A stretch of 64,000 nucleotides of DNA from Deltaproteobacteria bacterium. GTDB lineage: Bacteria > Bdellovibrionota > Bdellovibrionia > Bdellovibrionales > JAMPXM01. Positions 1-64,000 of the stretch are shown piece by piece (the stretch's first letter is position 1; every line of letters starts with the position of its first letter). The translations under genes and the position numbers were made by a program. The stretch lies in the NCBI GenBank assembly GCA_017302795.1, contig JAFLCB010000002.1, positions 1-64,000 on the forward strand, given 5' to 3'. The notes below the pieces were generated by a model. The model was not told where the DNA came from and searched no databases. It saw only the letters and a list, made by a program, of their open reading frames with translations.

Positions 1-342
1 GCCACTGCGTCCGCCGCCGCCACCGCCGCCGAAGCCGCCGCCACGTCCGCCGCCACCGCCGAAGCCACGTCCGCCGCCGCCACCTTCACGTGGCGCCATT
101 GGTTTTGCTTCGCTAACAGTCATCGCACGGCCTTCGTACATTGCGCCGTTGAATTTAGTGATTGCAGATGCCGCCTCTTCGTCAGTTCCCATTTCAACAA
201 ATCCGAAGCCTTTGCTTCGACCTGTTTCACGGTCCGTGATGATTTTCACGCTTGTGACTGTTCCGCACTCCGAGAATGAATCCGTCAGAGCCTGCTCTGT
301 TGCTGAATACGGAAGATTACCTACATATAGCTTCTTACCCAT
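1..342 (-). CDS. RRM-domain RNA-binding protein, Gly-rich tail (partial)
   Basis: The gene runs off the left edge. Reading from the ATG at 342 gives 114 visible residues: one RRM domain with RNP2 (LYVGNL, residues 5-10) and RNP1 (KGFGFVEM, 44-51), then from about residue 87 a glycine-rich tail punctuated by Arg and Phe (RGFGGGG units). Bacterial proteins of this build are small single-stranded RNA binders, often cold-inducible, thought to act on mRNA structure; that role is inferred from the family. A strong Shine-Dalgarno (AAGGAGG, 347-353) sits 4 nt from the ATG and fixes the start. The C-terminus is not visible. Its promoter must lie in the long divergent region shared with hsp20. Confidence 0.93.
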   Translation of the reverse strand, partial: MGKKLYVGNLPYSATEQALTDSFSECGTVTSVKIITDRETGRSKGFGFVEMGTDEEAASAITKFNGAMYEGRAMTVSEAKPMAPREGGGGGRGFGGGGGRGGGFGGGGGGGRSG

Positions 343-740
343 AAAACCTCCTTAAGGCTTAGGTGCCACTTCGGAGGACTGGGCAGGATGCCCGCTGACT
401 CGAAGACCGGCTTAACTTATTGCCCGTAAATCTAACACGGTTCAGATCAAAAGATCGAGTGTTCCTTGTTTAAATCTAAAGAAAATATGGGGACCGCTTA
501 AAAGCGAGATAATGGACAATTAATTGAATCGGGTCCGGAAAGCCGGCTTGGTGCAGAGCTCCGACGATGATTTTAAGTGTCGTTGGATACAGACATTGAC
601 GCAACCGACAGGGCATTCCTTCGCCTCAGCCGACTGCATCTTTCTTTATGAGCAAGCGAGGGGCCACGCGAAGTGCCGTTTGGTTCGATCTCAACTGTCG
701 AGTTCACTGCGACTGCTGAATAGATATACAAGTACTTGAA

Positions 741-766
741 ATCACAAGTGTTTGTGATTCGTCACA
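741..766. promoter_or_regulatory. Alternating inverted half-sites upstream of hsp20
   Basis: ATCACAA (741-747) is followed after 4 nt by its reverse complement TTGTGAT (752-758), and the TGTGA within it (753-757) is followed after 4 nt by TCACA (762-766). The result is three alternating half-sites, TCACA / TGTGA / TCACA. The half-site resembles CRP/FNR-family boxes, but the 4-nt spacing is not the classic 6. It is probably a binding site for a dimeric regulator; which gene it controls is unknown. Confidence 0.45.
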
Positions 767-808
767 CTTCCCATAAGCAAATCTTATTCATATTTTCATA
801 GTTCCTCT

Positions 809-825
809 TTGCGAGAGTGTCGCAA
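809..825. promoter_or_regulatory. Inverted repeat TTGCGA-N5-TCGCAA
   Basis: A perfect 6-bp inverted repeat (TTGCGA 809-814, TCGCAA 820-825) with a 5-nt spacer lies about 180 bp before the hsp20 start. No T-run follows, so it is not a terminator. It is an operator candidate for hsp20 or for the divergent RRM gene. Confidence 0.35.
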
Positions 826-1008
826 CCGTATTCAAAAAATCGAAAATTTCCGGTTCACCTGCCGTTCGACACTTTTGGATTTTGACTGAGTTCGAAAAAA
901 ACGCGGTCAAGCTAGTCACTGAAAAAATAAATACATGCCTGTAGGCATTGACCAAGCAGAAATCGAAAACACATTTCTTTCATGAACGGATCAACAAAGG
1001 AGCAAAAA

Positions 1009-1446
1009 ATGTCACGACTTAATGGACTCGATCTTTACCGTCCGGGCGCTTCGATCTGGAATATGTTGGCCGATGTTGACACGCTTTTTGATCGCTATGA
1101 AACAGCGACGGCGACAGCAGCTGCATTTTCTCCAAGAGCGAACATTGAGGAGACAGAAAACGCATACTTGCTGAGCTTTGATCTTCCGGGAGTGAAAAAG
1201 GAAGATCTAAAAGTTGATGTACACGGCCGGACCTTCATTTTGTCTGGCGAGCGCAAGCGGTCTTCGGAAAGTGATGAGCGGGGCTTTAAGCGATACGAGT
1301 GTGTTGCAGGTAAGTTTACTCGAAGTTTCACTCTTCCCGTTGGCGTCGATGCGGCCAAGGTGGAAGCTTCGTTGTTGGACGGCGTGCTAAACGTCACGGT
1401 TCCGAAATCCGAGGCCGAGAAGCCGCGAACAATAATGATTAAATAA
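1009..1446 (+). CDS. Hsp20 family small heat-shock protein
   Basis: This encodes a 145-residue small heat-shock protein, an ATP-independent holdase that keeps unfolding proteins soluble. The alpha-crystallin domain covers about residues 43-135, with the typical LPGVKKEDLKV segment, a GERK turn and a terminal strand. The C-terminus ends in an I-x-I motif (IMI), which in the family locks subunits into oligomers. The start is the ATG at 1009, preceded by AAAGGAG (996-1002); an upstream in-frame ATG at 982 would add nine residues but has no ribosome-binding site. The gene stands alone, with a terminator just downstream. Heat-shock control is likely, but no sigma-32 or CIRCE site could be assigned. 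Confidence 0.95.
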   Translation: MSRLNGLDLYRPGASIWNMLADVDTLFDRYETATATAAAFSPRANIEETENAYLLSFDLPGVKKEDLKVDVHGRTFILSGERKRSSESDERGFKRYECVAGKFTRSFTLPVGVDAAKVEASLLDGVLNVTVPKSEAEKPRTIMIK

Positions 1447-1499
1447 ATAATCCTAGGAATCCCTCCCTCTCGCAAACTGACTCTCTGTCAACTCCATAG

Positions 1500-1535
1500 G
1501 GCCCTGCGGCTATAGCTAGCAGGGCCTTTCTTTTC
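1500..1535 (+). terminator. Rho-independent terminator after hsp20
   Basis: GCCCTGC (1501-1507) pairs with GCAGGGC (1519-1525) across an 11-nt loop, and a T-rich run (CTTTCTTTTCTT) follows. It ends the hsp20 transcript. Confidence 0.85.
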
Positions 1536-1612
1536 TTGTTAATCGTTGCCTCACGCCGCAAATCACTCATAGTCTATGAGCGTCGTTGGTGGATATTTTT
1601 CTTGGAGTTAAG

Positions 1613-2014
1613 GTGAAGGGAAATTTGAAGTTTCTTTTGTCCGTATTGCTCATCAGTGCGGCTTTTGCTAGCGAAGCTTCCGCTACGTGTATTGCTCCCT
1701 GGGGAATGCCGGTAGGAGAAGGCCAGTCTGTCGTCGCTTACTATGAAGACCGAGCAACCGGAGGCCGTCGCTGTCAATCCGAGATGCGCTTTTGTAACAA
1801 CGGTTTTCTGTCCGGCTTTTATCGCTATCAGAATTGTACGGAAGATTTCGGCTGCAACGAATTCCCTTGGGGGTACATTCCGCACCTCAGCTCTGTGAAG
1901 GCATATCGAAACTCGATCGAGTCTGGCGGTCGGCAGTGCGAAAGTGAAGTCCGATATTGTTCCTATGGTCGCTTAAGCGGCTGGTTTACGAATCAATCAT
2001 GCACAGCCTTCTAA
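1613..2014 (+). CDS. Exported Cys-rich protein with two PWG repeats
   Basis: This encodes 133 residues. A signal peptide (about residues 1-24, ending ASEASA) is followed by two similar units of about 50 residues, each built as C-x-x-PWG...V-x-AY...GGR-x-C-x-SE-x-R-x-C...G-x-LSG...C. The even Cys content suggests disulfides and a secreted or surface location. Comparable short 'PWG...AY...GG-C' repeats are, from memory, frequent in exported proteins of Bdellovibrio-like bacteria; no function is established. I chose the GTG at 1613 because GGAG (1604-1607) precedes it and the signal peptide begins directly; a TTG at 1586 would add nine residues. It overlaps the PAP2 gene downstream by 16 bp. Confidence 0.8.
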   Translation: MKGNLKFLLSVLLISAAFASEASATCIAPWGMPVGEGQSVVAYYEDRATGGRRCQSEMRFCNNGFLSGFYRYQNCTEDFGCNEFPWGYIPHLSSVKAYRNSIESGGRQCESEVRYCSYGRLSGWFTNQSCTAF

Positions 2015-2661
2015 ACTTGCGACTTGTTATTGCGGGAATTCTTGTCAGTTCGACTTCCATTCTGTTCATTGTTTTACTTGATGGACCACTTGCCGAGTAC
2101 TTCAAGCCGCAGTTCGGTAGCAGCGTTCATGTTTACGCAGCCGAACTAACGGACGTCGCAAAGGCTGGCCCCTTTTTCGCGGTCTCGATTGTGATCGCTA
2201 TGCTTGGCTATGTCGCTGGCAAGGTCCAGAAGACGCGAAACAGCGTGTGGTCGGAGGTGACGCGTTGGGGATTCCAGGCGTTGATGGCATTTTTATTCAG
2301 CGGTGTGGTTGTTCAGCTTCTCAAGCACCTTTTGGGACGAAAGCGACCGTACGCGGTCGAGTCGCTCTCGCCGCACGAGTTTCATTTTTTTACGGCGAAT
2401 TACGAATTTCACTCGTTCCCTTCCGGTCATTCGCAAGTCATGTTTACTGCGGCGACCCTACTCTGGTTGATTTGGCCAAAGGGTGGGATAGTTTGGTTTG
2501 TGACGGCAGGGTTGATCGCGCTCACCCGTGTGATTACTCTTAATCACTGGATGAGCGACGTTTTGATTGGTGCCTATGTTGGAATTGCTGTCACTATGAT
2601 CACGCACCGTGCTTTTCAAAGATCTGAACGTTTTCGAGTTCGCGAAGGAGTTATTAAGTGA
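1999..2661 (+). CDS. PAP2-family membrane phosphatase
   Basis: This 220-residue integral membrane protein carries all three PAP2 signature motifs: K-x6-RP (K109 to RP 116-117), PSGH (141-144) and R-x5-H-x3-D (R177, H183, D187). Family members remove phosphate from lipid phosphates such as undecaprenyl pyrophosphate or phosphatidate at the outer face of the inner membrane; the substrate here is unknown. About six hydrophobic segments are visible. The start is taken as the ATG at 1999 inside the end of the preceding gene; a TTG at 1957 in frame is less likely. The stop overlaps the next gene's GTG start (GTGA), so the pair is probably translationally coupled. Confidence 0.92.
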   Translation: MHSLLNLRLVIAGILVSSTSILFIVLLDGPLAEYFKPQFGSSVHVYAAELTDVAKAGPFFAVSIVIAMLGYVAGKVQKTRNSVWSEVTRWGFQALMAFLFSGVVVQLLKHLLGRKRPYAVESLSPHEFHFFTANYEFHSFPSGHSQVMFTAATLLWLIWPKGGIVWFVTAGLIALTRVITLNHWMSDVLIGAYVGIAVTMITHRAFQRSERFRVREGVIK

Positions 2662-3167
2662 AGCCGACTAATTCTATAGGTTTACTACTTGCCACTTTAT
2701 TGTTTTTTGGAATCACATTTTCCGCCGGCAGCGCCAGGGCAGAGGCTGGTGGTCCCTTTGGCTTGGGTATAGTCATCGGTGATCCGACTGGATTGAGCGG
2801 TAACTATAAACTAAGCGCGGAGAAATCGATCGATGCTGCGATTGCGTGGTCTTTTGGCCGCTACCCGGGTTTCGAACTTCACGCCGACTACCTTTGGCAC
2901 CGAGCAAACCTGTTTCGGATCGAACAGGTTTCATTCGATTGGCATTACGGAATTGGTGGACGCTTGATTTCGATCGACGACCGAGACTCGAACAATCGGA
3001 CTGTGAATGACCGAACCTATTTCGGCCCGAGAATTCCAGTGGGAATCTCGACTGATTTCAACAAAAGCACCTTCGAGCTTTTTTCGGAGCTTGCTCTTGT
3101 GATGAACTTGATCCCAGCAACAAATTTTGACTTCGACTTTGGTGTCGGAGTGCGAGTCTATTTCTGA
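2658..3167 (+). CDS. Small outer-membrane beta-barrel protein
   Basis: This encodes 169 residues with a signal peptide (ending GSARAEA near residue 30) and alternating polar/aromatic strands ending in a C-terminal Phe (RVYF), as expected of an outer-membrane barrel. The mature protein opens with GGPFGLGIVIGDPTGLSG, a pattern seen in short exported barrel proteins of unknown function. It starts with GTG at 2658, overlapping the PAP2 stop by 4 bp, so the two are co-translated. Its specific role is unknown; a link to lipid or envelope maintenance is only suggested by the PAP2 neighbour. Confidence 0.75.
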   Translation: MKPTNSIGLLLATLLFFGITFSAGSARAEAGGPFGLGIVIGDPTGLSGNYKLSAEKSIDAAIAWSFGRYPGFELHADYLWHRANLFRIEQVSFDWHYGIGGRLISIDDRDSNNRTVNDRTYFGPRIPVGISTDFNKSTFELFSELALVMNLIPATNFDFDFGVGVRVYF

Positions 3168-3184
3168 TACCTTCAATTTCGGGC

Positions 3185-3856
3185 ATGAACTACGAAACTA
3201 AAATCGATACCATTGAAATGGCTGGCCAATCATTACAGCTGGAAATGCTGAGTGATGTGGATCAAACCATTGATCAATTGTTCGAGGTTTATCAAGCCAA
3301 CGGTCAGACAGAGTTGTTTGAAGAAATGTGTCCGTACTTTGGCACTCTTTGGCCCGCAGGAAAAATTTTAGCAAATAAAATTGCGGATGACATTGTCAGC
3401 GGAGAGTTCGGCGCCTTTCACCCCAAAGGATCCCGAATTCTCGAAATCGGCTGCGGTTTAGCACTGCCTTCACTGCTTTTGACCAAAGCAGGATGGTCCG
3501 TGCAGGCGACCGATCTTCATCCAGATGTGGCTGCGTTTCTTGAGCGAAATAAAAAGCTCAATCAAACCGTAGGACCTGAGTACTTGTCTCTCGACTGGCG
3601 TGACGAGTCGCCGGTCGCGCAAACCTGGGATTTGATTATCGCGAGTGATGTGCTCTATGACAAAACTCAGCCGGCCACCTTACTTCGGTTTTTGATGAAG
3701 GCGCTGTCGCCCAAAGGCCGAGCGCTGGTCGCAGATCCGGGCCGAAGCTACGTCGAAGGTTTTTTCACAGAGGCGAAAAAGGTTGGATATCAAGTATCGA
3801 AAGCGGGAATGTTTGGGGTTGTGATCGGTGAAATTCGACGGAGAGAAGTCCGTTAG
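3185..3856 (+). CDS. METTL21-like (Methyltransf_16) protein methyltransferase
   Basis: This 223-residue class I SAM-dependent methyltransferase has motif I EIGCGLALPS (87-96), an acidic ribose-binding residue in ATDLHPD (D110) and a post-I motif ASDVLYD (153-159). The LWPAG segment (55-59) and DVLYD are hallmarks of the METTL21/EtfB-lysine methyltransferase group, which trimethylates lysines on proteins. The bacterial substrate here is unknown. The ATG at 3185 starts it; the ribosome-binding site is weak. The membrane MutS-like gene begins 25 bp after the stop, so the two are probably one transcript. Confidence 0.8.
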   Translation: MNYETKIDTIEMAGQSLQLEMLSDVDQTIDQLFEVYQANGQTELFEEMCPYFGTLWPAGKILANKIADDIVSGEFGAFHPKGSRILEIGCGLALPSLLLTKAGWSVQATDLHPDVAAFLERNKKLNQTVGPEYLSLDWRDESPVAQTWDLIIASDVLYDKTQPATLLRFLMKALSPKGRALVADPGRSYVEGFFTEAKKVGYQVSKAGMFGVVIGEIRRREVR

Positions 3857-3881
3857 AATTCGGTTTGTATGGAGTGTTAAA

Positions 3882-5696
3882 ATGAAAAGTCCTGTCGAGC
3901 ATCGTTTTTTCTCCCGGCGCTTGATTCAGCTAGAAGAGGCTTATGGCCGGCTGAAACAGTGGCGTCTGTGGACATTTTTAGTTGCGGTTGCGTTTTCAAC
4001 TTGGGCTTCAACCAAATCTGCCCCGCCAGTTTCGGCCTGGGCGGCGGGAGTTGCTTGGAGTGTATTTATCGCAGCAGTTATAGTTCACCGAGTTGCACGA
4101 AGTCGAGGCTCGCGACTTGAGTGGCGATTGGAGCTAGAAAAGCGTTTGAACGCATTGAAATTGCTGACGGCAAGCGCCTCCGCTGAGATCGACGAATCCA
4201 CGTTAGAAAAAGTCATTGGAAAAACGGAGCTTGGAACGGCGAAGCGTTTGATTCGAGATCTCGACGTCGGGCAGTTTGTTTCAATGTTTCCGTTTTTTCT
4301 TTCCTCAGAAGGCCGAAATCGATTCATAAGTTTCCTTGTCAAACCCGAGCTCAATGTCGATGAAATTCGCCGTCGGCAGAACGCGATTGGATTTTGGGAG
4401 CGACATCCCGTTCTGCGACGAAAAGTTTTGCGAATCGCAACCGCTATGGAAAGCCAAATGGATTCTGCGGTTTTGTTGCGGGTGATTAGAGAGGCGAACG
4501 CCCCCGAGGCCGCTGGTCCGTGGCTAGTCATGGTCGGTGTCGCACAGGTTTCATTTTTTGCACTGTGGATTGGCGGAATCTTTTTTGGAACTAAAGTTCC
4601 GGGGTTACTTGGACTCGCGGTTTTAGGTTTAGCTTATGCCTATGTGACTAAGCGGGTAGATATTTTTTCTTCTTATCCGCGCGCAATGCAAGTGGGCCGC
4701 GGCCTGCGGGCTCTTAAAGAGACGGCTTTTGTATTGCGCAAGGTCGGCCATTTGCCTGAGGCTCAGGTTGCGGCCTTCTCGGAAGTTGAAAATCCCATTC
4801 ATCATTTGCAAGACGTCGAGCGAGCAGCTGGTGCTTTGGGAGTGCGGCAGAATCCAATTCTAGCGCTGCTGATTAACTTTTTGATTCCTTGGGATTTGTT
4901 TTGGACACTGCGCTTCGATCGCGCTCGTCGGAACGTAGAAAAACGATTGCCGCAATGGCTTGATTCTTTGGCGGAGCTGGAAGCGTACATTGCATTCGCG
5001 GAATGGAACAAAGCGCACGGTGTTTGCCTTCCGCAGTACCTTTCGTCTGGAAAGCCAGATGCAGCGGCAGTGACCGCGACAAAAATGGCTCACCCCTTGT
5101 TGAGTAGTGCAAAACGTGTTGCCAACAATTTGCAGGTCAATTCGAGCGAGAGATGTCATTTGGTGACAGGCTCAAACATGTCTGGAAAGAGCACGTTCCT
5201 TAGGTCGGTCGGTTTGAATTTGCTTTTGGCCCAGGCCGGAGCAAAAGTTGTTGCAGACCAAATGGTTCTGTCGCCAGTTCGCTTGGAAAGTTCAATGCGC
5301 CCCTCGGATTCATTGGCGGATGGGTTTTCGTCTTTTTATGCGGAAGTTGCAGACCTTGTTGAGATATTGAAAACTGCGTCGCGATCAGAAGTCGTCTTCT
5401 ATTTAATTGATGAAATTTTTCGCGGTACGAACAACCGCGAACGGCGAATCGGCGCTGAATCGGTCATACGATCACTTTCTGAAACCACGGCGATGGGCAT
5501 GGTTACGACTCACGACCTTGATCTGTCGACGCTCGAAGGTCAGGTTGACGGTCTTTCGAATCATCATTTCCGCGATGATGTTATTGAAGGGAAAATGATG
5601 TTTACTTACGAGTACAGGAAGGGTCCGTGCCCTTCGACAAATGCAATTAAAGTCATGCGGTCGGCGGGTTTGAAGGTTGTTGAGGCGGGGGTGTAG
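3882..5696 (+). CDS. MutS-like ATPase with transmembrane segments
   Basis: This encodes 604 residues. The C-terminal third is a MutS-type ABC ATPase: Walker A TGSNMSGKST (about 428), Walker B YLIDEIFRGTNNRER (about 507) and the switch motif TTHD (about 541). A MutS helical lever/clamp-like region precedes it, but the mismatch-recognition domain with its Phe-x-Glu motif is absent. Two hydrophobic segments near residues 29-71 and another pair near 216-254 suggest membrane anchoring. Membrane MutS-like proteins of this type are known, mainly in Bacteroidetes genomes, and their function is unsettled. Classical mismatch repair is unlikely. The ATG at 3882 has GGAG (3871-3874); an upstream start at 3828 would overlap the methyltransferase. 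Confidence 0.85.
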   Translation: MKSPVEHRFFSRRLIQLEEAYGRLKQWRLWTFLVAVAFSTWASTKSAPPVSAWAAGVAWSVFIAAVIVHRVARSRGSRLEWRLELEKRLNALKLLTASASAEIDESTLEKVIGKTELGTAKRLIRDLDVGQFVSMFPFFLSSEGRNRFISFLVKPELNVDEIRRRQNAIGFWERHPVLRRKVLRIATAMESQMDSAVLLRVIREANAPEAAGPWLVMVGVAQVSFFALWIGGIFFGTKVPGLLGLAVLGLAYAYVTKRVDIFSSYPRAMQVGRGLRALKETAFVLRKVGHLPEAQVAAFSEVENPIHHLQDVERAAGALGVRQNPILALLINFLIPWDLFWTLRFDRARRNVEKRLPQWLDSLAELEAYIAFAEWNKAHGVCLPQYLSSGKPDAAAVTATKMAHPLLSSAKRVANNLQVNSSERCHLVTGSNMSGKSTFLRSVGLNLLLAQAGAKVVADQMVLSPVRLESSMRPSDSLADGFSSFYAEVADLVEILKTASRSEVVFYLIDEIFRGTNNRERRIGAESVIRSLSETTAMGMVTTHDLDLSTLEGQVDGLSNHHFRDDVIEGKMMFTYEYRKGPCPSTNAIKVMRSAGLKVVEAGV

Positions 5697-5697
5697 A

Positions 5698-6255
5698 TTG
5701 GCGTCAGTCTATTTTCTCTTCGCGCATCCGCATCGAAATCAGTCCCGGGTCTGCAGCACGGTATTAAAAAGAATTCGAGATTTGGATAACGTGACCGTGT
5801 GCGATCTTTATGAATCCTATCCTGACTTTCATATTCCGGTTGCAGACGAACAGGCAAAAGTAGTCGCGCACGACGTGATTTTTTTGCAGCACCCATTTTA
5901 CTGGTACAACATGCCTCCCCTCTTGAAGCTTTGGATTGACGAAGTGTTTGAATCCGGATTTGCCTACGGTCCGGGTGGCGACGCATTCAAAGGCAAAACA
6001 TTGCAGCTATCTATTTCAACAGGTGGAGCAGAGGAAGCGTATAAATCGGACGGCAACAATCGGTTTACGATCGACGAATTCACTCGTTCCTATGATCAAA
6101 CGGCACACCTTTGTGGAATGACTTGGCCAAAGCCAATTGCATTTCATGGCGCCCACCGGGCTTCTATGGAAGAAATTGAGGCCTACGCCGAGCGGGTCCG
6201 GGACTTGATATTAAGCTACACCAATAAACTGTACCACCCGTCGGTGCCCTCATGA
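5698..6255 (+). CDS. KefF/KefG-like NAD(P)H oxidoreductase subunit
   Basis: This encodes a 185-residue flavodoxin-like quinone reductase-type protein. It shows FAHPHRNQSR near the N-terminus, QHPFYWYNMPPLLKLWID (about 64-81) and a GGAEEAY loop, all typical of the KefF/KefG ancillary subunits. In E. coli these bind the cytoplasmic face of KefC/KefB and are needed for full glutathione-gated potassium efflux. The gene is fused by an ATGA overlap to a KefC-like transporter, which supports the assignment. The start is taken as TTG at 5698, two bases past the previous stop, with a G-rich ribosome-binding site (GAGGCGGGGG) upstream; a GTG at 5691 is an alternative. Confidence 0.87.
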   Translation: MASVYFLFAHPHRNQSRVCSTVLKRIRDLDNVTVCDLYESYPDFHIPVADEQAKVVAHDVIFLQHPFYWYNMPPLLKLWIDEVFESGFAYGPGGDAFKGKTLQLSISTGGAEEAYKSDGNNRFTIDEFTRSYDQTAHLCGMTWPKPIAFHGAHRASMEEIEAYAERVRDLILSYTNKLYHPSVPS

Positions 6256-8066
6256 GCGCAGGAGTTCTTCAAAGCGCATTGATATTTCTTGCGGCCGCTG
6301 TGATCACGGTCCCGATTTTTCAACGCATCGGACTGGGTTCGGTCCTTGGATACCTTATCAGTGGCATCGCAATCGGACCGTGGGGTCTTGGGTTGATATC
6401 AAATGTCGACGACATTCTTCATTTTTCGGAGTTTGGCGTTGTACTGTTTCTGTTTCTGATCGGTCTCGAGCTTGAGCCGAAACGATTGTGGAGTCTTCGC
6501 GTTCCGATCTTTGGCCTTGGCTCAGCGCAGGTAGCAGCCAACACTGCGATCTTTACGTTGATCGGTTGGCTGCTGGGTTTCGCATGGCCGGTCGCATTTT
6601 TGGCGGGAATGGGTTTTTCTCTTTCGTCGACGGCGATCGCGCTTCAAGTGATGAAAGAGAGAGGTAACTTACAAACCCACGCCGGTAATTCGGCATTCTC
6701 GACTTTGCTCTTTCAGGATATCGCTGTTATCCCGATGATCGCGATCGTTCCCTTGTTGGCGCTGGCGCCAGCGTTGGGAGCAGGGGAGCCGGCAGGGTCG
6801 AAACTTGTCTCGGTCGTAAAGGTCATCGGTGTGCTTGCGGGCACGATTTTTTTCGGCCGCTTTGCAGTTCGTCCCATCCTGCGCGCTGTCGCGTCGGCTA
6901 AATTGCGCGAGATATTTACGGCCTTCGCATTGTTTCTAGTTGTTGGGATGTCGGCCCTGATGCAACAGATCGAACTTTCAATGGGTTTAGGCGCATTTTT
7001 GGCAGGCGTCTTGTTGGCCGATAGTGAGTATCGGCACGCTCTTGAAACAGATATTGAACCATTTAAAGGCTTGTTGCTAGGTCTTTTCTTTATGTCGGTG
7101 GGAATGTCGATTGATGTTGGGAGCGTGCGCGAAAGCCCGCTGATGATATTTGGAATTGTGATGGGCGTCATTGCTCTTAAATTTGCGATTCACTTCGCAC
7201 TTGGTGCACTGTTCAAAATTGCAAATCCGTCGCGGTACTTTTTTAGCCTTGTTTTAGCTCAGGTAGGCGAGTTTGCATTTGTACTGTTCGCCGCAGGAAA
7301 AGCTGCCGGAGTTTTGGGGGACAACGTGATGGGCCCTTTGATAGCCGCAACAGCTCTTTCAATGTTAGCTTCACCGATACTTTTGGCTGGCTACGGAAAG
7401 TGGATTGAGCCGCGGTTTTCGATCGGTCAAAAACCAGACGCAGATAGTATTGAAAACAGTCATCCTGAAGTCATCATTGCGGGCTTTGGCCGGTTTGGGC
7501 AAATAGTCGGGCGACTTCTTTACGCCAACGGTACAACCGCTACGGTTCTTGATCATGAACCAGATCAAATTGAGCTTTTAAGAAAATTCGGTTTCAAAGT
7601 TTATTATGGCGATGCAACGAGGGAAGATCTGCTGCACGCAGCAGGCGCCGCTGAAGCCAAAGTGCTAGTAGTTGCGATCGACAGCATTGATGAGAGCTTA
7701 AAACTTGTCGATTTGGCTAAATCGAAGTTTCCTCATCTAAAGATTTTAGCTCGCGCTCGAAATGTGCAGCATATGTACGGGTTAATTGAACGAAAGGTGA
7801 AAATCATCGAGCGTGAAACTTTCGAGTCGTCGCTGCGCTTGGGGCGACACGTTTTGGCTGAGCTAGGAGTTTCGGCCCATGAATCGTGGCAGGCCACGAA
7901 TCGATTTCGCGATCACAACGTTCAGATGATCCAGGACATGAGCAAGTTTCGAAACAACCAAGCAGATCTCGTTGCGCGAGCCAAGCAAGCTCGAGAGGAC
8001 CTTGAGAAAATGTTCGAACGCGAACGGCTGCGGCGTGAGGTTGCGCAATCTGGCTGGGGAGATTGA
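6252..8066 (+). CDS. KefC-like K+/H+ antiporter with TrkA-N domain
   Basis: This 604-residue protein belongs to the CPA2 monovalent cation:proton antiporter family. The first ~380 residues form 12 or so membrane helices, with the family's GLELEP turn early on. A Rossmann nucleotide-binding TrkA-N/RCK domain begins near residue 405 (GFGRFG, then LDHEP and GDATREDLL). A basic, charged tail follows, as in KefB/KefC. The family lets potassium out and protons in during electrophile stress, and is held shut by glutathione. The start ATG overlaps the stop of the KefF-like subunit (ATGA). Whether the substrate is strictly K+ cannot be told from sequence. Confidence 0.93.
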   Translation: MSAGVLQSALIFLAAAVITVPIFQRIGLGSVLGYLISGIAIGPWGLGLISNVDDILHFSEFGVVLFLFLIGLELEPKRLWSLRVPIFGLGSAQVAANTAIFTLIGWLLGFAWPVAFLAGMGFSLSSTAIALQVMKERGNLQTHAGNSAFSTLLFQDIAVIPMIAIVPLLALAPALGAGEPAGSKLVSVVKVIGVLAGTIFFGRFAVRPILRAVASAKLREIFTAFALFLVVGMSALMQQIELSMGLGAFLAGVLLADSEYRHALETDIEPFKGLLLGLFFMSVGMSIDVGSVRESPLMIFGIVMGVIALKFAIHFALGALFKIANPSRYFFSLVLAQVGEFAFVLFAAGKAAGVLGDNVMGPLIAATALSMLASPILLAGYGKWIEPRFSIGQKPDADSIENSHPEVIIAGFGRFGQIVGRLLYANGTTATVLDHEPDQIELLRKFGFKVYYGDATREDLLHAAGAAEAKVLVVAIDSIDESLKLVDLAKSKFPHLKILARARNVQHMYGLIERKVKIIERETFESSLRLGRHVLAELGVSAHESWQATNRFRDHNVQMIQDMSKFRNNQADLVARAKQAREDLEKMFERERLRREVAQSGWGD

Positions 8067-8168
8067 TCGATATCAGATCAAACTAGACCAAAGCCTAGTA
8101 CTTAGGTTTTGGTCAGATTTGTCGTCAGAGCCTGGACAACGAGAAGATCATCGCGTCCAATAGCGAAC

Positions 8169-8606
8169 ATGGAATTAAGTTCAGTTTGGATGTGGGCGGC
8201 AGTCGCGATGGTTCTACTGATTGGCGAGATGATGACGGCAACGTTTGGGCTTCTCTTTTTTGGAGTTGCTGCAGCGGTGACCGCAGTCATTGTTGTTATC
8301 GCCCCGGATTTGCCCCCTGCCGTTCAATTGATGATATTTGGCGCTCTCGGATTGGTTGGAGTGTTAGTTGGACGAAAGTGGATCAAAGCGAAACTCTTGT
8401 CCAAGGCAGCTCCTCCGGTAAACTTGGATTCGAATTCGGAGTTTGCCATTGATCGCTCGCTGGCCCCCGGACAAGAAGGTGCTGTATTGTACCAAGGGTC
8501 TCCGTGGTCAGCCAAAAATGATGGTAGTGACCCGATCAACACTGGCGATCGCGTGAAAGTGATTCGCACAAGCGGAATTAAGCTAATTATTCAGAAGGTA
8601 AAATAA
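8169..8606 (+). CDS. NfeD family membrane protein
   Basis: This encodes 145 residues. It has three or four hydrophobic helices in the first ~75 residues (GEMMTATFGLLFFGVAAA is the typical NfeD core) and a soluble C-terminal OB-fold ending DRVKVIRTSGIKLIIQ. NfeD proteins partner SPFH/stomatin proteins in the membrane, and the SPFH gene starts one base after this stop, the classic pair. The role is membrane quality control or microdomain organisation, by family. The ATG at 8169 is chosen because the upstream part of the frame is not hydrophobic and extends into the intergenic gap. Confidence 0.9.
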   Translation: MELSSVWMWAAVAMVLLIGEMMTATFGLLFFGVAAAVTAVIVVIAPDLPPAVQLMIFGALGLVGVLVGRKWIKAKLLSKAAPPVNLDSNSEFAIDRSLAPGQEGAVLYQGSPWSAKNDGSDPINTGDRVKVIRTSGIKLIIQKVK

Positions 8607-8607
8607 T

Positions 8608-9564
8608 ATGGGTGGCGAGATGTCGATTTTTGCAATTGCGTTTCTTGTATTCGCGGCGGTTGTACTTTTCAAAGCGGTTCGAATTGTCCCGCAACAGGAA
8701 GTTTGGATCTTGGAACGACTAGGAAAATTTCAGGGCAGTCTCTCGGCTGGTCTTCACTTTGTCGTTCCTTTTGTGGATATCATTCGCTATCGACATTCGC
8801 TGAAAGAAATCGTACTCGACATCCCGGCGCAGGTTTGTATCACACGTGACAACGTGTCCGTTCATATCGACGGAGTCTTGTTTTTCCGTGTGGTTGACCC
8901 CATTAAATCTAGCTACGGGATCAATGACTATATCCAGGCAGTTGTTCAGCTGGCGCAGACAACATTGCGCTCTGAAATCGGAAAAATCGATCTCGATCGA
9001 ACGTTCGAAGAGCGCGACAAAGTTAACTCGGCCGTTATTTTGGCAATTGACCAAGCAACGGAACCTTGGGGAGTTAAAGTACTTCGCTATGAATTGAAGT
9101 CGATTCAGCCGCCGAAAGATGTTCTGGACGCGATGGAAAAGCAAATGCGAGCAGAGCGAGAGAAGCGCGCAAACGTCTTGACGTCGGAAGCGGATCGCGA
9201 TTCTAAAATCAATCGCGCGGAAGGTGAAAAGCAAGAGACCATCAAAGCTTCGGAAGCCGACCGACAAAAGCAGATCAACGAAGCTGAAGGTAAGGCGCAG
9301 GCAATTTTAGCAGTTGCGAATGCTACGGCCGAGGGGCTGCGCCAGGTTGCAATTGCGATGAGCGGCCCAGGGGGAGAAGCGGCCGCCAAGCTTAAAATTG
9401 CAGAAGAGTACGTGAAGCAGTTTGGTCAAGTTGCGTACGACGCGCGAGCCATTATCGTTCCATCGAATGTCGGTGATCCGTCGTCAATGATCGCGACAGC
9501 GATGGCCGTTATGGATGGCGTCCGTATGACTTCCATCAGCGAACAGCCTAAAGGCCGCGCCTAA
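8608..9564 (+). CDS. SPFH/stomatin family protein (QmcA-like)
   Basis: This 318-residue protein has an N-terminal membrane anchor (about 5-22), then an SPFH/band-7 domain (VPQQEVWILERLGKF; VPFVDIIRYRHSLKE) and a charged Glu/Lys/Ala-rich coiled coil (about 165-235). The C-terminal SNVGDPSSMIATAMAV segment is typical of QmcA/stomatin-like proteins. It forms membrane-associated oligomers that organise membrane domains or regulate proteases such as FtsH. It pairs with the NfeD gene one base upstream. The ATG at 8608 is used; an ATG at 8620 (MSIFAIAF) is equally possible. A terminator follows. Confidence 0.94.
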   Translation: MGGEMSIFAIAFLVFAAVVLFKAVRIVPQQEVWILERLGKFQGSLSAGLHFVVPFVDIIRYRHSLKEIVLDIPAQVCITRDNVSVHIDGVLFFRVVDPIKSSYGINDYIQAVVQLAQTTLRSEIGKIDLDRTFEERDKVNSAVILAIDQATEPWGVKVLRYELKSIQPPKDVLDAMEKQMRAEREKRANVLTSEADRDSKINRAEGEKQETIKASEADRQKQINEAEGKAQAILAVANATAEGLRQVAIAMSGPGGEAAAKLKIAEEYVKQFGQVAYDARAIIVPSNVGDPSSMIATAMAVMDGVRMTSISEQPKGRA

Positions 9565-9615
9565 TTAAAATCTAGGTACGGATTTTTTTTAGTCAGGCAG
9601 GTTTCTTTGAGAAAG

Positions 9616-9650
9616 GCCTTCGCCAATACGAGCGAGGGCTTTTTTATTTT
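9616..9650 (+). terminator. Rho-independent terminator after NfeD-SPFH pair
   Basis: The stem GCCTTCGC (9616-9623) pairs with GCGAGGGC (9632-9639), including one G-U pair, and is followed by a T-run (9640-9650). It closes the NfeD/SPFH transcript and also overlaps the stop of the convergent gene. Confidence 0.8.
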
Positions 9651-10105
9651 CCATTCGTGTCGGCAATTACAGTTGCCGGATAGGCTGGCCACCAAACAGA
9701 AATTATTCCGACATTGGATCGGTCTGCCGGCGCCGCCGCTTGGGGAACAATGGAGAGCGCGGAGAGCTTTAGCATTTCTCTGCTGATCGCGATCGCGCAG
9801 GCATAGTCAGTAGGTCGTTGAAAAACGATGGTTGGATTCTCGGATAACCGATCATTGATCAGAGCCACTGGCGGCACAGTTGCCAGGCGATGGCGCTTAC
9901 GGATTTCCGAAGCCAAGGCCTTCGCGCCCTTATTGCCACTCTTCTGGCTCGTTTCAATTTCGGTTTGGATTTCGATTGTAATCCCATAGCACGGGTCTTC
10001 AGCCGAGGCTTTTGCTGATGGTGCTACGATGGCCATTCCGGCCAACAAATGCGCAATAGTTATCAGACCGAACGAGAAGCTTGATCTAAAGATCACCATC
10101 ATCAT
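9644..10105 (-). CDS. Small exported protein of unknown function
   Basis: This encodes 153 residues with an N-terminal signal peptide (hydrophobic residues 13-28, cleavage near SAKASA). The mature protein has two Cys residues about 70 residues apart (DPCYG and YACAIA), consistent with one periplasmic disulfide. I do not recognise a domain. It stands alone between the terminator of the SPFH gene and a divergent lipoprotein gene. Its stop lies inside the terminator of the convergent SPFH transcript. Confidence 0.6.
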   Translation of the reverse strand: MMMVIFRSSFSFGLITIAHLLAGMAIVAPSAKASAEDPCYGITIEIQTEIETSQKSGNKGAKALASEIRKRHRLATVPPVALINDRLSENPTIVFQRPTDYACAIAISREMLKLSALSIVPQAAAPADRSNVGIISVWWPAYPATVIADTNGK

Positions 10106-10331
10106 ATTTGGAAGTGCATAGGCGGGGCCGGAATCCTAACCGCAGCGATGCATTAATTTCAGCCTTGGCCTCGTTCAGTGACGAAGATGGTCACTCCCTG
10201 CCGTCCAAGGTCCCTGTTTTAAGAGAGTAAAATAGCTCAGTTGTTATCATTCCGTTGCGGGGGGAGGACTGCTGGCCACTTGTTTGCTCCGGAATTTGCA
10301 ACACCGGTCTCCGAACTGGAGAACTTAATAA

Positions 10332-11501
10332 ATGCGCTCTGAAATTTTCCTTCCTAATCTGTCCCGCACTAAATCAGTGGCCATGGTTGCCATTGCACTT
10401 GCAGCCGGCATCGCTGGTTGTACCAAACTGGATTTGGAAAATAGCACGCGCGATTCTGTAGCGCTCGATTCGCCTGAAGTAACGTATGACAGCTACCGAT
10501 ATCGTAAGATTTCGATCGTTGTTCCGCCTGGAAACTTGAACCCAGCACTCAGCTGGGAAACGCTTTACGCTAACATGCCGACCACAACCAAAAAAGAATT
10601 CGCTGATTATGCTGCTGATCCGGTTGGCCTCAAGGCCGCTATCGAGAGCAAATATAAAACGGCCCTTAAAAAAATCGCCAGAAAACCTGAACTGATCAAT
10701 GAAATGATCAAAGCTGGGCGGCTTTATGGGATCGATCCGATTTTAATTCTAGGAACTGTGATTGGCGAACATTCTTATAATGTCGGCTATGCAGACCTTG
10801 GCCAGGATACAATCGCGAAATGGGCAGGATCCTGGGGGACAAAACTTCTGATGAACTCTGAGGATCTACTTGTTCTTCTAAGGGCGCCCCAAACGGCCGC
10901 GAGTTGTGACAAATGGCTGGCAACCTCACATGCTGAATACTGGGATTGTGTTGCTTTTGTATGGAATAAAGATTTTAGGAACAATCCCAACGATACAGTA
11001 GAAAATGACAACCTTGGCTTTCGCACGAAGTTCTTCAATCCAGTTGGTGTCGGCATGACATATGGACTTGGACAGCTGGATCCCATTCGCGCGTTGATGG
11101 TGAATGATATCGTTCATAAAACGAGCGGACTGCCACTGCTGACCATAGAGCAGCCTGACAAAATCTATGCGGCAATTATCGACCCTCTATCAGGTGTTCA
11201 CTATGTCGCAGCAAATATAACTTTGTACCTTCAGGCGTATTTGAAGATTGCCAACTTTGATATTCAAAACAACGTCGGTGTCGTTGCGACTCTGTATAAC
11301 TTCGGCAAAGAAAAGTTCTACGCGAGAAAAAGATATGATGCCAACGTTGCCCATTTGAAAGCTGGACGAAAAGTTGAGCCGGCCTACGAAAGCTACTATG
11401 GCTTCTTCGTAAACGAGAAAGCCCCAGAGTTGCAAAAGATCTTAAAAATGAATGATGCACAGCTGAAGCAGTTTTCACGAACGGGTGTGTTTCCGTTCTA
11501 G
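10332..11501 (+). CDS. DUF1402-type lipoprotein, lysozyme-like
   Basis: This encodes 389 residues with a lipobox (AGIAGC, Cys30), so it is predicted to be membrane-anchored on the periplasmic side. The body resembles the DUF1402 family, whose core looks like a lytic-transglycosylase fold: a Glu in GTVIGEHSYN (about 139), then TYGLGQLDP (about 236) and VVATLYNFG (about 316), which parallel the E, GLxQ and N-x-G positions of SLT enzymes. Peptidoglycan cleavage is therefore a reasonable inference but unproven. The ATG at 10332 follows a small hairpin (TCTCC 10308-10312 / GGAGA 10318-10322) that contains the ribosome-binding site. Confidence 0.75.
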   Translation: MRSEIFLPNLSRTKSVAMVAIALAAGIAGCTKLDLENSTRDSVALDSPEVTYDSYRYRKISIVVPPGNLNPALSWETLYANMPTTTKKEFADYAADPVGLKAAIESKYKTALKKIARKPELINEMIKAGRLYGIDPILILGTVIGEHSYNVGYADLGQDTIAKWAGSWGTKLLMNSEDLLVLLRAPQTAASCDKWLATSHAEYWDCVAFVWNKDFRNNPNDTVENDNLGFRTKFFNPVGVGMTYGLGQLDPIRALMVNDIVHKTSGLPLLTIEQPDKIYAAIIDPLSGVHYVAANITLYLQAYLKIANFDIQNNVGVVATLYNFGKEKFYARKRYDANVAHLKAGRKVEPAYESYYGFFVNEKAPELQKILKMNDAQLKQFSRTGVFPF

Positions 11502-11519
11502 CGCTCTCGCGGCCGCTAT

Positions 11520-12551
11520 CTAGCGCTGCCTTTTCAACGCTTTGGCATCGATTTCGGCCTTCAGTTTCCGATAGGACAATAGGCGATCGTCGTTGAGATC
11601 CCCTGACTTGAGGGCTGCTTGAATAGAGCAGCCTTTTTCATTTTCATGTCGGCAGTTTGTGAACTTACATTTGAGCGCAAGTTCTTCGATGTCGCTGAAT
11701 TCATCTTCTACCCGGATCGTTCCATCGGCTAGCTGAAGCTCGCGAATTCCCGGTGAGTCCACAATGACGCCGCCACTCGGCAGCAGGAAGCTATTGCGTC
11801 CCGTGGTTGTGTGGCGACCTTTGTCGTCGTCTTGACGAATTTCCGAGACGACCTGCGTTTGCGAACTCAGAAGCGCATTCACAAGGGAAGACTTGCCAAC
11901 ACCTGAGGAGCCAAGAAAAACCGCCGTCTTGTTTGGCTGTAAGAGTTTTCGCAACTCATCTAAACCCTCTGCAAGATGTGACGAGGTCAATACGACTTCA
12001 AGATCACCAAGACGGTCGTGAACCTGCTTTATTACCTCAGGGGCCAAATTGGGTTCGAGATCAGCTTTTGTTAGCACAAGTGCGACTGCGGCCTGAGAGT
12101 CTCTCGCGGCAACGATGAAACGTTCCATGCGGCGTAAATTAAAATCTCGATTAAGACTGGTCGTCACAAATACCCAGTCCACGTTAGTCGCCATAATTTG
12201 AATATCTTCATTTTCGCCCGCAGCCTTGCGGCGAAGGCAGGTCTTTCTCGGAAGAATCGCTGTGATTTGAAAATTGGAATCTATAATGACCCAGTCACCG
12301 ACGGCCGGCTGGATCTCCGACTTTCTCCGGAGACGTCCTTTAGACTCAGCTCGCTGAAGCCCTAAAAGGGAAACAGTTTCGAGATAGTCTCGTTGTTCAG
12401 CCAGAATTCGCGCAGGTTGACCCAGCAGTGAATCTTCAACGGACGCAGACCAGGTCTTAAAGACCTCGGTCCAATCCTTCGTCCATCCCCACGGGCCAAG
12501 ATCCACCTCAAGTTTCCGGTACAAAGTTTCTGCTGATGGATTGTTATTCAA
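11520..12551 (-). CDS. rsgA: Ribosome small-subunit GTPase RsgA
   Basis: This 343-residue protein is a circularly permuted GTPase that helps late maturation of the 30S ribosomal subunit. It has an N-terminal OB-fold, then the permuted motif order: G4 TKAD (about 161), G1 GSSGVGKSS (about 213), G2 GRHTTT and G3 DSPG. A zinc-binding C-terminal motif C-x4-C-x-H-x5-C (CKFTNCRHENEKGC) completes the family pattern. All key residues are present. It converges on the DUF1402 lipoprotein gene and stands alone upstream of rsmE. Confidence 0.97.
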   Translation of the reverse strand: MNNNPSAETLYRKLEVDLGPWGWTKDWTEVFKTWSASVEDSLLGQPARILAEQRDYLETVSLLGLQRAESKGRLRRKSEIQPAVGDWVIIDSNFQITAILPRKTCLRRKAAGENEDIQIMATNVDWVFVTTSLNRDFNLRRMERFIVAARDSQAAVALVLTKADLEPNLAPEVIKQVHDRLGDLEVVLTSSHLAEGLDELRKLLQPNKTAVFLGSSGVGKSSLVNALLSSQTQVVSEIRQDDDKGRHTTTGRNSFLLPSGGVIVDSPGIRELQLADGTIRVEDEFSDIEELALKCKFTNCRHENEKGCSIQAALKSGDLNDDRLLSYRKLKAEIDAKALKRQR

Positions 12552-12635
12552 TCGCGCTATCGTCCTTTCAAAGGCTTTTGGATATTGAAGACACTTTCAG
12601 AATAGCAAGCGGAGTGATTGTTTTCGCCATATTTT

Positions 12636-13358
12636 TCAATTTATTTTTCCACGCATAAAAGTCTCGATAGTTGGAACCGCCGTTTCCACTGATAGCACCC
12701 GGCTTCCGAGAGAAAGATTTTCGAATCCCGCCTCATTGAAAAGCTTCACTTCGTAGTCCGTAAATCCACCCTCGGGACCAATCGCGACCAGGACGGGCTT
12801 GTTGGTAAGTGGAATGGCGCCAATCGTGGTGGAAATGTCGGACGGGTGGGCTACGAATGATTTTTCGGATTCAAGCCGTGGCGCATAATCCTGCGCGAAG
12901 GGCTTAAACAGTTTATGTAAATGAACTTCAGGCATCACCGTATCTTTTGCGATCGATAATCCTTCAAGAAGCGTCGCACGCAGAATTTCGGGTTTCAGGG
13001 CCGGTGCTGACCAATAGGACTTTTCAACCCGATAAGCGTGAATAATGTGGACGGATTTAATGCCGATATTTGCAGTCGCCCGAAAAATTCGCCGCAAACT
13101 TTTCGGGCGAGGAAGTGCCAAAATTAACTCTATCGGGCTTTTGACCGGTGGGGGGTCATTGAGAGATTTAATTTCTAGCACGATCGCCGAACCCAGTTCG
13201 ACAATTTCTGCGGTTCCGACTTTGCCGTTAATTTCACCGACCCGCATCGAGTCTCCGACCTGCAATTTGAGCACGTCCTTTACGTGGCTATAACGATGGT
13301 CCGAGATAGAAAGAACATTTGCCGAAACTTCTTGTGAATCAAAAAGAAGAACATTCAT
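12636..13358 (-). CDS. rsmE: 16S rRNA m3U1498 methyltransferase RsmE
   Basis: This 240-residue SPOUT-class methyltransferase carries the RsmE signatures VAIGPEGGF (about 192-200) and LGSRVLSVETA (about 220-230) that form the trefoil-knot SAM site. It also has a PUA-like N-terminus with HRYSHVKDVLKLQVGD. RsmE methylates U1498 of 16S rRNA in the assembled 30S subunit. The family usually has VLR-x-ETA; here the Arg is Ser (VLSVETA), a mild divergence. Its ATG overlaps the msrA stop (ATGA), so it is co-translated with msrA. Confidence 0.93.
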   Translation of the reverse strand: MNVLLFDSQEVSANVLSISDHRYSHVKDVLKLQVGDSMRVGEINGKVGTAEIVELGSAIVLEIKSLNDPPPVKSPIELILALPRPKSLRRIFRATANIGIKSVHIIHAYRVEKSYWSAPALKPEILRATLLEGLSIAKDTVMPEVHLHKLFKPFAQDYAPRLESEKSFVAHPSDISTTIGAIPLTNKPVLVAIGPEGGFTDYEVKLFNEAGFENLSLGSRVLSVETAVPTIETFMRGKIN

Positions 13359-13909
13359 CCGAACACAGAGTTCAAAAGTTCCTTATCGAGGACGCTTTTC
13401 AAGGGCCGAAGATAATGGCAGGTGTAACCATTTGGTTGATTTGCCAAATAGTCTTGGTGCTCGGGTTCAGCCGGCCAGAAAGCCTCAAATTGAACGACTT
13501 CTGTCACGATTGGCGATTTCCAATTTCCACTTTGATTGACTAGCTCAATCATTTTTTTCGCCTGCGTTTTTTGGCGTTCAGAGTGGTAAAAAACCGCAGA
13601 TCGGTACTGGCTTCCGATGTCGTTCCCTTGTCGATTTAAGGTCGTGGGATCGTGCATGCGAAAAAAGAAGTCCAAAATTTCTGCAAACGAAATTTTTCGA
13701 GGCTCATATTTAATCTGGATGGATTCTGCGTGACCAGACTTCCCAGTTTTGACATCTCGATAGACAGCGTTTTTCGTTTCGCCTCCCGAGTAGCCAACCT
13801 CAGTATCCAAGATGCCCGGTAGCTTTCTGATCAGGTCTTCCATTCCCCAAAAACATCCACCGGCAAGTGTCGCGATTTCTATGCTATTTCCTGTAGTGTG
13901 ATTTTCCAT
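13355..13909 (-). CDS. msrA: Peptide methionine sulfoxide reductase MsrA
   Basis: This 184-residue enzyme reduces methionine-S-sulfoxide in proteins. The catalytic Cys lies in AGGCFWGME (Cys19), with the family motifs VGYSGG, GHAESIQI, FFFRMHDPTT and GSQYRSA in order. No recycling Cys pair is obvious except the C-terminal TCHYL. I chose the ATG at 13909, which gives the family's usual length. An upstream ATG at 14050 would add 47 residues lying opposite the next gene's signal peptide and is unlikely. It forms an operon with rsmE. Confidence 0.93.
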   Translation of the reverse strand: MENHTTGNSIEIATLAGGCFWGMEDLIRKLPGILDTEVGYSGGETKNAVYRDVKTGKSGHAESIQIKYEPRKISFAEILDFFFRMHDPTTLNRQGNDIGSQYRSAVFYHSERQKTQAKKMIELVNQSGNWKSPIVTEVVQFEAFWPAEPEHQDYLANQPNGYTCHYLRPLKSVLDKELLNSVFG

Positions 13910-14018
13910 AGAGGATGTCCTAGCAGGATGTCTCATATCGAGACAATTCATAAAACAATCCGGCTGTCGAGACGAAAACAGTTCGCACTTTTTGAGACAC
14001 GTCGGCGATACTAAAAGG

Positions 14019-15263
14019 GTGAAACTGAGCGCAATGACAGTACTTTTCATGCTCGGCGTTTTTTCCAGCCCGTCTTTCGGAGCTGCCGTGGCGGTTAATG
14101 AAGTCTTTGAGGTCGAGCCCGAAACGGCGGCACTTCAAATAGAGCGCATAGATTTCGCCTCGCAAGGACAGCCGGTTGTCGTTCGGTCGTTTTCCCGAAA
14201 TGAAAAAGAGCCCGGTCTTTTTGGCACCGGATGGTGCTCAAACATCGATGTGAATTTGATAGGCGTCGAGTCTGGTTCACCTAAAGTAATCGAGCTCCGG
14301 CAATGTGGCGCATTGAAACCTAGGACATTCCACAAAGTTTTGGACGCATGGGTGGAAGATTCAAGTTCTAGCCGAATCTTGAAAAAAGCAGACGGACGGT
14401 GGGAACTAACAGAATCTCCGCACCCGATCTTTCGACATGATGGAAAGCTTGATAGCTTTTCTACGTCAGCCAACGTTCGCTGGCATGTCCGTCGTGATTC
14501 AAGTGGTCGCCCTGAGGCGTTGGACAATTTGAAAAATCGACCTGTAAAGTTCCGAAGGAATTTGTCGGGAGATCTTGATGCAATGTTGGATTCAACCGGG
14601 AAGGTGATTTTACGATATGAGCTGGGCTTGATGCTTGTAAAAACCGATTCGAAAGACGTCACAGAAAATTTTGAGTACGATTCTGATGGAAACATTTTGC
14701 GGCTTTTGCGCAAGGAATCGAAAGACGACAGAATTCGAACTTGGCGATTTTCATATACCAACCCCGAGTGGTTGTCGGCAGTTCAATGGCCGGATGGGTG
14801 TACGTCTGCGTGGCTTTTTGATCGAAGCGGATCTGTTGCCGTCGCGCGCGAATCGAAAAATTGTCAGAAACCAATGTTGAATGAAGCTTTGAGACCTGTC
14901 CTAGCCGCGCCGGCTAAGCCGGTCGTGAATCGTCAGATCACGGCGTCGCCAGCGGCAGTAGCGCCAAACGGTGGAACGAAATCCATCGGCATTGAAATTA
15001 TTAAGCCGGGTCCTATGGGTCTTGGAAAAGAGCGAGCAAGTGTGAGCGTTAACCCAGACGGTCTACCAGTTGATTTCCGAATAGAGGGTTCTATCACGCG
15101 GCGTCTCGAGATCATTCGTGAGGCTGGGTCCGGTTCCGTGTTGCTGCTTCGCTCGGGTGAGACGGAAGTGAACTTTCGAAAAAAACCGCGCCAGTATGAA
15201 CCGAAGCAGCTTGAGCTGCTTGATGAATACGAAGAATGGATGTCGGCTTGGGGGGCGCGCTAG
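14019..15263 (+). CDS. Exported RHS/YD-repeat-like protein
   Basis: This encodes about 414 residues with a signal peptide (VLFMLGVFSSPSFGAA). Next comes a region resembling the N-terminal module of RHS proteins: VVRSFSRNEKEPGLFGTGW matches the R-x-Y-S...GxFGxGW entry motif. Imperfect YD-like repeats follow (DSTGKVILRYE, FEYDSDGNILRL, FSYTNPEWLSAV). It is much shorter than true RHS toxins and has no toxin tip or core cage; its C-terminal ~130 residues are unlike anything I know. The start is GTG at 14019 or ATG at 14034. The stop is interlocked with the convergent oxygenase gene: the shared CTAG at 15260-15263 gives both TAG codons. Confidence 0.7.
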   Translation: MKLSAMTVLFMLGVFSSPSFGAAVAVNEVFEVEPETAALQIERIDFASQGQPVVVRSFSRNEKEPGLFGTGWCSNIDVNLIGVESGSPKVIELRQCGALKPRTFHKVLDAWVEDSSSSRILKKADGRWELTESPHPIFRHDGKLDSFSTSANVRWHVRRDSSGRPEALDNLKNRPVKFRRNLSGDLDAMLDSTGKVILRYELGLMLVKTDSKDVTENFEYDSDGNILRLLRKESKDDRIRTWRFSYTNPEWLSAVQWPDGCTSAWLFDRSGSVAVARESKNCQKPMLNEALRPVLAAPAKPVVNRQITASPAAVAPNGGTKSIGIEIIKPGPMGLGKERASVSVNPDGLPVDFRIEGSITRRLEIIREAGSGSVLLLRSGETEVNFRKKPRQYEPKQLELLDEYEEWMSAWGAR

Positions 15264-16150
15264 ACCTCAATCGTCAACGGAAGCGTTAGCTGTGACGATC
15301 CGTTCGCTTTTGGAAACTTCGTTGTAAAGAAAAACTGGCTAACGTGCCGGTCAAGGACACGGTTAGCTTGCTGATCGCTGCTCGCTGCGGAGGTCATGGA
15401 GCTCGCCAATTTTTGCACCCGCGTGACGTTTCCCTTGGGGGCAATTGAAATTCGATAGGCAACTGTTCCAGTTGTTAACGGCTGGTTAAACGCAGCGAAG
15501 TTTTCATCGAACGACGCCAAAACTTTTTCTATTTGCTTTGGCCTCAGGCTGCCTTCAATGAAGGGATTCGGTGGTGTAAACCATCCATGGATGACGAGCC
15601 GACCCTCTAGCGGGTTCACCGTTCCAGATACGCGACTGACCCCGTGCGGTATTCGTGGGTCAAAAATCAAGAGACGTCCAAATTTGGGAACGATTTTTTG
15701 AACAATATTGTCTTCTTCAAATGCGAGTCCGGACCGGGCGGGGTTTTTCCAAAAATCTAGAATTTCAGGACGAACCAAAACGGTCTCTCCGCCGGTAAAC
15801 GTATTGGGCTTCAGATTCAAAGCTAGAACAAAAGCCCATGGCCCGTGAGGTCGATCGGCATGTAGACGCTGTTCGCAACCTTCAACATAGTTGCTGAGCC
15901 AAAGCGGGGAAATGCCTGAACAACCCAAAAGGTCGCGGCCGACTTTTTTGAGTCCGGATTCAATCTGAAGAAAAAGTTCTTCCGGAAAAAACAAGTCCGC
16001 AGGAGTGCGAAGATGAGTGTAGCGGCCGGGTAAGTGCCACCAATCCCAAACAAAACGGCCAGGATTGTGTCGGTCCGACATCGTGGTGTCGAAGTGATTT
16101 CTAAGTCTCCGCGCGATGGGTTTAAGCAAATCAGATTTAACCGTGGTCAT
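15260..16150 (-). CDS. Fe(II)/2OG oxygenase fused to AgmX/PglI-like C-terminal domain
   Basis: This encodes 296 residues. The first ~200 form a prolyl-4-hydroxylase-like 2-oxoglutarate dioxygenase with H97-x-D99 (LHADRP), GGETVLV (120-126) and the distal H169 with R173 (IPHGVSRV). The last ~90 residues (205-296) match the TonB-like AgmX/PglI C-terminal pattern: a helix, then TGTVAYRISIAPKGNVTRV, then KFPKANGSSQLTLPLTIE. The same domain ends the motor protein at 60803-62326, but here the CYE motif is missing. No signal peptide or membrane helix is visible. It is the last gene of a three-gene operon with a TrmB-like methyltransferase and a second oxygenase. Substrate unknown. Confidence 0.8.
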   Translation of the reverse strand: MTTVKSDLLKPIARRLRNHFDTTMSDRHNPGRFVWDWWHLPGRYTHLRTPADLFFPEELFLQIESGLKKVGRDLLGCSGISPLWLSNYVEGCEQRLHADRPHGPWAFVLALNLKPNTFTGGETVLVRPEILDFWKNPARSGLAFEEDNIVQKIVPKFGRLLIFDPRIPHGVSRVSGTVNPLEGRLVIHGWFTPPNPFIEGSLRPKQIEKVLASFDENFAAFNQPLTTGTVAYRISIAPKGNVTRVQKLASSMTSAASSDQQANRVLDRHVSQFFFTTKFPKANGSSQLTLPLTIEV

Positions 16151-16155
16151 GTCAT

Positions 16156-16815
16156 TTATTTCTTTCGAAATTGAAGTGAGAAGAGGGTTTCTTGGCGTTC
16201 AAAATACTTTTTTTCGAAATGGGAACGCGGTTTAAATTGCGGATCAGACTGTCGATTGATTTCAACTTTAGAAACCGCGTCCAAATCGAATTGTTTCGCT
16301 GCCTTGACGCCTTCAATGGCAAAATCTTTTAAATTCGTTGCAAAATGAAAGAAGGCGCCCGGTTTCATGGCGTCAACAATTCGTTGGAAGGAGGGCGCGT
16401 TGTACCAGCGCAACGAGGTACGCTTCATTTCGGGGTTGGGATAAAGCATCCAGACATCGTCGATTCGAGCGAGCGGAAAGTGGCGATCGACAAAATGATA
16501 GGCATCGCCGTGGACGGCACAGATGCATGTGTGAAGCTCGGGGTGATTGTCGAGCCGAGTCCGAAACGAGTTGAATTTGTTCTCTGTTCTTTCAACCGCT
16601 ACAATCAGGGCTTTGGGGCCCAGTTGCTCCGCGAGCTGAATTGGATGCCAGCCGACACCGCAGCCGATTTCAAGCACGATACGCCTGTCGGAATTCAAAA
16701 GTTCCGGTTGGAACAGTAAACCAGCAAATTCAAAATGAAGTTCGTCTGGATTTTCATGGGGCCTAAACTTTCTAGCGCGGACGACAGGTTGAGGCGACGC
16801 TATACTTGAACTCAT
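16156..16815 (-). CDS. TrmB-like SAM methyltransferase
   Basis: This 219-residue class I methyltransferase has motif I EIGCGVGWHP (49-58), an acidic residue in AVERTENKF (about 74) and LYPNPEMKRTSLRW (124-137). The last parallels the F-x-DPWPKKRH catalytic segment of TrmB tRNA m7G46 methyltransferases. The end (SHFEKKYFERQETLFSL) matches TrmB's 'T-x-YE-x-RG' tail loosely. The catalytic Asp of TrmB (DPWPKKRH) is replaced by Asn (YPNPEMKR), so tRNA m7G formation is uncertain and it may be a paralogue with another target. It overlaps the upstream oxygenase gene by 44 bp and precedes the second oxygenase by 5 bp. Confidence 0.75.
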   Translation of the reverse strand: MSSSIASPQPVVRARKFRPHENPDELHFEFAGLLFQPELLNSDRRIVLEIGCGVGWHPIQLAEQLGPKALIVAVERTENKFNSFRTRLDNHPELHTCICAVHGDAYHFVDRHFPLARIDDVWMLYPNPEMKRTSLRWYNAPSFQRIVDAMKPGAFFHFATNLKDFAIEGVKAAKQFDLDAVSKVEINRQSDPQFKPRSHFEKKYFERQETLFSLQFRKK

Positions 16816-17782
16816 TCAGCGCCTCTCCTTCTGTGCCTAGGCGGCTGGCGATCGGTCGGCAGAGGTTCTCGATACAGCTGGTACACACAGAACGCAATCG
16901 TTCTGATTCGATTGGCGAGGCTTTGGACGGGATTTCATAACGTCGTCCGTCTGAAGTTTGGCAGATTTCACACCGCTCACCACTGAGCCTACGACACTCC
17001 GCCTTCTCAGTAGCAACAGTTTTGCCATCACGGCCATGATGGCGCTCGTAGAAGTCGCGGATCGCGTTGACCGCAATAGCATTCAGGGGGCCCGCGCCAT
17101 TTTGGTAAAGAATGCTTACCAGATGAGTCCGCGGTGTGACTCCCGAGTTGCCAACGCGGTGAGGCCGCGACGTATTTATCAGATATCCAGAACCGTCAGC
17201 AGGTAGGTGATAGCGCCGACCCGAAATTTCGAACCAGGAATCGGGATTAGTTTCGATTGGCACATGGAGGCGGACAGAGGTTTTCCCATCGATATGGGAA
17301 TCCGGCAGTTCAAATCCTGGAAGAATCGTCATCAACCGACTTCGGTACAATCGAAACGGTAGGACTCGATGAAAAACGAAGTCAAATCGTGCACCGGCCG
17401 GATTGACGAGATCGAAAAATCGAAAGGGCGCATGAAGCTTCGCTACCTTCACGGACGACGAGTCGTAGGTTTGATCATAGCCTTCGCCATACTCGTAAGT
17501 AGCCTTTCGGTCCACGGCATCAAGATAAGTGCTTTCTGCTGGAATTGATCTATTGCCGCTTGGTACATTCAGCGCCGAGTACTGGAGGCCGATAGCTTGG
17601 TAAAGATCTTCGCCGTCTTTGCCGCTCCAGGGGAAGTTCGCCCGCACTCTTTCCAGCGCCCTCTGCAGTCGGATTATTGAAAAGCAATATGGTACACGGA
17701 CAATATCGAAGTCCAGTGTCCGACTGCGAACATAGATTTCGTTCGGGTGAAGCAGCTGGAAGGGTGTGGCGATTTTGTTCAT
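16772..17782 (-). CDS. Asp/Asn-hydroxylase-like Fe(II)/2OG oxygenase with Cys-rich tail
   Basis: This encodes 336 residues. The core matches the aspartyl/asparaginyl beta-hydroxylase fold: H163-x-D165 (DSHIDG), then RLHVPIETN (171-179), LINTSRPHRVGNSG with distal H208, and R218 in PRTHLV for 2-oxoglutarate. The C-terminal ~75 residues hold Cys pairs C-x2-C (CEIC, 271-274) and C-x2-C-x4-C (CTSCIENLC, 300-308), suggesting a zinc-binding module not usual in this family. No signal peptide is seen. It is the first gene of the oxygenase-methyltransferase-oxygenase operon. Substrate unknown. Confidence 0.78.
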   Translation of the reverse strand: MNKIATPFQLLHPNEIYVRSRTLDFDIVRVPYCFSIIRLQRALERVRANFPWSGKDGEDLYQAIGLQYSALNVPSGNRSIPAESTYLDAVDRKATYEYGEGYDQTYDSSSVKVAKLHAPFRFFDLVNPAGARFDFVFHRVLPFRLYRSRLMTILPGFELPDSHIDGKTSVRLHVPIETNPDSWFEISGRRYHLPADGSGYLINTSRPHRVGNSGVTPRTHLVSILYQNGAGPLNAIAVNAIRDFYERHHGRDGKTVATEKAECRRLSGERCEICQTSDGRRYEIPSKASPIESERLRSVCTSCIENLCRPIASRLGTEGEALNEFKYSVASTCRPR

Positions 17783-17845
17783 TTAATAGATTATTGAAAC
17801 ACACCTTTGACGTCCCCGAAAGAGAGTTCCATGATCTAGAAAGTT

Positions 17846-18664
17846 ATGGCGCGTAAAACAACCCTCGACCCGCTTGCAAGTCAACGGGGCGGTCTGGCTG
17901 GAGCTTTTGAAACTCTCATGCGGCGATTTAAAACGTTGCTGCACATTGCATTGATCGTCCCGCTCTACCTTGTAGGTTGTGCGATTATTGGTCTTGCCGT
18001 GGCTCCGGGCGTTCTCCTCGTCGCCCTCGCTTCGCGGCTGAATCAACCTATAGACGGGGCGCTTGGTTTGTTCTTGCAAGCATGGCTTGTAGGTGCGGCT
18101 ATTGTAGCGGCGATATTTTTGAGCGGCTTCCTGCTGGTGTTGATCTTACCTCTAACAAACTTCGTGCTTCTGTGGGGCGGTAAGCTTAAGCCTTGGCGAG
18201 GTCCGTACTATTCTTTAGAAGCAATTCGGTGGTACATTCATAATGGCATCACGTATGTGCTCCGCTACACACTTCTTGAGTTTTTTACTCCGTCTCCAAT
18301 TGCAGTGCTCTTTTATCGATTGATGGGAATGAAAATTGGCCGCGGCACGGTGATTAATAGTACAGCGTTGTCAGATCCCAGTTTAGTTTCTATCGGCGAA
18401 AAGGTGACCATCGGCGGTTCTGTGACGATCGTTGCCCATTATGGACAAGCGGGTTTCCTAATTTTAGCGCCGGTCGTTATTGGCGATGGTGCGACAATTG
18501 GTTTGCGCGCATCGATTATGGGTGGCGCTAAAATCGGAAGCAATGCCCGAGTTATGGCGCATTCCGTAGTGTTGCCTAAAGCCGAAATTCCCGAGGGTGA
18601 AATCTGGGGCGGCGTGCCCGCCGTTAAATTGGAATCCGCGAAAGAAGACCGCGCAGCCCGCTAG
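17846..18664 (+). CDS. Membrane hexapeptide-repeat (left-handed beta-helix) protein
   Basis: This encodes 272 residues. Two or three membrane helices fill about residues 25-115 (LIVPLYLVGCAIIGLAVAPG; IVAAIFLSGFLLVLILPL). A left-handed beta-helix of the hexapeptide acyltransferase type follows (IGRGTVINSTALSD, IGEKVTIGGSVTI, IGDGATIGLRASIMG, IGSNARVMAHS). The layout matches the C-terminal unit of Pls/PosA-type peptide synthetases and related membrane proteins. Acyl transfer is possible, but the catalytic His of the CAT-like group is not obvious. It is divergent from the oxygenase operon (63-bp gap). Its stop is interlocked with the convergent FliG-like gene through CTAG (18661-18664). Confidence 0.72.
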   Translation: MARKTTLDPLASQRGGLAGAFETLMRRFKTLLHIALIVPLYLVGCAIIGLAVAPGVLLVALASRLNQPIDGALGLFLQAWLVGAAIVAAIFLSGFLLVLILPLTNFVLLWGGKLKPWRGPYYSLEAIRWYIHNGITYVLRYTLLEFFTPSPIAVLFYRLMGMKIGRGTVINSTALSDPSLVSIGEKVTIGGSVTIVAHYGQAGFLILAPVVIGDGATIGLRASIMGGAKIGSNARVMAHSVVLPKAEIPEGEIWGGVPAVKLESAKEDRAAR

Positions 18665-19434
18665 GCGATTTTTTTAATTTGCTCGAGTTTATCTTGAGCC
18701 ACCGTCAATTCCTGACGAAGAGTTCCGTTCTCCGCCTGAAGTGTAGCCACTCTTTTTCTTAGCCCGTTAAGCTCGGCCTCGACTTCAGACGATACTTTTT
18801 GATCTGCATTTGCCCACGCTTTTGCATCCAGTGAAGTCACCACTTGCAAGGTGGGCGGCGACGAAGGTGCGGTCGGTATTGCGCCTTGGGCTGACGCAGA
18901 AACTTGTTTAGCGCCAAAGCTTTCGCTGAACTCCGGAACGCCAATGATTGTTTTCCCCTGTTTCAATCGATCTTCAATGTCATTATCGACATGCATTAGC
19001 GGATCGATTTTATCAAATCTCAAAGTTCCGTCTTGTGCCAATCTTCGTACCGTTTCGTACATCTTGTTAAATGAAGTTGCCACATCGGCTGCGCCAGGTT
19101 TGTTGGAACTTTCATAAATATCTAATACTTTGCGTCTCTTTATAATGCCTAATGTTCTCAACAACCGCTCTCGCTGTTCAGCGGTGACCCATGACAGAAT
19201 CGCAGCAATATTGATGTCCAACATCGAACCCGTAACTTCTGAAATTGCCGAGTCTGACCAGGTTAAGATCCGATTGAGATCGATGATCTTCGCAGACAGA
19301 GCATCAGCCCACCGGGGGTCCTCTTGCCGAATGATTTCCAGAAAGCGTTCTTGTTTTTGTGGACTGCTTGTTTCCAAGAGGTTGAGCAATTGAATAAAGC
19401 CGCCCGCTTTTTTGTATCGGTCTAACATTGCCAT
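18661..19434 (-). CDS. FliG-like protein with C-terminal coiled coil
   Basis: This encodes 257 residues. The first ~150 are helical and resemble the middle/C-terminal armadillo-like domains of FliG, the flagellar switch protein: FIQLLNLLETSSPQKQERFLE, then DPRWADALSAKIIDLNRIL, then ERLLRTLGIIKRRKVLDIYE. A low-complexity Ala/Pro/Ser linker leads to a C-terminal coiled coil (about 218-257, ELNGLRKRVATLQAENGTLR). No flagellar genes are near, so it is probably a FliG-domain adaptor rather than the main switch protein. The start is ATG at 19434 or 19428. The resemblance is by eye and moderate. Confidence 0.55.
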   Translation of the reverse strand: MAMLDRYKKAGGFIQLLNLLETSSPQKQERFLEIIRQEDPRWADALSAKIIDLNRILTWSDSAISEVTGSMLDINIAAILSWVTAEQRERLLRTLGIIKRRKVLDIYESSNKPGAADVATSFNKMYETVRRLAQDGTLRFDKIDPLMHVDNDIEDRLKQGKTIIGVPEFSESFGAKQVSASAQGAIPTAPSSPPTLQVVTSLDAKAWANADQKVSSEVEAELNGLRKRVATLQAENGTLRQELTVAQDKLEQIKKIA

Positions 19435-19510
19435 AATCGCTTATCGGCGTTGTCTGACCAAGACCTCATGCTTTGACAACAAAAAAATTCAGTTCGGTTC
19501 CAGCATTGTC

Positions 19511-20293
19511 TCAAGATGAGGCGGAACTATAAGATCTGAGACCACGCTTCCAAAAACGCGTAGAACCAAATATGAAAAGCGATGCCAAAAAATAGCCCCA
19601 AAGCAAAATTAAAGGTCCCATTTTGCCAAGGATGATCTGCGCCGGAATACTGGCAAGGAAAGCAATTGGAAAGGCAGTCAATACAACGTACCGCAGAACC
19701 ATCGGATAAAATGAGTCCGGCCGTGTGCCTAGTCGATGCAGCTGATACCAAATATAGTTAACAGCATCAGCCTTGGTAAAAAATAGCGCGGCTGCAGCCG
19801 TCATGAATCGGATGGTGTATACAATAGCCAAACTCATCGGTACGGTTAAGACGAGCCAGAGCAGTCCGGTCAACGGTCGATTTTCCATCTGCAAAAGTGC
19901 CCATACCAGCCAAGCAAATGAAAACATCGCGTTACCTAAGTAGGCGATAGAAACCTTTTGAAAACTGAGCATCCATTGCGAGTTCACTGGCTTAACTAAC
20001 AGTAAGTCGAGATCACCGCGCCGAATTTTCTCGCCCATTCGATCAAGATTCTCAGAAAACAAAAGCATGTAGATCGCGTCGGTGACGAACAACACCCCCA
20101 TAAAGACACGCGTTTCATCAATGCTCCAGCCATTCATGGAACTCGTGTGTCGAAACAACACTTCAAACACTGAAAGCTGCGCAGCGTACCAAATTATATC
20201 GGTGAAAAATCGCGCTGCGATGTTGAAGCGGAATTCAAGCTCTGCCATCAGACTGGCCTTAAAAAACGAGAGGAATAGTTCAAAGTATTTCAT
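19511..20293 (-). CDS. ABC-2 type exporter permease (second permease)
   Basis: This 260-residue protein has six hydrophobic segments and the layout of the ABC-2 membrane family linked with DUF990 (an N-terminal FFKASLMAELEFRFN start, IRRGDLDLLLVKPVN between helices 2 and 3). It ends the three-gene exporter operon: ATPase (21043-22071), first permease (20298-21110), this permease. The two permeases share the 'RGDLDLLLVKPVN' / 'TGTINSVLVRPIS' loop, so they probably form a heterodimer. Daunorubicin- or viologen-type exporters have this build; the substrate is not predictable. Confidence 0.87.
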   Translation of the reverse strand: MKYFELFLSFFKASLMAELEFRFNIAARFFTDIIWYAAQLSVFEVLFRHTSSMNGWSIDETRVFMGVLFVTDAIYMLLFSENLDRMGEKIRRGDLDLLLVKPVNSQWMLSFQKVSIAYLGNAMFSFAWLVWALLQMENRPLTGLLWLVLTVPMSLAIVYTIRFMTAAAALFFTKADAVNYIWYQLHRLGTRPDSFYPMVLRYVVLTAFPIAFLASIPAQIILGKMGPLILLWGYFLASLFIFGSTRFWKRGLRSYSSASS

Positions 20294-20297
20294 AAAG

Positions 20298-21110
20298 TTA
20301 GGCCCCTGTTCCGGAATATTTGCGCCGGCCTTTTAGCCATAGCCACGCAGATAGCGGTCCGAGTAACAAGATACCAACTGTTACCGAAATGAATCCGTCA
20401 AGAATCGTGGTCGCATCGAGGCGGCCTGTCAGGTAGCCGACAGGCCGGAAGACGGCGCTCGAAAATGGCAACGCGACGAGTGCGGTGCGGAAAGGTTCCG
20501 GCGCGAGATCGAGCGGAAAAAATTCGCCAGTTAACATCCAAAGCGTGATGTTTTTTGCAACTGTTAGGTGGTGGATTCGAGTGAAGAAGAAGCCAAGGGA
20601 CGCGATAATCATACTCAGAATGTGTACAAGAATGAGATAGTAAAAAACCAGCGTCAGCGCGAGCGGAAGCCGAAGAAGATCTACCGGAAGACTGATTGAA
20701 ATGCAGATGGCGATCGGGATCACCATGGATATCACCGTGGTTAACGCCTTATACCCCATTAGTTGTCCCAGGTAATATTCGAAAAACGATATTGGGCGCA
20801 CGAGCACTGAATTGATCGTGCCGGTTTCTACGTCTTCTATCATTTGCGTTTCGTATATCCAGCTTGTCGAAATCCGCGAAACAAATGCAGCCCAAAAAGC
20901 ATACGCAAGGTAGTGCTCTTTACCAAAGCCCATCAATTCGACTTGTCCCGTAGAAGAAAAGAATGCGAGCCAAAGCGTGATCTCGACTAGACCGACGATT
21001 GTGGGTTGAATTAATGTGTCGGCAACGAGATTGAATCGATATTCAAATTGCTGGAGGGCTGCTAGCCGCGCGCACGCTAACATCTTGCTGCATGAACTTA
21101 TGAATGACAT
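20298..21110 (-). CDS. ABC-2 type exporter permease (first permease)
   Basis: This encodes about 270 residues with six hydrophobic helices and the ABC-2/DUF990-type features (AALQQFEYRFNLVADT near the N-terminus, ETGTINSVLVRPISFFEYY in the cytoplasmic loop). It overlaps the 3' end of the ATPase gene; starts at ATG 21110 or ATG 21083 are both possible and neither has a strong ribosome-binding site, so translation is probably coupled to the ATPase. The next permease starts 4 bp after its stop. Confidence 0.87.
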   Translation of the reverse strand: MSFISSCSKMLACARLAALQQFEYRFNLVADTLIQPTIVGLVEITLWLAFFSSTGQVELMGFGKEHYLAYAFWAAFVSRISTSWIYETQMIEDVETGTINSVLVRPISFFEYYLGQLMGYKALTTVISMVIPIAICISISLPVDLLRLPLALTLVFYYLILVHILSMIIASLGFFFTRIHHLTVAKNITLWMLTGEFFPLDLAPEPFRTALVALPFSSAVFRPVGYLTGRLDATTILDGFISVTVGILLLGPLSAWLWLKGRRKYSGTGA

Positions 21111-22071
21111 CTTCGAATTCAACTTCCTCAATTTTTATTTCGTGAATTGGTCCTGCGGACATGGCCGCTTGTAAAACACTTGCGATGGATGAAGCTGGAA
21201 CTTCGACTTGGACGCTTCTTGTTTCTGCCGGGATTTGGCAAACAGGAGTTGAACCATCTTCGGAAAAAACAGACAGCTCGATCGTCGTGGGATTGAAAAA
21301 TTTAAATGATAGTGTCTGCCTGGCCTCGGATTTTGCGGTGAACTCCTGGACGCTGCCGTCGTAAACGATTTGTCCTTTGCTTATCAACAAAAGACGATCT
21401 GCCAGCAGCGAAATGTCATCCATATAATGACTCGTCAGTATCAGCGTTGGCTTTCGCTCTCGTACGTAACAAGCCAGAAACTCTCGGATGGTCGTTTGTG
21501 CGACTATATCTAGCCCAATTGTCGGTTCATCGAGGAACAAGACCTCGGGTTGATGCAAAAGAGCTCCGATAATTTCCATTTTCATGCGCTCGCCCAGCGA
21601 AAGCCTGCGCAGCTGAGTTCTCAGTAGTCGACTGCAATCAAGAAGCTCTGCGAGTTCGTGTACTCTGTCTCGCGCTTGAGGTCGGTCAAGTTCATAGATT
21701 TTGGCCAATAGGTCATAGCTGTCCGCGGGCGGAAGATCCCACCAAAGTTGATTTTTCTGTCCCAGTAAGATGCTGATTCGACGAAGGAAGTCTGGGTCTC
21801 GCGAGGTTGGACTATAGCCCAAGACTTTGGCTGTGCCGGCCGACGGGTGAATTAGACCTGAGAGAAGCTTTAACAATGTCGTCTTGCCTGCGCCGTTCGA
21901 TCCAACGAGACCGACAATTTGTCCGCTTTCGATGCGAATGGTCGTCGGGTGCAGGGCGATTTTGTGAACGATCTTTCTCGCCCATAGTCCTTCGATAGAC
22001 TTCAAAAGGCCTTCGGCCTTCTGGTAGGTTTCATAGGAGCGTGTCAAATCCGTTGTTTCAATGTTCACCAT
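21043..22071 (-). CDS. ABC exporter ATP-binding protein (NatA/DrrA-like)
   Basis: This 342-residue nucleotide-binding subunit has Walker A GSNGAGKTT, Q-loop GQKNQLWWDLP, signature LSLGERMKME, Walker B VLFLDEPT and H-loop TSHYMDD. The C-terminal ~80 residues form the extra domain seen in DrrA-type ATPases. It drives the two permeases encoded just downstream. The ATG at 22071 (MVNIETTDL) is chosen; upstream in-frame sequence runs into the divergent rhodanese gene. Only 38 bp separates the two divergent starts, so the promoters must overlap the coding regions. Confidence 0.93.
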   Translation of the reverse strand: MVNIETTDLTRSYETYQKAEGLLKSIEGLWARKIVHKIALHPTTIRIESGQIVGLVGSNGAGKTTLLKLLSGLIHPSAGTAKVLGYSPTSRDPDFLRRISILLGQKNQLWWDLPPADSYDLLAKIYELDRPQARDRVHELAELLDCSRLLRTQLRRLSLGERMKMEIIGALLHQPEVLFLDEPTIGLDIVAQTTIREFLACYVRERKPTLILTSHYMDDISLLADRLLLISKGQIVYDGSVQEFTAKSEARQTLSFKFFNPTTIELSVFSEDGSTPVCQIPAETRSVQVEVPASSIASVLQAAMSAGPIHEIKIEEVEFEDVIHKFMQQDVSVRAASSPPAI

Positions 22072-22109
22072 GTATTGCTGTTCTCTAGTCCCACTGCTAA
22101 CGTTTTTGT

Positions 22110-23576
22110 ATGAAAAACACCTATATTGGTTCGCAAAGATGTGTGGCGTCGAAAAGCAACTGGCTCTTGGGGTTAGTACTGGTGATCGGGGCGTTTGTGC
22201 CCGGGGCTGAGGCTCAAGAGCGACAGAATACAAAGCGAAAGTTGTTGTTTCCTAGCGGCACAGAGGTTGTGGCAGGTAAAAGCTCGTTACCGGATCCTCT
22301 GCGGCCGTATGATTCGCTGATCGACACAAAGTTCGCCGAGAAATCGCCGGTCAAACAAACAACGGGATGCGATAAGCTCGAGGTTTGGCAGCCAGTTGTC
22401 GTTCAAGTCGAACAATGGCGCGCGATTGCTCCATTCATCCCCACGGGGTATTCCGAAGTCGGCGTTTTGGCTGTTCAGGCTAGCACGAACTGCGTGAAAG
22501 TCGGTCATCCTATGCGAATTTCGAATTTGCGCTTACCGGCCGGAATCGCCGTAGAGTTGGGTTGGTTTTTTCCAACGGCGATGGTCGGGCGCAGAAAAGA
22601 AATGGAAAATCAAGAAACGCGATTGCTCTTTAAGGCAGGTCTTCCTGCTGACACACAAGACGTTGTATTTGTCACAGGTCGAGTAATTGCGACCTTCCCG
22701 TCCTTGTTTGCATTAAACGTATCACGAATGGTCGGTGCACGTTTCATCAGCCGAGAGCAAATCGAAACAGCGATCCGCGATGGCACCCAGATTATAGATG
22801 TCCGATCGAAAGTCGCTTATTCTCAATTTAAAATCAAAGGCTCTGTCAATATTCCGTATACGACCGGTCCGCGATTTCGCTTTTATGAAGAATACGCTGA
22901 TTACGTGAAGTCCGGCGATGCGTTTGATGTGCGTCGTGTACAAGTGGAAAAAGAGAAGCCACTCGTCATCATTGGTAACTTCGGCGACCACAATATCTAC
23001 CGTGCAGCTGTAGTATTGCGATCTGAAGGTTGGAAGAACGTATTGGTTTTTTGGGAAGGCATGCAGTATTTTACCGGAATGGTTTGGACGCCACCAGCGC
23101 GATCTGAGTTGATCCGTATTGTTGATGGTTATCAAGTGGCGAAAATGCTGGCTGACCGGACGAAAAAGCCGGTCGTGATTGATGTGCGGCGAGCACAGCA
23201 CTTCGCAGTCGGCACTATTAAGGATGCGTATACCCACGAGTATTTTGAGCGCGATGATCTTTATTATCGTGTTCGGGGATTGAATGGGGCAATGCTAAAA
23301 GAATATGGGGAATGGGCATCTATTCCTCCCAAGATTGCTGCAGGTGTGCCGATTATTGTGGTCGGATATCACGAAAGAGATTGGCGCGGCTACAAAGCGG
23401 CCCTGACTATTCGTCACTATGGGTATGGGGATGTCAGTTGGTACCGTGGAGGATTCGCTGATTGGCTTAGTCTAAAGATCTTAGACCCCGTATTGTTTCC
23501 TACTGTGAGTTATTCGGCGGCAGACATCGCAAAATTTTTAAAGGACCCGTCCTATAGGGGAGGACCGAATAAATGA
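22110..23576 (+). CDS. Exported protein with two degenerate rhodanese domains
   Basis: This encodes 488 residues with a signal peptide (hydrophobic about 18-32, ending PGAEAQ), an N-terminal region of ~170 residues with two Cys (TTGCDKLEVW, STNCVKVG) and two rhodanese-like domains (about 208-325 and 335-470; IIDVRSKVAYSQFKIKGSVN and VIDVRRAQHFAVGTIKDAY). In both, the active-site Cys loop is replaced (IIGNFGDHNIYRA; VVGYHERDWRGYK), so sulfur transfer is not expected; binding or scaffolding is more likely. Its stop overlaps the next gene's start (ATGA), coupling it to an Asp-hydroxylase-like oxygenase. Confidence 0.82.
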   Translation: MKNTYIGSQRCVASKSNWLLGLVLVIGAFVPGAEAQERQNTKRKLLFPSGTEVVAGKSSLPDPLRPYDSLIDTKFAEKSPVKQTTGCDKLEVWQPVVVQVEQWRAIAPFIPTGYSEVGVLAVQASTNCVKVGHPMRISNLRLPAGIAVELGWFFPTAMVGRRKEMENQETRLLFKAGLPADTQDVVFVTGRVIATFPSLFALNVSRMVGARFISREQIETAIRDGTQIIDVRSKVAYSQFKIKGSVNIPYTTGPRFRFYEEYADYVKSGDAFDVRRVQVEKEKPLVIIGNFGDHNIYRAAVVLRSEGWKNVLVFWEGMQYFTGMVWTPPARSELIRIVDGYQVAKMLADRTKKPVVIDVRRAQHFAVGTIKDAYTHEYFERDDLYYRVRGLNGAMLKEYGEWASIPPKIAAGVPIIVVGYHERDWRGYKAALTIRHYGYGDVSWYRGGFADWLSLKILDPVLFPTVSYSAADIAKFLKDPSYRGGPNK

Positions 23577-24253
23577 GCATCGATTGGGAAAAAGTCCGAG
23601 AAATCAATTCGAGGCGCCTTGGGCTTTTTCAGCAATTGCACGTTTACGGAGACGTCATTCCCTTGCGTATGAAGATCGATCTGGAGCAAGTCGATCGCGA
23701 GCTAGCTCCCCTTGATAGTAATTGGGTTCAGTACAATCCCGATAAGTCTAGTAATCCGCGACAGGGTCTTTCTGTAACTTCGCTGGATGGCGGAATGTCG
23801 GGAGTTCCAGATTTATTTTCGATTTATGAATGGTCAAAGCAGACTGGAAGAATCGTTTCAGAGCAAGATTTCAATGTGCCGACGGAGGCCTACAAAGCCT
23901 GCAGCTCGATTCATTCATTGTTTGAGCCTTTTATGCCAAATGTCGGTCGGTGTCGCTTCGTTCGCTTTCAACCAGGTGGACATTTTCCGCCGCATCGAGA
24001 TGGCTCTGTGAACTTTCAGATTCCGGACTACTTTCGAATTTTGGTTCCACTTGGACGAACAGGAGCCGATCGGTTTCACTTCGTGTATGACGGCCGCCTA
24101 GTGGAGTATGAACCTGGCCGTCCCTATTTGTTCAACGCGCTGAAGACCCACTCGGTCGTCAGCTTCGAAAAAGATGCTCTCACGTTGGCTCTAAGCGTAG
24201 CGCTGACTCAAGAAACTGTCGCGAAAGCTGTGGATTTCTTTAAAATATATTAA
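23573..24253 (+). CDS. Asp/Asn-hydroxylase-like Fe(II)/2OG oxygenase
   Basis: This encodes 226 residues without a signal peptide. The oxygenase core shows H141-x-D143 (PPHRDG), R155 in YFRILVPLG, a FHFVYDGRLVEYEPG strand pair and the distal H193 (LKTHSVVSF), which matches the aspartyl/asparaginyl hydroxylase-like family. A peptide or amino-acid substrate is plausible but not shown. It is translationally coupled (ATGA) to the exported rhodanese-like protein, although that partner is predicted to leave the cytoplasm. Its stop is interlocked with the convergent MFS gene through TTAA (24250-24253). Confidence 0.8.
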   Translation: MSIDWEKVREINSRRLGLFQQLHVYGDVIPLRMKIDLEQVDRELAPLDSNWVQYNPDKSSNPRQGLSVTSLDGGMSGVPDLFSIYEWSKQTGRIVSEQDFNVPTEAYKACSSIHSLFEPFMPNVGRCRFVRFQPGGHFPPHRDGSVNFQIPDYFRILVPLGRTGADRFHFVYDGRLVEYEPGRPYLFNALKTHSVVSFEKDALTLALSVALTQETVAKAVDFFKIY

Positions 24254-25422
24254 CTAGCAGATTCGTCGTTCGGTTTTAATCTTCTTCCCACGATCAAAGC
24301 GCAAACCCCGATTGCAATCGATAAGTAGCCCACTAATTCAAAGTTTTCCAATCGTCCGTCGGTTGCCTTGATAACCATGAGACTTGCTAGAAAAGAGCCC
24401 GCGCCACCAGCCAATGATTGCACAGCGGAATTGAGACTGAGAAAACTTCCGCGGGCTGCGGGTTTTACGGTCGATGTGATCATCGCCCAAGCGGGAACGA
24501 AGCGACCGTTGGAAGCAACAAAGAACAGCGCCGAGATCGCAAGTACAAAAGCAATCGGAGTATGATCCAGGTTGGTGACAAGAAATGTTGGCACCAAGAC
24601 AAGTATTCCGAAAAAAGTGAAGACAGGACTCCTTCCGATTTTGTCACACATTCGACCCACCAGAGGCGAGGAGAAAATCGTCAAGCCTCCGCCGATCAGA
24701 TACATCAGGGGAAGTTGGTCTTCTCGAAAACCGACGTTTGCGACTAGCGATGGCGCAATAAACGGAATGACCAAAAACTGACCAAGCGTTAGTAGCGTGG
24801 TCAGGAGGAGCGCACGCATTTGCAACGGGTTTTTGACTACCCGCTCGAGCACATGGTACGGAGTCGGCCGACTTTCCCGGCTTTGCAGGTGGCTAGTCAT
24901 GCTGGGTAAATCGAAAAATCCGATTGCGCCGATCGCTACCGATATCAAGCCGACAAAAAGAAATGGCGCGTGCCAATCAAACTGATTAGCTAACACAATT
25001 CCAAACGGCACTCCGAATACCGAGGCCAGGGAAAATGAAGCCATCACTAGCCCCGTTGCGCGGCCTCGTTTTGCGGGCGAAATGGCATCGCCTACAATTG
25101 ACATCACGAGCGCCCCCATCACGCCGCCAAAAAGTCCTGCGAAGCTTCGCGCGATGAGAAGGGAATAAAAGTTTGGCGCAATCGAGCAGGCGAGGGTGCC
25201 GATCGTGAATGCAAAATAACTGACGAGCAGTGCTTTTTTTCGGTCAAAGCGATCCAAAAAAAACGCTCCGGCGAAGCCAGCCGCACCAGCAGCAAAATTG
25301 TAAGCCGCTACTAGCAAGCCAAAATCCAGCGGTTCGATTTCAAAAATCCGCATGAGTTTGGAGCCCAGTGGCATCAAAATCATGAAATCCATGATGTGGG
25401 TGAACTGAACTCCGGCAAGCAA
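24250..25422 (-). CDS. MFS transporter (AraJ/YdhP-type); true start unclear
   Basis: This encodes at least 390 residues with 12 membrane helices. MFS motif A appears as FLDRFDRKKALL and again as GRMCDKIGRSP. The fold and HIMDFMILMPLG start match drug/arabinose-efflux MFS members. The coordinates use the first TTG (25422), but this falls inside helix 1: the same frame continues upstream with residues that fit the family (LTRKELLLLLLLAG) back to 25534, where it meets the in-frame TAG of metX. No ATG, GTG or TTG exists between. A rare AUC/AUU-type start (25509 or 25467) or readthrough of metX is possible. See findings. Confidence 0.85.
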   Translation of the reverse strand: MLAGVQFTHIMDFMILMPLGSKLMRIFEIEPLDFGLLVAAYNFAAGAAGFAGAFFLDRFDRKKALLVSYFAFTIGTLACSIAPNFYSLLIARSFAGLFGGVMGALVMSIVGDAISPAKRGRATGLVMASFSLASVFGVPFGIVLANQFDWHAPFLFVGLISVAIGAIGFFDLPSMTSHLQSRESRPTPYHVLERVVKNPLQMRALLLTTLLTLGQFLVIPFIAPSLVANVGFREDQLPLMYLIGGGLTIFSSPLVGRMCDKIGRSPVFTFFGILVLVPTFLVTNLDHTPIAFVLAISALFFVASNGRFVPAWAMITSTVKPAARGSFLSLNSAVQSLAGGAGSFLASLMVIKATDGRLENFELVGYLSIAIGVCALIVGRRLKPNDESAS

Positions 25423-25513
25423 CAGCAGCAGAAGCAGCTCTTTCCGCGTTAGTGGCTCGAGCGCGATCTTTTTCGATGCTGGGCTGTGAGTCGATGGCGA
25501 TTGGCTGATTTGA

Positions 25514-25525
25514 AACCTCGAGGTT
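25514..25525. repeat. 12-bp perfect palindrome in metX-MFS junction
   Basis: AACCTCGAGGTT is a perfect palindrome 8 bp beyond the metX stop and just upstream of the AUC candidate start of the MFS gene. On the minus strand it supplies a weak GAGG-type ribosome-binding site. It could be an operator or a small translational hairpin. Confidence 0.4.
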
Positions 25526-25533
25526 CCTGCTGA

Positions 25534-26727
25534 CTAATAGGCTAAAAACTTCGAGATTTCGGCTGACGCAGCTTTAATTTCGCCGAGTCCGTCGAGATGA
25601 CCACCCTCTGTTTCAAGTAGGTGGGTGTTCACTTCGAGGCCAAGCTCTCGAAGAGAAGTTATCCCTCGTTCGGCGTACTCAGGGAAGAGTAAGAGATCGC
25701 ACTTGGCAGGAATCCACAAAATTCTAGCCTTCAGTCGGTCCTTCAACGGAGTTAGGTCGAAAAGCTGAACCGCTTTTGCGATGCGAAGAAAGCTATTTGC
25801 ATCTGCGATTTGCGCCCTTGATTGCGCAGTGACTGCCAGTGCGTTCTCTACGGAGAACATGTTTGCCAGGTGATTTTCAGGAGGAGTGTCGGAACTTGCG
25901 GCACGACGCGCGAAAGCGCGGTTGGCCCATTGAGGCGACAAAGCGGTCAGGGTGACGAGTTCAAATGCAGCCGCAAGTCCTGCCTGCGGCGGGTTCAGGG
26001 GATCGTAGAACCCATTTTTGAATTTGGGGTCCAGATAGATTGGCGCACACCACTGCCGAAGAAGGCCGATCAGATACGGTTCAGTGTGGAGGCCTCCGCC
26101 GATAACACCAATCACGCGCCGCACGTAATCTGGAAATCGTGCGGCCCACTCGAGTGCTTGCATTGACCCCATTGATGGTCCCGCCACAGCGAACAAACTT
26201 GGAAGTTCGAGGTAGCGGCAAAGAGCATACTGCGAACGTACGAAGTCACCGATCGTGACGAGTGGAAAATCTCCAAGATAGGGCTTCCCGGTTTCGTGAT
26301 TGATCGACAGCGGACCAGTCGTAAACACCATGGGATTTCCAGTGTTGATGTTCGAAATGCAATCCACTGCAATGACGAAGAAGCGGTCAGTATCGATGGC
26401 TTTTCCGGGTCCAATAATCGAATCCCAATAGCCGGGCTCCACGTCGGATTCGTGATAGCGGCCGGCCGCGTGCGAGGTGCCGGTGAAATAGTGCGCGATT
26501 AAAATCGCATTGTCGCGTTTAGCATTCAAATGACCGTAGGTCTCATAGCCGATTTGAACGTTCCTCAGGACGCTTCCGGATTCTAGTTCAAACTCAGGTA
26601 GAGTAAAAACTCGTTTTACCACTACGGTTTGCGCAGTGAAGCGGGCTTCATTTGCGTCGGGGGGATCGTATGAGACCGATCCGCCCATGGCGATTGAAAT
26701 GGTCGGAACATCTGGGTGACGTGACAT
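25534..26727 (-). CDS. metX: Homoserine O-acetyltransferase (MetX-like)
   Basis: This encodes about 397 residues of alpha/beta-hydrolase fold. The nucleophile elbow is GPSMGSMQALEWAARFPD (Ser near 184), with the catalytic Asp in PAKCDLLLFP and His in EGGHLDGLG, and the family's YETYG, GTSHAAG and NTGNPMVFTTGP segments. MetX acylates homoserine (acetyl- or succinyl-CoA) as the first committed step of methionine synthesis; the donor cannot be decided by eye. Starts at 26751, 26727 and 26688 are all in frame and none has a clear ribosome-binding site. No methionine riboswitch is visible in the short divergent gap. Confidence 0.87.
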   Translation of the reverse strand: MSRHPDVPTISIAMGGSVSYDPPDANEARFTAQTVVVKRVFTLPEFELESGSVLRNVQIGYETYGHLNAKRDNAILIAHYFTGTSHAAGRYHESDVEPGYWDSIIGPGKAIDTDRFFVIAVDCISNINTGNPMVFTTGPLSINHETGKPYLGDFPLVTIGDFVRSQYALCRYLELPSLFAVAGPSMGSMQALEWAARFPDYVRRVIGVIGGGLHTEPYLIGLLRQWCAPIYLDPKFKNGFYDPLNPPQAGLAAAFELVTLTALSPQWANRAFARRAASSDTPPENHLANMFSVENALAVTAQSRAQIADANSFLRIAKAVQLFDLTPLKDRLKARILWIPAKCDLLLFPEYAERGITSLRELGLEVNTHLLETEGGHLDGLGEIKAASAEISKFLAY

Positions 26728-26788
26728 GCGGAATGCAGTTAAGACAGCCATCCGCGTTTGTCACGAATCTCTGATTTTGGAGGATGAA

Positions 26789-27577
26789 ATGAGCAGTTCG
26801 ACAACACCCCACGTCTTAATTACAGGTTCAACGAGTGGAATCGGCTGGGGATTGGCCAAAGGATTTGCGGCAAAAGGCTACAGTGTCACCATCAACGGCC
26901 TCGGCGAAGCAGCGGCAATTGAAAAACTCCTCGTTGAATTAAAATCTAGTTACGGAATTAAGGCGTGGTACTCGAATGCGAATATGGCAAAGCCAGCCGA
27001 AGTGCGCCAGATGATTTTGGACGCAGAGGCGACTGCTGGTGGCCTTGAAGTATTGATCAACAACGCAGGAATTCAACACGTGGCAGCAGTTGAGGATTTT
27101 CCAGAAGAGAAATGGGACGCCATTTTGGCAATTAATCTGTCGAGTGCTTTTCATTCAACCAAGGCTGCAATTCCGGGGATGAAGAAGCGAGGCTTTGGGC
27201 GATTGATCAATGTTGCTTCCGTCCATGGACTTGTGGCGTCTCCGTTTAAATCGGCTTACGTGGCGGCGAAACATGGAATCATCGGGTTAACTAAATCCAT
27301 AGCGCTGGAGCTAGCGGACACACCGCTGACCTGCAATGCGATTTGCCCCGGTTATGTTCGAACGCCATTGGTCGATGGTCAAATCGCGCAACAGGCAGCG
27401 GCCCATGGAATATCTGAAGAACGCGTCATCAGAGATGTGATTTTAGCGGCACAGCCAAAGAAGGAATTCATCGAAATTGAAGCACTATCAGACGTGGCCC
27501 TTTTGCTCGCAGGCCCTTCTGGTCGCGCCATCACAGGGATCGCAATGACCCTCGACGGCGGCTGGACCGCCCGATAG
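26789..27577 (+). CDS. bdhA: 3-hydroxybutyrate dehydrogenase (SDR family)
   Basis: This 262-residue short-chain dehydrogenase has the NAD-binding TGSTSGIG, the NNAGIQHVAAVEDFP segment, Ser in INVASVHG, the catalytic YVAAK and CPGYVRTPLVDGQI. The IQHV and PGYVRTPLV segments and the C-terminal QPKKEFIEIEAL are typical of bacterial D-beta-hydroxybutyrate dehydrogenases, which interconvert 3-hydroxybutyrate and acetoacetate in PHB or ketone metabolism. The ATG at 26789 has GGAGG (26779-26783) upstream. It is divergent from metX. Confidence 0.9.
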   Translation: MSSSTTPHVLITGSTSGIGWGLAKGFAAKGYSVTINGLGEAAAIEKLLVELKSSYGIKAWYSNANMAKPAEVRQMILDAEATAGGLEVLINNAGIQHVAAVEDFPEEKWDAILAINLSSAFHSTKAAIPGMKKRGFGRLINVASVHGLVASPFKSAYVAAKHGIIGLTKSIALELADTPLTCNAICPGYVRTPLVDGQIAQQAAAHGISEERVIRDVILAAQPKKEFIEIEALSDVALLLAGPSGRAITGIAMTLDGGWTAR

Positions 27578-27701
27578 TCGAGCGGCTAAGTCTGGTTTTC
27601 TAGCTAATGAATCAGACTGAGACACATCAAGTCTAAAGACTTTGCGAATCGATTCAGCCAGGAGCCATTTCCGACGATGAGAAATATTGGAGGAAGCGTG
27701 T

Positions 27702-28865
27702 ATGTCCAGTGCTCCTGGTGGATCGCGTACAATTAAAAAGGGTGAAGTGATTTTCAAGGAAGGGGACAAGGTGCAAAACCTTTTTCTCGTTCAGTCGGGT
27801 CAAGTTGCCGTTCAAATCGTGCGTGGTAGGCCAATCGATCTTTTCAACATCGGTCCCAATCAGGTTCTGGGAGATTACATTTTAACGGGAATTTCCACTC
27901 ATCCGTTCCATGCCGTCGCGACTGCAGAAACCAAAGTGCTTGAATTGCCTTTGGAAGCCGTCAAGGCACAGGTTGAAGCTTGCCCGCAGGTCGTTAAGCT
28001 GCTGACAAAGTCCTCTCTGGATCGACTTAAAGGTCTGCAAAACGAATTGAAGTCAGTTCGTCTAGAGCGCGACAGTCAGGCCTGTCCTCCAGATCAGTTG
28101 GCGAAAATTTTCGCAACTGTTTACCACGTCTCACGATACAAAGGTGAAGTGAAGAAGGACGGTTCACTGGAAGTGTCCTGGCATTTGATGAAGCAGTATG
28201 CGCAGCGCCTATTTTTAGAATCTCCTAAGCGCTTAGAGGCCGCGGTAAAAATATTTGTGAAGCTGAAACTAGCTTCCCTCACGATGCAGAAAAACGCCGA
28301 GGATCCGGAAGCGCCTGAGGAAATAGCGTCGGTCACGTTCAAAAACGTTGAGATCGTTGAGTGGGTTTCAGAACATTGGCAATACTACTATTTTAAAGGC
28401 GGGAAAACCGAGCTTTTGAAAACTGACGAAAAGGTTATGCAGGTCGTAGCAGCGCTGGTGGCATACGGCGCCGAGCTTGAAGCTGATAGAAATGGAGCGG
28501 TTCGAATTGAGTTCTCGCAAATCGTCGAACGCTTCAAAAGCGAAAGCGGCATAACGTTGAACGCTGATTTTTTCGGCGTCATCGAAAACAAAGGTTTATT
28601 CGTCAAACGAGTTTCCACCGACAAGGGTGTTCTTATCCAATTCGAATATAAGGAATTCGCGCGCTGGAGTCAGATATGGACCGTGTTGAAGGAAATCGAA
28701 AAGTGGAATGAAAAAGGCACTGTCGACCCTGATGAGCTCGCCTTCGATCCACGAAAGTTTCAAAAAGCTGCGGCAGGCAATCACTGTCCCAGCTGCGGGC
28801 ACGGGTATGAAGGTGCTCCAAAATTTTGTGGTGAGTGCGGACAAAAGCTCACCGTCGCGGCTTAA
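27702..28865 (+). CDS. Cyclic-nucleotide-binding domain protein with zinc ribbon
   Basis: This encodes 387 residues. An N-terminal CNB (CRP-like) domain covers about residues 10-115 (IKKGEVIFKEGDKVQNLFLVQSG; LGDYILTGIS), but the canonical phosphate-binding RxxxS/T cassette is not clear. A ~230-residue helical middle region without recognised motif follows. The C-terminus is a zinc ribbon of two C-x2-C knuckles (CPSCGHGYEGAPKFCGECG). No DNA-binding HTH is evident, so it is probably a signalling adaptor rather than a transcription factor. GGAGGA (27689-27694) fixes the ATG at 27702. Confidence 0.8.
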   Translation: MSSAPGGSRTIKKGEVIFKEGDKVQNLFLVQSGQVAVQIVRGRPIDLFNIGPNQVLGDYILTGISTHPFHAVATAETKVLELPLEAVKAQVEACPQVVKLLTKSSLDRLKGLQNELKSVRLERDSQACPPDQLAKIFATVYHVSRYKGEVKKDGSLEVSWHLMKQYAQRLFLESPKRLEAAVKIFVKLKLASLTMQKNAEDPEAPEEIASVTFKNVEIVEWVSEHWQYYYFKGGKTELLKTDEKVMQVVAALVAYGAELEADRNGAVRIEFSQIVERFKSESGITLNADFFGVIENKGLFVKRVSTDKGVLIQFEYKEFARWSQIWTVLKEIEKWNEKGTVDPDELAFDPRKFQKAAAGNHCPSCGHGYEGAPKFCGECGQKLTVAA

Positions 28866-28909
28866 CGGTAGCGAAATTTAGAACTGCTTTCTTTTCGTGT
28901 TTCCGACAA

Positions 28910-29413
28910 CTACATTTTCCCTAGCATCTGATTGCGGATCTCTTCCATTCGCTTGCGATTGACGTTCCAGTCACTATAGCCGACGCGCGAAGCACTGCGA
29001 AATTGAAGAGTTTTTGTTTGTTCATCAAACAAGAACTCAATATCGTCTACAAAGCGCATCACAGCGGTTCGAAATTCGACGTGCAAATAGACCCCATCTT
29101 CTTTGCGAATATCGGTTCTTGGCATTTTATTTAAAACTGCCCGCAGAGCCTCTTTCGCCTCCGGTAGCGGTTTGGAATAGGTAAAGGGAACGATCAGCTG
29201 TTCGCGATCAGTTGCCTGTGTCGAAACACAGTTAGGCTTGTCGGGGCAAGGTGCAAGTCGCCCTCCGAGGTAAGTGGAATCACTGGGGCCAAGCCGATTA
29301 TCCCAATTAGAAAACACGCTACATCCGGTGGATGCAGCGAGCGTAGAGACCGAAATAAGAACCGCTTTTGTAGTATGGAAAATTTTTATCATTGCTCGAA
29401 ACCCTGCCATCAT
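28910..29413 (-). CDS. DUF1499 family lipoprotein
   Basis: This encodes 167 residues with a lipoprotein-like signal (LAASTGC, Cys31; the -3 residue is not the usual Leu). The mature part matches DUF1499: LAPCPDKPNCVST, VMRFVDDIEFLF and SASRVGYSDWNVNRKRMEEIR are the family landmarks. The function of DUF1499 is unknown. The start ATG overlaps the stop of the YheT-like hydrolase (ATGA), so the two are co-translated. Confidence 0.87.
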   Translation of the reverse strand: MMAGFRAMIKIFHTTKAVLISVSTLAASTGCSVFSNWDNRLGPSDSTYLGGRLAPCPDKPNCVSTQATDREQLIVPFTYSKPLPEAKEALRAVLNKMPRTDIRKEDGVYLHVEFRTAVMRFVDDIEFLFDEQTKTLQFRSASRVGYSDWNVNRKRMEEIRNQMLGKM

Positions 29414-30594
29414 TTTGGATTTAGATAAATCTCTAAGTACTGTTCCAAGTACAATTGTAACCGGCGCTCCAACCAGCGCGTGGAAGAACCGCCAAACAAA
29501 AGCTCGCGATCGACGAACCCCATGTGGCCTCCGTGTGTCTGGCGATCAAGTACGAAACATTCGACGTCGAATTTGTATAGCTCCTCGGCGAGATCACCAA
29601 GACCGTGAGTGATGGGATCGTCCTCAGATGTCAACACGACTAAAGGTACAATTTGTTGGCCAAGTACTTGGCAACTGGAAGCGCGTCGGTAGTAGTCCAT
29701 ATGATCTGAGAACCCGCCTGCGGGTCCTGTGTACAGTCGGTCGAAATCAACAACTGAGTTCCAAGGCCGGAGATCGCGTAACGCGTTCGCGGCGAGATTT
29801 TGTAAAAGTACAGAATTAGGATTTTTCGGATCAATGCGGATCGATTCTCGATCTTTCAAGCATTCAATTAAATCAAACATAAATCGTTGTCCGTAAAGCC
29901 GCGAGCCATTCTGGCTGAGCCGCTGCGCGCTTTTATAGAGATCAAGCGGCGGGTTCACCGCAATGATGAAATCCGGAAGGTCGCCGTGAAACTGCTCATT
30001 GATCGCAGACCTTGAGAAAGCAGTGGTTGATTCGGAAGGAATGACTCCGGCACTCAATAAGATCGACGCGTTTCCGCTGAGGCTATAGCCGATAATGATT
30101 TGCGCTTGTCCGGGAAACTTCTTTCGTCCCCAATGTATGGTGCGAGCTAGATCATCACTGCGGCCGGAGTGATAGGTTCCAAGCGCGCGATGCCGACCGT
30201 CGCCGCAACCCCGGTGATTCCAAAGAATCGCGGCACACCCGAGGTCAACACAGGCGGCAGCGGCTCTTGGCATGTACTTCGATTCCGCGGAGCCCGCGAG
30301 ACCGTGGAAAATATGGACAATCGCCCTTGGAGCTCGGTCAACAGCGAAGAGGGCGGGTGCAAAATAGCGACCATGCAGCTCATCTCCGTCTGGCAACAGA
30401 AGGTGAACCATTTCAAATATAGACGTAGGCCGCGCATCACGCTCTCCTGCGCCAGTAAAAAAATGCCCTAGTATGGTTTGCCCGTGTCCACCAAGGGCAG
30501 GAAGTGCAGGTTGAAACCGGGCGCACTCGTCGATCGCCCGCTGTAGTGGGAGATTGAATTGACCCCTAAATTGGATAATTTCCGTAGCGTCCAT
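29410..30594 (-). CDS. YheT-like alpha/beta hydrolase
   Basis: This 394-residue protein belongs to the AB-hydrolase 4 / YheT (UPF0017) family: GGHGQTILGHFF near residue 35, HGLAGSAESKY oxyanion segment, NHRGCGDG, YHSGRSDDL, nucleophile elbow GYSLSGN, Asp in TSEDDPIT and His in THGGHMGF. These are predicted esterases or lipases of unknown natural substrate. It lies upstream of, and overlaps, the DUF1499 lipoprotein gene. The ATG at 30594 has no strong ribosome-binding site. Confidence 0.92.
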   Translation of the reverse strand: MDATEIIQFRGQFNLPLQRAIDECARFQPALPALGGHGQTILGHFFTGAGERDARPTSIFEMVHLLLPDGDELHGRYFAPALFAVDRAPRAIVHIFHGLAGSAESKYMPRAAAACVDLGCAAILWNHRGCGDGRHRALGTYHSGRSDDLARTIHWGRKKFPGQAQIIIGYSLSGNASILLSAGVIPSESTTAFSRSAINEQFHGDLPDFIIAVNPPLDLYKSAQRLSQNGSRLYGQRFMFDLIECLKDRESIRIDPKNPNSVLLQNLAANALRDLRPWNSVVDFDRLYTGPAGGFSDHMDYYRRASSCQVLGQQIVPLVVLTSEDDPITHGLGDLAEELYKFDVECFVLDRQTHGGHMGFVDRELLFGGSSTRWLERRLQLYLEQYLEIYLNPK

Positions 30595-30700
30595 GCGCTG
30601 CCACCCAGAATTCTATACCCGCATTCGTGAGACATTAGTTTGCACTGGCTAAGAGCTTTGTGGCAACGCTATATGAAGGATGTGAACCAAAGGGGGGCTT

Positions 30701-31630
30701 ATGTTCACGTCTTTCGTAACTAGAATTTTCATCTGTATCTCGATTTTTTCGTGCTTCTTATCTGTTCCTGCAGTGTCTAAAGCTCAACTGGCCTCGACGC
30801 CACCTTCTCAAAAGACGCCGTTTGTTTTGATTACAGATGTGGATGACACGATCAAGGTTTCCCATATTCTGGATCCCGTTGGAAAAGTCATTCGCTTTCT
30901 GGCGGACCCGGTTGCGTTTGCTGGGATGTCGACACTTTACCATCAACTGCTTGATCACGCCGATCGCGACGGGCGCGCCAACGGTTTCGCCGTTGTATCT
31001 GGAACCCCGTGGGTCTTGGGTTGGTCTGTGTGGGAGTTTTTAGAGGAGTTTGCTTTTCCTGAGCCGTCGATCGTGGCAATGCGACCAATTGCAACAGATA
31101 CGTTGGAATTCAAAGCCGTCGAAATCTCTAAAATTCTGGATCAAGATACTCTCAATGGAAGTGATATTGTTCTTGTCGGTGATGACACCGAAGTGGATTA
31201 CGACGCTTATGAGGTCGCAAAGCAGCAGATGGCGAACCTACGGAAAATGAAGACCGAAATTTTCATTCGGCGAGTCAGTGGACGCGCACCGAATCAGGGC
31301 GATGTTTACGCCTTCGATTCGGCCGCCGACATTGCTGTTGTTCAATTTCTCGGCGGTCGTTTGTCACAGTCCGAAGTTGAGAAAGTGTTTACGGAGATTG
31401 AATCTGAGAACGACCTGGAGAACCTTTTCGTTCCGGGCGAGTACTGTCCTAATTTTCACCAAGGGCGTTTAAGTGGTGATGGGCGATTGGCCAAAGCTCC
31501 CCAGGTGATGTTGGCGCGCCTAACGGAAATAGAAAACCATTTGCGGCGTGTATGTTCGGAAAACTCATGGTTCGCAGCGAAGGAACCTAAAACAATTCAA
31601 TTGTCGCCACGATTTCGTAATGTTTTGTAA
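30701..31630 (+). CDS. Exported App1-like (DUF2183) phosphatase
   Basis: This encodes 309 residues with a signal peptide (ending AVSKAQ) and a HAD-like catalytic domain. The nucleophile motif DVDDTIKVS (about 47-55), SGTPW (motif II) and LVGDDTEVDYDAY (motif III/IV) match the App1/DUF2183 family. Yeast App1 is a phosphatidate phosphatase; bacterial members are uncharacterised exported proteins. AAGGGGGG (30690-30697) precedes the ATG. Its 3' end overlaps the convergent RNA methyltransferase gene by 44 bp. Confidence 0.85.
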   Translation: MFTSFVTRIFICISIFSCFLSVPAVSKAQLASTPPSQKTPFVLITDVDDTIKVSHILDPVGKVIRFLADPVAFAGMSTLYHQLLDHADRDGRANGFAVVSGTPWVLGWSVWEFLEEFAFPEPSIVAMRPIATDTLEFKAVEISKILDQDTLNGSDIVLVGDDTEVDYDAYEVAKQQMANLRKMKTEIFIRRVSGRAPNQGDVYAFDSAADIAVVQFLGGRLSQSEVEKVFTEIESENDLENLFVPGEYCPNFHQGRLSGDGRLAKAPQVMLARLTEIENHLRRVCSENSWFAAKEPKTIQLSPRFRNVL

Positions 31631-32801
31631 ACGGAAATTGTTCGACGATTGAAAGCCGACCAAGTTTGTATCCATGTCGCTGAAGCAGTTGAAGGTCTTT
31701 GGCAAAGCTTTCTGGGAAACACGAGACGTAGACCCACGGCGCGCCTTTATAGTTTTCAAGCGAAAGAATTCTATCGAGAAACGAACCTAATCCTGTTCTG
31801 GGCGGATCAACCAAAAGAACGTCCTTCCGTTGACCCTCCGAAAGTTCGGTGGCTTGCTCGGAATCACGCTTGCGGGCTTCGTCAAATGCCTTAGCTGACT
31901 GAATGAAGTCGCCGCGAAACACCTGTAAGCGACTATCTTTTTTTCCTTCAAACCCAGCAGCAGTATAACCTTTTTCTAAGGCAGTAATTGCAGAGAGATC
32001 AAATTCAAACGCCTGGATTTGATACCCAAGTTTAAGTAAAGCAAGAGTAAAGGTGCCACTACCACATCCGAGCTCAGTAATTCGGTGAGTTTTTTCTGTC
32101 GCTACTTGTTCAAGATGTGATTGGACGGTCGAGACGAGCTTTTTTCCCGCTTTAAACCCAGGTTGAGTGAATGTGCCAACTGAACCGAACACTTTTATGG
32201 GCGGGTTTGCCGAGGTTTCGAACCAGGCCTCAGTAACCGCGTCGATGAGACCAACTTTTCTTTTACTATCTTCTGAGGTTGATGTGGCTGACTCGCGAAG
32301 TGCGACGCGTTTTCTTTTTTGTCCGGCCTCAACCACGATTCCGGCCTCTAGTTGGCGCTCGAACCATTTACTCTCTTCCAACAAATCACGTAGATCTTCA
32401 TTGGCGGCGTCAATCCAAACTCCGCGTAATCCGGAAGGCGAGACACGCAGTCGAATCGCCGCTCTTCGTTTCGTCGGCGGCAAGTCGCGTCTAAATTCTT
32501 GTAACCAGGCTTCAAGATCTTCAGATAGCTGCGGACAGCCTTCGAGGTCTACGATTTCTCGATTGGTTTTTGAATAAAGTCCAAGCCTCTGCTGTCCGCT
32601 GCCGTCGATCTCTAAAGTAAACTCCAATCGATCGCGCAACCGGCCTGTGGCAATCCATTCGTGTTCGGCAGGAACTGAAATTCCAAGCTCGCGCAAGTTC
32701 AGAATTCGAAGCTCGTGGACTTCGTTCTTTGAAAGGTGCAGGAAGGAGCAGCCAGAGCACACGCTGCTATAAGAACACGAGAGGTACTCGGAGTTGGTCA
32801 T
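31587..32801 (-). CDS. RNA m5U methyltransferase, RlmD/TrmA family
   Basis: This 404-residue enzyme has the family's iron-sulfur Cys set at the N-terminus (CSYSSVCSGC, residues 9-18, plus Cys near 76), SAM motif ELGCGSGTFTLAL (about 243) and DPPRTGLG (about 335). The catalytic Cys lies in VYVSCFPESFAKDL and the end is QFPFTKHYEIV. It makes 5-methyluridine in rRNA or tRNA; RlmD-type 23S activity is suggested by the Fe-S motif but the site is unknown. It lacks a TRAM domain. The C-terminal 44 bp overlap the convergent App1-like gene. Confidence 0.9.
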   Translation of the reverse strand: MTNSEYLSCSYSSVCSGCSFLHLSKNEVHELRILNLRELGISVPAEHEWIATGRLRDRLEFTLEIDGSGQQRLGLYSKTNREIVDLEGCPQLSEDLEAWLQEFRRDLPPTKRRAAIRLRVSPSGLRGVWIDAANEDLRDLLEESKWFERQLEAGIVVEAGQKRKRVALRESATSTSEDSKRKVGLIDAVTEAWFETSANPPIKVFGSVGTFTQPGFKAGKKLVSTVQSHLEQVATEKTHRITELGCGSGTFTLALLKLGYQIQAFEFDLSAITALEKGYTAAGFEGKKDSRLQVFRGDFIQSAKAFDEARKRDSEQATELSEGQRKDVLLVDPPRTGLGSFLDRILSLENYKGAPWVYVSCFPESFAKDLQLLQRHGYKLGRLSIVEQFPFTKHYEIVATIELF

Positions 32802-33097
32802 CGATTCACAACTGACGATTTTAAAGGAAAACTGGCAAGCGGAAGTTTTGGCACCAATCCACTAAATCAGTCGGAGGGGGCAGAAAGCGCCGCTCTTCGG
32901 CACTGGCTTTGAAATCATCGCCCCGGAGGCTACATGGAAAGTGAAATACTTCACTCACTCTTTGATTCAATTCGAATTCATACAGAGAAAACTTAGGGTA
33001 TTCGATTCGTTTGATGGTAAAGGCTGGTTGGGCATTTTAAAACACCAGGGGTTGGCCTAGCTCTCGAAGTTCGGCCTCCCTGCCTGGGAGGGGAATC
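32802..33097. other. Divergent intergenic region with small palindromes
   Basis: No gene is visible here. The region separates two divergent genes and should hold both promoters. It contains AGTGAA-ATAC-TTCACT (32940-32955), the 10-bp palindrome AATTCGAATT (32969-32978) and the ribosome-binding-site hairpin described separately at 33075-33091. Confidence 0.5.
33075..33091 (+). promoter_or_regulatory. Hairpin sequestering the ribosome-binding site
   Basis: CCTCCC (33075-33080) pairs perfectly with GGGAGG (33086-33091) across a 5-nt loop. The 3' arm is the Shine-Dalgarno of the GTG start at 33098. All stem pairs are G-C except one, so the site should be masked unless opened by a ribosome, protein or RNA. 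Confidence 0.55.
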
Positions 33098-34381
33098 GTG
33101 AAATTCAATGTTCAAGGACGGCGGTGCTCTACGCCGAACTCAATAGCCCTGAAGTCTGTCAGTCTGGTGAGACTGTTTGCTTGCTTTGTGGCTTTCGCGG
33201 TTGTGCGTCCAGTTTCTGCGATGGATTCGACGGAGGTTTTACCAGAGTCGATTAATTCACCGTCGGTTCGAATGGGCGTAGTGTCTGGTATCGGTATGAA
33301 GTTTCTGTCTAACGGGGACCTAATGTCGCTGGGGGATTTAAATTCTATTGAATTCAACATTTCAAATCTTCGCCAGTTCGAGCCGCGAGTAAACGAACTG
33401 GTCGCGGTGTTAAATCAGTTTGGCAGCCAGCGACTGGGTGATCAACTTTCGTTGGGTGTGTTGCGGGTCGATACCACTCCGGAAGTCCGCTATCTCGCCC
33501 CCGTCTACGCAATCGGACTCACGAAGCAGTGGACAGTGGGCTTTGGCCTTCCAATCTTACAGTATAAAAATAGGATTCGCCTTCAGCAGTCGGGCTCTAA
33601 TCTCGAAGCTATACGTGCGGAAGTTGGAAATGCATCAGCAGATCTCAATCAAGCGTTTGATCAACTGAGTGTTGATCTCGCGGTCGTCGCGCAAGATCAA
33701 CTGGTGAAAAAAGGATATAAGCCTTTGACCGATCGAGATGAAAGTCAGATTGGCGATTTGCAGCTGGTTAGTCTGGTTGAGATGAATAAGGAGGAGAAGT
33801 TTTCGACCCAGCTGAAAACGCTCCTAGCTGTGCCGACTGGTCAAGGTGATGATCCCGATGATCTTGCGGACTTGGGCGCGTATGGTTATACGGCTATTGA
33901 AAATCAATTGCTGGGTAACTATAATTTAAGTGCTAAATGGAAAGCCGCGGCTAAAATTGGCTACCGCTATACGTTGCCGGACCGAGTGGTGCGACGAGTT
34001 CCCCTAAATGAGGCGGACACGCTTCCGGGACCCGAGACAAAGCAAACAGTTAATCGTCGGTCAGGCGATGCTCTTTTCGGCGGCGGCAGTTTGACCTATT
34101 CCTTTTCGCAGGAGTTGAACATCGGTCTCGGCTGGGAGTTTACACGAAAGGGCGGAGATGCCTACACGGGTAACGTACCCCTTCGTTACGACCTGATTGA
34201 TGGACGGGACTCCAGCTCCGATCGGCTTCGATTTGGGATTAGTTACTCGAGTATCGAATCTTTTTTCGCTGGCAAAGCGATGCTTCCGTCAATTATTGCA
34301 TATGAATTCTCTGACAACATAAGTGGCGTGAACGTAGAAAGGATGGCGATTCATGAAATCTGGCTTCAGCTGTTCTTCTAG
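33098..34381 (+). CDS. Outer-membrane beta-barrel protein (transporter/porin-like)
   Basis: This encodes 427 residues with a signal peptide (hydrophobic about 22-40, ending PVSAMD). Repeated amphipathic strands follow, with aromatic girdles (WTVGFGLPILQYK, WKAAAKIGYRYTLP, LNIGLGWEFTRKGG), ending in IWLQLFF with a terminal Phe. The pattern of a long N-terminal loop then barrel is reminiscent of FadL/MetA-pathway OM proteins, but I cannot name the family. It starts with GTG at 33098 behind a GC-rich hairpin. The next gene, a 909-residue lipoprotein, starts 29 bp before this stop, so the two are coupled and probably form a complex. Confidence 0.7.
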   Translation: MKFNVQGRRCSTPNSIALKSVSLVRLFACFVAFAVVRPVSAMDSTEVLPESINSPSVRMGVVSGIGMKFLSNGDLMSLGDLNSIEFNISNLRQFEPRVNELVAVLNQFGSQRLGDQLSLGVLRVDTTPEVRYLAPVYAIGLTKQWTVGFGLPILQYKNRIRLQQSGSNLEAIRAEVGNASADLNQAFDQLSVDLAVVAQDQLVKKGYKPLTDRDESQIGDLQLVSLVEMNKEEKFSTQLKTLLAVPTGQGDDPDDLADLGAYGYTAIENQLLGNYNLSAKWKAAAKIGYRYTLPDRVVRRVPLNEADTLPGPETKQTVNRRSGDALFGGGSLTYSFSQELNIGLGWEFTRKGGDAYTGNVPLRYDLIDGRDSSSDRLRFGISYSSIESFFAGKAMLPSIIAYEFSDNISGVNVERMAIHEIWLQLFF

Positions 34382-37082
34382 ATTTTTAATTGGGATTGTT
34401 CTTTGCGGAATCGTTGGAATAGTCGGTTGCAGCCCGCAGCCTGTTGTTCGCCAATTCAAAGATGCCAATCAAGATTTCGGCCCAGGGCGCAGAGACGGCG
34501 ATCTTGATGTGGATTCGATCGCTATAAATTCCCTTCCCACGATGGAGAGCTTGAACTGGCGCGGAGAAGTGGAAACGTCAAAGTGGTACAGAGTTTCTGA
34601 AGATTTGGGATGGCTTTCTCGGCAGCTTGAAATTCCCCAAATCGGAAAGATCTCGGTTCAGATGCGCGGGGCCGTGATGCGGTCGGCCCTCGCTTGGCAG
34701 CACTCGGTTTCTAACTCTGCTTACATGTCCGCAGCGATCGGAGAAACTCGCCAAGACTCGGAGCAGGCGATCAATTCTGGTGTCGTGATGTTAACTGCGC
34801 AACAGCCTTTGATCAGTGACCTCTTGGCTAAGAGAAACGCAGAAACAAATTGGTCTTCGGAGCGCGTTTCGCTGGTTGATCTTCTTGCACAAATAGAAGA
34901 CTTCTTAGTGCGATTCGTAAAAGAAGTAGAAGTTAGTTCCGTCGACGAGCAAGTAAAGAAGCAGCTTGTGACGGAGCTTCGTATTAACTTTGGGCCGAAA
35001 ATCAGCCGTATTAGAGCCCAAGTGGCCCTAGCATACAATGAAGAGAAGGTTTACGACTTCGTCGCTAAAATCCGCGCTGTCTTGAAGTCGGAAGACATTG
35101 ATCTTGGTAAAGAGCTCAACAAACAGTTAGATATGGCAGAGCGATTGCCACGTAACGCCGAGAAAATTCGGAACGCGAAGGGTGCGCTGTCCGTACTTAT
35201 AGACTTTTGGTTAGCCTCCAGCCCCGAGACCCGAAACACAGAATTTAAACCGGTATCACCTGAACTCTACGATTTTTTCAAGGATCAGTCTGAGGAAGAT
35301 CTCGATTGTCTAAAGCGCAGTTGTGGATTTTTGACGGTTATAAAGCGTGAGCTTTTTATTTTACCGCAGATCGAAGAATATGGCGTTCGCAAGCTACGTA
35401 AAAAATTGGTCGAAGCTGCCGAGCTTTCGATTAAGTCCGAATTAGAAAAGCAAGCGGTCGCTTTTCTACCGACACTTCATACTGAAGTGGCGAAGATGGT
35501 GAATGGCGAGCTTCAGCGGCAAAGCGAAAACATTCTAAAGATTTCTCGAGACTACGGCGCGTATTTGCGGGTGGCAATGAATCGTATGGCGGTCGCCAAG
35601 TTGGGCGTTAAAGAAAAAGCAACCTTCAGCGGCGTGGAGCCAAATCGGCTGCGGGTGGATGTTAATTTTGGACGCGGCGGGATTCAAGTATCGTCGAGTG
35701 CAACAACGGAGGATTTTAAGACAGGCGCGTCGGCTATCGGATCTGGAATTGCACTTGCGATTGAGCACTTTGAACATCACGTTGAACGGGAGCTTCAGGC
35801 TGGTGGAGTGAATCCTATCCGCATTAAACAATTGCTTTCTAAAACCCTTTTCGAGCAAATCAATAAAGTCCTGATGATCGGGGGGTTTAAAACCGAGACC
35901 GCAAAACCATTTGAGGCTTTGGCTCTTACGGTGGATCGAGATCTTGCGGCGCGAAGTCGTTTCAATCTTCGCAATCAGATGGATTCACCGTTTACGTTCG
36001 CTGTTCCAGACGCGATCACGGTTACGAAGCCAGCGACTGCGGAAGACATCATTGCCACGACAATGCCTAGGGCTGTTACGGTAAGCGTTGGCGGGCAGGC
36101 GGACCTATTGCGCGGCTTGAGCCAGTTGGCGATCCGTCTCAAGGACTGGGAGCAGTCGGGCTTTGACCAAACTTTGGGTCCCATCGTTCTTGCCGATTTT
36201 GTTCCCGATCTGCCGCGCGAGGCGGTCGACCAAAAACTGTTCCCGAAAGACTTGTTTTTTGCTGCAACAATCGGAAATGCTGCGGTGATCTTGCAAAATG
36301 TCACAAAGAAGTCTTCGACAGTTGGACTTATTAGTTCACAGAAGAAACTTCGATGGGCGAATGAACCCCTGGGTAGCGGAACTGTTTCAGTTGGTTCAAG
36401 TGGTGTGGCGAGTGGTGGAGTCATCGGACCTGCTGAGCAAGAAACGATGGCGGCGGTATTTGATTTGGTTAATGGAGAACGCGCGAAAGAAGCGCGCGTG
36501 GGAGACGTTGCACGATTTCTTTCTGCTCTCACCGTGTTTCTTAAAGCGGTTGAGAACATTGAACAAACAAAGTCACCGGTTCTTCTAGGAATGGACGGCA
36601 GCGGTGTTTCCCCGTTAGATCAGTTCGTCGGTGGGCGCTCCGATATCAAACTCTTAGTTATGGCGATCGCGAATTTCCTGTCCAAAGAAGTTCGCGAACT
36701 AGATGGTTTAGTTCGGCCTCTCTACGTTCGGTCCGATTCGGATCTTGTCCTTGGTCCTCGCGGTCAGCCGCGCCTTCTTGATCAAGCGCTAGTTATTCGA
36801 GCGCTATTGGATGCATCTGAAGCGATCTCGGCGAAGGTTTACAAAAACGAGGCGATGGATCTTTTGGCAGCGACGAATTCAAGTTTCTTTAGACCGGGGA
36901 ACGCATTTTATTCTAATCGCCCTGATTCTGATGAGTCTCCCGACTTCGAAGCGTTGGCAGCTATGCTTGTCGCAGGCGAGAGAATGAAACCGCACATGAG
37001 TTCCTCCCACCTCAGTCAGTGGAAAAAGCTTTCCAAACCCTGGATCGGCGCTCTGCGCGATGCGGCCGAGACACTTCCCTAA
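34353..37082 (+). CDS. Large lipoprotein (909 aa) of unknown function
   Basis: The signal sequence ends in a lipobox (GIVGC, Cys26), predicting a lipid-anchored periplasmic or outer-membrane protein. The body is largely helical and charged, with no motif I recognise. Stretches such as LSRQLEIPQIGKISVQMR and FGRGGIQVSSSATTEDFKTGAS look like separate domains, and the C-terminal ~200 residues contain a conserved-looking FLSALTVFLKAVENIEQTKSP helix region. AAAGGA (34338-34343) precedes the ATG. It overlaps the barrel gene upstream by 29 bp, suggesting a barrel/lipoprotein complex in the outer membrane. Confidence 0.7.
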   Translation: MKSGFSCSSRFLIGIVLCGIVGIVGCSPQPVVRQFKDANQDFGPGRRDGDLDVDSIAINSLPTMESLNWRGEVETSKWYRVSEDLGWLSRQLEIPQIGKISVQMRGAVMRSALAWQHSVSNSAYMSAAIGETRQDSEQAINSGVVMLTAQQPLISDLLAKRNAETNWSSERVSLVDLLAQIEDFLVRFVKEVEVSSVDEQVKKQLVTELRINFGPKISRIRAQVALAYNEEKVYDFVAKIRAVLKSEDIDLGKELNKQLDMAERLPRNAEKIRNAKGALSVLIDFWLASSPETRNTEFKPVSPELYDFFKDQSEEDLDCLKRSCGFLTVIKRELFILPQIEEYGVRKLRKKLVEAAELSIKSELEKQAVAFLPTLHTEVAKMVNGELQRQSENILKISRDYGAYLRVAMNRMAVAKLGVKEKATFSGVEPNRLRVDVNFGRGGIQVSSSATTEDFKTGASAIGSGIALAIEHFEHHVERELQAGGVNPIRIKQLLSKTLFEQINKVLMIGGFKTETAKPFEALALTVDRDLAARSRFNLRNQMDSPFTFAVPDAITVTKPATAEDIIATTMPRAVTVSVGGQADLLRGLSQLAIRLKDWEQSGFDQTLGPIVLADFVPDLPREAVDQKLFPKDLFFAATIGNAAVILQNVTKKSSTVGLISSQKKLRWANEPLGSGTVSVGSSGVASGGVIGPAEQETMAAVFDLVNGERAKEARVGDVARFLSALTVFLKAVENIEQTKSPVLLGMDGSGVSPLDQFVGGRSDIKLLVMAIANFLSKEVRELDGLVRPLYVRSDSDLVLGPRGQPRLLDQALVIRALLDASEAISAKVYKNEAMDLLAATNSSFFRPGNAFYSNRPDSDESPDFEALAAMLVAGERMKPHMSSSHLSQWKKLSKPWIGALRDAAETLP

Positions 37083-37150
37083 TCCCGAAAAGTTGTTAAA
37101 CTAGGTGCTTTCGAGGGAAGTTAGCTGATGCCTAACCTCTGGGGGGACCA

Positions 37151-37843
37151 ATGAAAACAATGAGAAAAGTATTTGAGACAGAAAAGGCTAGCTCACTAAA
37201 GGTTCGTTGTGCGCTTGCTGTATCGGTCGCTGCATTGATTTTCGGTGACGCCGCGACTGCGGCCGAAAATACTGCCGATAATAGTTCGATGAAAAGTGCG
37301 GAGGCTGCTGGGACTTGCGGCGCTGAATTGGTTGCAGAGCCATCTTTCTACGATCTAAAAGTTAAAAGTGTCGAAGGTGAGCCAGTCAATCTGGCTTCGT
37401 ATAAGGGAAAAGTCGCCTTGGTCGTCAACACAGCATCACGGTGCGGATACACATCTCAGTACCAAGATCTACAGGCGGTTTTTGCAAAATACAAAGAGCA
37501 GGGCCTGGTGGTTCTTGGCTTTCCATCCAACGATTTCGGCGGGCAAGAGCCTGGCACAAACAAAGATATAAAGGCGTTTTGTGAAACAAACTTTAACGTC
37601 AAGTTTCCACTCTTTGAGAAGGCGCCAGTTACGGGCAATGAAATTCAACCAGCGTTTAAGTTTCTCATTTCAAATTCGTCCTCGGTCGGGCCGGTTGAAT
37701 GGAATTTTGAAAAGTTCCTAGTTGATCGCAATGGAAAAGTTGTCGGTCGATTCAAATCTAAAGTTTCGCCGTCGGCCAAAGAGGTTTCCTCGTTGATCGA
37801 AAACAAACTGAAGGAAAAGTCGACGTGCACGTCGTCGATTTAG
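37151..37843 (+). CDS. Exported glutathione peroxidase-like thiol peroxidase
   Basis: This encodes 230 residues with a signal peptide (about 17-38, ending DAATAAE) followed by a full GPx domain: NTASRCGYTSQY with the peroxidatic Cys, PSNDFGGQEPG with the resolving-tetrad Gln, and WNFEKFLVDRNGKVV with Trp and Asn. It uses Cys, not selenocysteine. BtuE/GPx enzymes reduce peroxides with thioredoxin or glutathione; export would place it in the periplasm. GGGGGG (37141-37146) precedes the ATG. The ABC importer ATPase gene begins inside its last codons (overlap 19 bp), tying it to that operon. Confidence 0.9.
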   Translation: MKTMRKVFETEKASSLKVRCALAVSVAALIFGDAATAAENTADNSSMKSAEAAGTCGAELVAEPSFYDLKVKSVEGEPVNLASYKGKVALVVNTASRCGYTSQYQDLQAVFAKYKEQGLVVLGFPSNDFGGQEPGTNKDIKAFCETNFNVKFPLFEKAPVTGNEIQPAFKFLISNSSSVGPVEWNFEKFLVDRNGKVVGRFKSKVSPSAKEVSSLIENKLKEKSTCTSSI

Positions 37844-38565
37844 AGGATGTAAAAAAGTCGTTCGCTAAAACTGGGCCAGTACTCGAAAATTTGAATCTCA
37901 GTATTTTAAGAGGTCAGTTTGTCTGTTTCCTTGGCCCAAGCGGATGCGGTAAATCCACGGTACTGCGCCTCATTGCAGGTTTAGAAAAATCTGATTCTGG
38001 ACGGGTTTCAGTCCAGGATGATCGCACTCAAGGAGTCTCCTTCGTATTTCAGGAGCCTCACTTGTTGCCTTGGCGAACAACGGTAGAGAATGTGATGTTG
38101 CCGCTAGAGCTTCGCGGTCGAATTCCAAGTTCGGAGCGTTTTGATATAGCGGTTCGAGCTCTTGAAAAAGTTGGCCTCGGAGAAGCTCTTCAAAAACGTC
38201 CGCACGAGCTTTCGGGCGGAATGAAAATGCGAGTGTCTTTGGCTCGTGCGCTTGTCACGAATCCCGGTATACTATTATTGGATGAGCCCTTCGCAGCGCT
38301 AGATGAAGTCACTAGATTTCAACTGCAAGAAGATCTTCTGAAATACTGGGACGAAAAAAAAATGACGGTCGTATTTGTGACCCATTCCATTTCGGAGGCC
38401 GCGTTCCTGGCCCAGCGACAAATAGTTTTTTCGAAACGACCCGCGAGAATGATTGCTGATCGAATGTCACGTCTGCCGAGCGCGGCAAAGAATCGAAATA
38501 CGGAGCTCCGCTTATCGGCTGAGTTCCTGTCTGAGATTCGAGAGCTTTCTGGTGTGGGCCGATGA
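37825..38565 (+). CDS. ABC importer ATPase (SsuB/ThiZ-like)
   Basis: This 246-residue ATPase has Walker A GPSGCGKST, Q-loop FQEPHLLPW, signature LSGGMKMRVSLARAL, Walker B LLLDEPFAALD and the H-loop THSISEA. The 'PHLLPWRT' and 'MKMRVSLARA' forms are typical of the nitrate/sulfonate/taurine/pyrimidine importer class. It starts with GTG at 37825 inside the GPx gene. It is coupled (ATGA) to the permease that follows. Confidence 0.93.
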   Translation: MHVVDLEDVKKSFAKTGPVLENLNLSILRGQFVCFLGPSGCGKSTVLRLIAGLEKSDSGRVSVQDDRTQGVSFVFQEPHLLPWRTTVENVMLPLELRGRIPSSERFDIAVRALEKVGLGEALQKRPHELSGGMKMRVSLARALVTNPGILLLDEPFAALDEVTRFQLQEDLLKYWDEKKMTVVFVTHSISEAAFLAQRQIVFSKRPARMIADRMSRLPSAAKNRNTELRLSAEFLSEIRELSGVGR

Positions 38566-39308
38566 AATTGATCTTGCCGCTAGCCCCAGTTTTGTTAATT
38601 GGCATTCTTCTAGAGATACTCGTGACATCCGGAATTTTGCCGAGCTACTTGGTTCCCTCCACGTCTGAGGTTATTCGTTCGCTTTGGATTGATCGCGTCG
38701 AATTGTTAAACGGCTTCGCATCCACAGCCATCGGAGCCGTTTCAGGCTTGATAATGAGTTTAGTCGTCGGTTTGATCGCCGCGATTGGGTTGTCTCTTTC
38801 CTCCTCTTTACGACGGGCATTTCTTCCGTACGCCGTTTTTTTTCAAACAGTACCGATCATAGCTCTGGCTCCGGTTCTAGTTATTTGGTTTGGCTTTGGA
38901 AGGCCAACTGTCATCGCGAGTGCATTTATTGTTTCTGTATTTCCCATGGTTGCTAATGCGATCGCGGGGCTGCAGGCCGCCGATCCCCGTCTGATCGACT
39001 TTTTTCACCTGTTTCATGCGTCACGCTGGCAGATTTTGTGGAAACTTCGTTTGCCAACCGCGCTGCCAATGATCTTCACGGGGCTAAAAATTGCTGCAGG
39101 TCTCGCCGTGATTGGGGCAGTTGTCGGCGAGTTTGTAGCTGGCGGCGGCCTTGGCGAGGTGGTCGACGCCGCTCGCACCCAGCAGCGCCTGGATAAAGTG
39201 TTTGCAGCGGTGCTTCTGTCGTCCTTTTTGGGATTGGCTCTAGTCGCAATGATTGATTTAGTGTCAAAGCTTTCATTGAAATCGTGGTCGACTGAACGGA
39301 GCGTGTGA
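38562..39308 (+). CDS. ABC importer permease (SsuC/ThiX-like)
   Basis: This 248-residue protein has six membrane helices and the BPD-transport EAA loop (about 143-165, DFFHLFHASRWQILWKLRLP), with the FFQTVPIIALAPVLVIWFGFG helix typical of this permease class. It pairs with the ATPase upstream (ATGA overlap) and the binding protein downstream (TGATG overlap). Substrate class is discussed under the binding protein. Confidence 0.93.
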   Translation: MKLILPLAPVLLIGILLEILVTSGILPSYLVPSTSEVIRSLWIDRVELLNGFASTAIGAVSGLIMSLVVGLIAAIGLSLSSSLRRAFLPYAVFFQTVPIIALAPVLVIWFGFGRPTVIASAFIVSVFPMVANAIAGLQAADPRLIDFFHLFHASRWQILWKLRLPTALPMIFTGLKIAAGLAVIGAVVGEFVAGGGLGEVVDAARTQQRLDKVFAAVLLSSFLGLALVAMIDLVSKLSLKSWSTERSV

Positions 39309-40279
39309 TGGGACTTCCCAAACTCTGGGTGCATTTGTTTTTTATTTTGGCTGCCGCCGCAATGACGGCCCAGGCAGGCGCTGCGCCAACAGTTACACCA
39401 GAAAAAGTTAAGTTGGCGCTCAACTGGAAACCAGAACCACAATTTGGCGGATTTTACGCAGCTCGATTTTCTGATCTCGATAAAAAAAATGGTGTTGAAT
39501 TTGAAGTGGTCGCGGGTGGAGCGGGGACTCCCGTCGTGCAAATGATAGCGTCGGGTCAGTTCGACTTTGGCATAGCCAGCGGAGATGAAATTGTAGTTTC
39601 GCGCATTCGCGGAATCGATCTCGTAGCTCTTTTTGCGACCTATCAAACAAACCCTCAAGGAGTGATGACTCACGCCGAAAGGGGCTTCGAATCTTTGGCA
39701 GATGTTTTTAAAAGTCCAGGAACGATCGCGATGCAAAAAGGTCTTCCTTATGCTCTTTACTTGCAAAGTCGTTATTCGTCGGGAAAACGAGCATCCGTGG
39801 TTCCGTACCTTGGTGGCGTCGCAAACTTTCTAGGTCGCAAAGACCACTCTCAACAATGTTTTATCACTTCGGAACCTCTGTTGGCCGTTAGACAAGGTGC
39901 AAAGGTGAAAACATTCTTGGTCGCGGACAGCGGGTTTAATCCCTATACCACAGTGTTAGTCACGCGCCGCGCGCTGTTAGCTGAAAAACTAGAACTAGTA
40001 AAAAACGTTGTGGCGGCCGTGCGTGCCGGGTGGCGAAATTATCTGGATCAACCAGATGGGACCAATGAAAAGATGAGTGAGCTAAACCCTTCTATCGATC
40101 CATCGACGATGAAGGAAATGGCTTTAGCGCAGAAGCCTCTCATCGAGCCTGCAACCGCAGCGCGAGCTGATCTGGGCAAGATGCAGGCTGTTCGCTGGAC
40201 CGAGCTAGAGGATCAACTGAGGAAAATGAAAGTGATTGATAAGAAGTCACCCTCTGGGCCGTACTTTGTCGAGCTATGA
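39308..40279 (+). CDS. ABC importer substrate-binding protein (NMT1/THI5-like)
   Basis: This 323-residue exported protein has a signal peptide (ending TAQAGAAP) and an NMT1/THI5-type fold: LALNWKPEPQFGGFYAA near the mature N-terminus is the family hallmark, followed by GTPVVQMIASGQFDFGIAS. Relatives bind a thiamine-pyrimidine precursor (HMP), riboflavin, sulfonates or nitrate; LNWKPEPQFGGFYAA points to the pyrimidine/aromatic group but is not decisive. No TPP riboswitch is visible upstream of the operon. The start is ATG 39308, overlapping the permease stop; a GTG lies 3 bp upstream. Confidence 0.88.
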   Translation: MGLPKLWVHLFFILAAAAMTAQAGAAPTVTPEKVKLALNWKPEPQFGGFYAARFSDLDKKNGVEFEVVAGGAGTPVVQMIASGQFDFGIASGDEIVVSRIRGIDLVALFATYQTNPQGVMTHAERGFESLADVFKSPGTIAMQKGLPYALYLQSRYSSGKRASVVPYLGGVANFLGRKDHSQQCFITSEPLLAVRQGAKVKTFLVADSGFNPYTTVLVTRRALLAEKLELVKNVVAAVRAGWRNYLDQPDGTNEKMSELNPSIDPSTMKEMALAQKPLIEPATAARADLGKMQAVRWTELEDQLRKMKVIDKKSPSGPYFVEL

Positions 40280-40406
40280 TTTAGAAACGCCGCTTGATGG
40301 AATTTCCATTCTTATCGTCGACGACGAAGAGGAGTTGCGCGAAATTTTGAGGGAAGAGTTCGCGGCTCTAGGGGCAAGAGATTATAACGAAACCATGCAG
40401 TCTTAA
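40266..40406 (+). pseudogene. Truncated response-regulator receiver fragment
   Basis: In the frame starting at TTG 40266 the sequence reads ...LDGISILIVDDEEELREI, then LREEFAALGAR, then DYNETMQS and a stop at 40404-40406. ILIVDDEEELREILREEF is an unmistakable response-regulator receiver start (strand 1, the acidic Asp pair, helix 1). It ends before strand 3 and its phosphorylated Asp, so it cannot work as a regulator. It overlaps the end of the binding-protein gene and has no ribosome-binding site. It is probably the relic of a lost gene. Confidence 0.7.
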
Positions 40407-40457
40407 GTTCTTTCGCGAGCGCGTGCTGGCAGTTTGCCTTCCGGTGAAGTGAGTCAA

Positions 40458-40494
40458 CAAAAGTCCCCACACTGGATCTGCGTGGGGACTTTTG
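40458..40494. terminator. Bidirectional hairpin terminator
   Basis: A perfect 13-bp stem (CAAAAGTCCCCAC 40458-40470; GTGGGGACTTTTG 40482-40494) with an 11-nt loop lies between convergent transcripts. Short A/T runs flank both arms, so it can end both the ABC importer operon and the convergent lipoprotein gene. Confidence 0.75.
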
Positions 40495-40532
40495 TTCTCT
40501 GCGGTGGCCACCTGGTCAATGGCTCTCATCAA

Positions 40533-41165
40533 CTACATGTTTGTATTGCCTTGACGAGCCGCCTGTTGTTCGCGTGCGGTCGACAAAATTTTGTTCGCCA
40601 TAGATTCTGTGGCATTCACATCTTGGTCTAACGCTTGCGCCATACGGTCAATGGTTGCCGGTGAAAGTGATCCAGCTGTCCCGATGGAACGTGCCTCTTG
40701 CAAGTCGACGCCAATCGATGCCCACGCAGCCGAAGCCGATTGATCATCTTGTGCCTTCATGGCTTGATCAAGTGCAACGATCAGCTTTGAAGCTGACTCG
40801 GGCTGCAGGCCGTAAGTCTTCGAGATATCTGAAATGTCGAGACCTTCAGTTAAACTATTGTCGCCCATGTTGCGATACCGGCCGCGACATGTGTCGACCG
40901 TTTTGGTTTCGCACCGATAGACAGTTCCGCCGCCATAGGTTCTGTAATGATCGCAGACTTTAGAATCGTAGATGCGGCAGGTGCGACTTGGTGGTGGTGG
41001 TGGTGGACGGTGGTATGAGGAATCAACGATGATTGCACCAATCACAGCGCCTGCTGCACCGGCGGCTAGTTCGCGATCTGTACAGCCAACTTGAAGTCCA
41101 CCTACTATTGCCAGGATCGACAATACGGCCAGCTTACTTTTTGAAATTGAATTCAGTAAATTCAT
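40533..41165 (-). CDS. Lipoprotein-like exported protein with Cys-rich middle
   Basis: This encodes 210 residues. The N-terminus is a signal sequence ending at a lipobox-like LQVGC (Cys28; Gln at -3 is unusual), followed by a glycine-zipper-like AAGAAGAVIGAIIVD and a proline stretch (PPPPPP). A Cys-rich segment comes next (CRIYD, VCDHY, RCETK, TCRGR). The C-terminal half is a soluble helical domain (SLTEGLDISDISKTYGL). I do not recognise the family; the glycine-zipper suggests an outer-membrane-associated lipoprotein. The ATG at 41165 is chosen because the signal peptide starts there; an upstream ATG at 41303 adds non-signal residues. Confidence 0.7.
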   Translation of the reverse strand: MNLLNSISKSKLAVLSILAIVGGLQVGCTDRELAAGAAGAVIGAIIVDSSYHRPPPPPPSRTCRIYDSKVCDHYRTYGGGTVYRCETKTVDTCRGRYRNMGDNSLTEGLDISDISKTYGLQPESASKLIVALDQAMKAQDDQSASAAWASIGVDLQEARSIGTAGSLSPATIDRMAQALDQDVNATESMANKILSTAREQQAARQGNTNM

Positions 41166-41425
41166 TGAAGGTAAAACCTTTGAAGATGAAAACACGGAAA
41201 GCCTCCAGAAAATAAATATTATTGAACCTGTCTTTTGGACCAACTCTTTATTGACCCGGCTCGAGAGTGCAAGATCGGTAACCAACTGGTAAATCTCCTT
41301 CAAATCGCTCTGGGCAGGGGCCTGCTGGCAATGGTAGTAATTTAACCATCACAATCACCGCTGAAAGTGCCGAAATTGAGCACTTCTCAGCGACAAGCTG
41401 GGGCACCACGAGAGGGAATCGAGGA

Positions 41426-41914
41426 ATGATAAATAGAGAATATTGGAAGCAAGGCTTATTCATTTGTCGGCTAATGAATGGTTTCCTGGTGTCCAGTATG
41501 ACCTTAGGTTGCCTGACAGGATGTCAGACGTTTATTGAATCTGTCCTGCAGAAGCCCAAAGTCGACTTTCATTCAGTCAGCTTACGAGATGGAAATAAAG
41601 ACGGGGCGACAGCTGTCATTGCGTTGGATGTCGCCAATCCCAATTCTATTTCACTGACAGTGGATCAGCTCGACTACGCCCTTTCCATTGGCGGGCGCGA
41701 TGTTGCGAAAGCGGAGGTTGCAAACATCGCTAAACTTGCGCCCGAGGCCACGACACGCGTCGAAATTCCAGTTCCGTTCAAATATAACGAGATTTTCTCT
41801 TCTGTTTTGGAGCTTATTTCTAAAGGCACCGCTGCATATAAAGTGACTGGGTCGGCCCGGGTGGGTTTATTCACTCTGCCATTCGATCACGGCGGAGATT
41901 TGAACCTGCGATGA
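41426..41914 (+). CDS. LEA14-like (LEA type 2) lipoprotein
   Basis: This encodes 162 residues with a lipobox (LTGC, Cys33) and a LEA type 2 / WHy domain: VDFHSVSLRD, then IALDVANPNSISLTVDQLDYAL and PFKYNEIF. WHy domains in bacterial lipoproteins are linked with desiccation or stress tolerance, but the mechanism is unknown. GAGGA precedes the ATG. Its stop overlaps the next gene's start (ATGA). Confidence 0.85.
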   Translation: MINREYWKQGLFICRLMNGFLVSSMTLGCLTGCQTFIESVLQKPKVDFHSVSLRDGNKDGATAVIALDVANPNSISLTVDQLDYALSIGGRDVAKAEVANIAKLAPEATTRVEIPVPFKYNEIFSSVLELISKGTAAYKVTGSARVGLFTLPFDHGGDLNLR

Positions 41915-42558
41915 CTGAGTTTTTTCTATTTCGTCATGGCGAAACAGATTGGAACAATCAAGGTCGGCTACAGGGGAGTGCGAACATCCCGCTTAACAAA
42001 ACTGGCGTGAAGCAGGCAGAGGCACTGCGCGATTTTTTTGATTCTTGGCGGAAGCAAACGTCGTCTCGCCCTGAGATGGGCCTGGTGTCCTCTGATCTTG
42101 ACCGAGCGATTGCAACCGCTCGCATCGCTTTTCGCTTCTCCGCAGAGGATTCGATTCAAACTGATCCGCGATTTCGCGAAACTCATATGGGCCTAGCGGA
42201 GGGCTTAACCTATCAAGAGGTGATTGATACTTTTGGAAAAGAACTTTGGTTAAGCTGGATTGGCTTGGGTTCTTCTTCTTGGCATGCACGGTTTCCTGAG
42301 GGTGAGTCAAAAGGCGAAGTTCGCGATCGGGCACTTGCCGGGCTGATGGATTTAACAATTGAAACTGCGAACGACCAGAAGGTCCTTCCACCTGCCCAAT
42401 ATGCAATTGCCACTCACGGTGGATTGTTGCGCCGGATTCTGCATCATCTTCATCCGGAAGAACCGAAACCAATCGATGTGGTTAACGGCTCGGTGTTTCG
42501 GTTTTGGTTTCAGGACGGAATCTTACAAGCCGACAAGACTCCAGTGTTTGAACCCTGA
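41911..42558 (+). CDS. Histidine phosphatase (phosphoglycerate mutase family)
   Basis: This 215-residue cytoplasmic enzyme has the RHGE catalytic motif (FRHGETDWNNQGRLQG, His10 region), the second His in ATHGGLLRRIL and an acid residue in FRETHMGLAEG. These define the histidine phosphatase branch 1. GpmB, CobC and related phosphatases share this build and substrate cannot be told from sequence. It is coupled (ATGA) to the LEA lipoprotein gene. Confidence 0.92.
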   Translation: MTEFFLFRHGETDWNNQGRLQGSANIPLNKTGVKQAEALRDFFDSWRKQTSSRPEMGLVSSDLDRAIATARIAFRFSAEDSIQTDPRFRETHMGLAEGLTYQEVIDTFGKELWLSWIGLGSSSWHARFPEGESKGEVRDRALAGLMDLTIETANDQKVLPPAQYAIATHGGLLRRILHHLHPEEPKPIDVVNGSVFRFWFQDGILQADKTPVFEP

Positions 42559-42591
42559 GATTGCTGCTTGGGGCAGCTGCCGACAACTGGA

Positions 42592-44439
42592 TTAGCCGTG
42601 TAGGCTTTCAACGCGAACGATTCCTGATTTGTCCAGCACAACTCGGTGAGTGGCGATTTCTGTTTTGTCCGGCGCGGGAAGTTTGGTTTTGATTCCCATC
42701 AGCGCTAAGACAGCGTGCTTCCAAACTCTCAGTTTCGAAGGCTTCGCGAACGGTCCAGTCAGCAGCGTTGTTCTGGTCACCATATGAAAATGATAAACCC
42801 GGTGTGACCTCGAGAATACAATGCGTCCGTCGGCCTCCAAGTCGGTTAAATCCTTAAACGGATCGTCCATAAATTTTAGATGGCGATCTAAATTCAGCCG
42901 AACGTTTTCATGAAGCGAACGAGTTTGATCTTGAGAATCGAAACCTGGATCGAGAAAAAACACACGGCGCAAATACAAGACGTCCTCGGGAAGTCGAAGG
43001 CTGCGGTCGATGACAGATTCTGCGTGCCGAGCCTCGTTTACCGCTGGTTCTACGGCTTTCGATTGTTGAATTTGAAGCCACTCGCGACTGATTCCAAATC
43101 GCTTTTGATTTGCGACTAGAACTGTTTCGAAATCTGGAATAAGCACCATGGCTTTTTCCTGAAGCTTTACGCGCGCCCAGTCCTTCATGCGATCTCGAAG
43201 TACATAAAGTATGACACCCAGGCCGACGACGAGCAGACCCTGTGAGGCAAGAGTCGCCACATTTTTTCTGCCGAACTGCTCTATAAAGGCGGCTGTGATG
43301 GCCGCGATCGCTGTTCCTATAAGTGCTGTCGATTCGTTTACTCGCTTGGCCGCCTGAGTTTTTGCGACATCAACAAAAGTCTTACTTTGAAAAAACTTTT
43401 TTAGCTGACTTAAACGTATTAAGTGTTGCTCGCGCTCGAGGTCAGTTTCTGTGTCGAACGACCAGCAGCGGTTTTTCCGGTAGAGTGCTTCATCTTCCTG
43501 CAGAGCTTGAAGGGTTTGTCGGGCCCGCCTTCGAGCCGATTCGCAACCTGCATCTCCATCGATCGTCGAGCCGGAAGAAGAATCATTGAAAGCGGCAGGC
43601 CCCGTGGGCTCCGTCCGTTCGGTCACATGAGAGGCTTCGTATTGATTGAATTCTTTTGCGACAGCCCCCAGATATTGCACGTAGAGTTGGCTGGCGTACT
43701 CGTCCAACAGACCGTTCAGTTGCCGTCCCTCTTCGGTACGAACTCTCATCGATTCGCGCAACGCTTCTACTTTCCGTCGTACTCCTTGAAGATTTTTGTC
43801 GAACTGGTCGAAGCCAATCGAGCGACTGGCGGAATTCGCGAGCAAGCTTTGTGACAAAAAGAACTGTCGGCCGTGTTCGCTAGAAAATCGCTTAAGTCGC
43901 TCGGCAACAATTGCGGCAAGATCTTTCGATGCTTCGAGAATTCCATCCCGAAGGTCTGAAGTGATTTCTTGGCCCATTGCTTTATTGGCGATCGTTTCAA
44001 GTTCGTATCTAGAATTGGCGCGTTTCAGCTCTGCCAAGGCGATATTGAAATTCTCGTCCTCATATCCGACCTGTGTTGGCATCGAAAGACGAAGCCGGGT
44101 CCGAAAGTCTTTAGCGAGTTCGGGTTTGCCGACTAGGCCGATTTCAAAACTTTTCGGGAAATACAGAAATACTTCGGTGGTTATCTTTTGCGGAATCCGC
44201 GCGAACTCGATCACCGATTTGATTTCTAAGTTGTGATGATCGTGCCTCGAGATCTGCATGATAGCTTTGGTGACGTGCTGTTCGGCGTTCAACGACTTCT
44301 GCGGTCGAAGTTTCGCCGGAAGTACGAAACTGACGGAATTCGCGACGACCGATACGACCGATGCCGAGACCGAAGAGGCGACGGTAGTGAGGGACTTCGG
44401 GGTTGGTGCCTGACCTTTAGCAGGAGGTCTCGATCGCAT
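42592..44439 (-). CDS. Large membrane-anchored protein of unknown function
   Basis: This encodes 615 residues with no signal peptide. The first ~360 residues are soluble and helical (ELKRANSRYELETIANKAMG, KNLQGVRRKVEALRESMRV). Two hydrophobic helices lie near residues 373-415 (TALIGTAIAAITAAFIEQFG; VATLASQGLLVVGLGVILYVL). A further ~200 soluble residues follow. An acidic Ser/Gly linker near 290-300 (AAFNDSSSGSTIDGD) contains a Cys. I recognise no domain. The gene stands alone, divergent from mtgA with an inverted repeat between them. It looks like a cytoplasmic signalling or structural membrane protein, by layout only. Confidence 0.7.
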   Translation of the reverse strand: MRSRPPAKGQAPTPKSLTTVASSVSASVVSVVANSVSFVLPAKLRPQKSLNAEQHVTKAIMQISRHDHHNLEIKSVIEFARIPQKITTEVFLYFPKSFEIGLVGKPELAKDFRTRLRLSMPTQVGYEDENFNIALAELKRANSRYELETIANKAMGQEITSDLRDGILEASKDLAAIVAERLKRFSSEHGRQFFLSQSLLANSASRSIGFDQFDKNLQGVRRKVEALRESMRVRTEEGRQLNGLLDEYASQLYVQYLGAVAKEFNQYEASHVTERTEPTGPAAFNDSSSGSTIDGDAGCESARRRARQTLQALQEDEALYRKNRCWSFDTETDLEREQHLIRLSQLKKFFQSKTFVDVAKTQAAKRVNESTALIGTAIAAITAAFIEQFGRKNVATLASQGLLVVGLGVILYVLRDRMKDWARVKLQEKAMVLIPDFETVLVANQKRFGISREWLQIQQSKAVEPAVNEARHAESVIDRSLRLPEDVLYLRRVFFLDPGFDSQDQTRSLHENVRLNLDRHLKFMDDPFKDLTDLEADGRIVFSRSHRVYHFHMVTRTTLLTGPFAKPSKLRVWKHAVLALMGIKTKLPAPDKTEIATHRVVLDKSGIVRVESLHG

Positions 44440-44470
44440 CGTTTGAATAAACTCCGTTCAGATAGTTACG

Positions 44471-44487
44471 TCTGACGTCAAGTCAGA
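44471..44487. promoter_or_regulatory. Inverted repeat in the mtgA divergent promoter region
   Basis: TCTGAC (44471-44476) and GTCAGA (44482-44487) form a 6-bp inverted repeat with a 5-nt spacer, overlapping the 8-bp palindrome TGACGTCA (44473-44480). It sits 131 bp before mtgA and 32 bp before the divergent 615-residue protein gene. It is probably an operator. Confidence 0.4.
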
Positions 44488-44617
44488 ATTATGTTAGGGT
44501 AAGATTGATTCTAGCGCCTTCCAAGTTAAATCTTTTTCTATGTGTAAAAGCTGCCTAACGTGGAAGAGACTCCAGGCCTAGATTGCCGGCTAGCGTAAAA
44601 GTGCTCGCTGAAGGAAA

Positions 44618-45409
44618 GTGGCGAAGGTGTTTGTGCGAGACCATGCTCAAGAAAATTTTGCCGCTCGTATCAGTTTGAGCCAAAGGAAGATCCCCACGCG
44701 TGGGGCGGTGGGTAGAACGATGGTGCTTGTGAGATCGGCTATTGCCATCGCGAGCTGGGTTGCGATTGCGTCGGTACTCTTGGTCGCAGTTTTCACATGG
44801 CTTCCCGTGCCCGCTACGCCGCTCGCGGGAATCCGTGCTGTGCAATCCGCTGTCAATGGACAGCCAGTTAAATTTCAAAAATCCTGGGTGTCGATCGATG
44901 AGATGTCGCCGGTGCTCTTGAAGGCGGCGATTGCTTCCGAGGACTTTCGATTCGTCGAGCATAACGGATTTGATTTTCAGGCCATAAAAAAAGCAATCGA
45001 GGCCAACAAGCGTGCGGAGCGGCGCGGGCACGGCCGCCTTCGCGGCGGCAGCACCATATCTCAACAAACTGCTAAAAACGTATTCTTATGGCCAGGGCGC
45101 AATTACCTTCGCAAAGGTTTAGAAGCGTGGCTGACAGTTTGGATCGAGATTTTTTGGTCCAAGCGTAGAATTTTGGAAGTGTATTTAAATGTTATTGAGT
45201 TTGGCGAAGGCGTTTACGGAGTCGAAGCGGCGTCACGGAAGTATTTCAAAAAGCCCGCAGAGAAGCTGAGCGCAAGCGAGGCCGCACTTTTGATTGCGGT
45301 TCTCCCAAATCCGAAACGTTTTAAAGTCGATCGGCCCTCAGGATACGTTCGATATCGCCAGACCGCTATACTCAGGCGACTGTCATATGTTGAGATTCCG
45401 CCTAGCTGA
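44618..45409 (+). CDS. mtgA: Monofunctional peptidoglycan glycosyltransferase MtgA
   Basis: This 263-residue enzyme polymerises lipid II glycan strands at the outer face of the inner membrane. A cytoplasmic N-terminus and one membrane anchor (about 34-60) precede the GT51 domain: ASEDFRFVEHNGFD with the catalytic Glu, RGGSTISQQTAKNVFLW, and LNVIEFGEGVYGVEAASRKYF. It has no transpeptidase domain. I use the GTG at 44618 (GAAGGAAA just upstream); an ATG at 44720 would remove the basic N-terminus. Downstream is the Lys/Ala-rich exported protein. Confidence 0.94.
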   Translation: MAKVFVRDHAQENFAARISLSQRKIPTRGAVGRTMVLVRSAIAIASWVAIASVLLVAVFTWLPVPATPLAGIRAVQSAVNGQPVKFQKSWVSIDEMSPVLLKAAIASEDFRFVEHNGFDFQAIKKAIEANKRAERRGHGRLRGGSTISQQTAKNVFLWPGRNYLRKGLEAWLTVWIEIFWSKRRILEVYLNVIEFGEGVYGVEAASRKYFKKPAEKLSASEAALLIAVLPNPKRFKVDRPSGYVRYRQTAILRRLSYVEIPPS

Positions 45410-45502
45410 AGGTCCGGTGCTCCCGACTGAAGTCTGGGCATCTCATTTGCGCCAACGAAAGCTCCGATAGGTCCATAAGGACCGACATTATTAGGAGTGA
45501 TC

Positions 45503-46315
45503 ATGAGTGAGTCATCGGGTTCGGCGTTAGAGCAGTCAGTTCGTCGAATGTTCGTGAAGTGGCTGCTGTTCTCGACAGCAGTAATTTTAGCTGTCGCACT
45601 AATTTCAGGTGCGCACGCAACTGCGGCTGACGTTTTCATCGATGAGGGCGATGGCGACTTTGATAAGCCCACGCCAGTAGAAACTCCATTGGATACTTCG
45701 GTGCAGTCTCCTGTTTCAAACACAGCGTTGGATCTTGATGCTGACTTTAAAGCGTCACCGGGCGATTCGACGGATGCTTCGACCGTTGTTGATACTGCAA
45801 CGACATTACCTGTTCCGACGGAAGCAGTAGTGACAGAGGCAGTTGAAAAGAATGCTTCGACATCAACGTCTACAGCTGAATCGAAAACAACTGCGACAAC
45901 TGCTGTGCCAAAGCCGATTGCCAAAGCGAAAGCCGAAAAAGCTGTAAAGGCTGTAAAAAAGGCATCCAAGGCCTCGGTGAAGTCGGAGAAAGTCGCGACA
46001 AAAACTGGAAAAGCAAAAGCGCGAAAAAAAGCGGTTGCGGTCGTGAAGTCTAAAAAGAAGACGGTTGCCGTTAAGGCGAAGGCCACGAAGAAGTCGGCCA
46101 AGCGCAAGGTCGCAAGTACGGCAAAGTATGCAGGTGGCCAGTATGTGTCGACGTCGCGCGAATGCGCGATGGAGTCGGCGCCTGGTGCAGGTGATACGAT
46201 AGGTACGACAAAGGCTCAGCGAAAACTTTGGGTCGAAGATGCTGGCGACTCCGGCTACTGGAAAGTCTATAGCAAGTCTGGGCAGGCAGCGTTTTTGTCT
46301 CGAAGTTGTTTCTAG
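45503..46315 (+). CDS. Exported Lys/Ala-rich protein with SH3-like C-terminus
   Basis: This encodes 270 residues. A signal anchor (about 20-38) precedes an acidic Thr/Ser/Asp-rich region (about 42-110), then a strongly basic Lys/Ala region (about 135-215, AKAEKAVKAVKKASKASVKS and similar) like AlgP or histone H1. A ~55-residue C-terminal domain with three Cys follows (ECAMESAPGAG; a conserved WKVYSKSG and terminal RSCF). The basic stretch could bind anionic polymers such as DNA, LPS or teichoic-like glycans; function is unknown. AGGAG (45493-45497) fixes the ATG at 45503. A strong terminator follows. Confidence 0.78.
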   Translation: MSESSGSALEQSVRRMFVKWLLFSTAVILAVALISGAHATAADVFIDEGDGDFDKPTPVETPLDTSVQSPVSNTALDLDADFKASPGDSTDASTVVDTATTLPVPTEAVVTEAVEKNASTSTSTAESKTTATTAVPKPIAKAKAEKAVKAVKKASKASVKSEKVATKTGKAKARKKAVAVVKSKKKTVAVKAKATKKSAKRKVASTAKYAGGQYVSTSRECAMESAPGAGDTIGTTKAQRKLWVEDAGDSGYWKVYSKSGQAAFLSRSCF

Positions 46316-46341
46316 ATTTCGAAAGTTCGCTACTTGTATGA

Positions 46342-46372
46342 AAAAGCCCCGTTGGAAAACGGGGCTTTTAAT
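46342..46372. terminator. Strong bidirectional terminator
   Basis: A perfect 12-bp stem (AAAAGCCCCGTT 46342-46353; AACGGGGCTTTT 46358-46369) with a GGAA tetraloop has T-runs on both strands. It ends the Lys/Ala-rich gene and the convergent fadE. Confidence 0.92.
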
Positions 46373-46437
46373 TTTCAGCTTTCACTTCTGAGCGGCCCTG
46401 CTTTCGGCTAAGGGGCGATCGGCATCTATTTAGACTG

Positions 46438-48957
46438 CTACTTGATCGCGCTAGCGTGAACGGCGCCGCCACCATTTGCTTTCGCAATGCGCGCAGTGCC
46501 TTTTGACTTGTGACCGACATATTCCTCTTGCGAGAAGGAGTCGACCTGGATGGCCTCTGTTCTTAGCTCATCGGCGCGAAGTACATCTTGGTATTCTTCT
46601 TTCGTGATCAAGCCTTTTGCGAGGGCTGATTCTGTCAGTGCGCGACCTTTTGCCTTTGGAATCTGGCGATCGCGAACGGCCTTCCTCATTTTCTTTTCTG
46701 TCGCCTCTGCACGCTTTACCACTTTGAAAGCCTCTTCCAGTTTACCCAACTGTTCGATAGTGTTCTTAGGAACGAAGATGCCCTCAGTATGGCGAATGCG
46801 CTGGTCTGTGTCCGCTAAGATCAGCGACGCAATCTTGTGGACATGGCGATCGTCAGCTTCTCCGGCAAACGCGTTCACGTTCGACCACACTCGAATGACA
46901 TACTTAAAGAACCACGAAAGGCCTGGAACTTGAAGGTTCGCGAAAATCCCGTCGAAGGACTTTTGAATCTCGTAGAGGCCGTGATTCATCGAGTAGTGAA
47001 CGAAGGGGAGGTCTTCTTTTCTGCGGCCTTCCGCTTCGAAACGGCGAAGAACGGATGTGCAAATGTACATCCACGACAGAATGTCGGCAAAGCGACCTGT
47101 GATCATTTGTCGCGCTTTCAGCGTGCCTCCCAGTGACCCCATTGCGATATCTGCCATGATGGCGAAAGTGGCCGACGCCCACGACAATTTGCGGTAGTAT
47201 CGTGCGGTCGATCCGCCCACGGGGCTGAATGCTAACAGTCCGCGTGTCCACGAGAGGACGAAGGCGCGGAAAAGATTTTTTGTGACATGGCCAATGTGTC
47301 CCCAGAAAGCTGCATCAAACGCGACCAAGTCGCCACGGCCAATCGCATCGACTTCCTTGTAAGCGAAGGGATGGGCGCGCATCGCGCCTTGGCCGAAGAT
47401 GATCAAAGTACGAGTCATGATGTTCGCGCCCTCGACGGTGATTCCGATCGGAGTTGCGATGTAAAGATGGCCGAGAAGGTTTTTGGGCCCAAGAGAAATT
47501 CCCGCACCGCCAATGACATCCATCCCATCATTAATGACTTTGCGACCGATCTCTGTCGCATTGTACTTTGCCATCGCCGTTGTAACCGCTGGTTTGATAC
47601 CTTTATCAAGTGCACCAAGCGTGTACTTTCGCATCGCCTCGAGGAGGTAATTGAAGCCTGCAATTCGTGCGATCGGCTCCTCTACGCCCTCCATCATTCC
47701 AATTGGCATTCCGAACTGTTTGCGAATCGAAGCGTGGGCACTGATCACTCGGGTGATGAGTGCGGTACCGCCAGCGGATTGTGCTGGTAGCGAAACTCCT
47801 CGTCCAGCGGCAAGACACTCCATCAACATCAGCCAACCGCGGCCGGCGCCCTCTAGGCCACCGACAATCGTGTCGACCGACACGACGACATCTTTTCCTT
47901 GTGTCGGACAATTATAGAACGGAGTTCCAAGCGGGTCGTGGCGTTGGCCAACGATAACGCCAGGAGTTTTTGTCGGGATCAGAGCGCAGGTAATTCCGAG
48001 ATCTTCACCTTTCCCAAGAAGGTTCTGCGGATCGCGCAAGCGAAACGCAAGACCAAGGATCGTCGAGATCGCAGCGAGAGTGATCCAGCGTTTATTCCAA
48101 TTGAGCTTCATGTAGAGCTTGCCGTCTTCGCCTTTGAACAGTGTTCCCTCGGAAGTGATCGAGCCCGCGTCGGAGCCTGCCGTCGGTTCGGTCAATGCAA
48201 AGCAGGGAATTTCTTCTCCGGTCGCGAGACGAGGGAGCATGCGCTTTTTCTGTTCGTCTGTTCCATAGTGAATAAGAAGTTCGGCGGGTCCAAGAGAGTT
48301 TGGAACCATAACGCTGATACAAGCAGGGATCGACCGACTGGAAAGCTTTTTGATTACTTCCGAGTGTGCGAGGGCTGAAAATCCAAGTCCGCCGTATTCT
48401 TTTGGAATGATCATTCCAAGGAAGCGTTCTTTTTTGATAATCTCCCATGCCGCCGGCGAAATATCTCGTTCTTCCCAAACTTCCCAATCATCAATCGCTT
48501 CACACAGTCGATCGACGGGACCATTGAGAAACGCCTGTTCTTCAGGAGTCATGTTTGGGTAGGGTTCGGCCATGAGTTTTTTGAAGTCGGGGCTACCGCT
48601 AAAAAGCTCGCCCTCTGCGCCCACCGTGCCGGCCTCAAGCGCAATTCGCTCGGTGTCAGAAATTGTGGGCATGATTCCTTTTAGTACTTTCATGACAAGT
48701 CCCGAGACGAGTACTCGACGGATCGCCGGAACGTTGAAAATCACCAGCAGCAATGCGCCGATAGCCAGCAGAATTGGTGGAGCACCGAAACCCACAAGGA
48801 CGGCTGCGATCGCAATCGTCCAAATGAAGAACGGAGCTCCGACATATCCGAGTACGACAGCGAGTAGCGCGGTAGCCGCGACCCAAATTCCTGTCGAGAG
48901 TCCTGCGAGGCCTGCGCCTGACGCTGACTCTAGAAACATTCCATGTAATGAATCCAC
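46438..48957 (-). CDS. fadE: Acyl-CoA dehydrogenase FadE
   Basis: This 839-residue enzyme is the long FadE type of acyl-CoA dehydrogenase, catalysing the first step of beta-oxidation. Two or three hydrophobic helices at the N-terminus (about 15-85) are followed by the ACAD fold: FLGMIIPKEYGGLGFSALA, CFALTEPTAGSDAGS, and the ~200-residue C-terminal extension (DUF1974) with IQVDSFSQEEYV near the end. I chose GTG at 48957 because AGGGGG lies 7 nt upstream; a GTG at 48978 would overlap the TetR gene. It is probably repressed by the adjacent TetR regulator, whose stop lies 18 bp upstream of the start. Confidence 0.95.
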   Translation of the reverse strand: MDSLHGMFLESASGAGLAGLSTGIWVAATALLAVVLGYVGAPFFIWTIAIAAVLVGFGAPPILLAIGALLLVIFNVPAIRRVLVSGLVMKVLKGIMPTISDTERIALEAGTVGAEGELFSGSPDFKKLMAEPYPNMTPEEQAFLNGPVDRLCEAIDDWEVWEERDISPAAWEIIKKERFLGMIIPKEYGGLGFSALAHSEVIKKLSSRSIPACISVMVPNSLGPAELLIHYGTDEQKKRMLPRLATGEEIPCFALTEPTAGSDAGSITSEGTLFKGEDGKLYMKLNWNKRWITLAAISTILGLAFRLRDPQNLLGKGEDLGITCALIPTKTPGVIVGQRHDPLGTPFYNCPTQGKDVVVSVDTIVGGLEGAGRGWLMLMECLAAGRGVSLPAQSAGGTALITRVISAHASIRKQFGMPIGMMEGVEEPIARIAGFNYLLEAMRKYTLGALDKGIKPAVTTAMAKYNATEIGRKVINDGMDVIGGAGISLGPKNLLGHLYIATPIGITVEGANIMTRTLIIFGQGAMRAHPFAYKEVDAIGRGDLVAFDAAFWGHIGHVTKNLFRAFVLSWTRGLLAFSPVGGSTARYYRKLSWASATFAIMADIAMGSLGGTLKARQMITGRFADILSWMYICTSVLRRFEAEGRRKEDLPFVHYSMNHGLYEIQKSFDGIFANLQVPGLSWFFKYVIRVWSNVNAFAGEADDRHVHKIASLILADTDQRIRHTEGIFVPKNTIEQLGKLEEAFKVVKRAEATEKKMRKAVRDRQIPKAKGRALTESALAKGLITKEEYQDVLRADELRTEAIQVDSFSQEEYVGHKSKGTARIAKANGGGAVHASAIK

Positions 48958-48974
48958 TTCTATCCCCCTGGTGT

Positions 48975-49691
48975 TCACGCCGTCGTTCGGCGCGTTTTTT
49001 TTGTTTTCTTTTTTCTTATAATTCCAGCTTTTGGCTTTCCAGTTGTCGATCTACCTGTCGTGCCTCGAGCAACTTTCAATAGCCCTTTCACTGAACGCAT
49101 CAAATGAAACTCCGCTTTCGGATCGTTCAACATTCTAGAAAAATGGTGGAAGCCAAGGACGAACGAATAAAGCGACCACGCGAATTGCTCGCAATCGAGA
49201 TCCGATCGAAAGTGACCCTCATCAACCGCTATTCTCGCGGATTTCTCGATGTTTGTGATCAAATCTCTTTGTGCTTTTTGAACAAAATCGCGAGCAGGAC
49301 CTGGACGATCATCGAGTTCGAAAGACGCCGAGATCAGAACGCTGCCGCCGGGCAGCTTTGAGTGGCTGCTCTCAAGGGTGCCATTTAAAAAGCCTAGCCA
49401 ATTTTCTACGAGCGCTTGAATTCTAGGTTCGCCGCGAGCTTTTTCGAATGCCGGTTTAAACACTGTCGAAACAAATCGATCAACGGCCGCCTCTAGCACA
49501 GCCAACTCGAGAGCGTCTTTTGTGCGAAAGTGTGCGAACAGCCCGCTTTTCGACATGCCTACAGATTTTGCCAGTTCGCCAATTGTTAGGCCCGAAAGCC
49601 CGTCGCGCGAAGCGACGGCGAGGGCCGCATCGAGAATTTGGAGTCGTGTTTGGCGCCCTTTTGAGGCGGTTGTGCCTTCCGAGTCCTGCAT
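48975..49691 (-). CDS. TetR-family regulator of fadE
   Basis: This 238-residue regulator has a TetR HTH (LTIGELAKSVGMSKSGLFAHF, about 35-55) and a TetR_C_6-like ligand domain with a Lys-rich tail (RKKKTKKTRR). Its position directly upstream of fadE suggests it controls fatty-acid degradation, with acyl-CoA as the likely inducer (inferred). AAGGA precedes the ATG at 49691. An operator-like palindrome overlaps its own promoter (49707-49724), so autoregulation is likely. Confidence 0.9.
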   Translation of the reverse strand: MQDSEGTTASKGRQTRLQILDAALAVASRDGLSGLTIGELAKSVGMSKSGLFAHFRTKDALELAVLEAAVDRFVSTVFKPAFEKARGEPRIQALVENWLGFLNGTLESSHSKLPGGSVLISASFELDDRPGPARDFVQKAQRDLITNIEKSARIAVDEGHFRSDLDCEQFAWSLYSFVLGFHHFSRMLNDPKAEFHLMRSVKGLLKVARGTTGRSTTGKPKAGIIRKKKTKKTRRTTA

Positions 49692-49706
49692 ATCCTTAAA
49701 AATAGC

Positions 49707-49724
49707 ACGACCGTTCGTATTATA
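49707..49724 (-). promoter_or_regulatory. TetR operator and -10 element
   Basis: On the minus strand a TATAAT (49719-49724) lies immediately before the near-perfect palindrome ACGAACGGTCGT (49707-49718; arms ACGA/TCGT with one central mismatch), 16 bp before the TetR start codon. The layout, with the palindrome over the expected transcription start, is typical of autoregulation by a TetR repressor. No clear -35 could be assigned. Confidence 0.6.
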
Positions 49725-49816
49725 ACAAGCCCTGGGAAAGAAGAATTGAGGGGTGTGAGTTCAATTGAGACAGATTGGGTCTTGAAACTTTCTGAAAGCT
49801 GAAGAAAGCTAATCGC

Positions 49817-50281
49817 GTGAATAAAAAGTTTGGTCAAAAAAAGTTTAACGTGTTGTTTTTCCGTCTGGCTATTGCGCTTGTTGCCGTTGTTCCGATTGCT
49901 CCCTTCGGCCCGCTAGTAGCGGACGCGGCAACGGAAGGACGCGAAGCACTGATGCTGGAGGCAAAGGTCGAACAGGGCCGAGAAACCATTTCAGGTAGAG
50001 TGCTTCTTCAGGCGGGTTCGGCCACATGGACCCGCGTCGCTGATCAAGCAGGTGTTGGCCGAAAATCAGGGCTCCGCTTGGAGGCTCGGGCTGTTATGCT
50101 TGAACCGGATGTCGTCGAGATCGAAACTCGTATTTTAGGTTCTTCCGAGCAGAACGCGAAAATGATTGTCCGCTTAGGGGAACTCGCGGAACTGAACGTT
50201 GCGCAAATGGAAGGCGCAGATGCCGGCAAGCATCGCCCACAAACCAATCTTGGTGTGAAAGTGCTGAAGGTCCGTTTCTAA
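49817..50281 (+). CDS. Small exported protein of unknown function
   Basis: This encodes 154 residues with a signal peptide (hydrophobic about 12-30, ending ADAAT). The mature part is about 115 residues without Cys, with alternating hydrophobic residues (EALMLEAKVEQGRETISGRV; SGLRLEARAVMLEPDVVEIE) suggesting a beta-sandwich. I recognise no family. It starts with GTG at 49817, divergent from the TetR gene, and may share the operator region. It converges on the carbonic anhydrase gene. Confidence 0.6.
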   Translation: MNKKFGQKKFNVLFFRLAIALVAVVPIAPFGPLVADAATEGREALMLEAKVEQGRETISGRVLLQAGSATWTRVADQAGVGRKSGLRLEARAVMLEPDVVEIETRILGSSEQNAKMIVRLGELAELNVAQMEGADAGKHRPQTNLGVKVLKVRF

Positions 50282-50307
50282 CTCTTCGCCGTCAGTCTTT
50301 TTCGGGT

Positions 50308-50334
50308 GGCCCAACCTTATCGAATGGTTTGGCC
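50308..50334. repeat. Inverted repeat between convergent genes
   Basis: GGCCCAACC (50308-50316) pairs with GGTTTGGCC (50326-50334) except for one mismatch, with a 9-nt loop. It lies between the convergent exported-protein and carbonic anhydrase genes. No T-run follows on either strand, so termination is uncertain. Confidence 0.4.
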
Positions 50335-50355
50335 GAAGTTCGATTGCTGACAAGT

Positions 50356-51366
50356 TTAGTAGAATTTGACCAGCCCTGAATCCAAGTAATAAAGAGCGGG
50401 CTTAATTTTAAGCTGACCCTTTAAAACGCGATTGCGAATGATTTCGGATCTCTTGGTCAACTCGGACGCAACTCCTTGAGCGTTCGCTGCAGATTCTATT
50501 TCTAAAGCGTGCGAACTCACTGACGAAGGTGAGCGATCAACGCCGCCCGGAATTCGAGGACGAATTTCAGCGATCATTTGATCAAGTGCTGCGCTTCCTG
50601 CTGTCTCATTCAACCCGGTGGTTAATGCGGCCTTCACTGCGCCACAGCTTGTGTGACCCATGACGACGATCAGCTGCGGGCCCAGATGTTCAACTGCATA
50701 TTCAATACTTGCGATCACCGAAGAGTCTAAAGATTCGCCGGCTGTGCGGACGACAAAAATTTCTCCAAGCGCCTGGTCGAAAACGGTCTCGGGTGGAACG
50801 CGCGAGTCGGAGCACGAAAGAACGATTGCATGAGGAGCTTGTCCAGATATGAGTTTTTTTCGATCTGCGGCTTTGCGGCCGTCGTTGCGGACAGCACTGG
50901 AAACAAAGCGTTTATTTCCATGCTCTAGCCATTTTTGCACCAGATCCGGCGCTGGCGATTTCGAAGGAGTACCTGAATGACCGTGATGCTTGGATGGATC
51001 GGACTTATGAGTTTCGTTTTTTTCTGGCTCGTTGGCAGGTTCACGTACGCCCGGAGCTGTTTCGACTTTTATTACTGGTTTCAAAATAGAAGGTCCGCTT
51101 TCGAGATGATCAACCGCCAGCTGCTCATTCGATGTTCCCTGAACAACCAACACATCCGAAGTGTTTGCAGAAGCGGATTCTTCTTTGGTTGTGATGGTTT
51201 TCAACCCCTGTTCCGCGACCTCATTTCGAATTTTTTTTGCGGAGCGATCGTTGGCGCTTGATTCCGCAAGGAAGAGGCCATCCGGTTTTGCCAGTGTCGT
51301 TGCACCCACGGTGCAAGTGGCAAGAATGCTCAAAGCGAATAATGAAAAACAGCGAAATTTTGGCAC
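50356..51366 (-). CDS. Periplasmic beta-carbonic anhydrase
   Basis: This encodes 336 residues. A signal peptide (about 1-27) and a ~110-residue low-complexity linker, partly His-rich (SDPSKHHGHSGT), precede a full beta-class carbonic anhydrase domain with zinc ligands C185 (SCSDSRVPPE), H238 and C241 (GHTSCG) and the D187/R189 dyad. It interconverts CO2 and bicarbonate. Most beta-CAs are cytoplasmic; export of this one would help CO2 or pH handling outside the inner membrane. The linker is unusual. Confidence 0.9.
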   Translation of the reverse strand: MPKFRCFSLFALSILATCTVGATTLAKPDGLFLAESSANDRSAKKIRNEVAEQGLKTITTKEESASANTSDVLVVQGTSNEQLAVDHLESGPSILKPVIKVETAPGVREPANEPEKNETHKSDPSKHHGHSGTPSKSPAPDLVQKWLEHGNKRFVSSAVRNDGRKAADRKKLISGQAPHAIVLSCSDSRVPPETVFDQALGEIFVVRTAGESLDSSVIASIEYAVEHLGPQLIVVMGHTSCGAVKAALTTGLNETAGSAALDQMIAEIRPRIPGGVDRSPSSVSSHALEIESAANAQGVASELTKRSEIIRNRVLKGQLKIKPALYYLDSGLVKFY

Positions 51367-51507
51367 TGTAGAAACCCCACCCGAAATAAATTAACTACCT
51401 TCTCCTTTCGGTAGTGCGGGGGTAGGTCTCAAATAAAATTCTGTCAAAACCACTTCAATTGTGGCGGTTTTTCCAGATCTTCACATAGACAATGCGGGGT
51501 CTAGTCT

Positions 51508-51540
51508 CGAAAAAAATGTGCGCCTCGGTTTGAGACGCAC
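51508..51540 (-). terminator. Rho-independent terminator after the exported hydrolase
   Basis: On the minus strand GTGCGTCTC (51540-51532) pairs with GAGGCGCAC (51526-51518), with one G-U pair, and is followed by a T-run (51516-51510). It ends the large hydrolase gene. Confidence 0.8.
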
Positions 51541-51568
51541 ACGTTGACGCCTACAGAGGCAGCTTGCC

Positions 51569-53887
51569 CTACAACTCGAGTTCTTTTTCGAAGTCGGGGA
51601 GATACCAAATGTCGGAAGGTACTTCCAAGCCGTATTGAACCCGGGCCTTCGCGCGATCAGGAAGTTGAGAATAGGATGATCGTGGCACTGAAAATACCAG
51701 TGTCTGGGTTTGCCCGCTGCTGGAGTAACGAGACACGACAAAATGTTCGTTACCGATTCGCAGTACAGGAAGTGCGTTTTTAACCGAGAATCCGCTGTTC
51801 GAGCGCACTGAAATCTCAACCGCTGGTTCGCCTCTTAGCTGAGGGCTGACGCTCACGCTTTGCGAGCGCAACCAAGAGGCCGAGCCTTTCAAAGTGCTGT
51901 AGCCAGGATTTACTAGACCCGGGTTTGTAGCCGAGGCTACCCGTAGGTGGCCCGCTGCGATCGGCTGGATGTTACTGATTGCGCTAGGGCGGCTTGGCAG
52001 GTCTAGAAAGGCCGTGTCGAAAATCGAGACGAGAGCCGTTAAATCGCCGAGCATCACAAGCGGTTGTGAAGTAGGGAGTGTCGTGATTTTTTCAGTTGAA
52101 ACCCCGAAACGTACTTGAGCCACGCGGATGCTAGCTTTTTTAGTGTGATTAAAAATTAATCGTACGGCACGAATGCGCTTGAGGTTAACGCCCAAGAAAT
52201 CCGCAAGCGGAAGTCTGGCGGTTTGCGAGAGGTCAACGTTGTCATTAGGCGGGCCTAAAAGCCGAGAGTATGTTGCAAGGTCTAAGACTGAAGAGAGCGA
52301 GTCACTTTCGTCGACCAGGGCGATTCCAAATGAAACGTGAGTTTGTAGGTCCTTTGCGGGATCGCTCATCTGGCGCCCAATTCGTAGATCAAGAGTGTCG
52401 AAGCTTGATACGTCCCAGCTTTTCCCAGAGTCTGCAAAATTCATTTGGAAGTAGCGATCATCTCCCGGCTGTTCCCAGGTAATTTTTGCGACCGGTGGCT
52501 CGGAAAAATTATCGTGAACGACTTTGATTCCCGCCGCAACGTTGGAGGGTCCATTGGGATTTTTTCCGGTAGCCTGAGTGAAGTCATCGACTCGCATCGC
52601 TTTTCCTAGCTCATACGCGGGGATGAAATCGCGATCGATGGCGCTCGCTTTTGTCAGTGATGTGGGAAGTTCGAACGCGGGATCGAACTGCTGCGCTAAT
52701 GTAGGATTCGCATCGGTGCCGACGTGGGCGCGGAAAAAGCCCGACATAGATTGCAGCGCTATTGTCTGCTGCTCTTTGGATTCCGTTTTCGCATCAGAGA
52801 AAACTGCCTTGTGCGTCGGCTCGCCAGTGCATCCCCATGCATCGCTCGTTTGCCATTCGGTATTGAAGTAATTGTGATTTGCGCCCCAAACCATTTGCAA
52901 CGATTTTGCTGACGGTCGCGATTCCGCTTCGTTTTGAGTGAAATACCGAGAGCTCATACGTTCAAACGGCATTCGACCTTGAAGATCAGACACGTCTCCA
53001 TCGCAAAGCGGAAGCAGTTGATTCCAAGCGACGGAAGGAGCGTCGAGCACTCGATCCGACTGACCGTCGACCGCGCCAATTTCGTATATAGCTTTTATAT
53101 CGAGGTCCGGAATCTTTGCGGGCCAGATACTTCCTTGATCACGATATAAATTGAGTGCTGCTCGCACTCCTTCGCCACCGCGGGAATGGCCCATGAGGCC
53201 CACTTGTTTCATGTCGATCGAATCTTTAAACAGGTCAGAGCTTCCGAGCTCTGCTGGTGCTCCTCCATTCTTTGCCCATTTATTCCAGTGCTCGAGATGT
53301 TTTAATATCAAACGCCCGCGAGCGAGGATCAGACCCCAGTCATCGCTATTTCCACCGCCGCAGGTGATCCCGCGATTGGCATTGACGGAAACGACGACGT
53401 AGCCCCATGAAGCAAGATGTTCGGCGGCGTAATTGTACCCTTCGTGGTTTGGTGTGACCACATAGCCGGCAGGACAAGCACCTTCATTTGTGTATTGGCA
53501 ATTGCTGTCGTTGCGAGGACCAGTGCCAGTTCCGCAGGTGCCGTGGTTTCCGTGCAGGAACATGAGGAGCGGTCGTTTTTTTCCAGATGGATCTTTCATC
53601 GGGGCGGGCCAGTAAACACGGGCCCAGATTTCGGTGGTCACATGTGGAAGAACATCGGCATCAACCGCCGGAGCAAACTTGTAAACAGCAGAGGCTGTCT
53701 TCAAAGGCCCTGGCGCCTCAGTCGAAATCGCAACGGGACCCGACGTGAAGCTTCGAAATCTCGATGGTGCACCGGCTGCTAAGCTCTGACCCCCCAGAGC
53801 TGAAACAAAACCAACGACAAGAAGCCCCGAAAACAACTTGCCCGAAACTAAAACTGTGGCGCGAACCACTCGTTTCATCGACTCCAT
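51569..53887 (-). CDS. Large exported alpha/beta hydrolase
   Basis: This encodes 772 residues. A signal peptide (about 11-38) precedes a hydrolase domain with an FLHGNHGTCGTG oxyanion region and a GHSRGGEG nucleophile elbow; HNYF later could supply the His. Several Cys (TCGTG, CQYTN, ACPAG, TCGGG) suggest disulfides. The C-terminal ~300 residues form beta-rich domains resembling carbohydrate-binding or CARDB-like modules (SWDVSSFDTLDLRIGRQMSD). It is a secreted esterase, lipase or polymer hydrolase; the substrate is unknown. GGGGGG precedes the ATG at 53887. A terminator follows. Confidence 0.85.
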   Translation of the reverse strand: MESMKRVVRATVLVSGKLFSGLLVVGFVSALGGQSLAAGAPSRFRSFTSGPVAISTEAPGPLKTASAVYKFAPAVDADVLPHVTTEIWARVYWPAPMKDPSGKKRPLLMFLHGNHGTCGTGTGPRNDSNCQYTNEGACPAGYVVTPNHEGYNYAAEHLASWGYVVVSVNANRGITCGGGNSDDWGLILARGRLILKHLEHWNKWAKNGGAPAELGSSDLFKDSIDMKQVGLMGHSRGGEGVRAALNLYRDQGSIWPAKIPDLDIKAIYEIGAVDGQSDRVLDAPSVAWNQLLPLCDGDVSDLQGRMPFERMSSRYFTQNEAESRPSAKSLQMVWGANHNYFNTEWQTSDAWGCTGEPTHKAVFSDAKTESKEQQTIALQSMSGFFRAHVGTDANPTLAQQFDPAFELPTSLTKASAIDRDFIPAYELGKAMRVDDFTQATGKNPNGPSNVAAGIKVVHDNFSEPPVAKITWEQPGDDRYFQMNFADSGKSWDVSSFDTLDLRIGRQMSDPAKDLQTHVSFGIALVDESDSLSSVLDLATYSRLLGPPNDNVDLSQTARLPLADFLGVNLKRIRAVRLIFNHTKKASIRVAQVRFGVSTEKITTLPTSQPLVMLGDLTALVSIFDTAFLDLPSRPSAISNIQPIAAGHLRVASATNPGLVNPGYSTLKGSASWLRSQSVSVSPQLRGEPAVEISVRSNSGFSVKNALPVLRIGNEHFVVSRYSSSGQTQTLVFSVPRSSYSQLPDRAKARVQYGLEVPSDIWYLPDFEKELEL

Positions 53888-53980
53888 AATCCCCCCTGGC
53901 GACGACGACTTTTGTAAATCCTCTGGTACGGGTTGTAGAGGTTTCTTGCCTTCCTGCCAAATGCCCTGAAACCTTTGTGT

Positions 53981-54997
53981 GTGACTTTGAAATTACTGCC
54001 TGATTTTGACCGACGACTAGTGGGTATTGCCACCACGGTCATCAAACTAAGCGTCTTCCTTTCGCTGTGGTCGCTGCCTGCGCACGGTGGCGATACAACG
54101 TGCGACTATCGTGCGGCGAGTCAGGAGATCGGCCAAATGCCGGCCCAATATATAGATGAGGCCAGCGGATTAGTGTCGTTGGGAGACTGCCGATTTTTCG
54201 TCATCAATGATTCGGGCGACGTGCCTCGATTCTTTCGAATTGACGTCAAACAGTTGCCGGCCAAAGTAGAGGACTTTCGAATTGTCGGTTGGAAGCCTTT
54301 TGATCTCGAGGATCTTGCCATCGGGCCGTGTCCCTCGCCGATGGAGGGCGAATGTTTAGCCCTTGCAGATATCGGTGACAATCGTGAATCGCGAACTTCC
54401 ATCTCCATCGGATTTTTCACCTTGGAGTCCCTAGCGCCAACAGGCAAAAAACCGATTTCTGTCAAACCAGGTAAGGTCATTCAACTAAAGTATCCGGGAA
54501 AGTCTTCGTTCAATGCGGAGGCCTTTGCGATTTTAGATCGCGACGTCGCCGTGATCATCACAAAGAGCCAGTCGCACAAATCTCGAGAAGCGGAGGCCGC
54601 GCGAGTTTTTGAGATCGATCTGCTGAAGACGGAAATGCGAGAAGCCGGGCGTTGGGATGTTCCTGGATGGGTGAAAGATCGTGGCCTTGCGGGCCTAGTG
54701 ACGGGAATGTCTGTTCATTCCAGCGAGCGCGGCAACAAAGAGAGAAGGATTTTACTTTTGACTTACCAAAAGGCAATTGAGCTCAACGTCAACATGACGA
54801 AAGTCGAGGATCCCAAAGCACTGAATTATTGGAATATTGTTTCGCGGCGAGTTCTTGGCCTGGACTATTTGGAACAGCAAGAGGCAATCGCCTACAATAA
54901 AGATAACGGATTCTTTTACACGACGGAACTGCCGCTGAAATTTTTGGGTTCGAAAACAGCGCCTATTCGTTTTGTCGAGAAAGTGAAGTGTCCTTGA
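53981..54997 (+). CDS. Exported beta-propeller-like protein (SdiA-regulated type)
   Basis: This encodes about 338 residues with a signal anchor (about 16-36). The mature protein shows DEASGLVSLG, then FVINDSGDVPRFFRID and DLEDLAIGPC, ALADIGDNRESRTS, a set found in exported propeller-like proteins related to the SdiA-regulated domain. The function of the family is unknown. Cys pairs suggest disulfides. The start is uncertain: GTG 53981 or TTG 53975, no clear ribosome-binding site. The next gene starts at the last base of its stop (TGATG), so the two are coupled. Confidence 0.7.
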   Translation: MTLKLLPDFDRRLVGIATTVIKLSVFLSLWSLPAHGGDTTCDYRAASQEIGQMPAQYIDEASGLVSLGDCRFFVINDSGDVPRFFRIDVKQLPAKVEDFRIVGWKPFDLEDLAIGPCPSPMEGECLALADIGDNRESRTSISIGFFTLESLAPTGKKPISVKPGKVIQLKYPGKSSFNAEAFAILDRDVAVIITKSQSHKSREAEAARVFEIDLLKTEMREAGRWDVPGWVKDRGLAGLVTGMSVHSSERGNKERRILLLTYQKAIELNVNMTKVEDPKALNYWNIVSRRVLGLDYLEQQEAIAYNKDNGFFYTTELPLKFLGSKTAPIRFVEKVKCP

Positions 54998-56502
54998 TGG
55001 CGCATGCGTCGATGGCAAAAGTGATGATTTCAATAGCGGCAGTGAGCGCGTTTTCTTTCGCATTTAAACCTTCCACTGTCACTGCTAAACCCGCCACGCC
55101 CAAGCCCGCACAGAAAGCGAACTTGCCAGGGCGAGTACTCACAGCGATCAGCACACCTCTCGTCGAGGGGCATCCTATTCTCATTTTACAATCTGACCAG
55201 CGCGAAGAGTTGAGGACCGTTATGCGTTTTGATCCCGGTAGCCGCTACTCGAAATGGTCAGTCGTGTTCGAAGACAATGTTCGAATAGATGAAATCGAGG
55301 TCACGTCGTGCCCAGACACGAAAGGCTTTGAGGATGGCGTAGAGCTGTTTTTAAATTTCGATGAAAAGCGATACTTCGTCGATGGCGGACGCAAGAAAGT
55401 GAAGTTCCTTCCCCGCTCGGAAGTTCGTGTTTTGACTTTGTCCTTTTTAGAAACGGAAGGACTTTGTCTTCAATCGATTGTTTTTAAGACCGATGGAAAG
55501 ACGACAAGTCTATTTGTGCCAGAAGCGGTCATTGCAAATGGTGATTGGCGCTTAGGCAACGGTCGAATCGGAACCTTTTCTCCGCCATTGAAGCTCAAGG
55601 GAAAAAAGTCAGACGTGTGGGAGTTGGCCTGGGAGCGTGACTTAATTGTTGAGGGAATGCGCATCTGGAACGGCAATCAACATTTGGGTGAAGGTTTTTT
55701 GGATTCGGCGCGAGTACGTGAGCTGGTCATAAAAGCGAATCCGGGAATCAAATCACTTCCTAGCGAGACGGAACGTGTAAGTTTGGACGATCGGCGTGGA
55801 TTTCAAAAAATAGAATTTAAGAAAGCCTTGCCGCTACGCTCACTGGAGCTTGCGGCAGTAGAAAAGTACGACGGCAGTGTATTCCAGGATCCCGTTTTGG
55901 GCGAAGTTCAACTTTTAGCCGGTGGGCTCGCGTGGGTGCCTTGGGTAGCCGGTGAACTACAATCGACTGATGGCCGCGAGCCGAATCTCCAAACGATTCG
56001 AACAGCCGGATTTCAAGACATTCTCGATCGAGAGCTGCGCATCGAAGGAAAAACGGAAGTATGGAAATTCCGATTTCGGTCGGACGGCACAGTGGCTGCG
56101 CAAGTTTTCACGGATCGCGCGCGGACGGCGAGAAAGTGGACATTCTTAGGAAGCTGGTCGCCGACGGCTGTTCCTAGCGACGCGACACCGCCGGCAAAAC
56201 AGAGTGGGATGTTTGCGCGAGTGCAGGCGAAAGCGACGCCTGTTCTAGGATTAGGTTTGCGCGTTGTTGGAGTTCGCTTTTCATCGGCAGATTTTGCCGA
56301 CTCAGTTCCTTGCGGAAATCAGTGTTTTTCGTCAAGCGACGGACGCGGCCCCAGCACGATACGTGAACTTCCGGTTAATGAGATTCTCGAAATTCAGCGC
56401 GAATCGAAAACTTTCTTTTACCTACGCAATCGCACGCCGACCGAAGAGCGCACGCTGGACTTTTCTGATCTAAAACTGCGCGTCCATTCGCTCTACAATT
56501 GA
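54997..56502 (+). CDS. Exported protein with discoidin-like (NADase-type glycan-binding) domains
   Basis: This encodes 501 residues with a signal peptide (ending FKPSTVTAKP). Two beta-sandwich regions resemble the NADase-type glycan-binding/discoidin module: about 60-160 (RYSKWSVVFEDNVRIDEIEV) and about 175-255 (VWELAWERDLIVEGMRIWNG, HLGEGFLDSARVRELVI). The C-terminal half is beta-rich with a CGNQCF Cys pair. Binding of glycans or cell surfaces is a reasonable guess from the fold, unproven. It is coupled by TGATG to the propeller-like protein upstream. Confidence 0.68.
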   Translation: MAHASMAKVMISIAAVSAFSFAFKPSTVTAKPATPKPAQKANLPGRVLTAISTPLVEGHPILILQSDQREELRTVMRFDPGSRYSKWSVVFEDNVRIDEIEVTSCPDTKGFEDGVELFLNFDEKRYFVDGGRKKVKFLPRSEVRVLTLSFLETEGLCLQSIVFKTDGKTTSLFVPEAVIANGDWRLGNGRIGTFSPPLKLKGKKSDVWELAWERDLIVEGMRIWNGNQHLGEGFLDSARVRELVIKANPGIKSLPSETERVSLDDRRGFQKIEFKKALPLRSLELAAVEKYDGSVFQDPVLGEVQLLAGGLAWVPWVAGELQSTDGREPNLQTIRTAGFQDILDRELRIEGKTEVWKFRFRSDGTVAAQVFTDRARTARKWTFLGSWSPTAVPSDATPPAKQSGMFARVQAKATPVLGLGLRVVGVRFSSADFADSVPCGNQCFSSSDGRGPSTIRELPVNEILEIQRESKTFFYLRNRTPTEERTLDFSDLKLRVHSLYN

Positions 56503-56551
56503 CTTGGCCTAACGGGTTGACGCGGAGGCAGAAGACCTTCACAATTTTCTT

Positions 56552-57832
56552 ATGAATCACTTCTGGGGCAGGACGTCCCTTGCTGCAACACTTTCTCTTT
56601 TTGCTGGGCTCGTTTCAGTGGGCTTTGCCCAATGTGACGCAGTGAAATCGGTGCGCGCTCCCGCAAATAGCGAAGCAGAACGAGATGGCGCTGGCCTGCC
56701 ACTTTCGATTCTTTCGAAGGAAGATATCTCAATTGTCGTCGGACCCGAGATTGCTGCCAATCGGTATCCCCTCGAAGCGCAATTCGAAGTCGGGGCAATT
56801 CCCGTTACTGGTAAAGTGCAATATGGTTTCGAGGCCGTGGGCCAAGCCTACATGGAAAAGTTGCTTTCCCAGTATCGCCCCGATCACGGGGTCTTCGTGG
56901 CAATGGATGCGAAGACAGGTCGAATTTTAACGCTTGCAAGCCGAACTCAGAACAAATCCGTTCAAGATGAAAACTTGGCATTGCGCGCAACCTTTCCCGC
57001 TGCTTCGATCTTCAAGGTCGTCACTGCAGGTGCGGTTTTGGACACCGATAAAGTTTCTCCAAATACAAGAATTGCGTTTAATGGTGCCAATCACACTCTG
57101 TACAAACGCAACGTTGTCGACACGAAGGAAAATCGTTGGACGAGGCGAATGTCGGTTCGCGAAGCCTTTGGCAGCTCGGTGAACACTATTTTCGGGAAGC
57201 TTGGTTTGTTTTACGCAGGGCCGGAAACGTTGCGCGCTTATGCTGAACGTTTTCATTTCAATCATCCGATTCGAGCAGATGTTCCCATTCAAACCGGCTA
57301 CGCAAGGTTCACCGCAGATGATCCTTGGAGCGTTGTCGCCGCTGCTTCGGGATTTACCCAAGATAACACGATGTCGCCAGTGCAAGGGGCGATGATTGCG
57401 GCGGCGGTCGCTAACGATGGCGTGATGATGGAGCCTTATGTTGTCGAATCTGTGCATGATCAAGGAGGGCAACCACTCTACATGGCGGTTCCCAAGCGGG
57501 CGGCGATCGTTGTCGGTCCGGAAACAGCAAGACAGCTTCGGGAACTATTCGAACAAACAATTATTTCAGGGACGTCACGTAAATCGTTTCGGTCAGCCGT
57601 TAGAAAACGTCGTTTTGAAAACGTTGAGTTTGGCGGTAAAACTGGATCGCTGACAGGCCTCAATCCGCGCGGCAAATGCGATTGGTTTGTGGGTTACGCA
57701 CGATTTGGCGACCAGCGAATCGCGGTTGCGGCTTTGACCGTAAACGAGGAAAAGTGGCGGGTAAAGTCGTCCATACTGGCTCAGCTTTTTTTGACTGAGT
57801 ACATAAAGTATTACGAAGAAAACGCACCTTAG
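56552..57832 (+). CDS. Penicillin-binding transpeptidase
   Basis: This encodes 426 residues with a signal sequence and a single transpeptidase domain: SIFK (S152, K155), SVN (209-211) and KTG (about 363-365) are the three PBP active-site motifs. There is no glycosyltransferase or dimerisation domain, so it looks like a compact class B-type PBP or beta-lactam-sensing relative. The mature N-terminus is short for a true PBP2/PBP3. It would cross-link peptidoglycan stem peptides in the periplasm. It lies upstream of the motor operon without a terminator that I can see. Confidence 0.88.
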   Translation: MNHFWGRTSLAATLSLFAGLVSVGFAQCDAVKSVRAPANSEAERDGAGLPLSILSKEDISIVVGPEIAANRYPLEAQFEVGAIPVTGKVQYGFEAVGQAYMEKLLSQYRPDHGVFVAMDAKTGRILTLASRTQNKSVQDENLALRATFPAASIFKVVTAGAVLDTDKVSPNTRIAFNGANHTLYKRNVVDTKENRWTRRMSVREAFGSSVNTIFGKLGLFYAGPETLRAYAERFHFNHPIRADVPIQTGYARFTADDPWSVVAAASGFTQDNTMSPVQGAMIAAAVANDGVMMEPYVVESVHDQGGQPLYMAVPKRAAIVVGPETARQLRELFEQTIISGTSRKSFRSAVRKRRFENVEFGGKTGSLTGLNPRGKCDWFVGYARFGDQRIAVAALTVNEEKWRVKSSILAQLFLTEYIKYYEENAP

Positions 57833-58053
57833 TCCGTATTCATTTGTGAATGAAACGACTCACCCTGAGACAAACTCGTAGACTTCTTGCCGTCCTAAAG
57901 TTCGACAATAATTTTAGTTCAGACCGTTGAAACGTGATGAGAGGCACATGATTTCAACGAATTGCGCCATGGATTGAATCAATTCGGCGCGGATTCTGGG
58001 TTTTGGTGATTTCCACCTTACTGCCCCTTAAGACCAGGTGCCGCCCGAACGAT

Positions 58054-58084
58054 AGACCCTCTGTTGCTTCGATGAGAGGGGTCT
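58054..58084 (+). promoter_or_regulatory. Hairpin sequestering the motor operon's first ribosome-binding site
   Basis: AGACCCTCT (58054-58062) pairs with AGAGGGGTCT (58075-58084) with one bulged G, over a 12-nt loop. The 3' arm contains GAGAGGGG, the only good Shine-Dalgarno for the ATG at 58090. It could control translation of the first gene of the Glt-like operon. Confidence 0.5.
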
Positions 58085-58089
58085 TGAAT

Positions 58090-58905
58090 ATGTACATGGT
58101 ATCCCGCAATGGCGAAACGCTTGGACCGTGGGCGATCGAAACGATCGCACAGAAGCTTGCGATGGCAGAACTTGCTGTCACGGACTTCGCGTGGGACGAG
58201 AAAGCCAATGACTGGGTGACGTTGATGGAATTTGGCGAATTGAAGACCTATCTTCATTCCCGTAAACCGAAAGCGCCCGCGCCACGAGAAACTCTGGCAA
58301 GGCCTGTTCTGGTAATGGAATCGGAAGCCATTCCAGAAGAGTGGTATGTCAGCCGAGGCCAACAAAAGTTCGGACCGTTCTCGTATCTCGCCTTGATTAA
58401 AGCTCTTCAGGACAAGTCGGTTTTTGAATTCGACTACATCTGGACGGCCGGAATGGACACTTGGATTCGGATCGCCGAACACGAAAAATTTGCGACAGAA
58501 TCTATTCGCTCCCTCTTGAGAAGTTTGACGAGTTCACCAGAGCACGTCGAAGTTTTCGCTCAGCGCAAACACCCAAGACTTTTGCTCGAGAACGACGTTC
58601 TTGTGCATGACAACTCGAGCGTTAGTTCAGGGCGGATGGTTGAGGCAAGTGTTGGTGGCTCGGGGTTGATCGTTAAGAATTCGACGCTGGTGCCCGGCCA
58701 AGCTGTCAATGTGCATTTCGCATCGATGCAAGGTCTTCCGGCCTTCAATGCGGTCGGGGAAGTTGTTTCTAAGAAATATGTTAGATCGGCAAGGGATCGT
58801 CGCGCACCAATTCATTACGGAATTCGTTTCGTGAAAATGGATGCGGCGGCCGAGACGCGAGTAAAAAACTTTTTTAAAGAAAAAACTGGCCGCGCAGCGG
58901 TCTAA
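58090..58905 (+). CDS. GYF-PilZ protein of Glt/Agl-like motor operon
   Basis: This encodes 271 residues. Two GYF_2-type domains at about 1-60 (MVSRNGETLGPWAIETIAQK) and 78-138 (WYVSRGQQKFGPFSYLALIK) are followed by a PilZ domain (about 160-265, RKHPRLLLENDVLV...SVGGSGLIVKN). PilZ domains commonly bind cyclic di-GMP; the RxxxR motif appears as RKHPRLL and the (D/N)xSxxG as SVGGSG, so binding is uncertain. GYF domains occur in GltJ-type gliding proteins. It is the first gene of a five-gene motor operon. The ATG at 58090 is chosen because the GYF domain starts there; earlier in-frame starts lack support. Confidence 0.85.
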   Translation: MYMVSRNGETLGPWAIETIAQKLAMAELAVTDFAWDEKANDWVTLMEFGELKTYLHSRKPKAPAPRETLARPVLVMESEAIPEEWYVSRGQQKFGPFSYLALIKALQDKSVFEFDYIWTAGMDTWIRIAEHEKFATESIRSLLRSLTSSPEHVEVFAQRKHPRLLLENDVLVHDNSSVSSGRMVEASVGGSGLIVKNSTLVPGQAVNVHFASMQGLPAFNAVGEVVSKKYVRSARDRRAPIHYGIRFVKMDAAAETRVKNFFKEKTGRAAV

Positions 58906-58921
58906 AGAATCAGGGGGAACG

Positions 58922-59629
58922 ATGGACGCACTAATGAAACTGGCAGTGGATTACTACCTCATCGACGCGATGATTGGTATGATGGGTGTCTTCGCCACGG
59001 CTCTGATATTTGAGCGAGTAAAAGCCCTGTACTTCGACTATGCGATCAAAGCTGACCAGTTCATGGCAAAGGTTATGAAGTGGGTCGAAGAGGATAAAAT
59101 TGAAGAAGCTATCACTTACTGCGCTGCCAATGAAAAGAAACCATTGGCTGCAGTTATCAAACGAGTTCTCGAGCGTGCAGACAGAGACGATTCTGCCATT
59201 GAGCACTCGCTTGATATCGCCGCTTCGGAAGTTGCGCCTAAGCTGACAAAAAATCTCAGCTACCTATCGATGGTGTCCAACGTTGTAACGCTCGTCGGTC
59301 TTTTTGGTACAGTCGTTGGTCTGATCATGTCGTTCAAGGCAGTTAGCTTTGCTGACCCTTCGCAGAAGCAATCCCTTCTTGCGGATGGGATCTCGCTGGC
59401 GATGCATGCGACAGCAGCCGGTTTGTTAGTCGCTATTCCTGTCATGGTGGTCTACTCGTTCCTGCATTCAAAGCAGGGTCGTTTATTCAACGAAATCGAT
59501 CAGCACTCAAATAAGCTGATCGAGCTCTTGAAGTCGCGGGACTTTGGACATTTTGGCATGGCTTATTCGACGACCGTAGCGGTCGAAAAAATGCCAAAGA
59601 CCAAAACTCCTAATATCAAAACTGTATAG
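58922..59629 (+). CDS. MotA/TolQ/ExbB proton channel protein
   Basis: This 235-residue inner-membrane protein has three helices (about 13-32, 113-140, 155-182) and the ExbB/TolQ core (VTLVGLFGTVVGLIMSFKAV; HATAAGLLVAIPVMV). It forms the proton channel of a Tol/Exb/AglR-type motor with the two ExbD proteins that follow. A large cytoplasmic loop lies between helices 1 and 2. AGGGGGAA (58911-58918) precedes the ATG. Confidence 0.95.
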   Translation: MDALMKLAVDYYLIDAMIGMMGVFATALIFERVKALYFDYAIKADQFMAKVMKWVEEDKIEEAITYCAANEKKPLAAVIKRVLERADRDDSAIEHSLDIAASEVAPKLTKNLSYLSMVSNVVTLVGLFGTVVGLIMSFKAVSFADPSQKQSLLADGISLAMHATAAGLLVAIPVMVVYSFLHSKQGRLFNEIDQHSNKLIELLKSRDFGHFGMAYSTTVAVEKMPKTKTPNIKTV

Positions 59630-59676
59630 CGAATTCTCAACAAGACTTAGCAACTAGTGAACAAGGATCGAGATCG

Positions 59677-60273
59677 ATGGCCGGAATAACAGCAAACAAC
59701 GAGGGTCCGATGCGTGCACTAAAAACTCGAGAAGAAGATGCGACGTTTGAGCTGAACCTAGCTCCAATGCTTGATATCATCGTCTCGATTATTCCGATGC
59801 TCTTGTTGAGCGTGGTTTTCGTTCAAATCACTGTTATCGATACGCCGATCCCCCAGGCCGTCGAGCAAGCAGTGGCTGCGGCTAACGAAAAAAACAAAGA
59901 TCTTGTACAAGTCCGAATGAGCGTGGCTAACGATCGCACGGTCATGATCACGATTTTAGATCGTGGCGCTACAAAAGAATTCCAAGTAGCAGGCATTGGT
60001 TCTGGGACCGAGGCGAAAGCAGATCTAGATGGGCTTTACAAGCAAGTGATAGCGATTAAAAAACAATACCCAGATGTTTTTCGCTTGGAGCTCAATCCCT
60101 CAGATACCGTGCCGCTTGTCGATATTGTTGGCGTTATGGACTCGGTCCGCACAACGCGAGTTGAAAACGGAAAACCAGTGAAACTATCCTTCACGGATGT
60201 CACAACAGGTAAACCGATAGAAACAAACCTCTTATTTCCCGACATCGTTTTCGGGAATGTAGCGGGAGGCTAA
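59677..60273 (+). CDS. ExbD/TolR family protein (first)
   Basis: This 198-residue protein has a short N-terminus, one membrane helix (about 30-50, LNLAPMLDIIVSIIPMLLLS) with the conserved Asp (LAPMLDI) and a periplasmic domain ending IVFGNVAGG. The periplasmic part is longer than standard ExbD. With the second ExbD it likely forms a heteromeric AglQ/AglS-like stator. It is separated by 1 bp from the next gene. Confidence 0.93.
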   Translation: MAGITANNEGPMRALKTREEDATFELNLAPMLDIIVSIIPMLLLSVVFVQITVIDTPIPQAVEQAVAAANEKNKDLVQVRMSVANDRTVMITILDRGATKEFQVAGIGSGTEAKADLDGLYKQVIAIKKQYPDVFRLELNPSDTVPLVDIVGVMDSVRTTRVENGKPVKLSFTDVTTGKPIETNLLFPDIVFGNVAGG

Positions 60274-60274
60274 T

Positions 60275-60799
60275 ATGTCAATCGGGCGCCGCCGCGGCAT
60301 GGGCCGCTATATGGATCGTCGAATTGCATCGACTTTCAAAATCCAGATCACATCGATGGTCGATATGTTTGTGATCCTGCTTGTGTTTCTCTTGAAGAGC
60401 TATTCGACGAGCCCAGTGAATATAACTCCAAGTGATGATTTAAAACTTCCGGTTTCGACTTCCACCAAAAATCCAGTTGAGTCCCTGAAGCTAGTTGTAT
60501 CTCGCAGCGGAATCTTTGTTGACGAGCGGAAGATTGTAGAAATGAAAGACGGAGTTTTAGCGATCGGGGATGTGGACGCAAACGATACCCAGTTTATACG
60601 TGCGCTTTACACCGAGCTCGATGAACAGGCGAAGAAAACACGCACGATCGCGACTCAAAACTCGGAACTCGAGTTCGATGGTAAAGTCGTGATGCAGGCG
60701 GAACGAAGCTTGCCTTACGATTTACTACGAAAGGTCATGTACACGTCGATGATGGCCGGATACTCCGATGTCAAAATCGCTGTCATGTTGAAGGAGTAA
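60275..60799 (+). CDS. ExbD/TolR family protein (second)
   Basis: This 174-residue protein has one helix (about 22-42, KIQITSMVDMFVILLVFLLK) with the conserved Asp in SMVDMF, then a periplasmic domain ending AGYSDVKIAVML. The final strand (YSDVKIAV) matches the ExbD/TolR consensus. Two distinct ExbD proteins with one ExbB is the arrangement of the Agl (AglR, AglQ, AglS) gliding motor. The FHA-TonB gene starts 3 bp after its stop. Confidence 0.93.
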   Translation: MSIGRRRGMGRYMDRRIASTFKIQITSMVDMFVILLVFLLKSYSTSPVNITPSDDLKLPVSTSTKNPVESLKLVVSRSGIFVDERKIVEMKDGVLAIGDVDANDTQFIRALYTELDEQAKKTRTIATQNSELEFDGKVVMQAERSLPYDLLRKVMYTSMMAGYSDVKIAVMLKE

Positions 60800-60802
60800 T
60801 CG

Positions 60803-62326
60803 ATGGGTCGACCAGAACTCTTTCTTGAACACAGTGGAACAGGAACCCAGACTCGTCGCCGGCGCGTGACCAGTCGCACGCCACTTTATGTGATCGGATC
60901 TTCAAAAGAAGCCGACTTGCGTTTGGCTGGAAAAGAAGTTGCTGGCTGTCATGCTGTCCTACAGTATCGGGACTCTCATTGGTACATTCGAAGTGTTTCG
61001 GTTGATGGGCCACAAGTTCTGATGAACAACGAACCTGTCGTCGAAGCGATCATTGATGAAAAAGCCGAAATTGAGATCGGCGATCATAAAATTAAATTGT
61101 TTTCGAAAGAACGCACGGAGCATTTCTTCCGTCCTCAACTGGGTAGCCAGTCGAATGACGATGTCCTTTCAAACGCGGTCGGTGAAAAGGGTCCGTTGGC
61201 TCATCACCTGGCCGTGATCGTCGATCATCGCGGGCGCGTGCTGTCGACTCATGTTTTGGGGAAAACGCAGTCACTTCGCAAAGGCGAAAAAGTCTTTGTT
61301 GCGCCTACGTCCGCTGAATGGGTTGAAACGAATTGGGGAATTAGAAAAGTTCGTCAGCGTTTGATCACGGTTCAAGAAGCGGTGAAGGCCGATGGCATAC
61401 AAGTCGACCAAGATTTGAAAAAGCCAGTGATCGCGGCATTGCTTCTTCTGATGTTAATGATTGGCTCGATCTGGTTAATGCCGAAGGCTCCGGAGTCCAA
61501 GCCAGAGTTGGCGCTTGATCAGAAGTCGATTGATATGATTTTCAATGCCGATGCGATTAAAAAGAAACGCCAGGAGTCCAAAAAAGTAACTCAGACGGCG
61601 AAGCTTCGCGCGGGCGGTTCAGCAAATGCTCCTTCGAATCAACAAGTGCAAATTGCCATGCCTGATCAGTCGATGTCGCCGATGAAGTCGGAAAAGGCGA
61701 CCCAGGCCTTGACGTCGATTCGCAATGCGGGATTGTCGGCGCTTGTCGGGAAAATCGCAAAACGAGCGAATAGGAATGGCTTGATGGTGGCTGCGCAAGG
61801 CGTTTCGCCTGACGTGAAGGGCTCTGGGCGCGCCTTCTTTAGTACCGGAACATCGACAACGGGTGGTGGTGGCGCTGCGGCCGTTGCGGGCGATACTTAC
61901 CGCCTGGGCGGTGTCGCCACCAAAGGCAAAGGCGGAGGAGCGACCGGCGTTCGCGATGGAACTGCGCTGGCTGGTGGAACAGTTGGTACAGGTGACGTCG
62001 CAATGGTGGATGAAGAAACGGTCATCGAAGGCGGTCTTGATCGCGACGTCATCGCTGACGTCATTCGCCGAAACTTAGGTCAAATTCGCTACTGTTACGA
62101 GCGACAGTTGAGTTCGAATCCTGATCTCTATGGGAAACTTCTAGTGCGTTTCACCATCGACGCTGGTGGAGGTGTGATGGACTCTAAAATCGACACCTCG
62201 ACCCTGAAGAGTAGTTTGGTGGAAGGTTGCGTACTGAGAAGAATGGCTGGCTGGAAATTTCCACTGCCAAAGGGTGGTACCCAAGTTCGCGTCAGCTACC
62301 CATTTCTATTTAAGGCATTGGATTAG
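60803..62326 (+). CDS. FHA-domain protein with TonB-like AgmX/PglI C-terminus (GltG-like)
   Basis: This encodes 507 residues: a cytoplasmic FHA domain (about 25-105, LYVIGSSKEADLRLAGK; CHAVLQY), a linker, one membrane helix (about 208-228), a ~180-residue periplasmic low-complexity region with Gly-rich stretches (GTSTTGGGGAAAVAG), and a C-terminal AgmX/PglI TonB-like domain (about 420-507; IRYCYERQL; VRFTIDAGGGV; KFPLPKGG). FHA domains bind phosphothreonine. The layout matches GltG of Myxococcus gliding, which links the inner-membrane motor to the outer envelope. It ends the five-gene operon. Confidence 0.9.
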   Translation: MGRPELFLEHSGTGTQTRRRRVTSRTPLYVIGSSKEADLRLAGKEVAGCHAVLQYRDSHWYIRSVSVDGPQVLMNNEPVVEAIIDEKAEIEIGDHKIKLFSKERTEHFFRPQLGSQSNDDVLSNAVGEKGPLAHHLAVIVDHRGRVLSTHVLGKTQSLRKGEKVFVAPTSAEWVETNWGIRKVRQRLITVQEAVKADGIQVDQDLKKPVIAALLLLMLMIGSIWLMPKAPESKPELALDQKSIDMIFNADAIKKKRQESKKVTQTAKLRAGGSANAPSNQQVQIAMPDQSMSPMKSEKATQALTSIRNAGLSALVGKIAKRANRNGLMVAAQGVSPDVKGSGRAFFSTGTSTTGGGGAAAVAGDTYRLGGVATKGKGGGATGVRDGTALAGGTVGTGDVAMVDEETVIEGGLDRDVIADVIRRNLGQIRYCYERQLSSNPDLYGKLLVRFTIDAGGGVMDSKIDTSTLKSSLVEGCVLRRMAGWKFPLPKGGTQVRVSYPFLFKALD

Positions 62327-62382
62327 CTAACTCACATCGCGCTCTTGACTCTTTCTGGACGAGGCGGCAGGAATGTCGCTTC

Positions 62383-63831
62383 ATGTCGTTTAAAGCGCGT
62401 CTCGATTATTCTCTTTTGCCTGAAGGATTTTCCGATCCGGTTTCTCCTGCTGAATTTCCGTTGCGCGAGCTTCGCTTTTGGAATGACGTTTGGGCGAAAA
62501 GAATTGGGCTCGGGGATTTGTCGATCGCTGAGCAAGAAATGTATTTTGCTAAGTTCAAAGCACTTCCTGGTTGTCAGCCGAAACCGCTAGCGATGCGGTA
62601 CCATGGGCATCAATTTCGGCATTATAATCCGCAATTGGGTGATGGCCGAGGGTTTCTGTACGCGCAATTAGAGGACCCTGTCGATCAGCGACTATTAGAT
62701 TTTGGAACAAAGGGTAGCGGGAAAACTCCCTACTCGCGCGGGGGGGACGGCTGTTTGACCCTCAAGGGTGCGGTTCGCGAAGCGCTAGCGACGGAAATGC
62801 TCGAGGCGTTAGGTGTTGCGACGTCAAAGACTTTCTGCTTTTTCGAAACTGGCGAAGCACTTCATCGTGGAGATGAACCTTCGCCCACGCGATCAGCCGT
62901 GCTTACTCGGCTGTCGCATGGGCACATCCGGTACGGAACCTTTCAGCGGTTTGCGGCAATGGGTGAGGTTGAAAATCTAAGGAGGCTACTTCAGTACTCT
63001 ACGAAAGTTTACTTTCCGGCGATCAACGCGCAGGAAGACCACGAGTTAGTTTTGCGCTTTTTCGAAGAAGTCACAATCAAAGCTGCGGAACTTGCGGCCA
63101 GTTGGATGATGGCTGGATTTGTTCACGGGGTCTTAAACACCGATAACATGAATATCACGGGCGAGAGTTTTGATTATGGTCCGTGGAGATTTCTACCGTT
63201 CTACGATGCCAGTTTTACGGCTGCGTACTTTGATCATGAGGGTCTCTACTGCTACGGTCGGCAAGCCGAAGCTGTTTACTGGAATCTCGATCAACTGGCG
63301 CGGGCGTTGTTCGCATTGGCACCTGAGAGTCAAGAATCTCGTTGGCAGAGCGATCTCGTCAGAGTTCTTGAAATATATCCGGCAGTGTATCGCCGAAACT
63401 TGAACACGAAATATTTTGATCGCCTTGGGCTGAACCCTTCTGGTTCTGAATTCGCACAAGAAGAGTTGCTGACTTTAGGTACCGAGTGCTTGAAGGAGTC
63501 AAAGGTGCCTTTTGAAAGTTTCTTTTTCGATTTCTATACGGGGAGATTGAGAAACACCGAGGCCGCCGCGAAATACAGTGGCCCCGAGTCACTTAAATTC
63601 ATACGGGCACTCAAAAACGGAACTTGGACTGCGAATGAAGCGGCGAAAAATCGAATAGCTGCGACCGGAAAAGGTAATGAGTACTTTGATCGACAGGTGC
63701 CAGAGATGATGTTGATCGATGAGGTTGAAACGATTTGGTCAGCCATCGACGAACGTGATGATTGGTCTTTGTTCATAGATAAAATCGCTCGAGTTCGGGA
63801 GCGCGGAAAGATTTATGGATTCGGAATCTGA
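62383..63831 (+). CDS. selO: Protein adenylyltransferase SelO (YdiU family)
   Basis: This 482-residue pseudokinase-fold enzyme transfers AMP to Ser/Thr/Tyr hydroxyls of proteins. Its landmarks are present: RYHGHQFRHYNPQLGDGRGF, the LLDFGTKGSGKTPYSRGGDG loop, VREALATEMLEALG and the metal-binding GVLNTDNMNITGESFDYGP segment. The C-terminal CxxC seen in many SelO proteins is not present. In the family AMPylation regulates redox proteins under oxidative stress. It follows the motor operon without a terminator, but a separate promoter is possible in the 56-bp gap. Confidence 0.95.
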   Translation: MSFKARLDYSLLPEGFSDPVSPAEFPLRELRFWNDVWAKRIGLGDLSIAEQEMYFAKFKALPGCQPKPLAMRYHGHQFRHYNPQLGDGRGFLYAQLEDPVDQRLLDFGTKGSGKTPYSRGGDGCLTLKGAVREALATEMLEALGVATSKTFCFFETGEALHRGDEPSPTRSAVLTRLSHGHIRYGTFQRFAAMGEVENLRRLLQYSTKVYFPAINAQEDHELVLRFFEEVTIKAAELAASWMMAGFVHGVLNTDNMNITGESFDYGPWRFLPFYDASFTAAYFDHEGLYCYGRQAEAVYWNLDQLARALFALAPESQESRWQSDLVRVLEIYPAVYRRNLNTKYFDRLGLNPSGSEFAQEELLTLGTECLKESKVPFESFFFDFYTGRLRNTEAAAKYSGPESLKFIRALKNGTWTANEAAKNRIAATGKGNEYFDRQVPEMMLIDEVETIWSAIDERDDWSLFIDKIARVRERGKIYGFGI

Positions 63832-64000
63832 AGTTCAGCCGTATGTGATTCAAAATCTTCAAGTTCTTTTCCAAAACGAAGAATTCGTCGTTATCAATAA
63901 GCCTCCCGGTATGCACGTGCATCAGCCGGAAATGGCTCGGCGCCGTGTGGCGCGTGAAATAACGGTTCTCTGGACATTGCGCCGACAAATCGAAAAATTT
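63815..64000 (+). CDS. RluA/TruC-family pseudouridine synthase (partial)
   Basis: The gene runs off the right edge. The visible 62 residues read VLFQNEEFVVINKPPGMHVHQPE, the conserved RluA/TruC start strand and the NKPPGMHVH motif, then ITVLWTLRRQIEKF. TruC-like enzymes make pseudouridine 65 in tRNA; RluA-type ones modify rRNA and tRNA. The catalytic HRLDxxTSG lies beyond the window. The ATG at 63815 overlaps the selO stop by 17 bp. Confidence 0.88.
   Translation, partial: MDSESEVQPYVIQNLQVLFQNEEFVVINKPPGMHVHQPEMARRRVAREITVLWTLRRQIEKF

Follow-up and report, generated by a model that had tools for sequence, protein, structure and literature searches.

Does a compact operon in which two Fe(II)/2OG oxygenases flank a TrmB-like methyltransferase carry out successive steps on one target, as a sequence-only reading of this locus had proposed, or do its genes serve separate tasks? 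The operon lies in a genome of the Bdellovibrionota, a group that includes predatory bacteria, and its carriers among the relatives are Bdellovibrionota/Bdellovibrionales assemblies, most of them assembled from metagenomes. We refer to the genome of origin as G000, and to the whole stretch of DNA that was analysed (64,000 nucleotides) as the window. The features on which the argument turns are as follows:

OxyA, 16772..17782, minus strand, 336 aa: Asp/Asn-beta-hydroxylase-like 2OG oxygenase with a C-terminal Cys4 (CxxC...CxxC) extension
OxyA tail, 16874..16972, minus strand: C271xxC274 ... C300xxC303, putatively zinc-binding
MT, 16156..16815, minus strand, 219 aa: TrmB-fold SAM methyltransferase of a double-Asn (YPNP / A[TS]N) paralog family
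MT Asn127, 16435..16437, minus strand: counterpart of the catalytic TrmB Asp (D144 in E. coli); 26/26 MTs have Asn here, 10/10 TrmBs have Asp
MT Asn161, 16333..16335, minus strand: aligned to the Asp of the TrmB T-D motif (E. coli D180); Asn in 26/26 MTs, Asp in 10/10 TrmBs
OxyB, 15260..16150, minus strand, 296 aa: 2OG oxygenase of the P4H superfamily
OxyB C-terminal domain, 15263..15487, minus strand: divergent AgmX/PglI-TonB_C-like, about residues 222-296 (the last 75 or so)
RHS-like ORF, 13992..15263, plus strand: signal-like N-terminus; lies between OxyB and msrA, against the operon direction
msrA-like gene, 13355..14050, minus strand: methionine sulfoxide reductase, named from PF01625 in the G002 ortholog and from gene order
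rsmE-like gene, 12636..13358, minus strand: RNA methyltransferase, PF04452 in the window, also Pfam-supported in G002
rsgA-like gene, 11520..12551, minus strand: ribosome-assembly GTPase, named from sequence; order kept in 6 genomes

The coordinates of the window's open reading frames confirm the tightly packed minus-strand arrangement OxyA-MT-OxyB as it had been described, with a 44-bp overlap between OxyA and MT (16772-16815) and a 5-bp gap from MT to OxyB. Because an AAGGAG, which makes a good ribosome-binding site, sits about 8 nt 5' of the ATG at 16815, the MT start at this position is credible; a promoter scan gave a result near chance. That two 2OG oxygenases of different kinds flank a TrmB-like methyltransferase is likewise borne out by Pfam, with matches to Asp_Arg_Hydrox (weak), Methyltransf_4 and 2OG-FeII_Oxy_3, respectively. 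Elsewhere in the window, a short stand-alone protein (18661-19434, minus strand) has a coiled coil after its FliG C-terminal domain.

Within the window's family, OxyB is present in 13 of 13 genomes and MT in 12 of 13. In 10 of the 12 inspected family genomes (G000-G006, G009, G011 and G012), OxyB is the next gene after MT and has its orientation, so the possibility, raised against the sequence-only reading, that the genes would be unlinked in all relatives did not arise. The two genes mostly overlap or lie 0-5 bp apart in the ten linked genomes (maximum 76 bp); gene calls were mechanical, and some of the overlaps in relatives depend on mechanically chosen ORF starts. Other ORFs separate MT from OxyB in G007, and MT went undetected in G010, an 82%-complete assembly with OxyB. 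Since MT and OxyB proteins across the family share only 31-60% identity with the window copies, their linkage is old and not a matter of chance. The conserved unit is the MT-OxyB pair rather than the OxyA-MT-OxyB trio.

The third gene has a far narrower distribution: full-length OxyA occurs only in G000, G002 and G004, i.e., in three genomes of one genus. Because G003, which stands next to G004 on the OxyB tree, has no OxyA, this distribution needs at least two changes on that tree (OxyA gained twice, or gained once and lost once). OxyA, restricted and patchy as it is, is therefore an accessory, an occasional extra of the operon. Its match to Asp_Arg_Hydrox (PF05118) is weak and lies below the cut-off (E = 0.0021; 18.4 bits vs. 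22.6), and it matches the beta-hydroxylase of PDB entry 7v4f at E = 3e-4. The HxD..H..R residues (H163, D165, H208 and R218) are invariant in the window protein and two orthologs (n = 3); so are the four cysteines of the extra Cys-rich tail, which had been pointed out from the sequence. A further protein of 226 aa, separate from OxyA and likewise Asp_Arg_Hydrox-like (E = 1.4e-4, just below the cut-off), is encoded at 23573-24253 on the plus strand, preceded by a rhodanese-domain gene (22110-23576) with which it overlaps by 4 bp.

How far MT and OxyB depend on each other can be judged from 291 genomes of the phylum, for which gene sets were compiled by hand. Each gene occurs in 65 of these genomes, and both occur together in 24, vs. 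14.5 expected (p = 0.0017 by a Fisher test that ignores kinship); with the window's family left out, 19 genomes have both, vs. 12.6 expected (p = 0.02, again ignoring kinship). The co-occurrence analysis that the sequence-only reading had called for thus yielded a weak positive association, but it also found OxyB without MT in 41 of 65 OxyB genomes. Conversely, MT is present without OxyB in 41 of 65 MT genomes, and MT occurs without a linked OxyB in, for example, Acinetobacter. A further 32 OxyB genomes, mostly of Myxococcota and Planctomycetota, contained no MT-level match, the best hit (83 bits) being in the range of true TrmBs. Assemblies outside the family that have both genes carry them on separate contigs, with a single exception. 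In UBA4573 (L169/G146:C65:53250-54782), outside the window's class, the two genes are adjacent but convergent, possibly an independent linkage.

These distributions bear directly on the view that MT and OxyB catalyse successive steps on a shared target (a protein side chain might, e.g., be hydroxylated first and O-methylated afterwards), OxyA supplying a third step. Translational coupling and the conserved adjacency of the pair within the family are what such a pathway would lead one to expect, and the weak excess of genomes with both genes agrees with it; yet OxyB occurs alone in most of its phylum genomes and in all 32 of the further ones, MT is as often without OxyB, nearly all other genomes that carry both keep them on different contigs, OxyA is confined to its three genomes, and the structures closest to MT are RNA enzymes, all of which makes a sequential pathway improbable. 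Because MT and OxyB each work alone in many lineages, the data argue against a reaction in which one residue must pass through both enzymes, and a shared target is not required. With OxyA in so few genomes and its partners so often apart, the proposal of three enzymes on one target is not supported.

What, then, does MT do? It matches Methyltransf_4 (PF02390) at E = 1.1e-17 and does not reach the cut-off of the curated TrmB model TIGR00091 (50.9 bits vs. 112.65). We aligned 26 MTs with 10 true TrmBs, including the window genome's own; no E. coli sequence was part of this alignment, and the E. coli numbers D144, R155, D180, T217 and E220 are those that we take its columns to bear, as placed from the known E. 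coli motif. The P-D-P-W-P-K of TrmB aligns with P-N-P-x-P-K of the MT family (P-N-P-E-M-K in the window MT). The earlier inference that the catalytic Asp is lost was correct, but the register then given (YPNPEMKR in place of DPWPKKRH) was off by two, such that the Asp corresponds to Asn127 and not to Tyr; the second Asp-to-Asn change, N161, was absent from that reading, as was the place of MT in a defined paralog family. MT keeps the SAM motif and, across the 26 members, largely retains the equivalents of T217, E220 and R155; many MTs have lost part of the H151 region. Its AF2 model (pLDDT 87, with a disordered N-terminus) has METTL1 and TrmB as first structural matches. A true TrmB, with both aspartates, is encoded elsewhere in the window genome (G000:C1:102081-102584). 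The family-invariant motif and the open frame rule out a decayed TrmB pseudogene, and the alignment indicates that MT is a separate TrmB paralog family.

In vitro, E. coli TrmB is inactive with the D144A mutation and retains less than 10% of its activity with D180A; the role proposed for D180 is to hold the N1 proton of G46 (PMC10130221). Such effects weigh on the alternative that MT is still an m7G methyltransferase, acting on another RNA or position with Asn in place of Asp, and that OxyB is linked to it for expression only. The fold and the conserved Thr, Glu and Arg are in keeping with this alternative; however, with Asn at both of these positions in every MT, an H151 region that is often truncated, and a genome already furnished with a D/D TrmB, we consider it unlikely.

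The MT family extends to Acinetobacter baumannii, where a protein that is 42% identical and shares the YPNP and ASN motifs is annotated merely as a 'SAM-dependent methyltransferase'. No NCBIfam model names the family: scans of its members return TrmB models, with the window MT far below their cut-offs, and a literature search found no paper on TrmB paralogs of this kind. In A. baumannii CP035931.1 (L261, 4995-6822), there is an 11-bp overlap between the MT homolog and the gene for a TIGR03862 flavoprotein, a pairing that may hint at the function of MT; TIGR03862 has, we presume, a tie to rRNA dihydrouridine synthesis, which a literature search did not confirm. Among MT neighbours outside the window's family, a MIDAS-family adhesin and response regulators recur, and since these tell little, we dropped the attempt to read MT function from them. 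A third TrmB-like group, in other families of the phylum, has YPCPWPK (catalytic Asp to Cys) and keeps the second Asp; it comprises L273-L277 (G089, G110, G083, G061 and G107), in which it is the only TrmB-like match counted.

OxyB matches 2OG-FeII_Oxy_3 (PF13640; E = 1.8e-9), and its homologs (n = 68; Bdellovibrionota, Myxococcota and Planctomycetota assemblies, assigned by record titles) are 35-59% identical to the window protein across these three phyla. H97-x-D99, H169 and R184 are invariant in all 68, among 34 invariant columns in total. With a predicted DSBH fold, HxD..H and a 2OG-binding Arg, OxyB has the hallmarks of the P4H superfamily, and its AF2 model (pLDDT 94) retrieves PiuC, PPHD, OGFOD1/Tpa1 and PHD2 in Foldseek. 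The sequence-only reading did not include the AgmX/TonB_C-like C-terminus: NF033768 is matched by 48 of the 68 homologs at E<=0.1 (best 1.5e-5), and the OxyB family profile also has weak matches, C-terminal-only, in further proteins that are mostly larger. The homologs in G028:C5, G097:C1 and G264:C18 (265-275 aa) have two separate profile matches per frame, the middle part missing. A literature search found no paper on Bdellovibrio 2OG oxygenases.

Outside the window's family, OxyB adjoins varied genes (FAA hydrolase with LysR, acyl-CoA dehydrogenase, two-component genes and pirin), and no neighbour was found to recur across phyla; at L147 the neighbour is a fatty-acid desaturase. Such metabolic surroundings, together with the place of PiuC among the best fold matches, would suit a metabolic oxygenase acting on an amino acid, a lipid or an iron-related small molecule, for which the rsmE/rsgA neighbourhood described below would be an accident. 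The lack of any recurring neighbour nevertheless tells against a metabolic role as well, and a protein substrate accords better with the strong conservation over three phyla and with the interaction-like tail fused to the enzyme, so that we hold a metabolic OxyB to be possible but rather doubtful.

Downstream of OxyB, the order msrA-rsmE-rsgA is kept in six genomes of two genera (G000-G004 and G012). Of these same-strand genes, and of the 30S-maturation context that they supply, the sequence-only reading made no mention. The series runs uninterrupted on one strand in G001 and G003, with an OxyB-msrA gap of 3-53 bp; in G000, G002, G004 and G012 it includes an opposite-strand ORF somewhere within. 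In the window it is the RHS-like ORF, set between OxyB and msrA; G002 and G012 have homologs at that place, and G001, G003 and G004 have none there. In addition, rsmE is directly 3' of OxyB in G009, and a partial rsmE lies two genes on in G011. RsmE is the 16S rRNA m3U1498 methyltransferase and RsgA a 30S assembly GTPase, both of them ribosome-maturation proteins. Because OxyB elsewhere adjoins unrelated genes, this context is family-limited and could be incidental.

A pair beside ribosome-maturation genes probably signifies a new chemical mark on the protein-making machinery. The account that we favour, while holding it tentatively, is that MT and OxyB are a co-expressed pair that modifies the translation apparatus in parallel, OxyA being dispensable; the substrates, the chemistry at the target and the role in translation are what we infer. 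OxyB would be a cytoplasmic P4H-type Fe(II)/2OG oxygenase that docks via its AgmX/TonB_C-like tail and hydroxylates a side chain, most likely prolyl, of a conserved protein, in the manner of PPHD or OGFOD1 (an analogy of mode, not of family membership). MT would be a TrmB-fold RNA methyltransferase which, with the guanine-holding and the catalytic Asp both changed to Asn, would put its methyl group on a base or site that is not m7G46. Both enzymes would work on the same machinery without acting successively on one residue, the target most likely being the 30S subunit or a factor working with it, and OxyA would be a later addition in one genus.

The linkage of MT and OxyB, the msrA-rsmE-rsgA order, the fold matches of the OxyB and MT models (folds predicted at high confidence), the invariant active-site residues of OxyB, N127/N161 and the separate TrmB support this translation-apparatus account. 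Counting against it are the activity of P4H-fold enzymes on small molecules and non-ribosomal proteins, the unrelated neighbours of OxyB outside the family, the position of the Acinetobacter MT beside a flavoprotein gene, and G010, with its OxyB and no detected MT. In a more specific version, to which we give somewhat less credence, the genes form a ribosome-modification operon: OxyB, docking through its AgmX-like tail, would represent a new class of P4H-type oxygenase in bacteria that acts on ribosomes or translation factors, and beside it would work a TrmB paralog re-aimed by its two Asp-to-Asn changes to a mark other than m7G46. Two further candidates were rejected: a RiPP or peptide-tailoring cluster, since nothing resembling a precursor ORF was noticed adjacent to the operon, nor did export genes recur around MT-OxyB; and a defence system, as PADLOC matched generic domains only and OxyB had no match in phages or plasmids.

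The analysis defines two conserved, unnamed enzyme families, a TrmB paralog (MT) and a P4H-type oxygenase spanning three phyla (OxyB), both of which appear to be uncharacterised. With both base-handling aspartates swapped throughout the family, MT offers a natural experiment on changes of specificity in RNA methyltransferases. Gammaproteobacteria such as Acinetobacter have the family too and, as far as we could find, it is unstudied there. The rsmE/rsgA context predicts a modified 30S component or translation factor, which mass spectrometry can test.

Set against known systems, MT shares with TrmB/METTL1 (tRNA m7G46) the fold, the SAM motif, the T-x-F-E motif and the Arg after the catalytic loop; it differs in having Asn at the D144 and D180 equivalents, in coexisting with a true TrmB, in replacing the Trp after DP by Glu, Tyr or Asn across the family, and in the frequently shortened H151 region. 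OxyA resembles the AspH-type Asp/Asn beta-hydroxylases (PF05118) in its HxD..H..R and its match to 7v4f, whereas it stays below the Pfam cut-off and adds the Cys4 tail. To MADS Mad2 and a CRISPR-associated 2OG protein (PADLOC models) the likeness is one of generic domains, confined to the methyltransferase or oxygenase domain, and no other genes of these systems were noticed. PiuC-type 2OG oxygenases are among the best Foldseek matches of OxyB, but at 13-15% identity, and no iron-uptake genes were noticed beside OxyB. With PPHD, the EF-Tu prolyl hydroxylase that has also been solved with EF-Tu, and with OGFOD1/Tpa1, which hydroxylate uS12 at a prolyl residue (PMC4396695), OxyB has in common the P4H-type DSBH fold and HxD..H..R, although identity in structural alignment is 11-20%; and unlike OGFOD1/Tpa1, with their tandem DSBH architecture, OxyB has an AgmX/TonB_C-like tail as its second part in place of a second DSBH.
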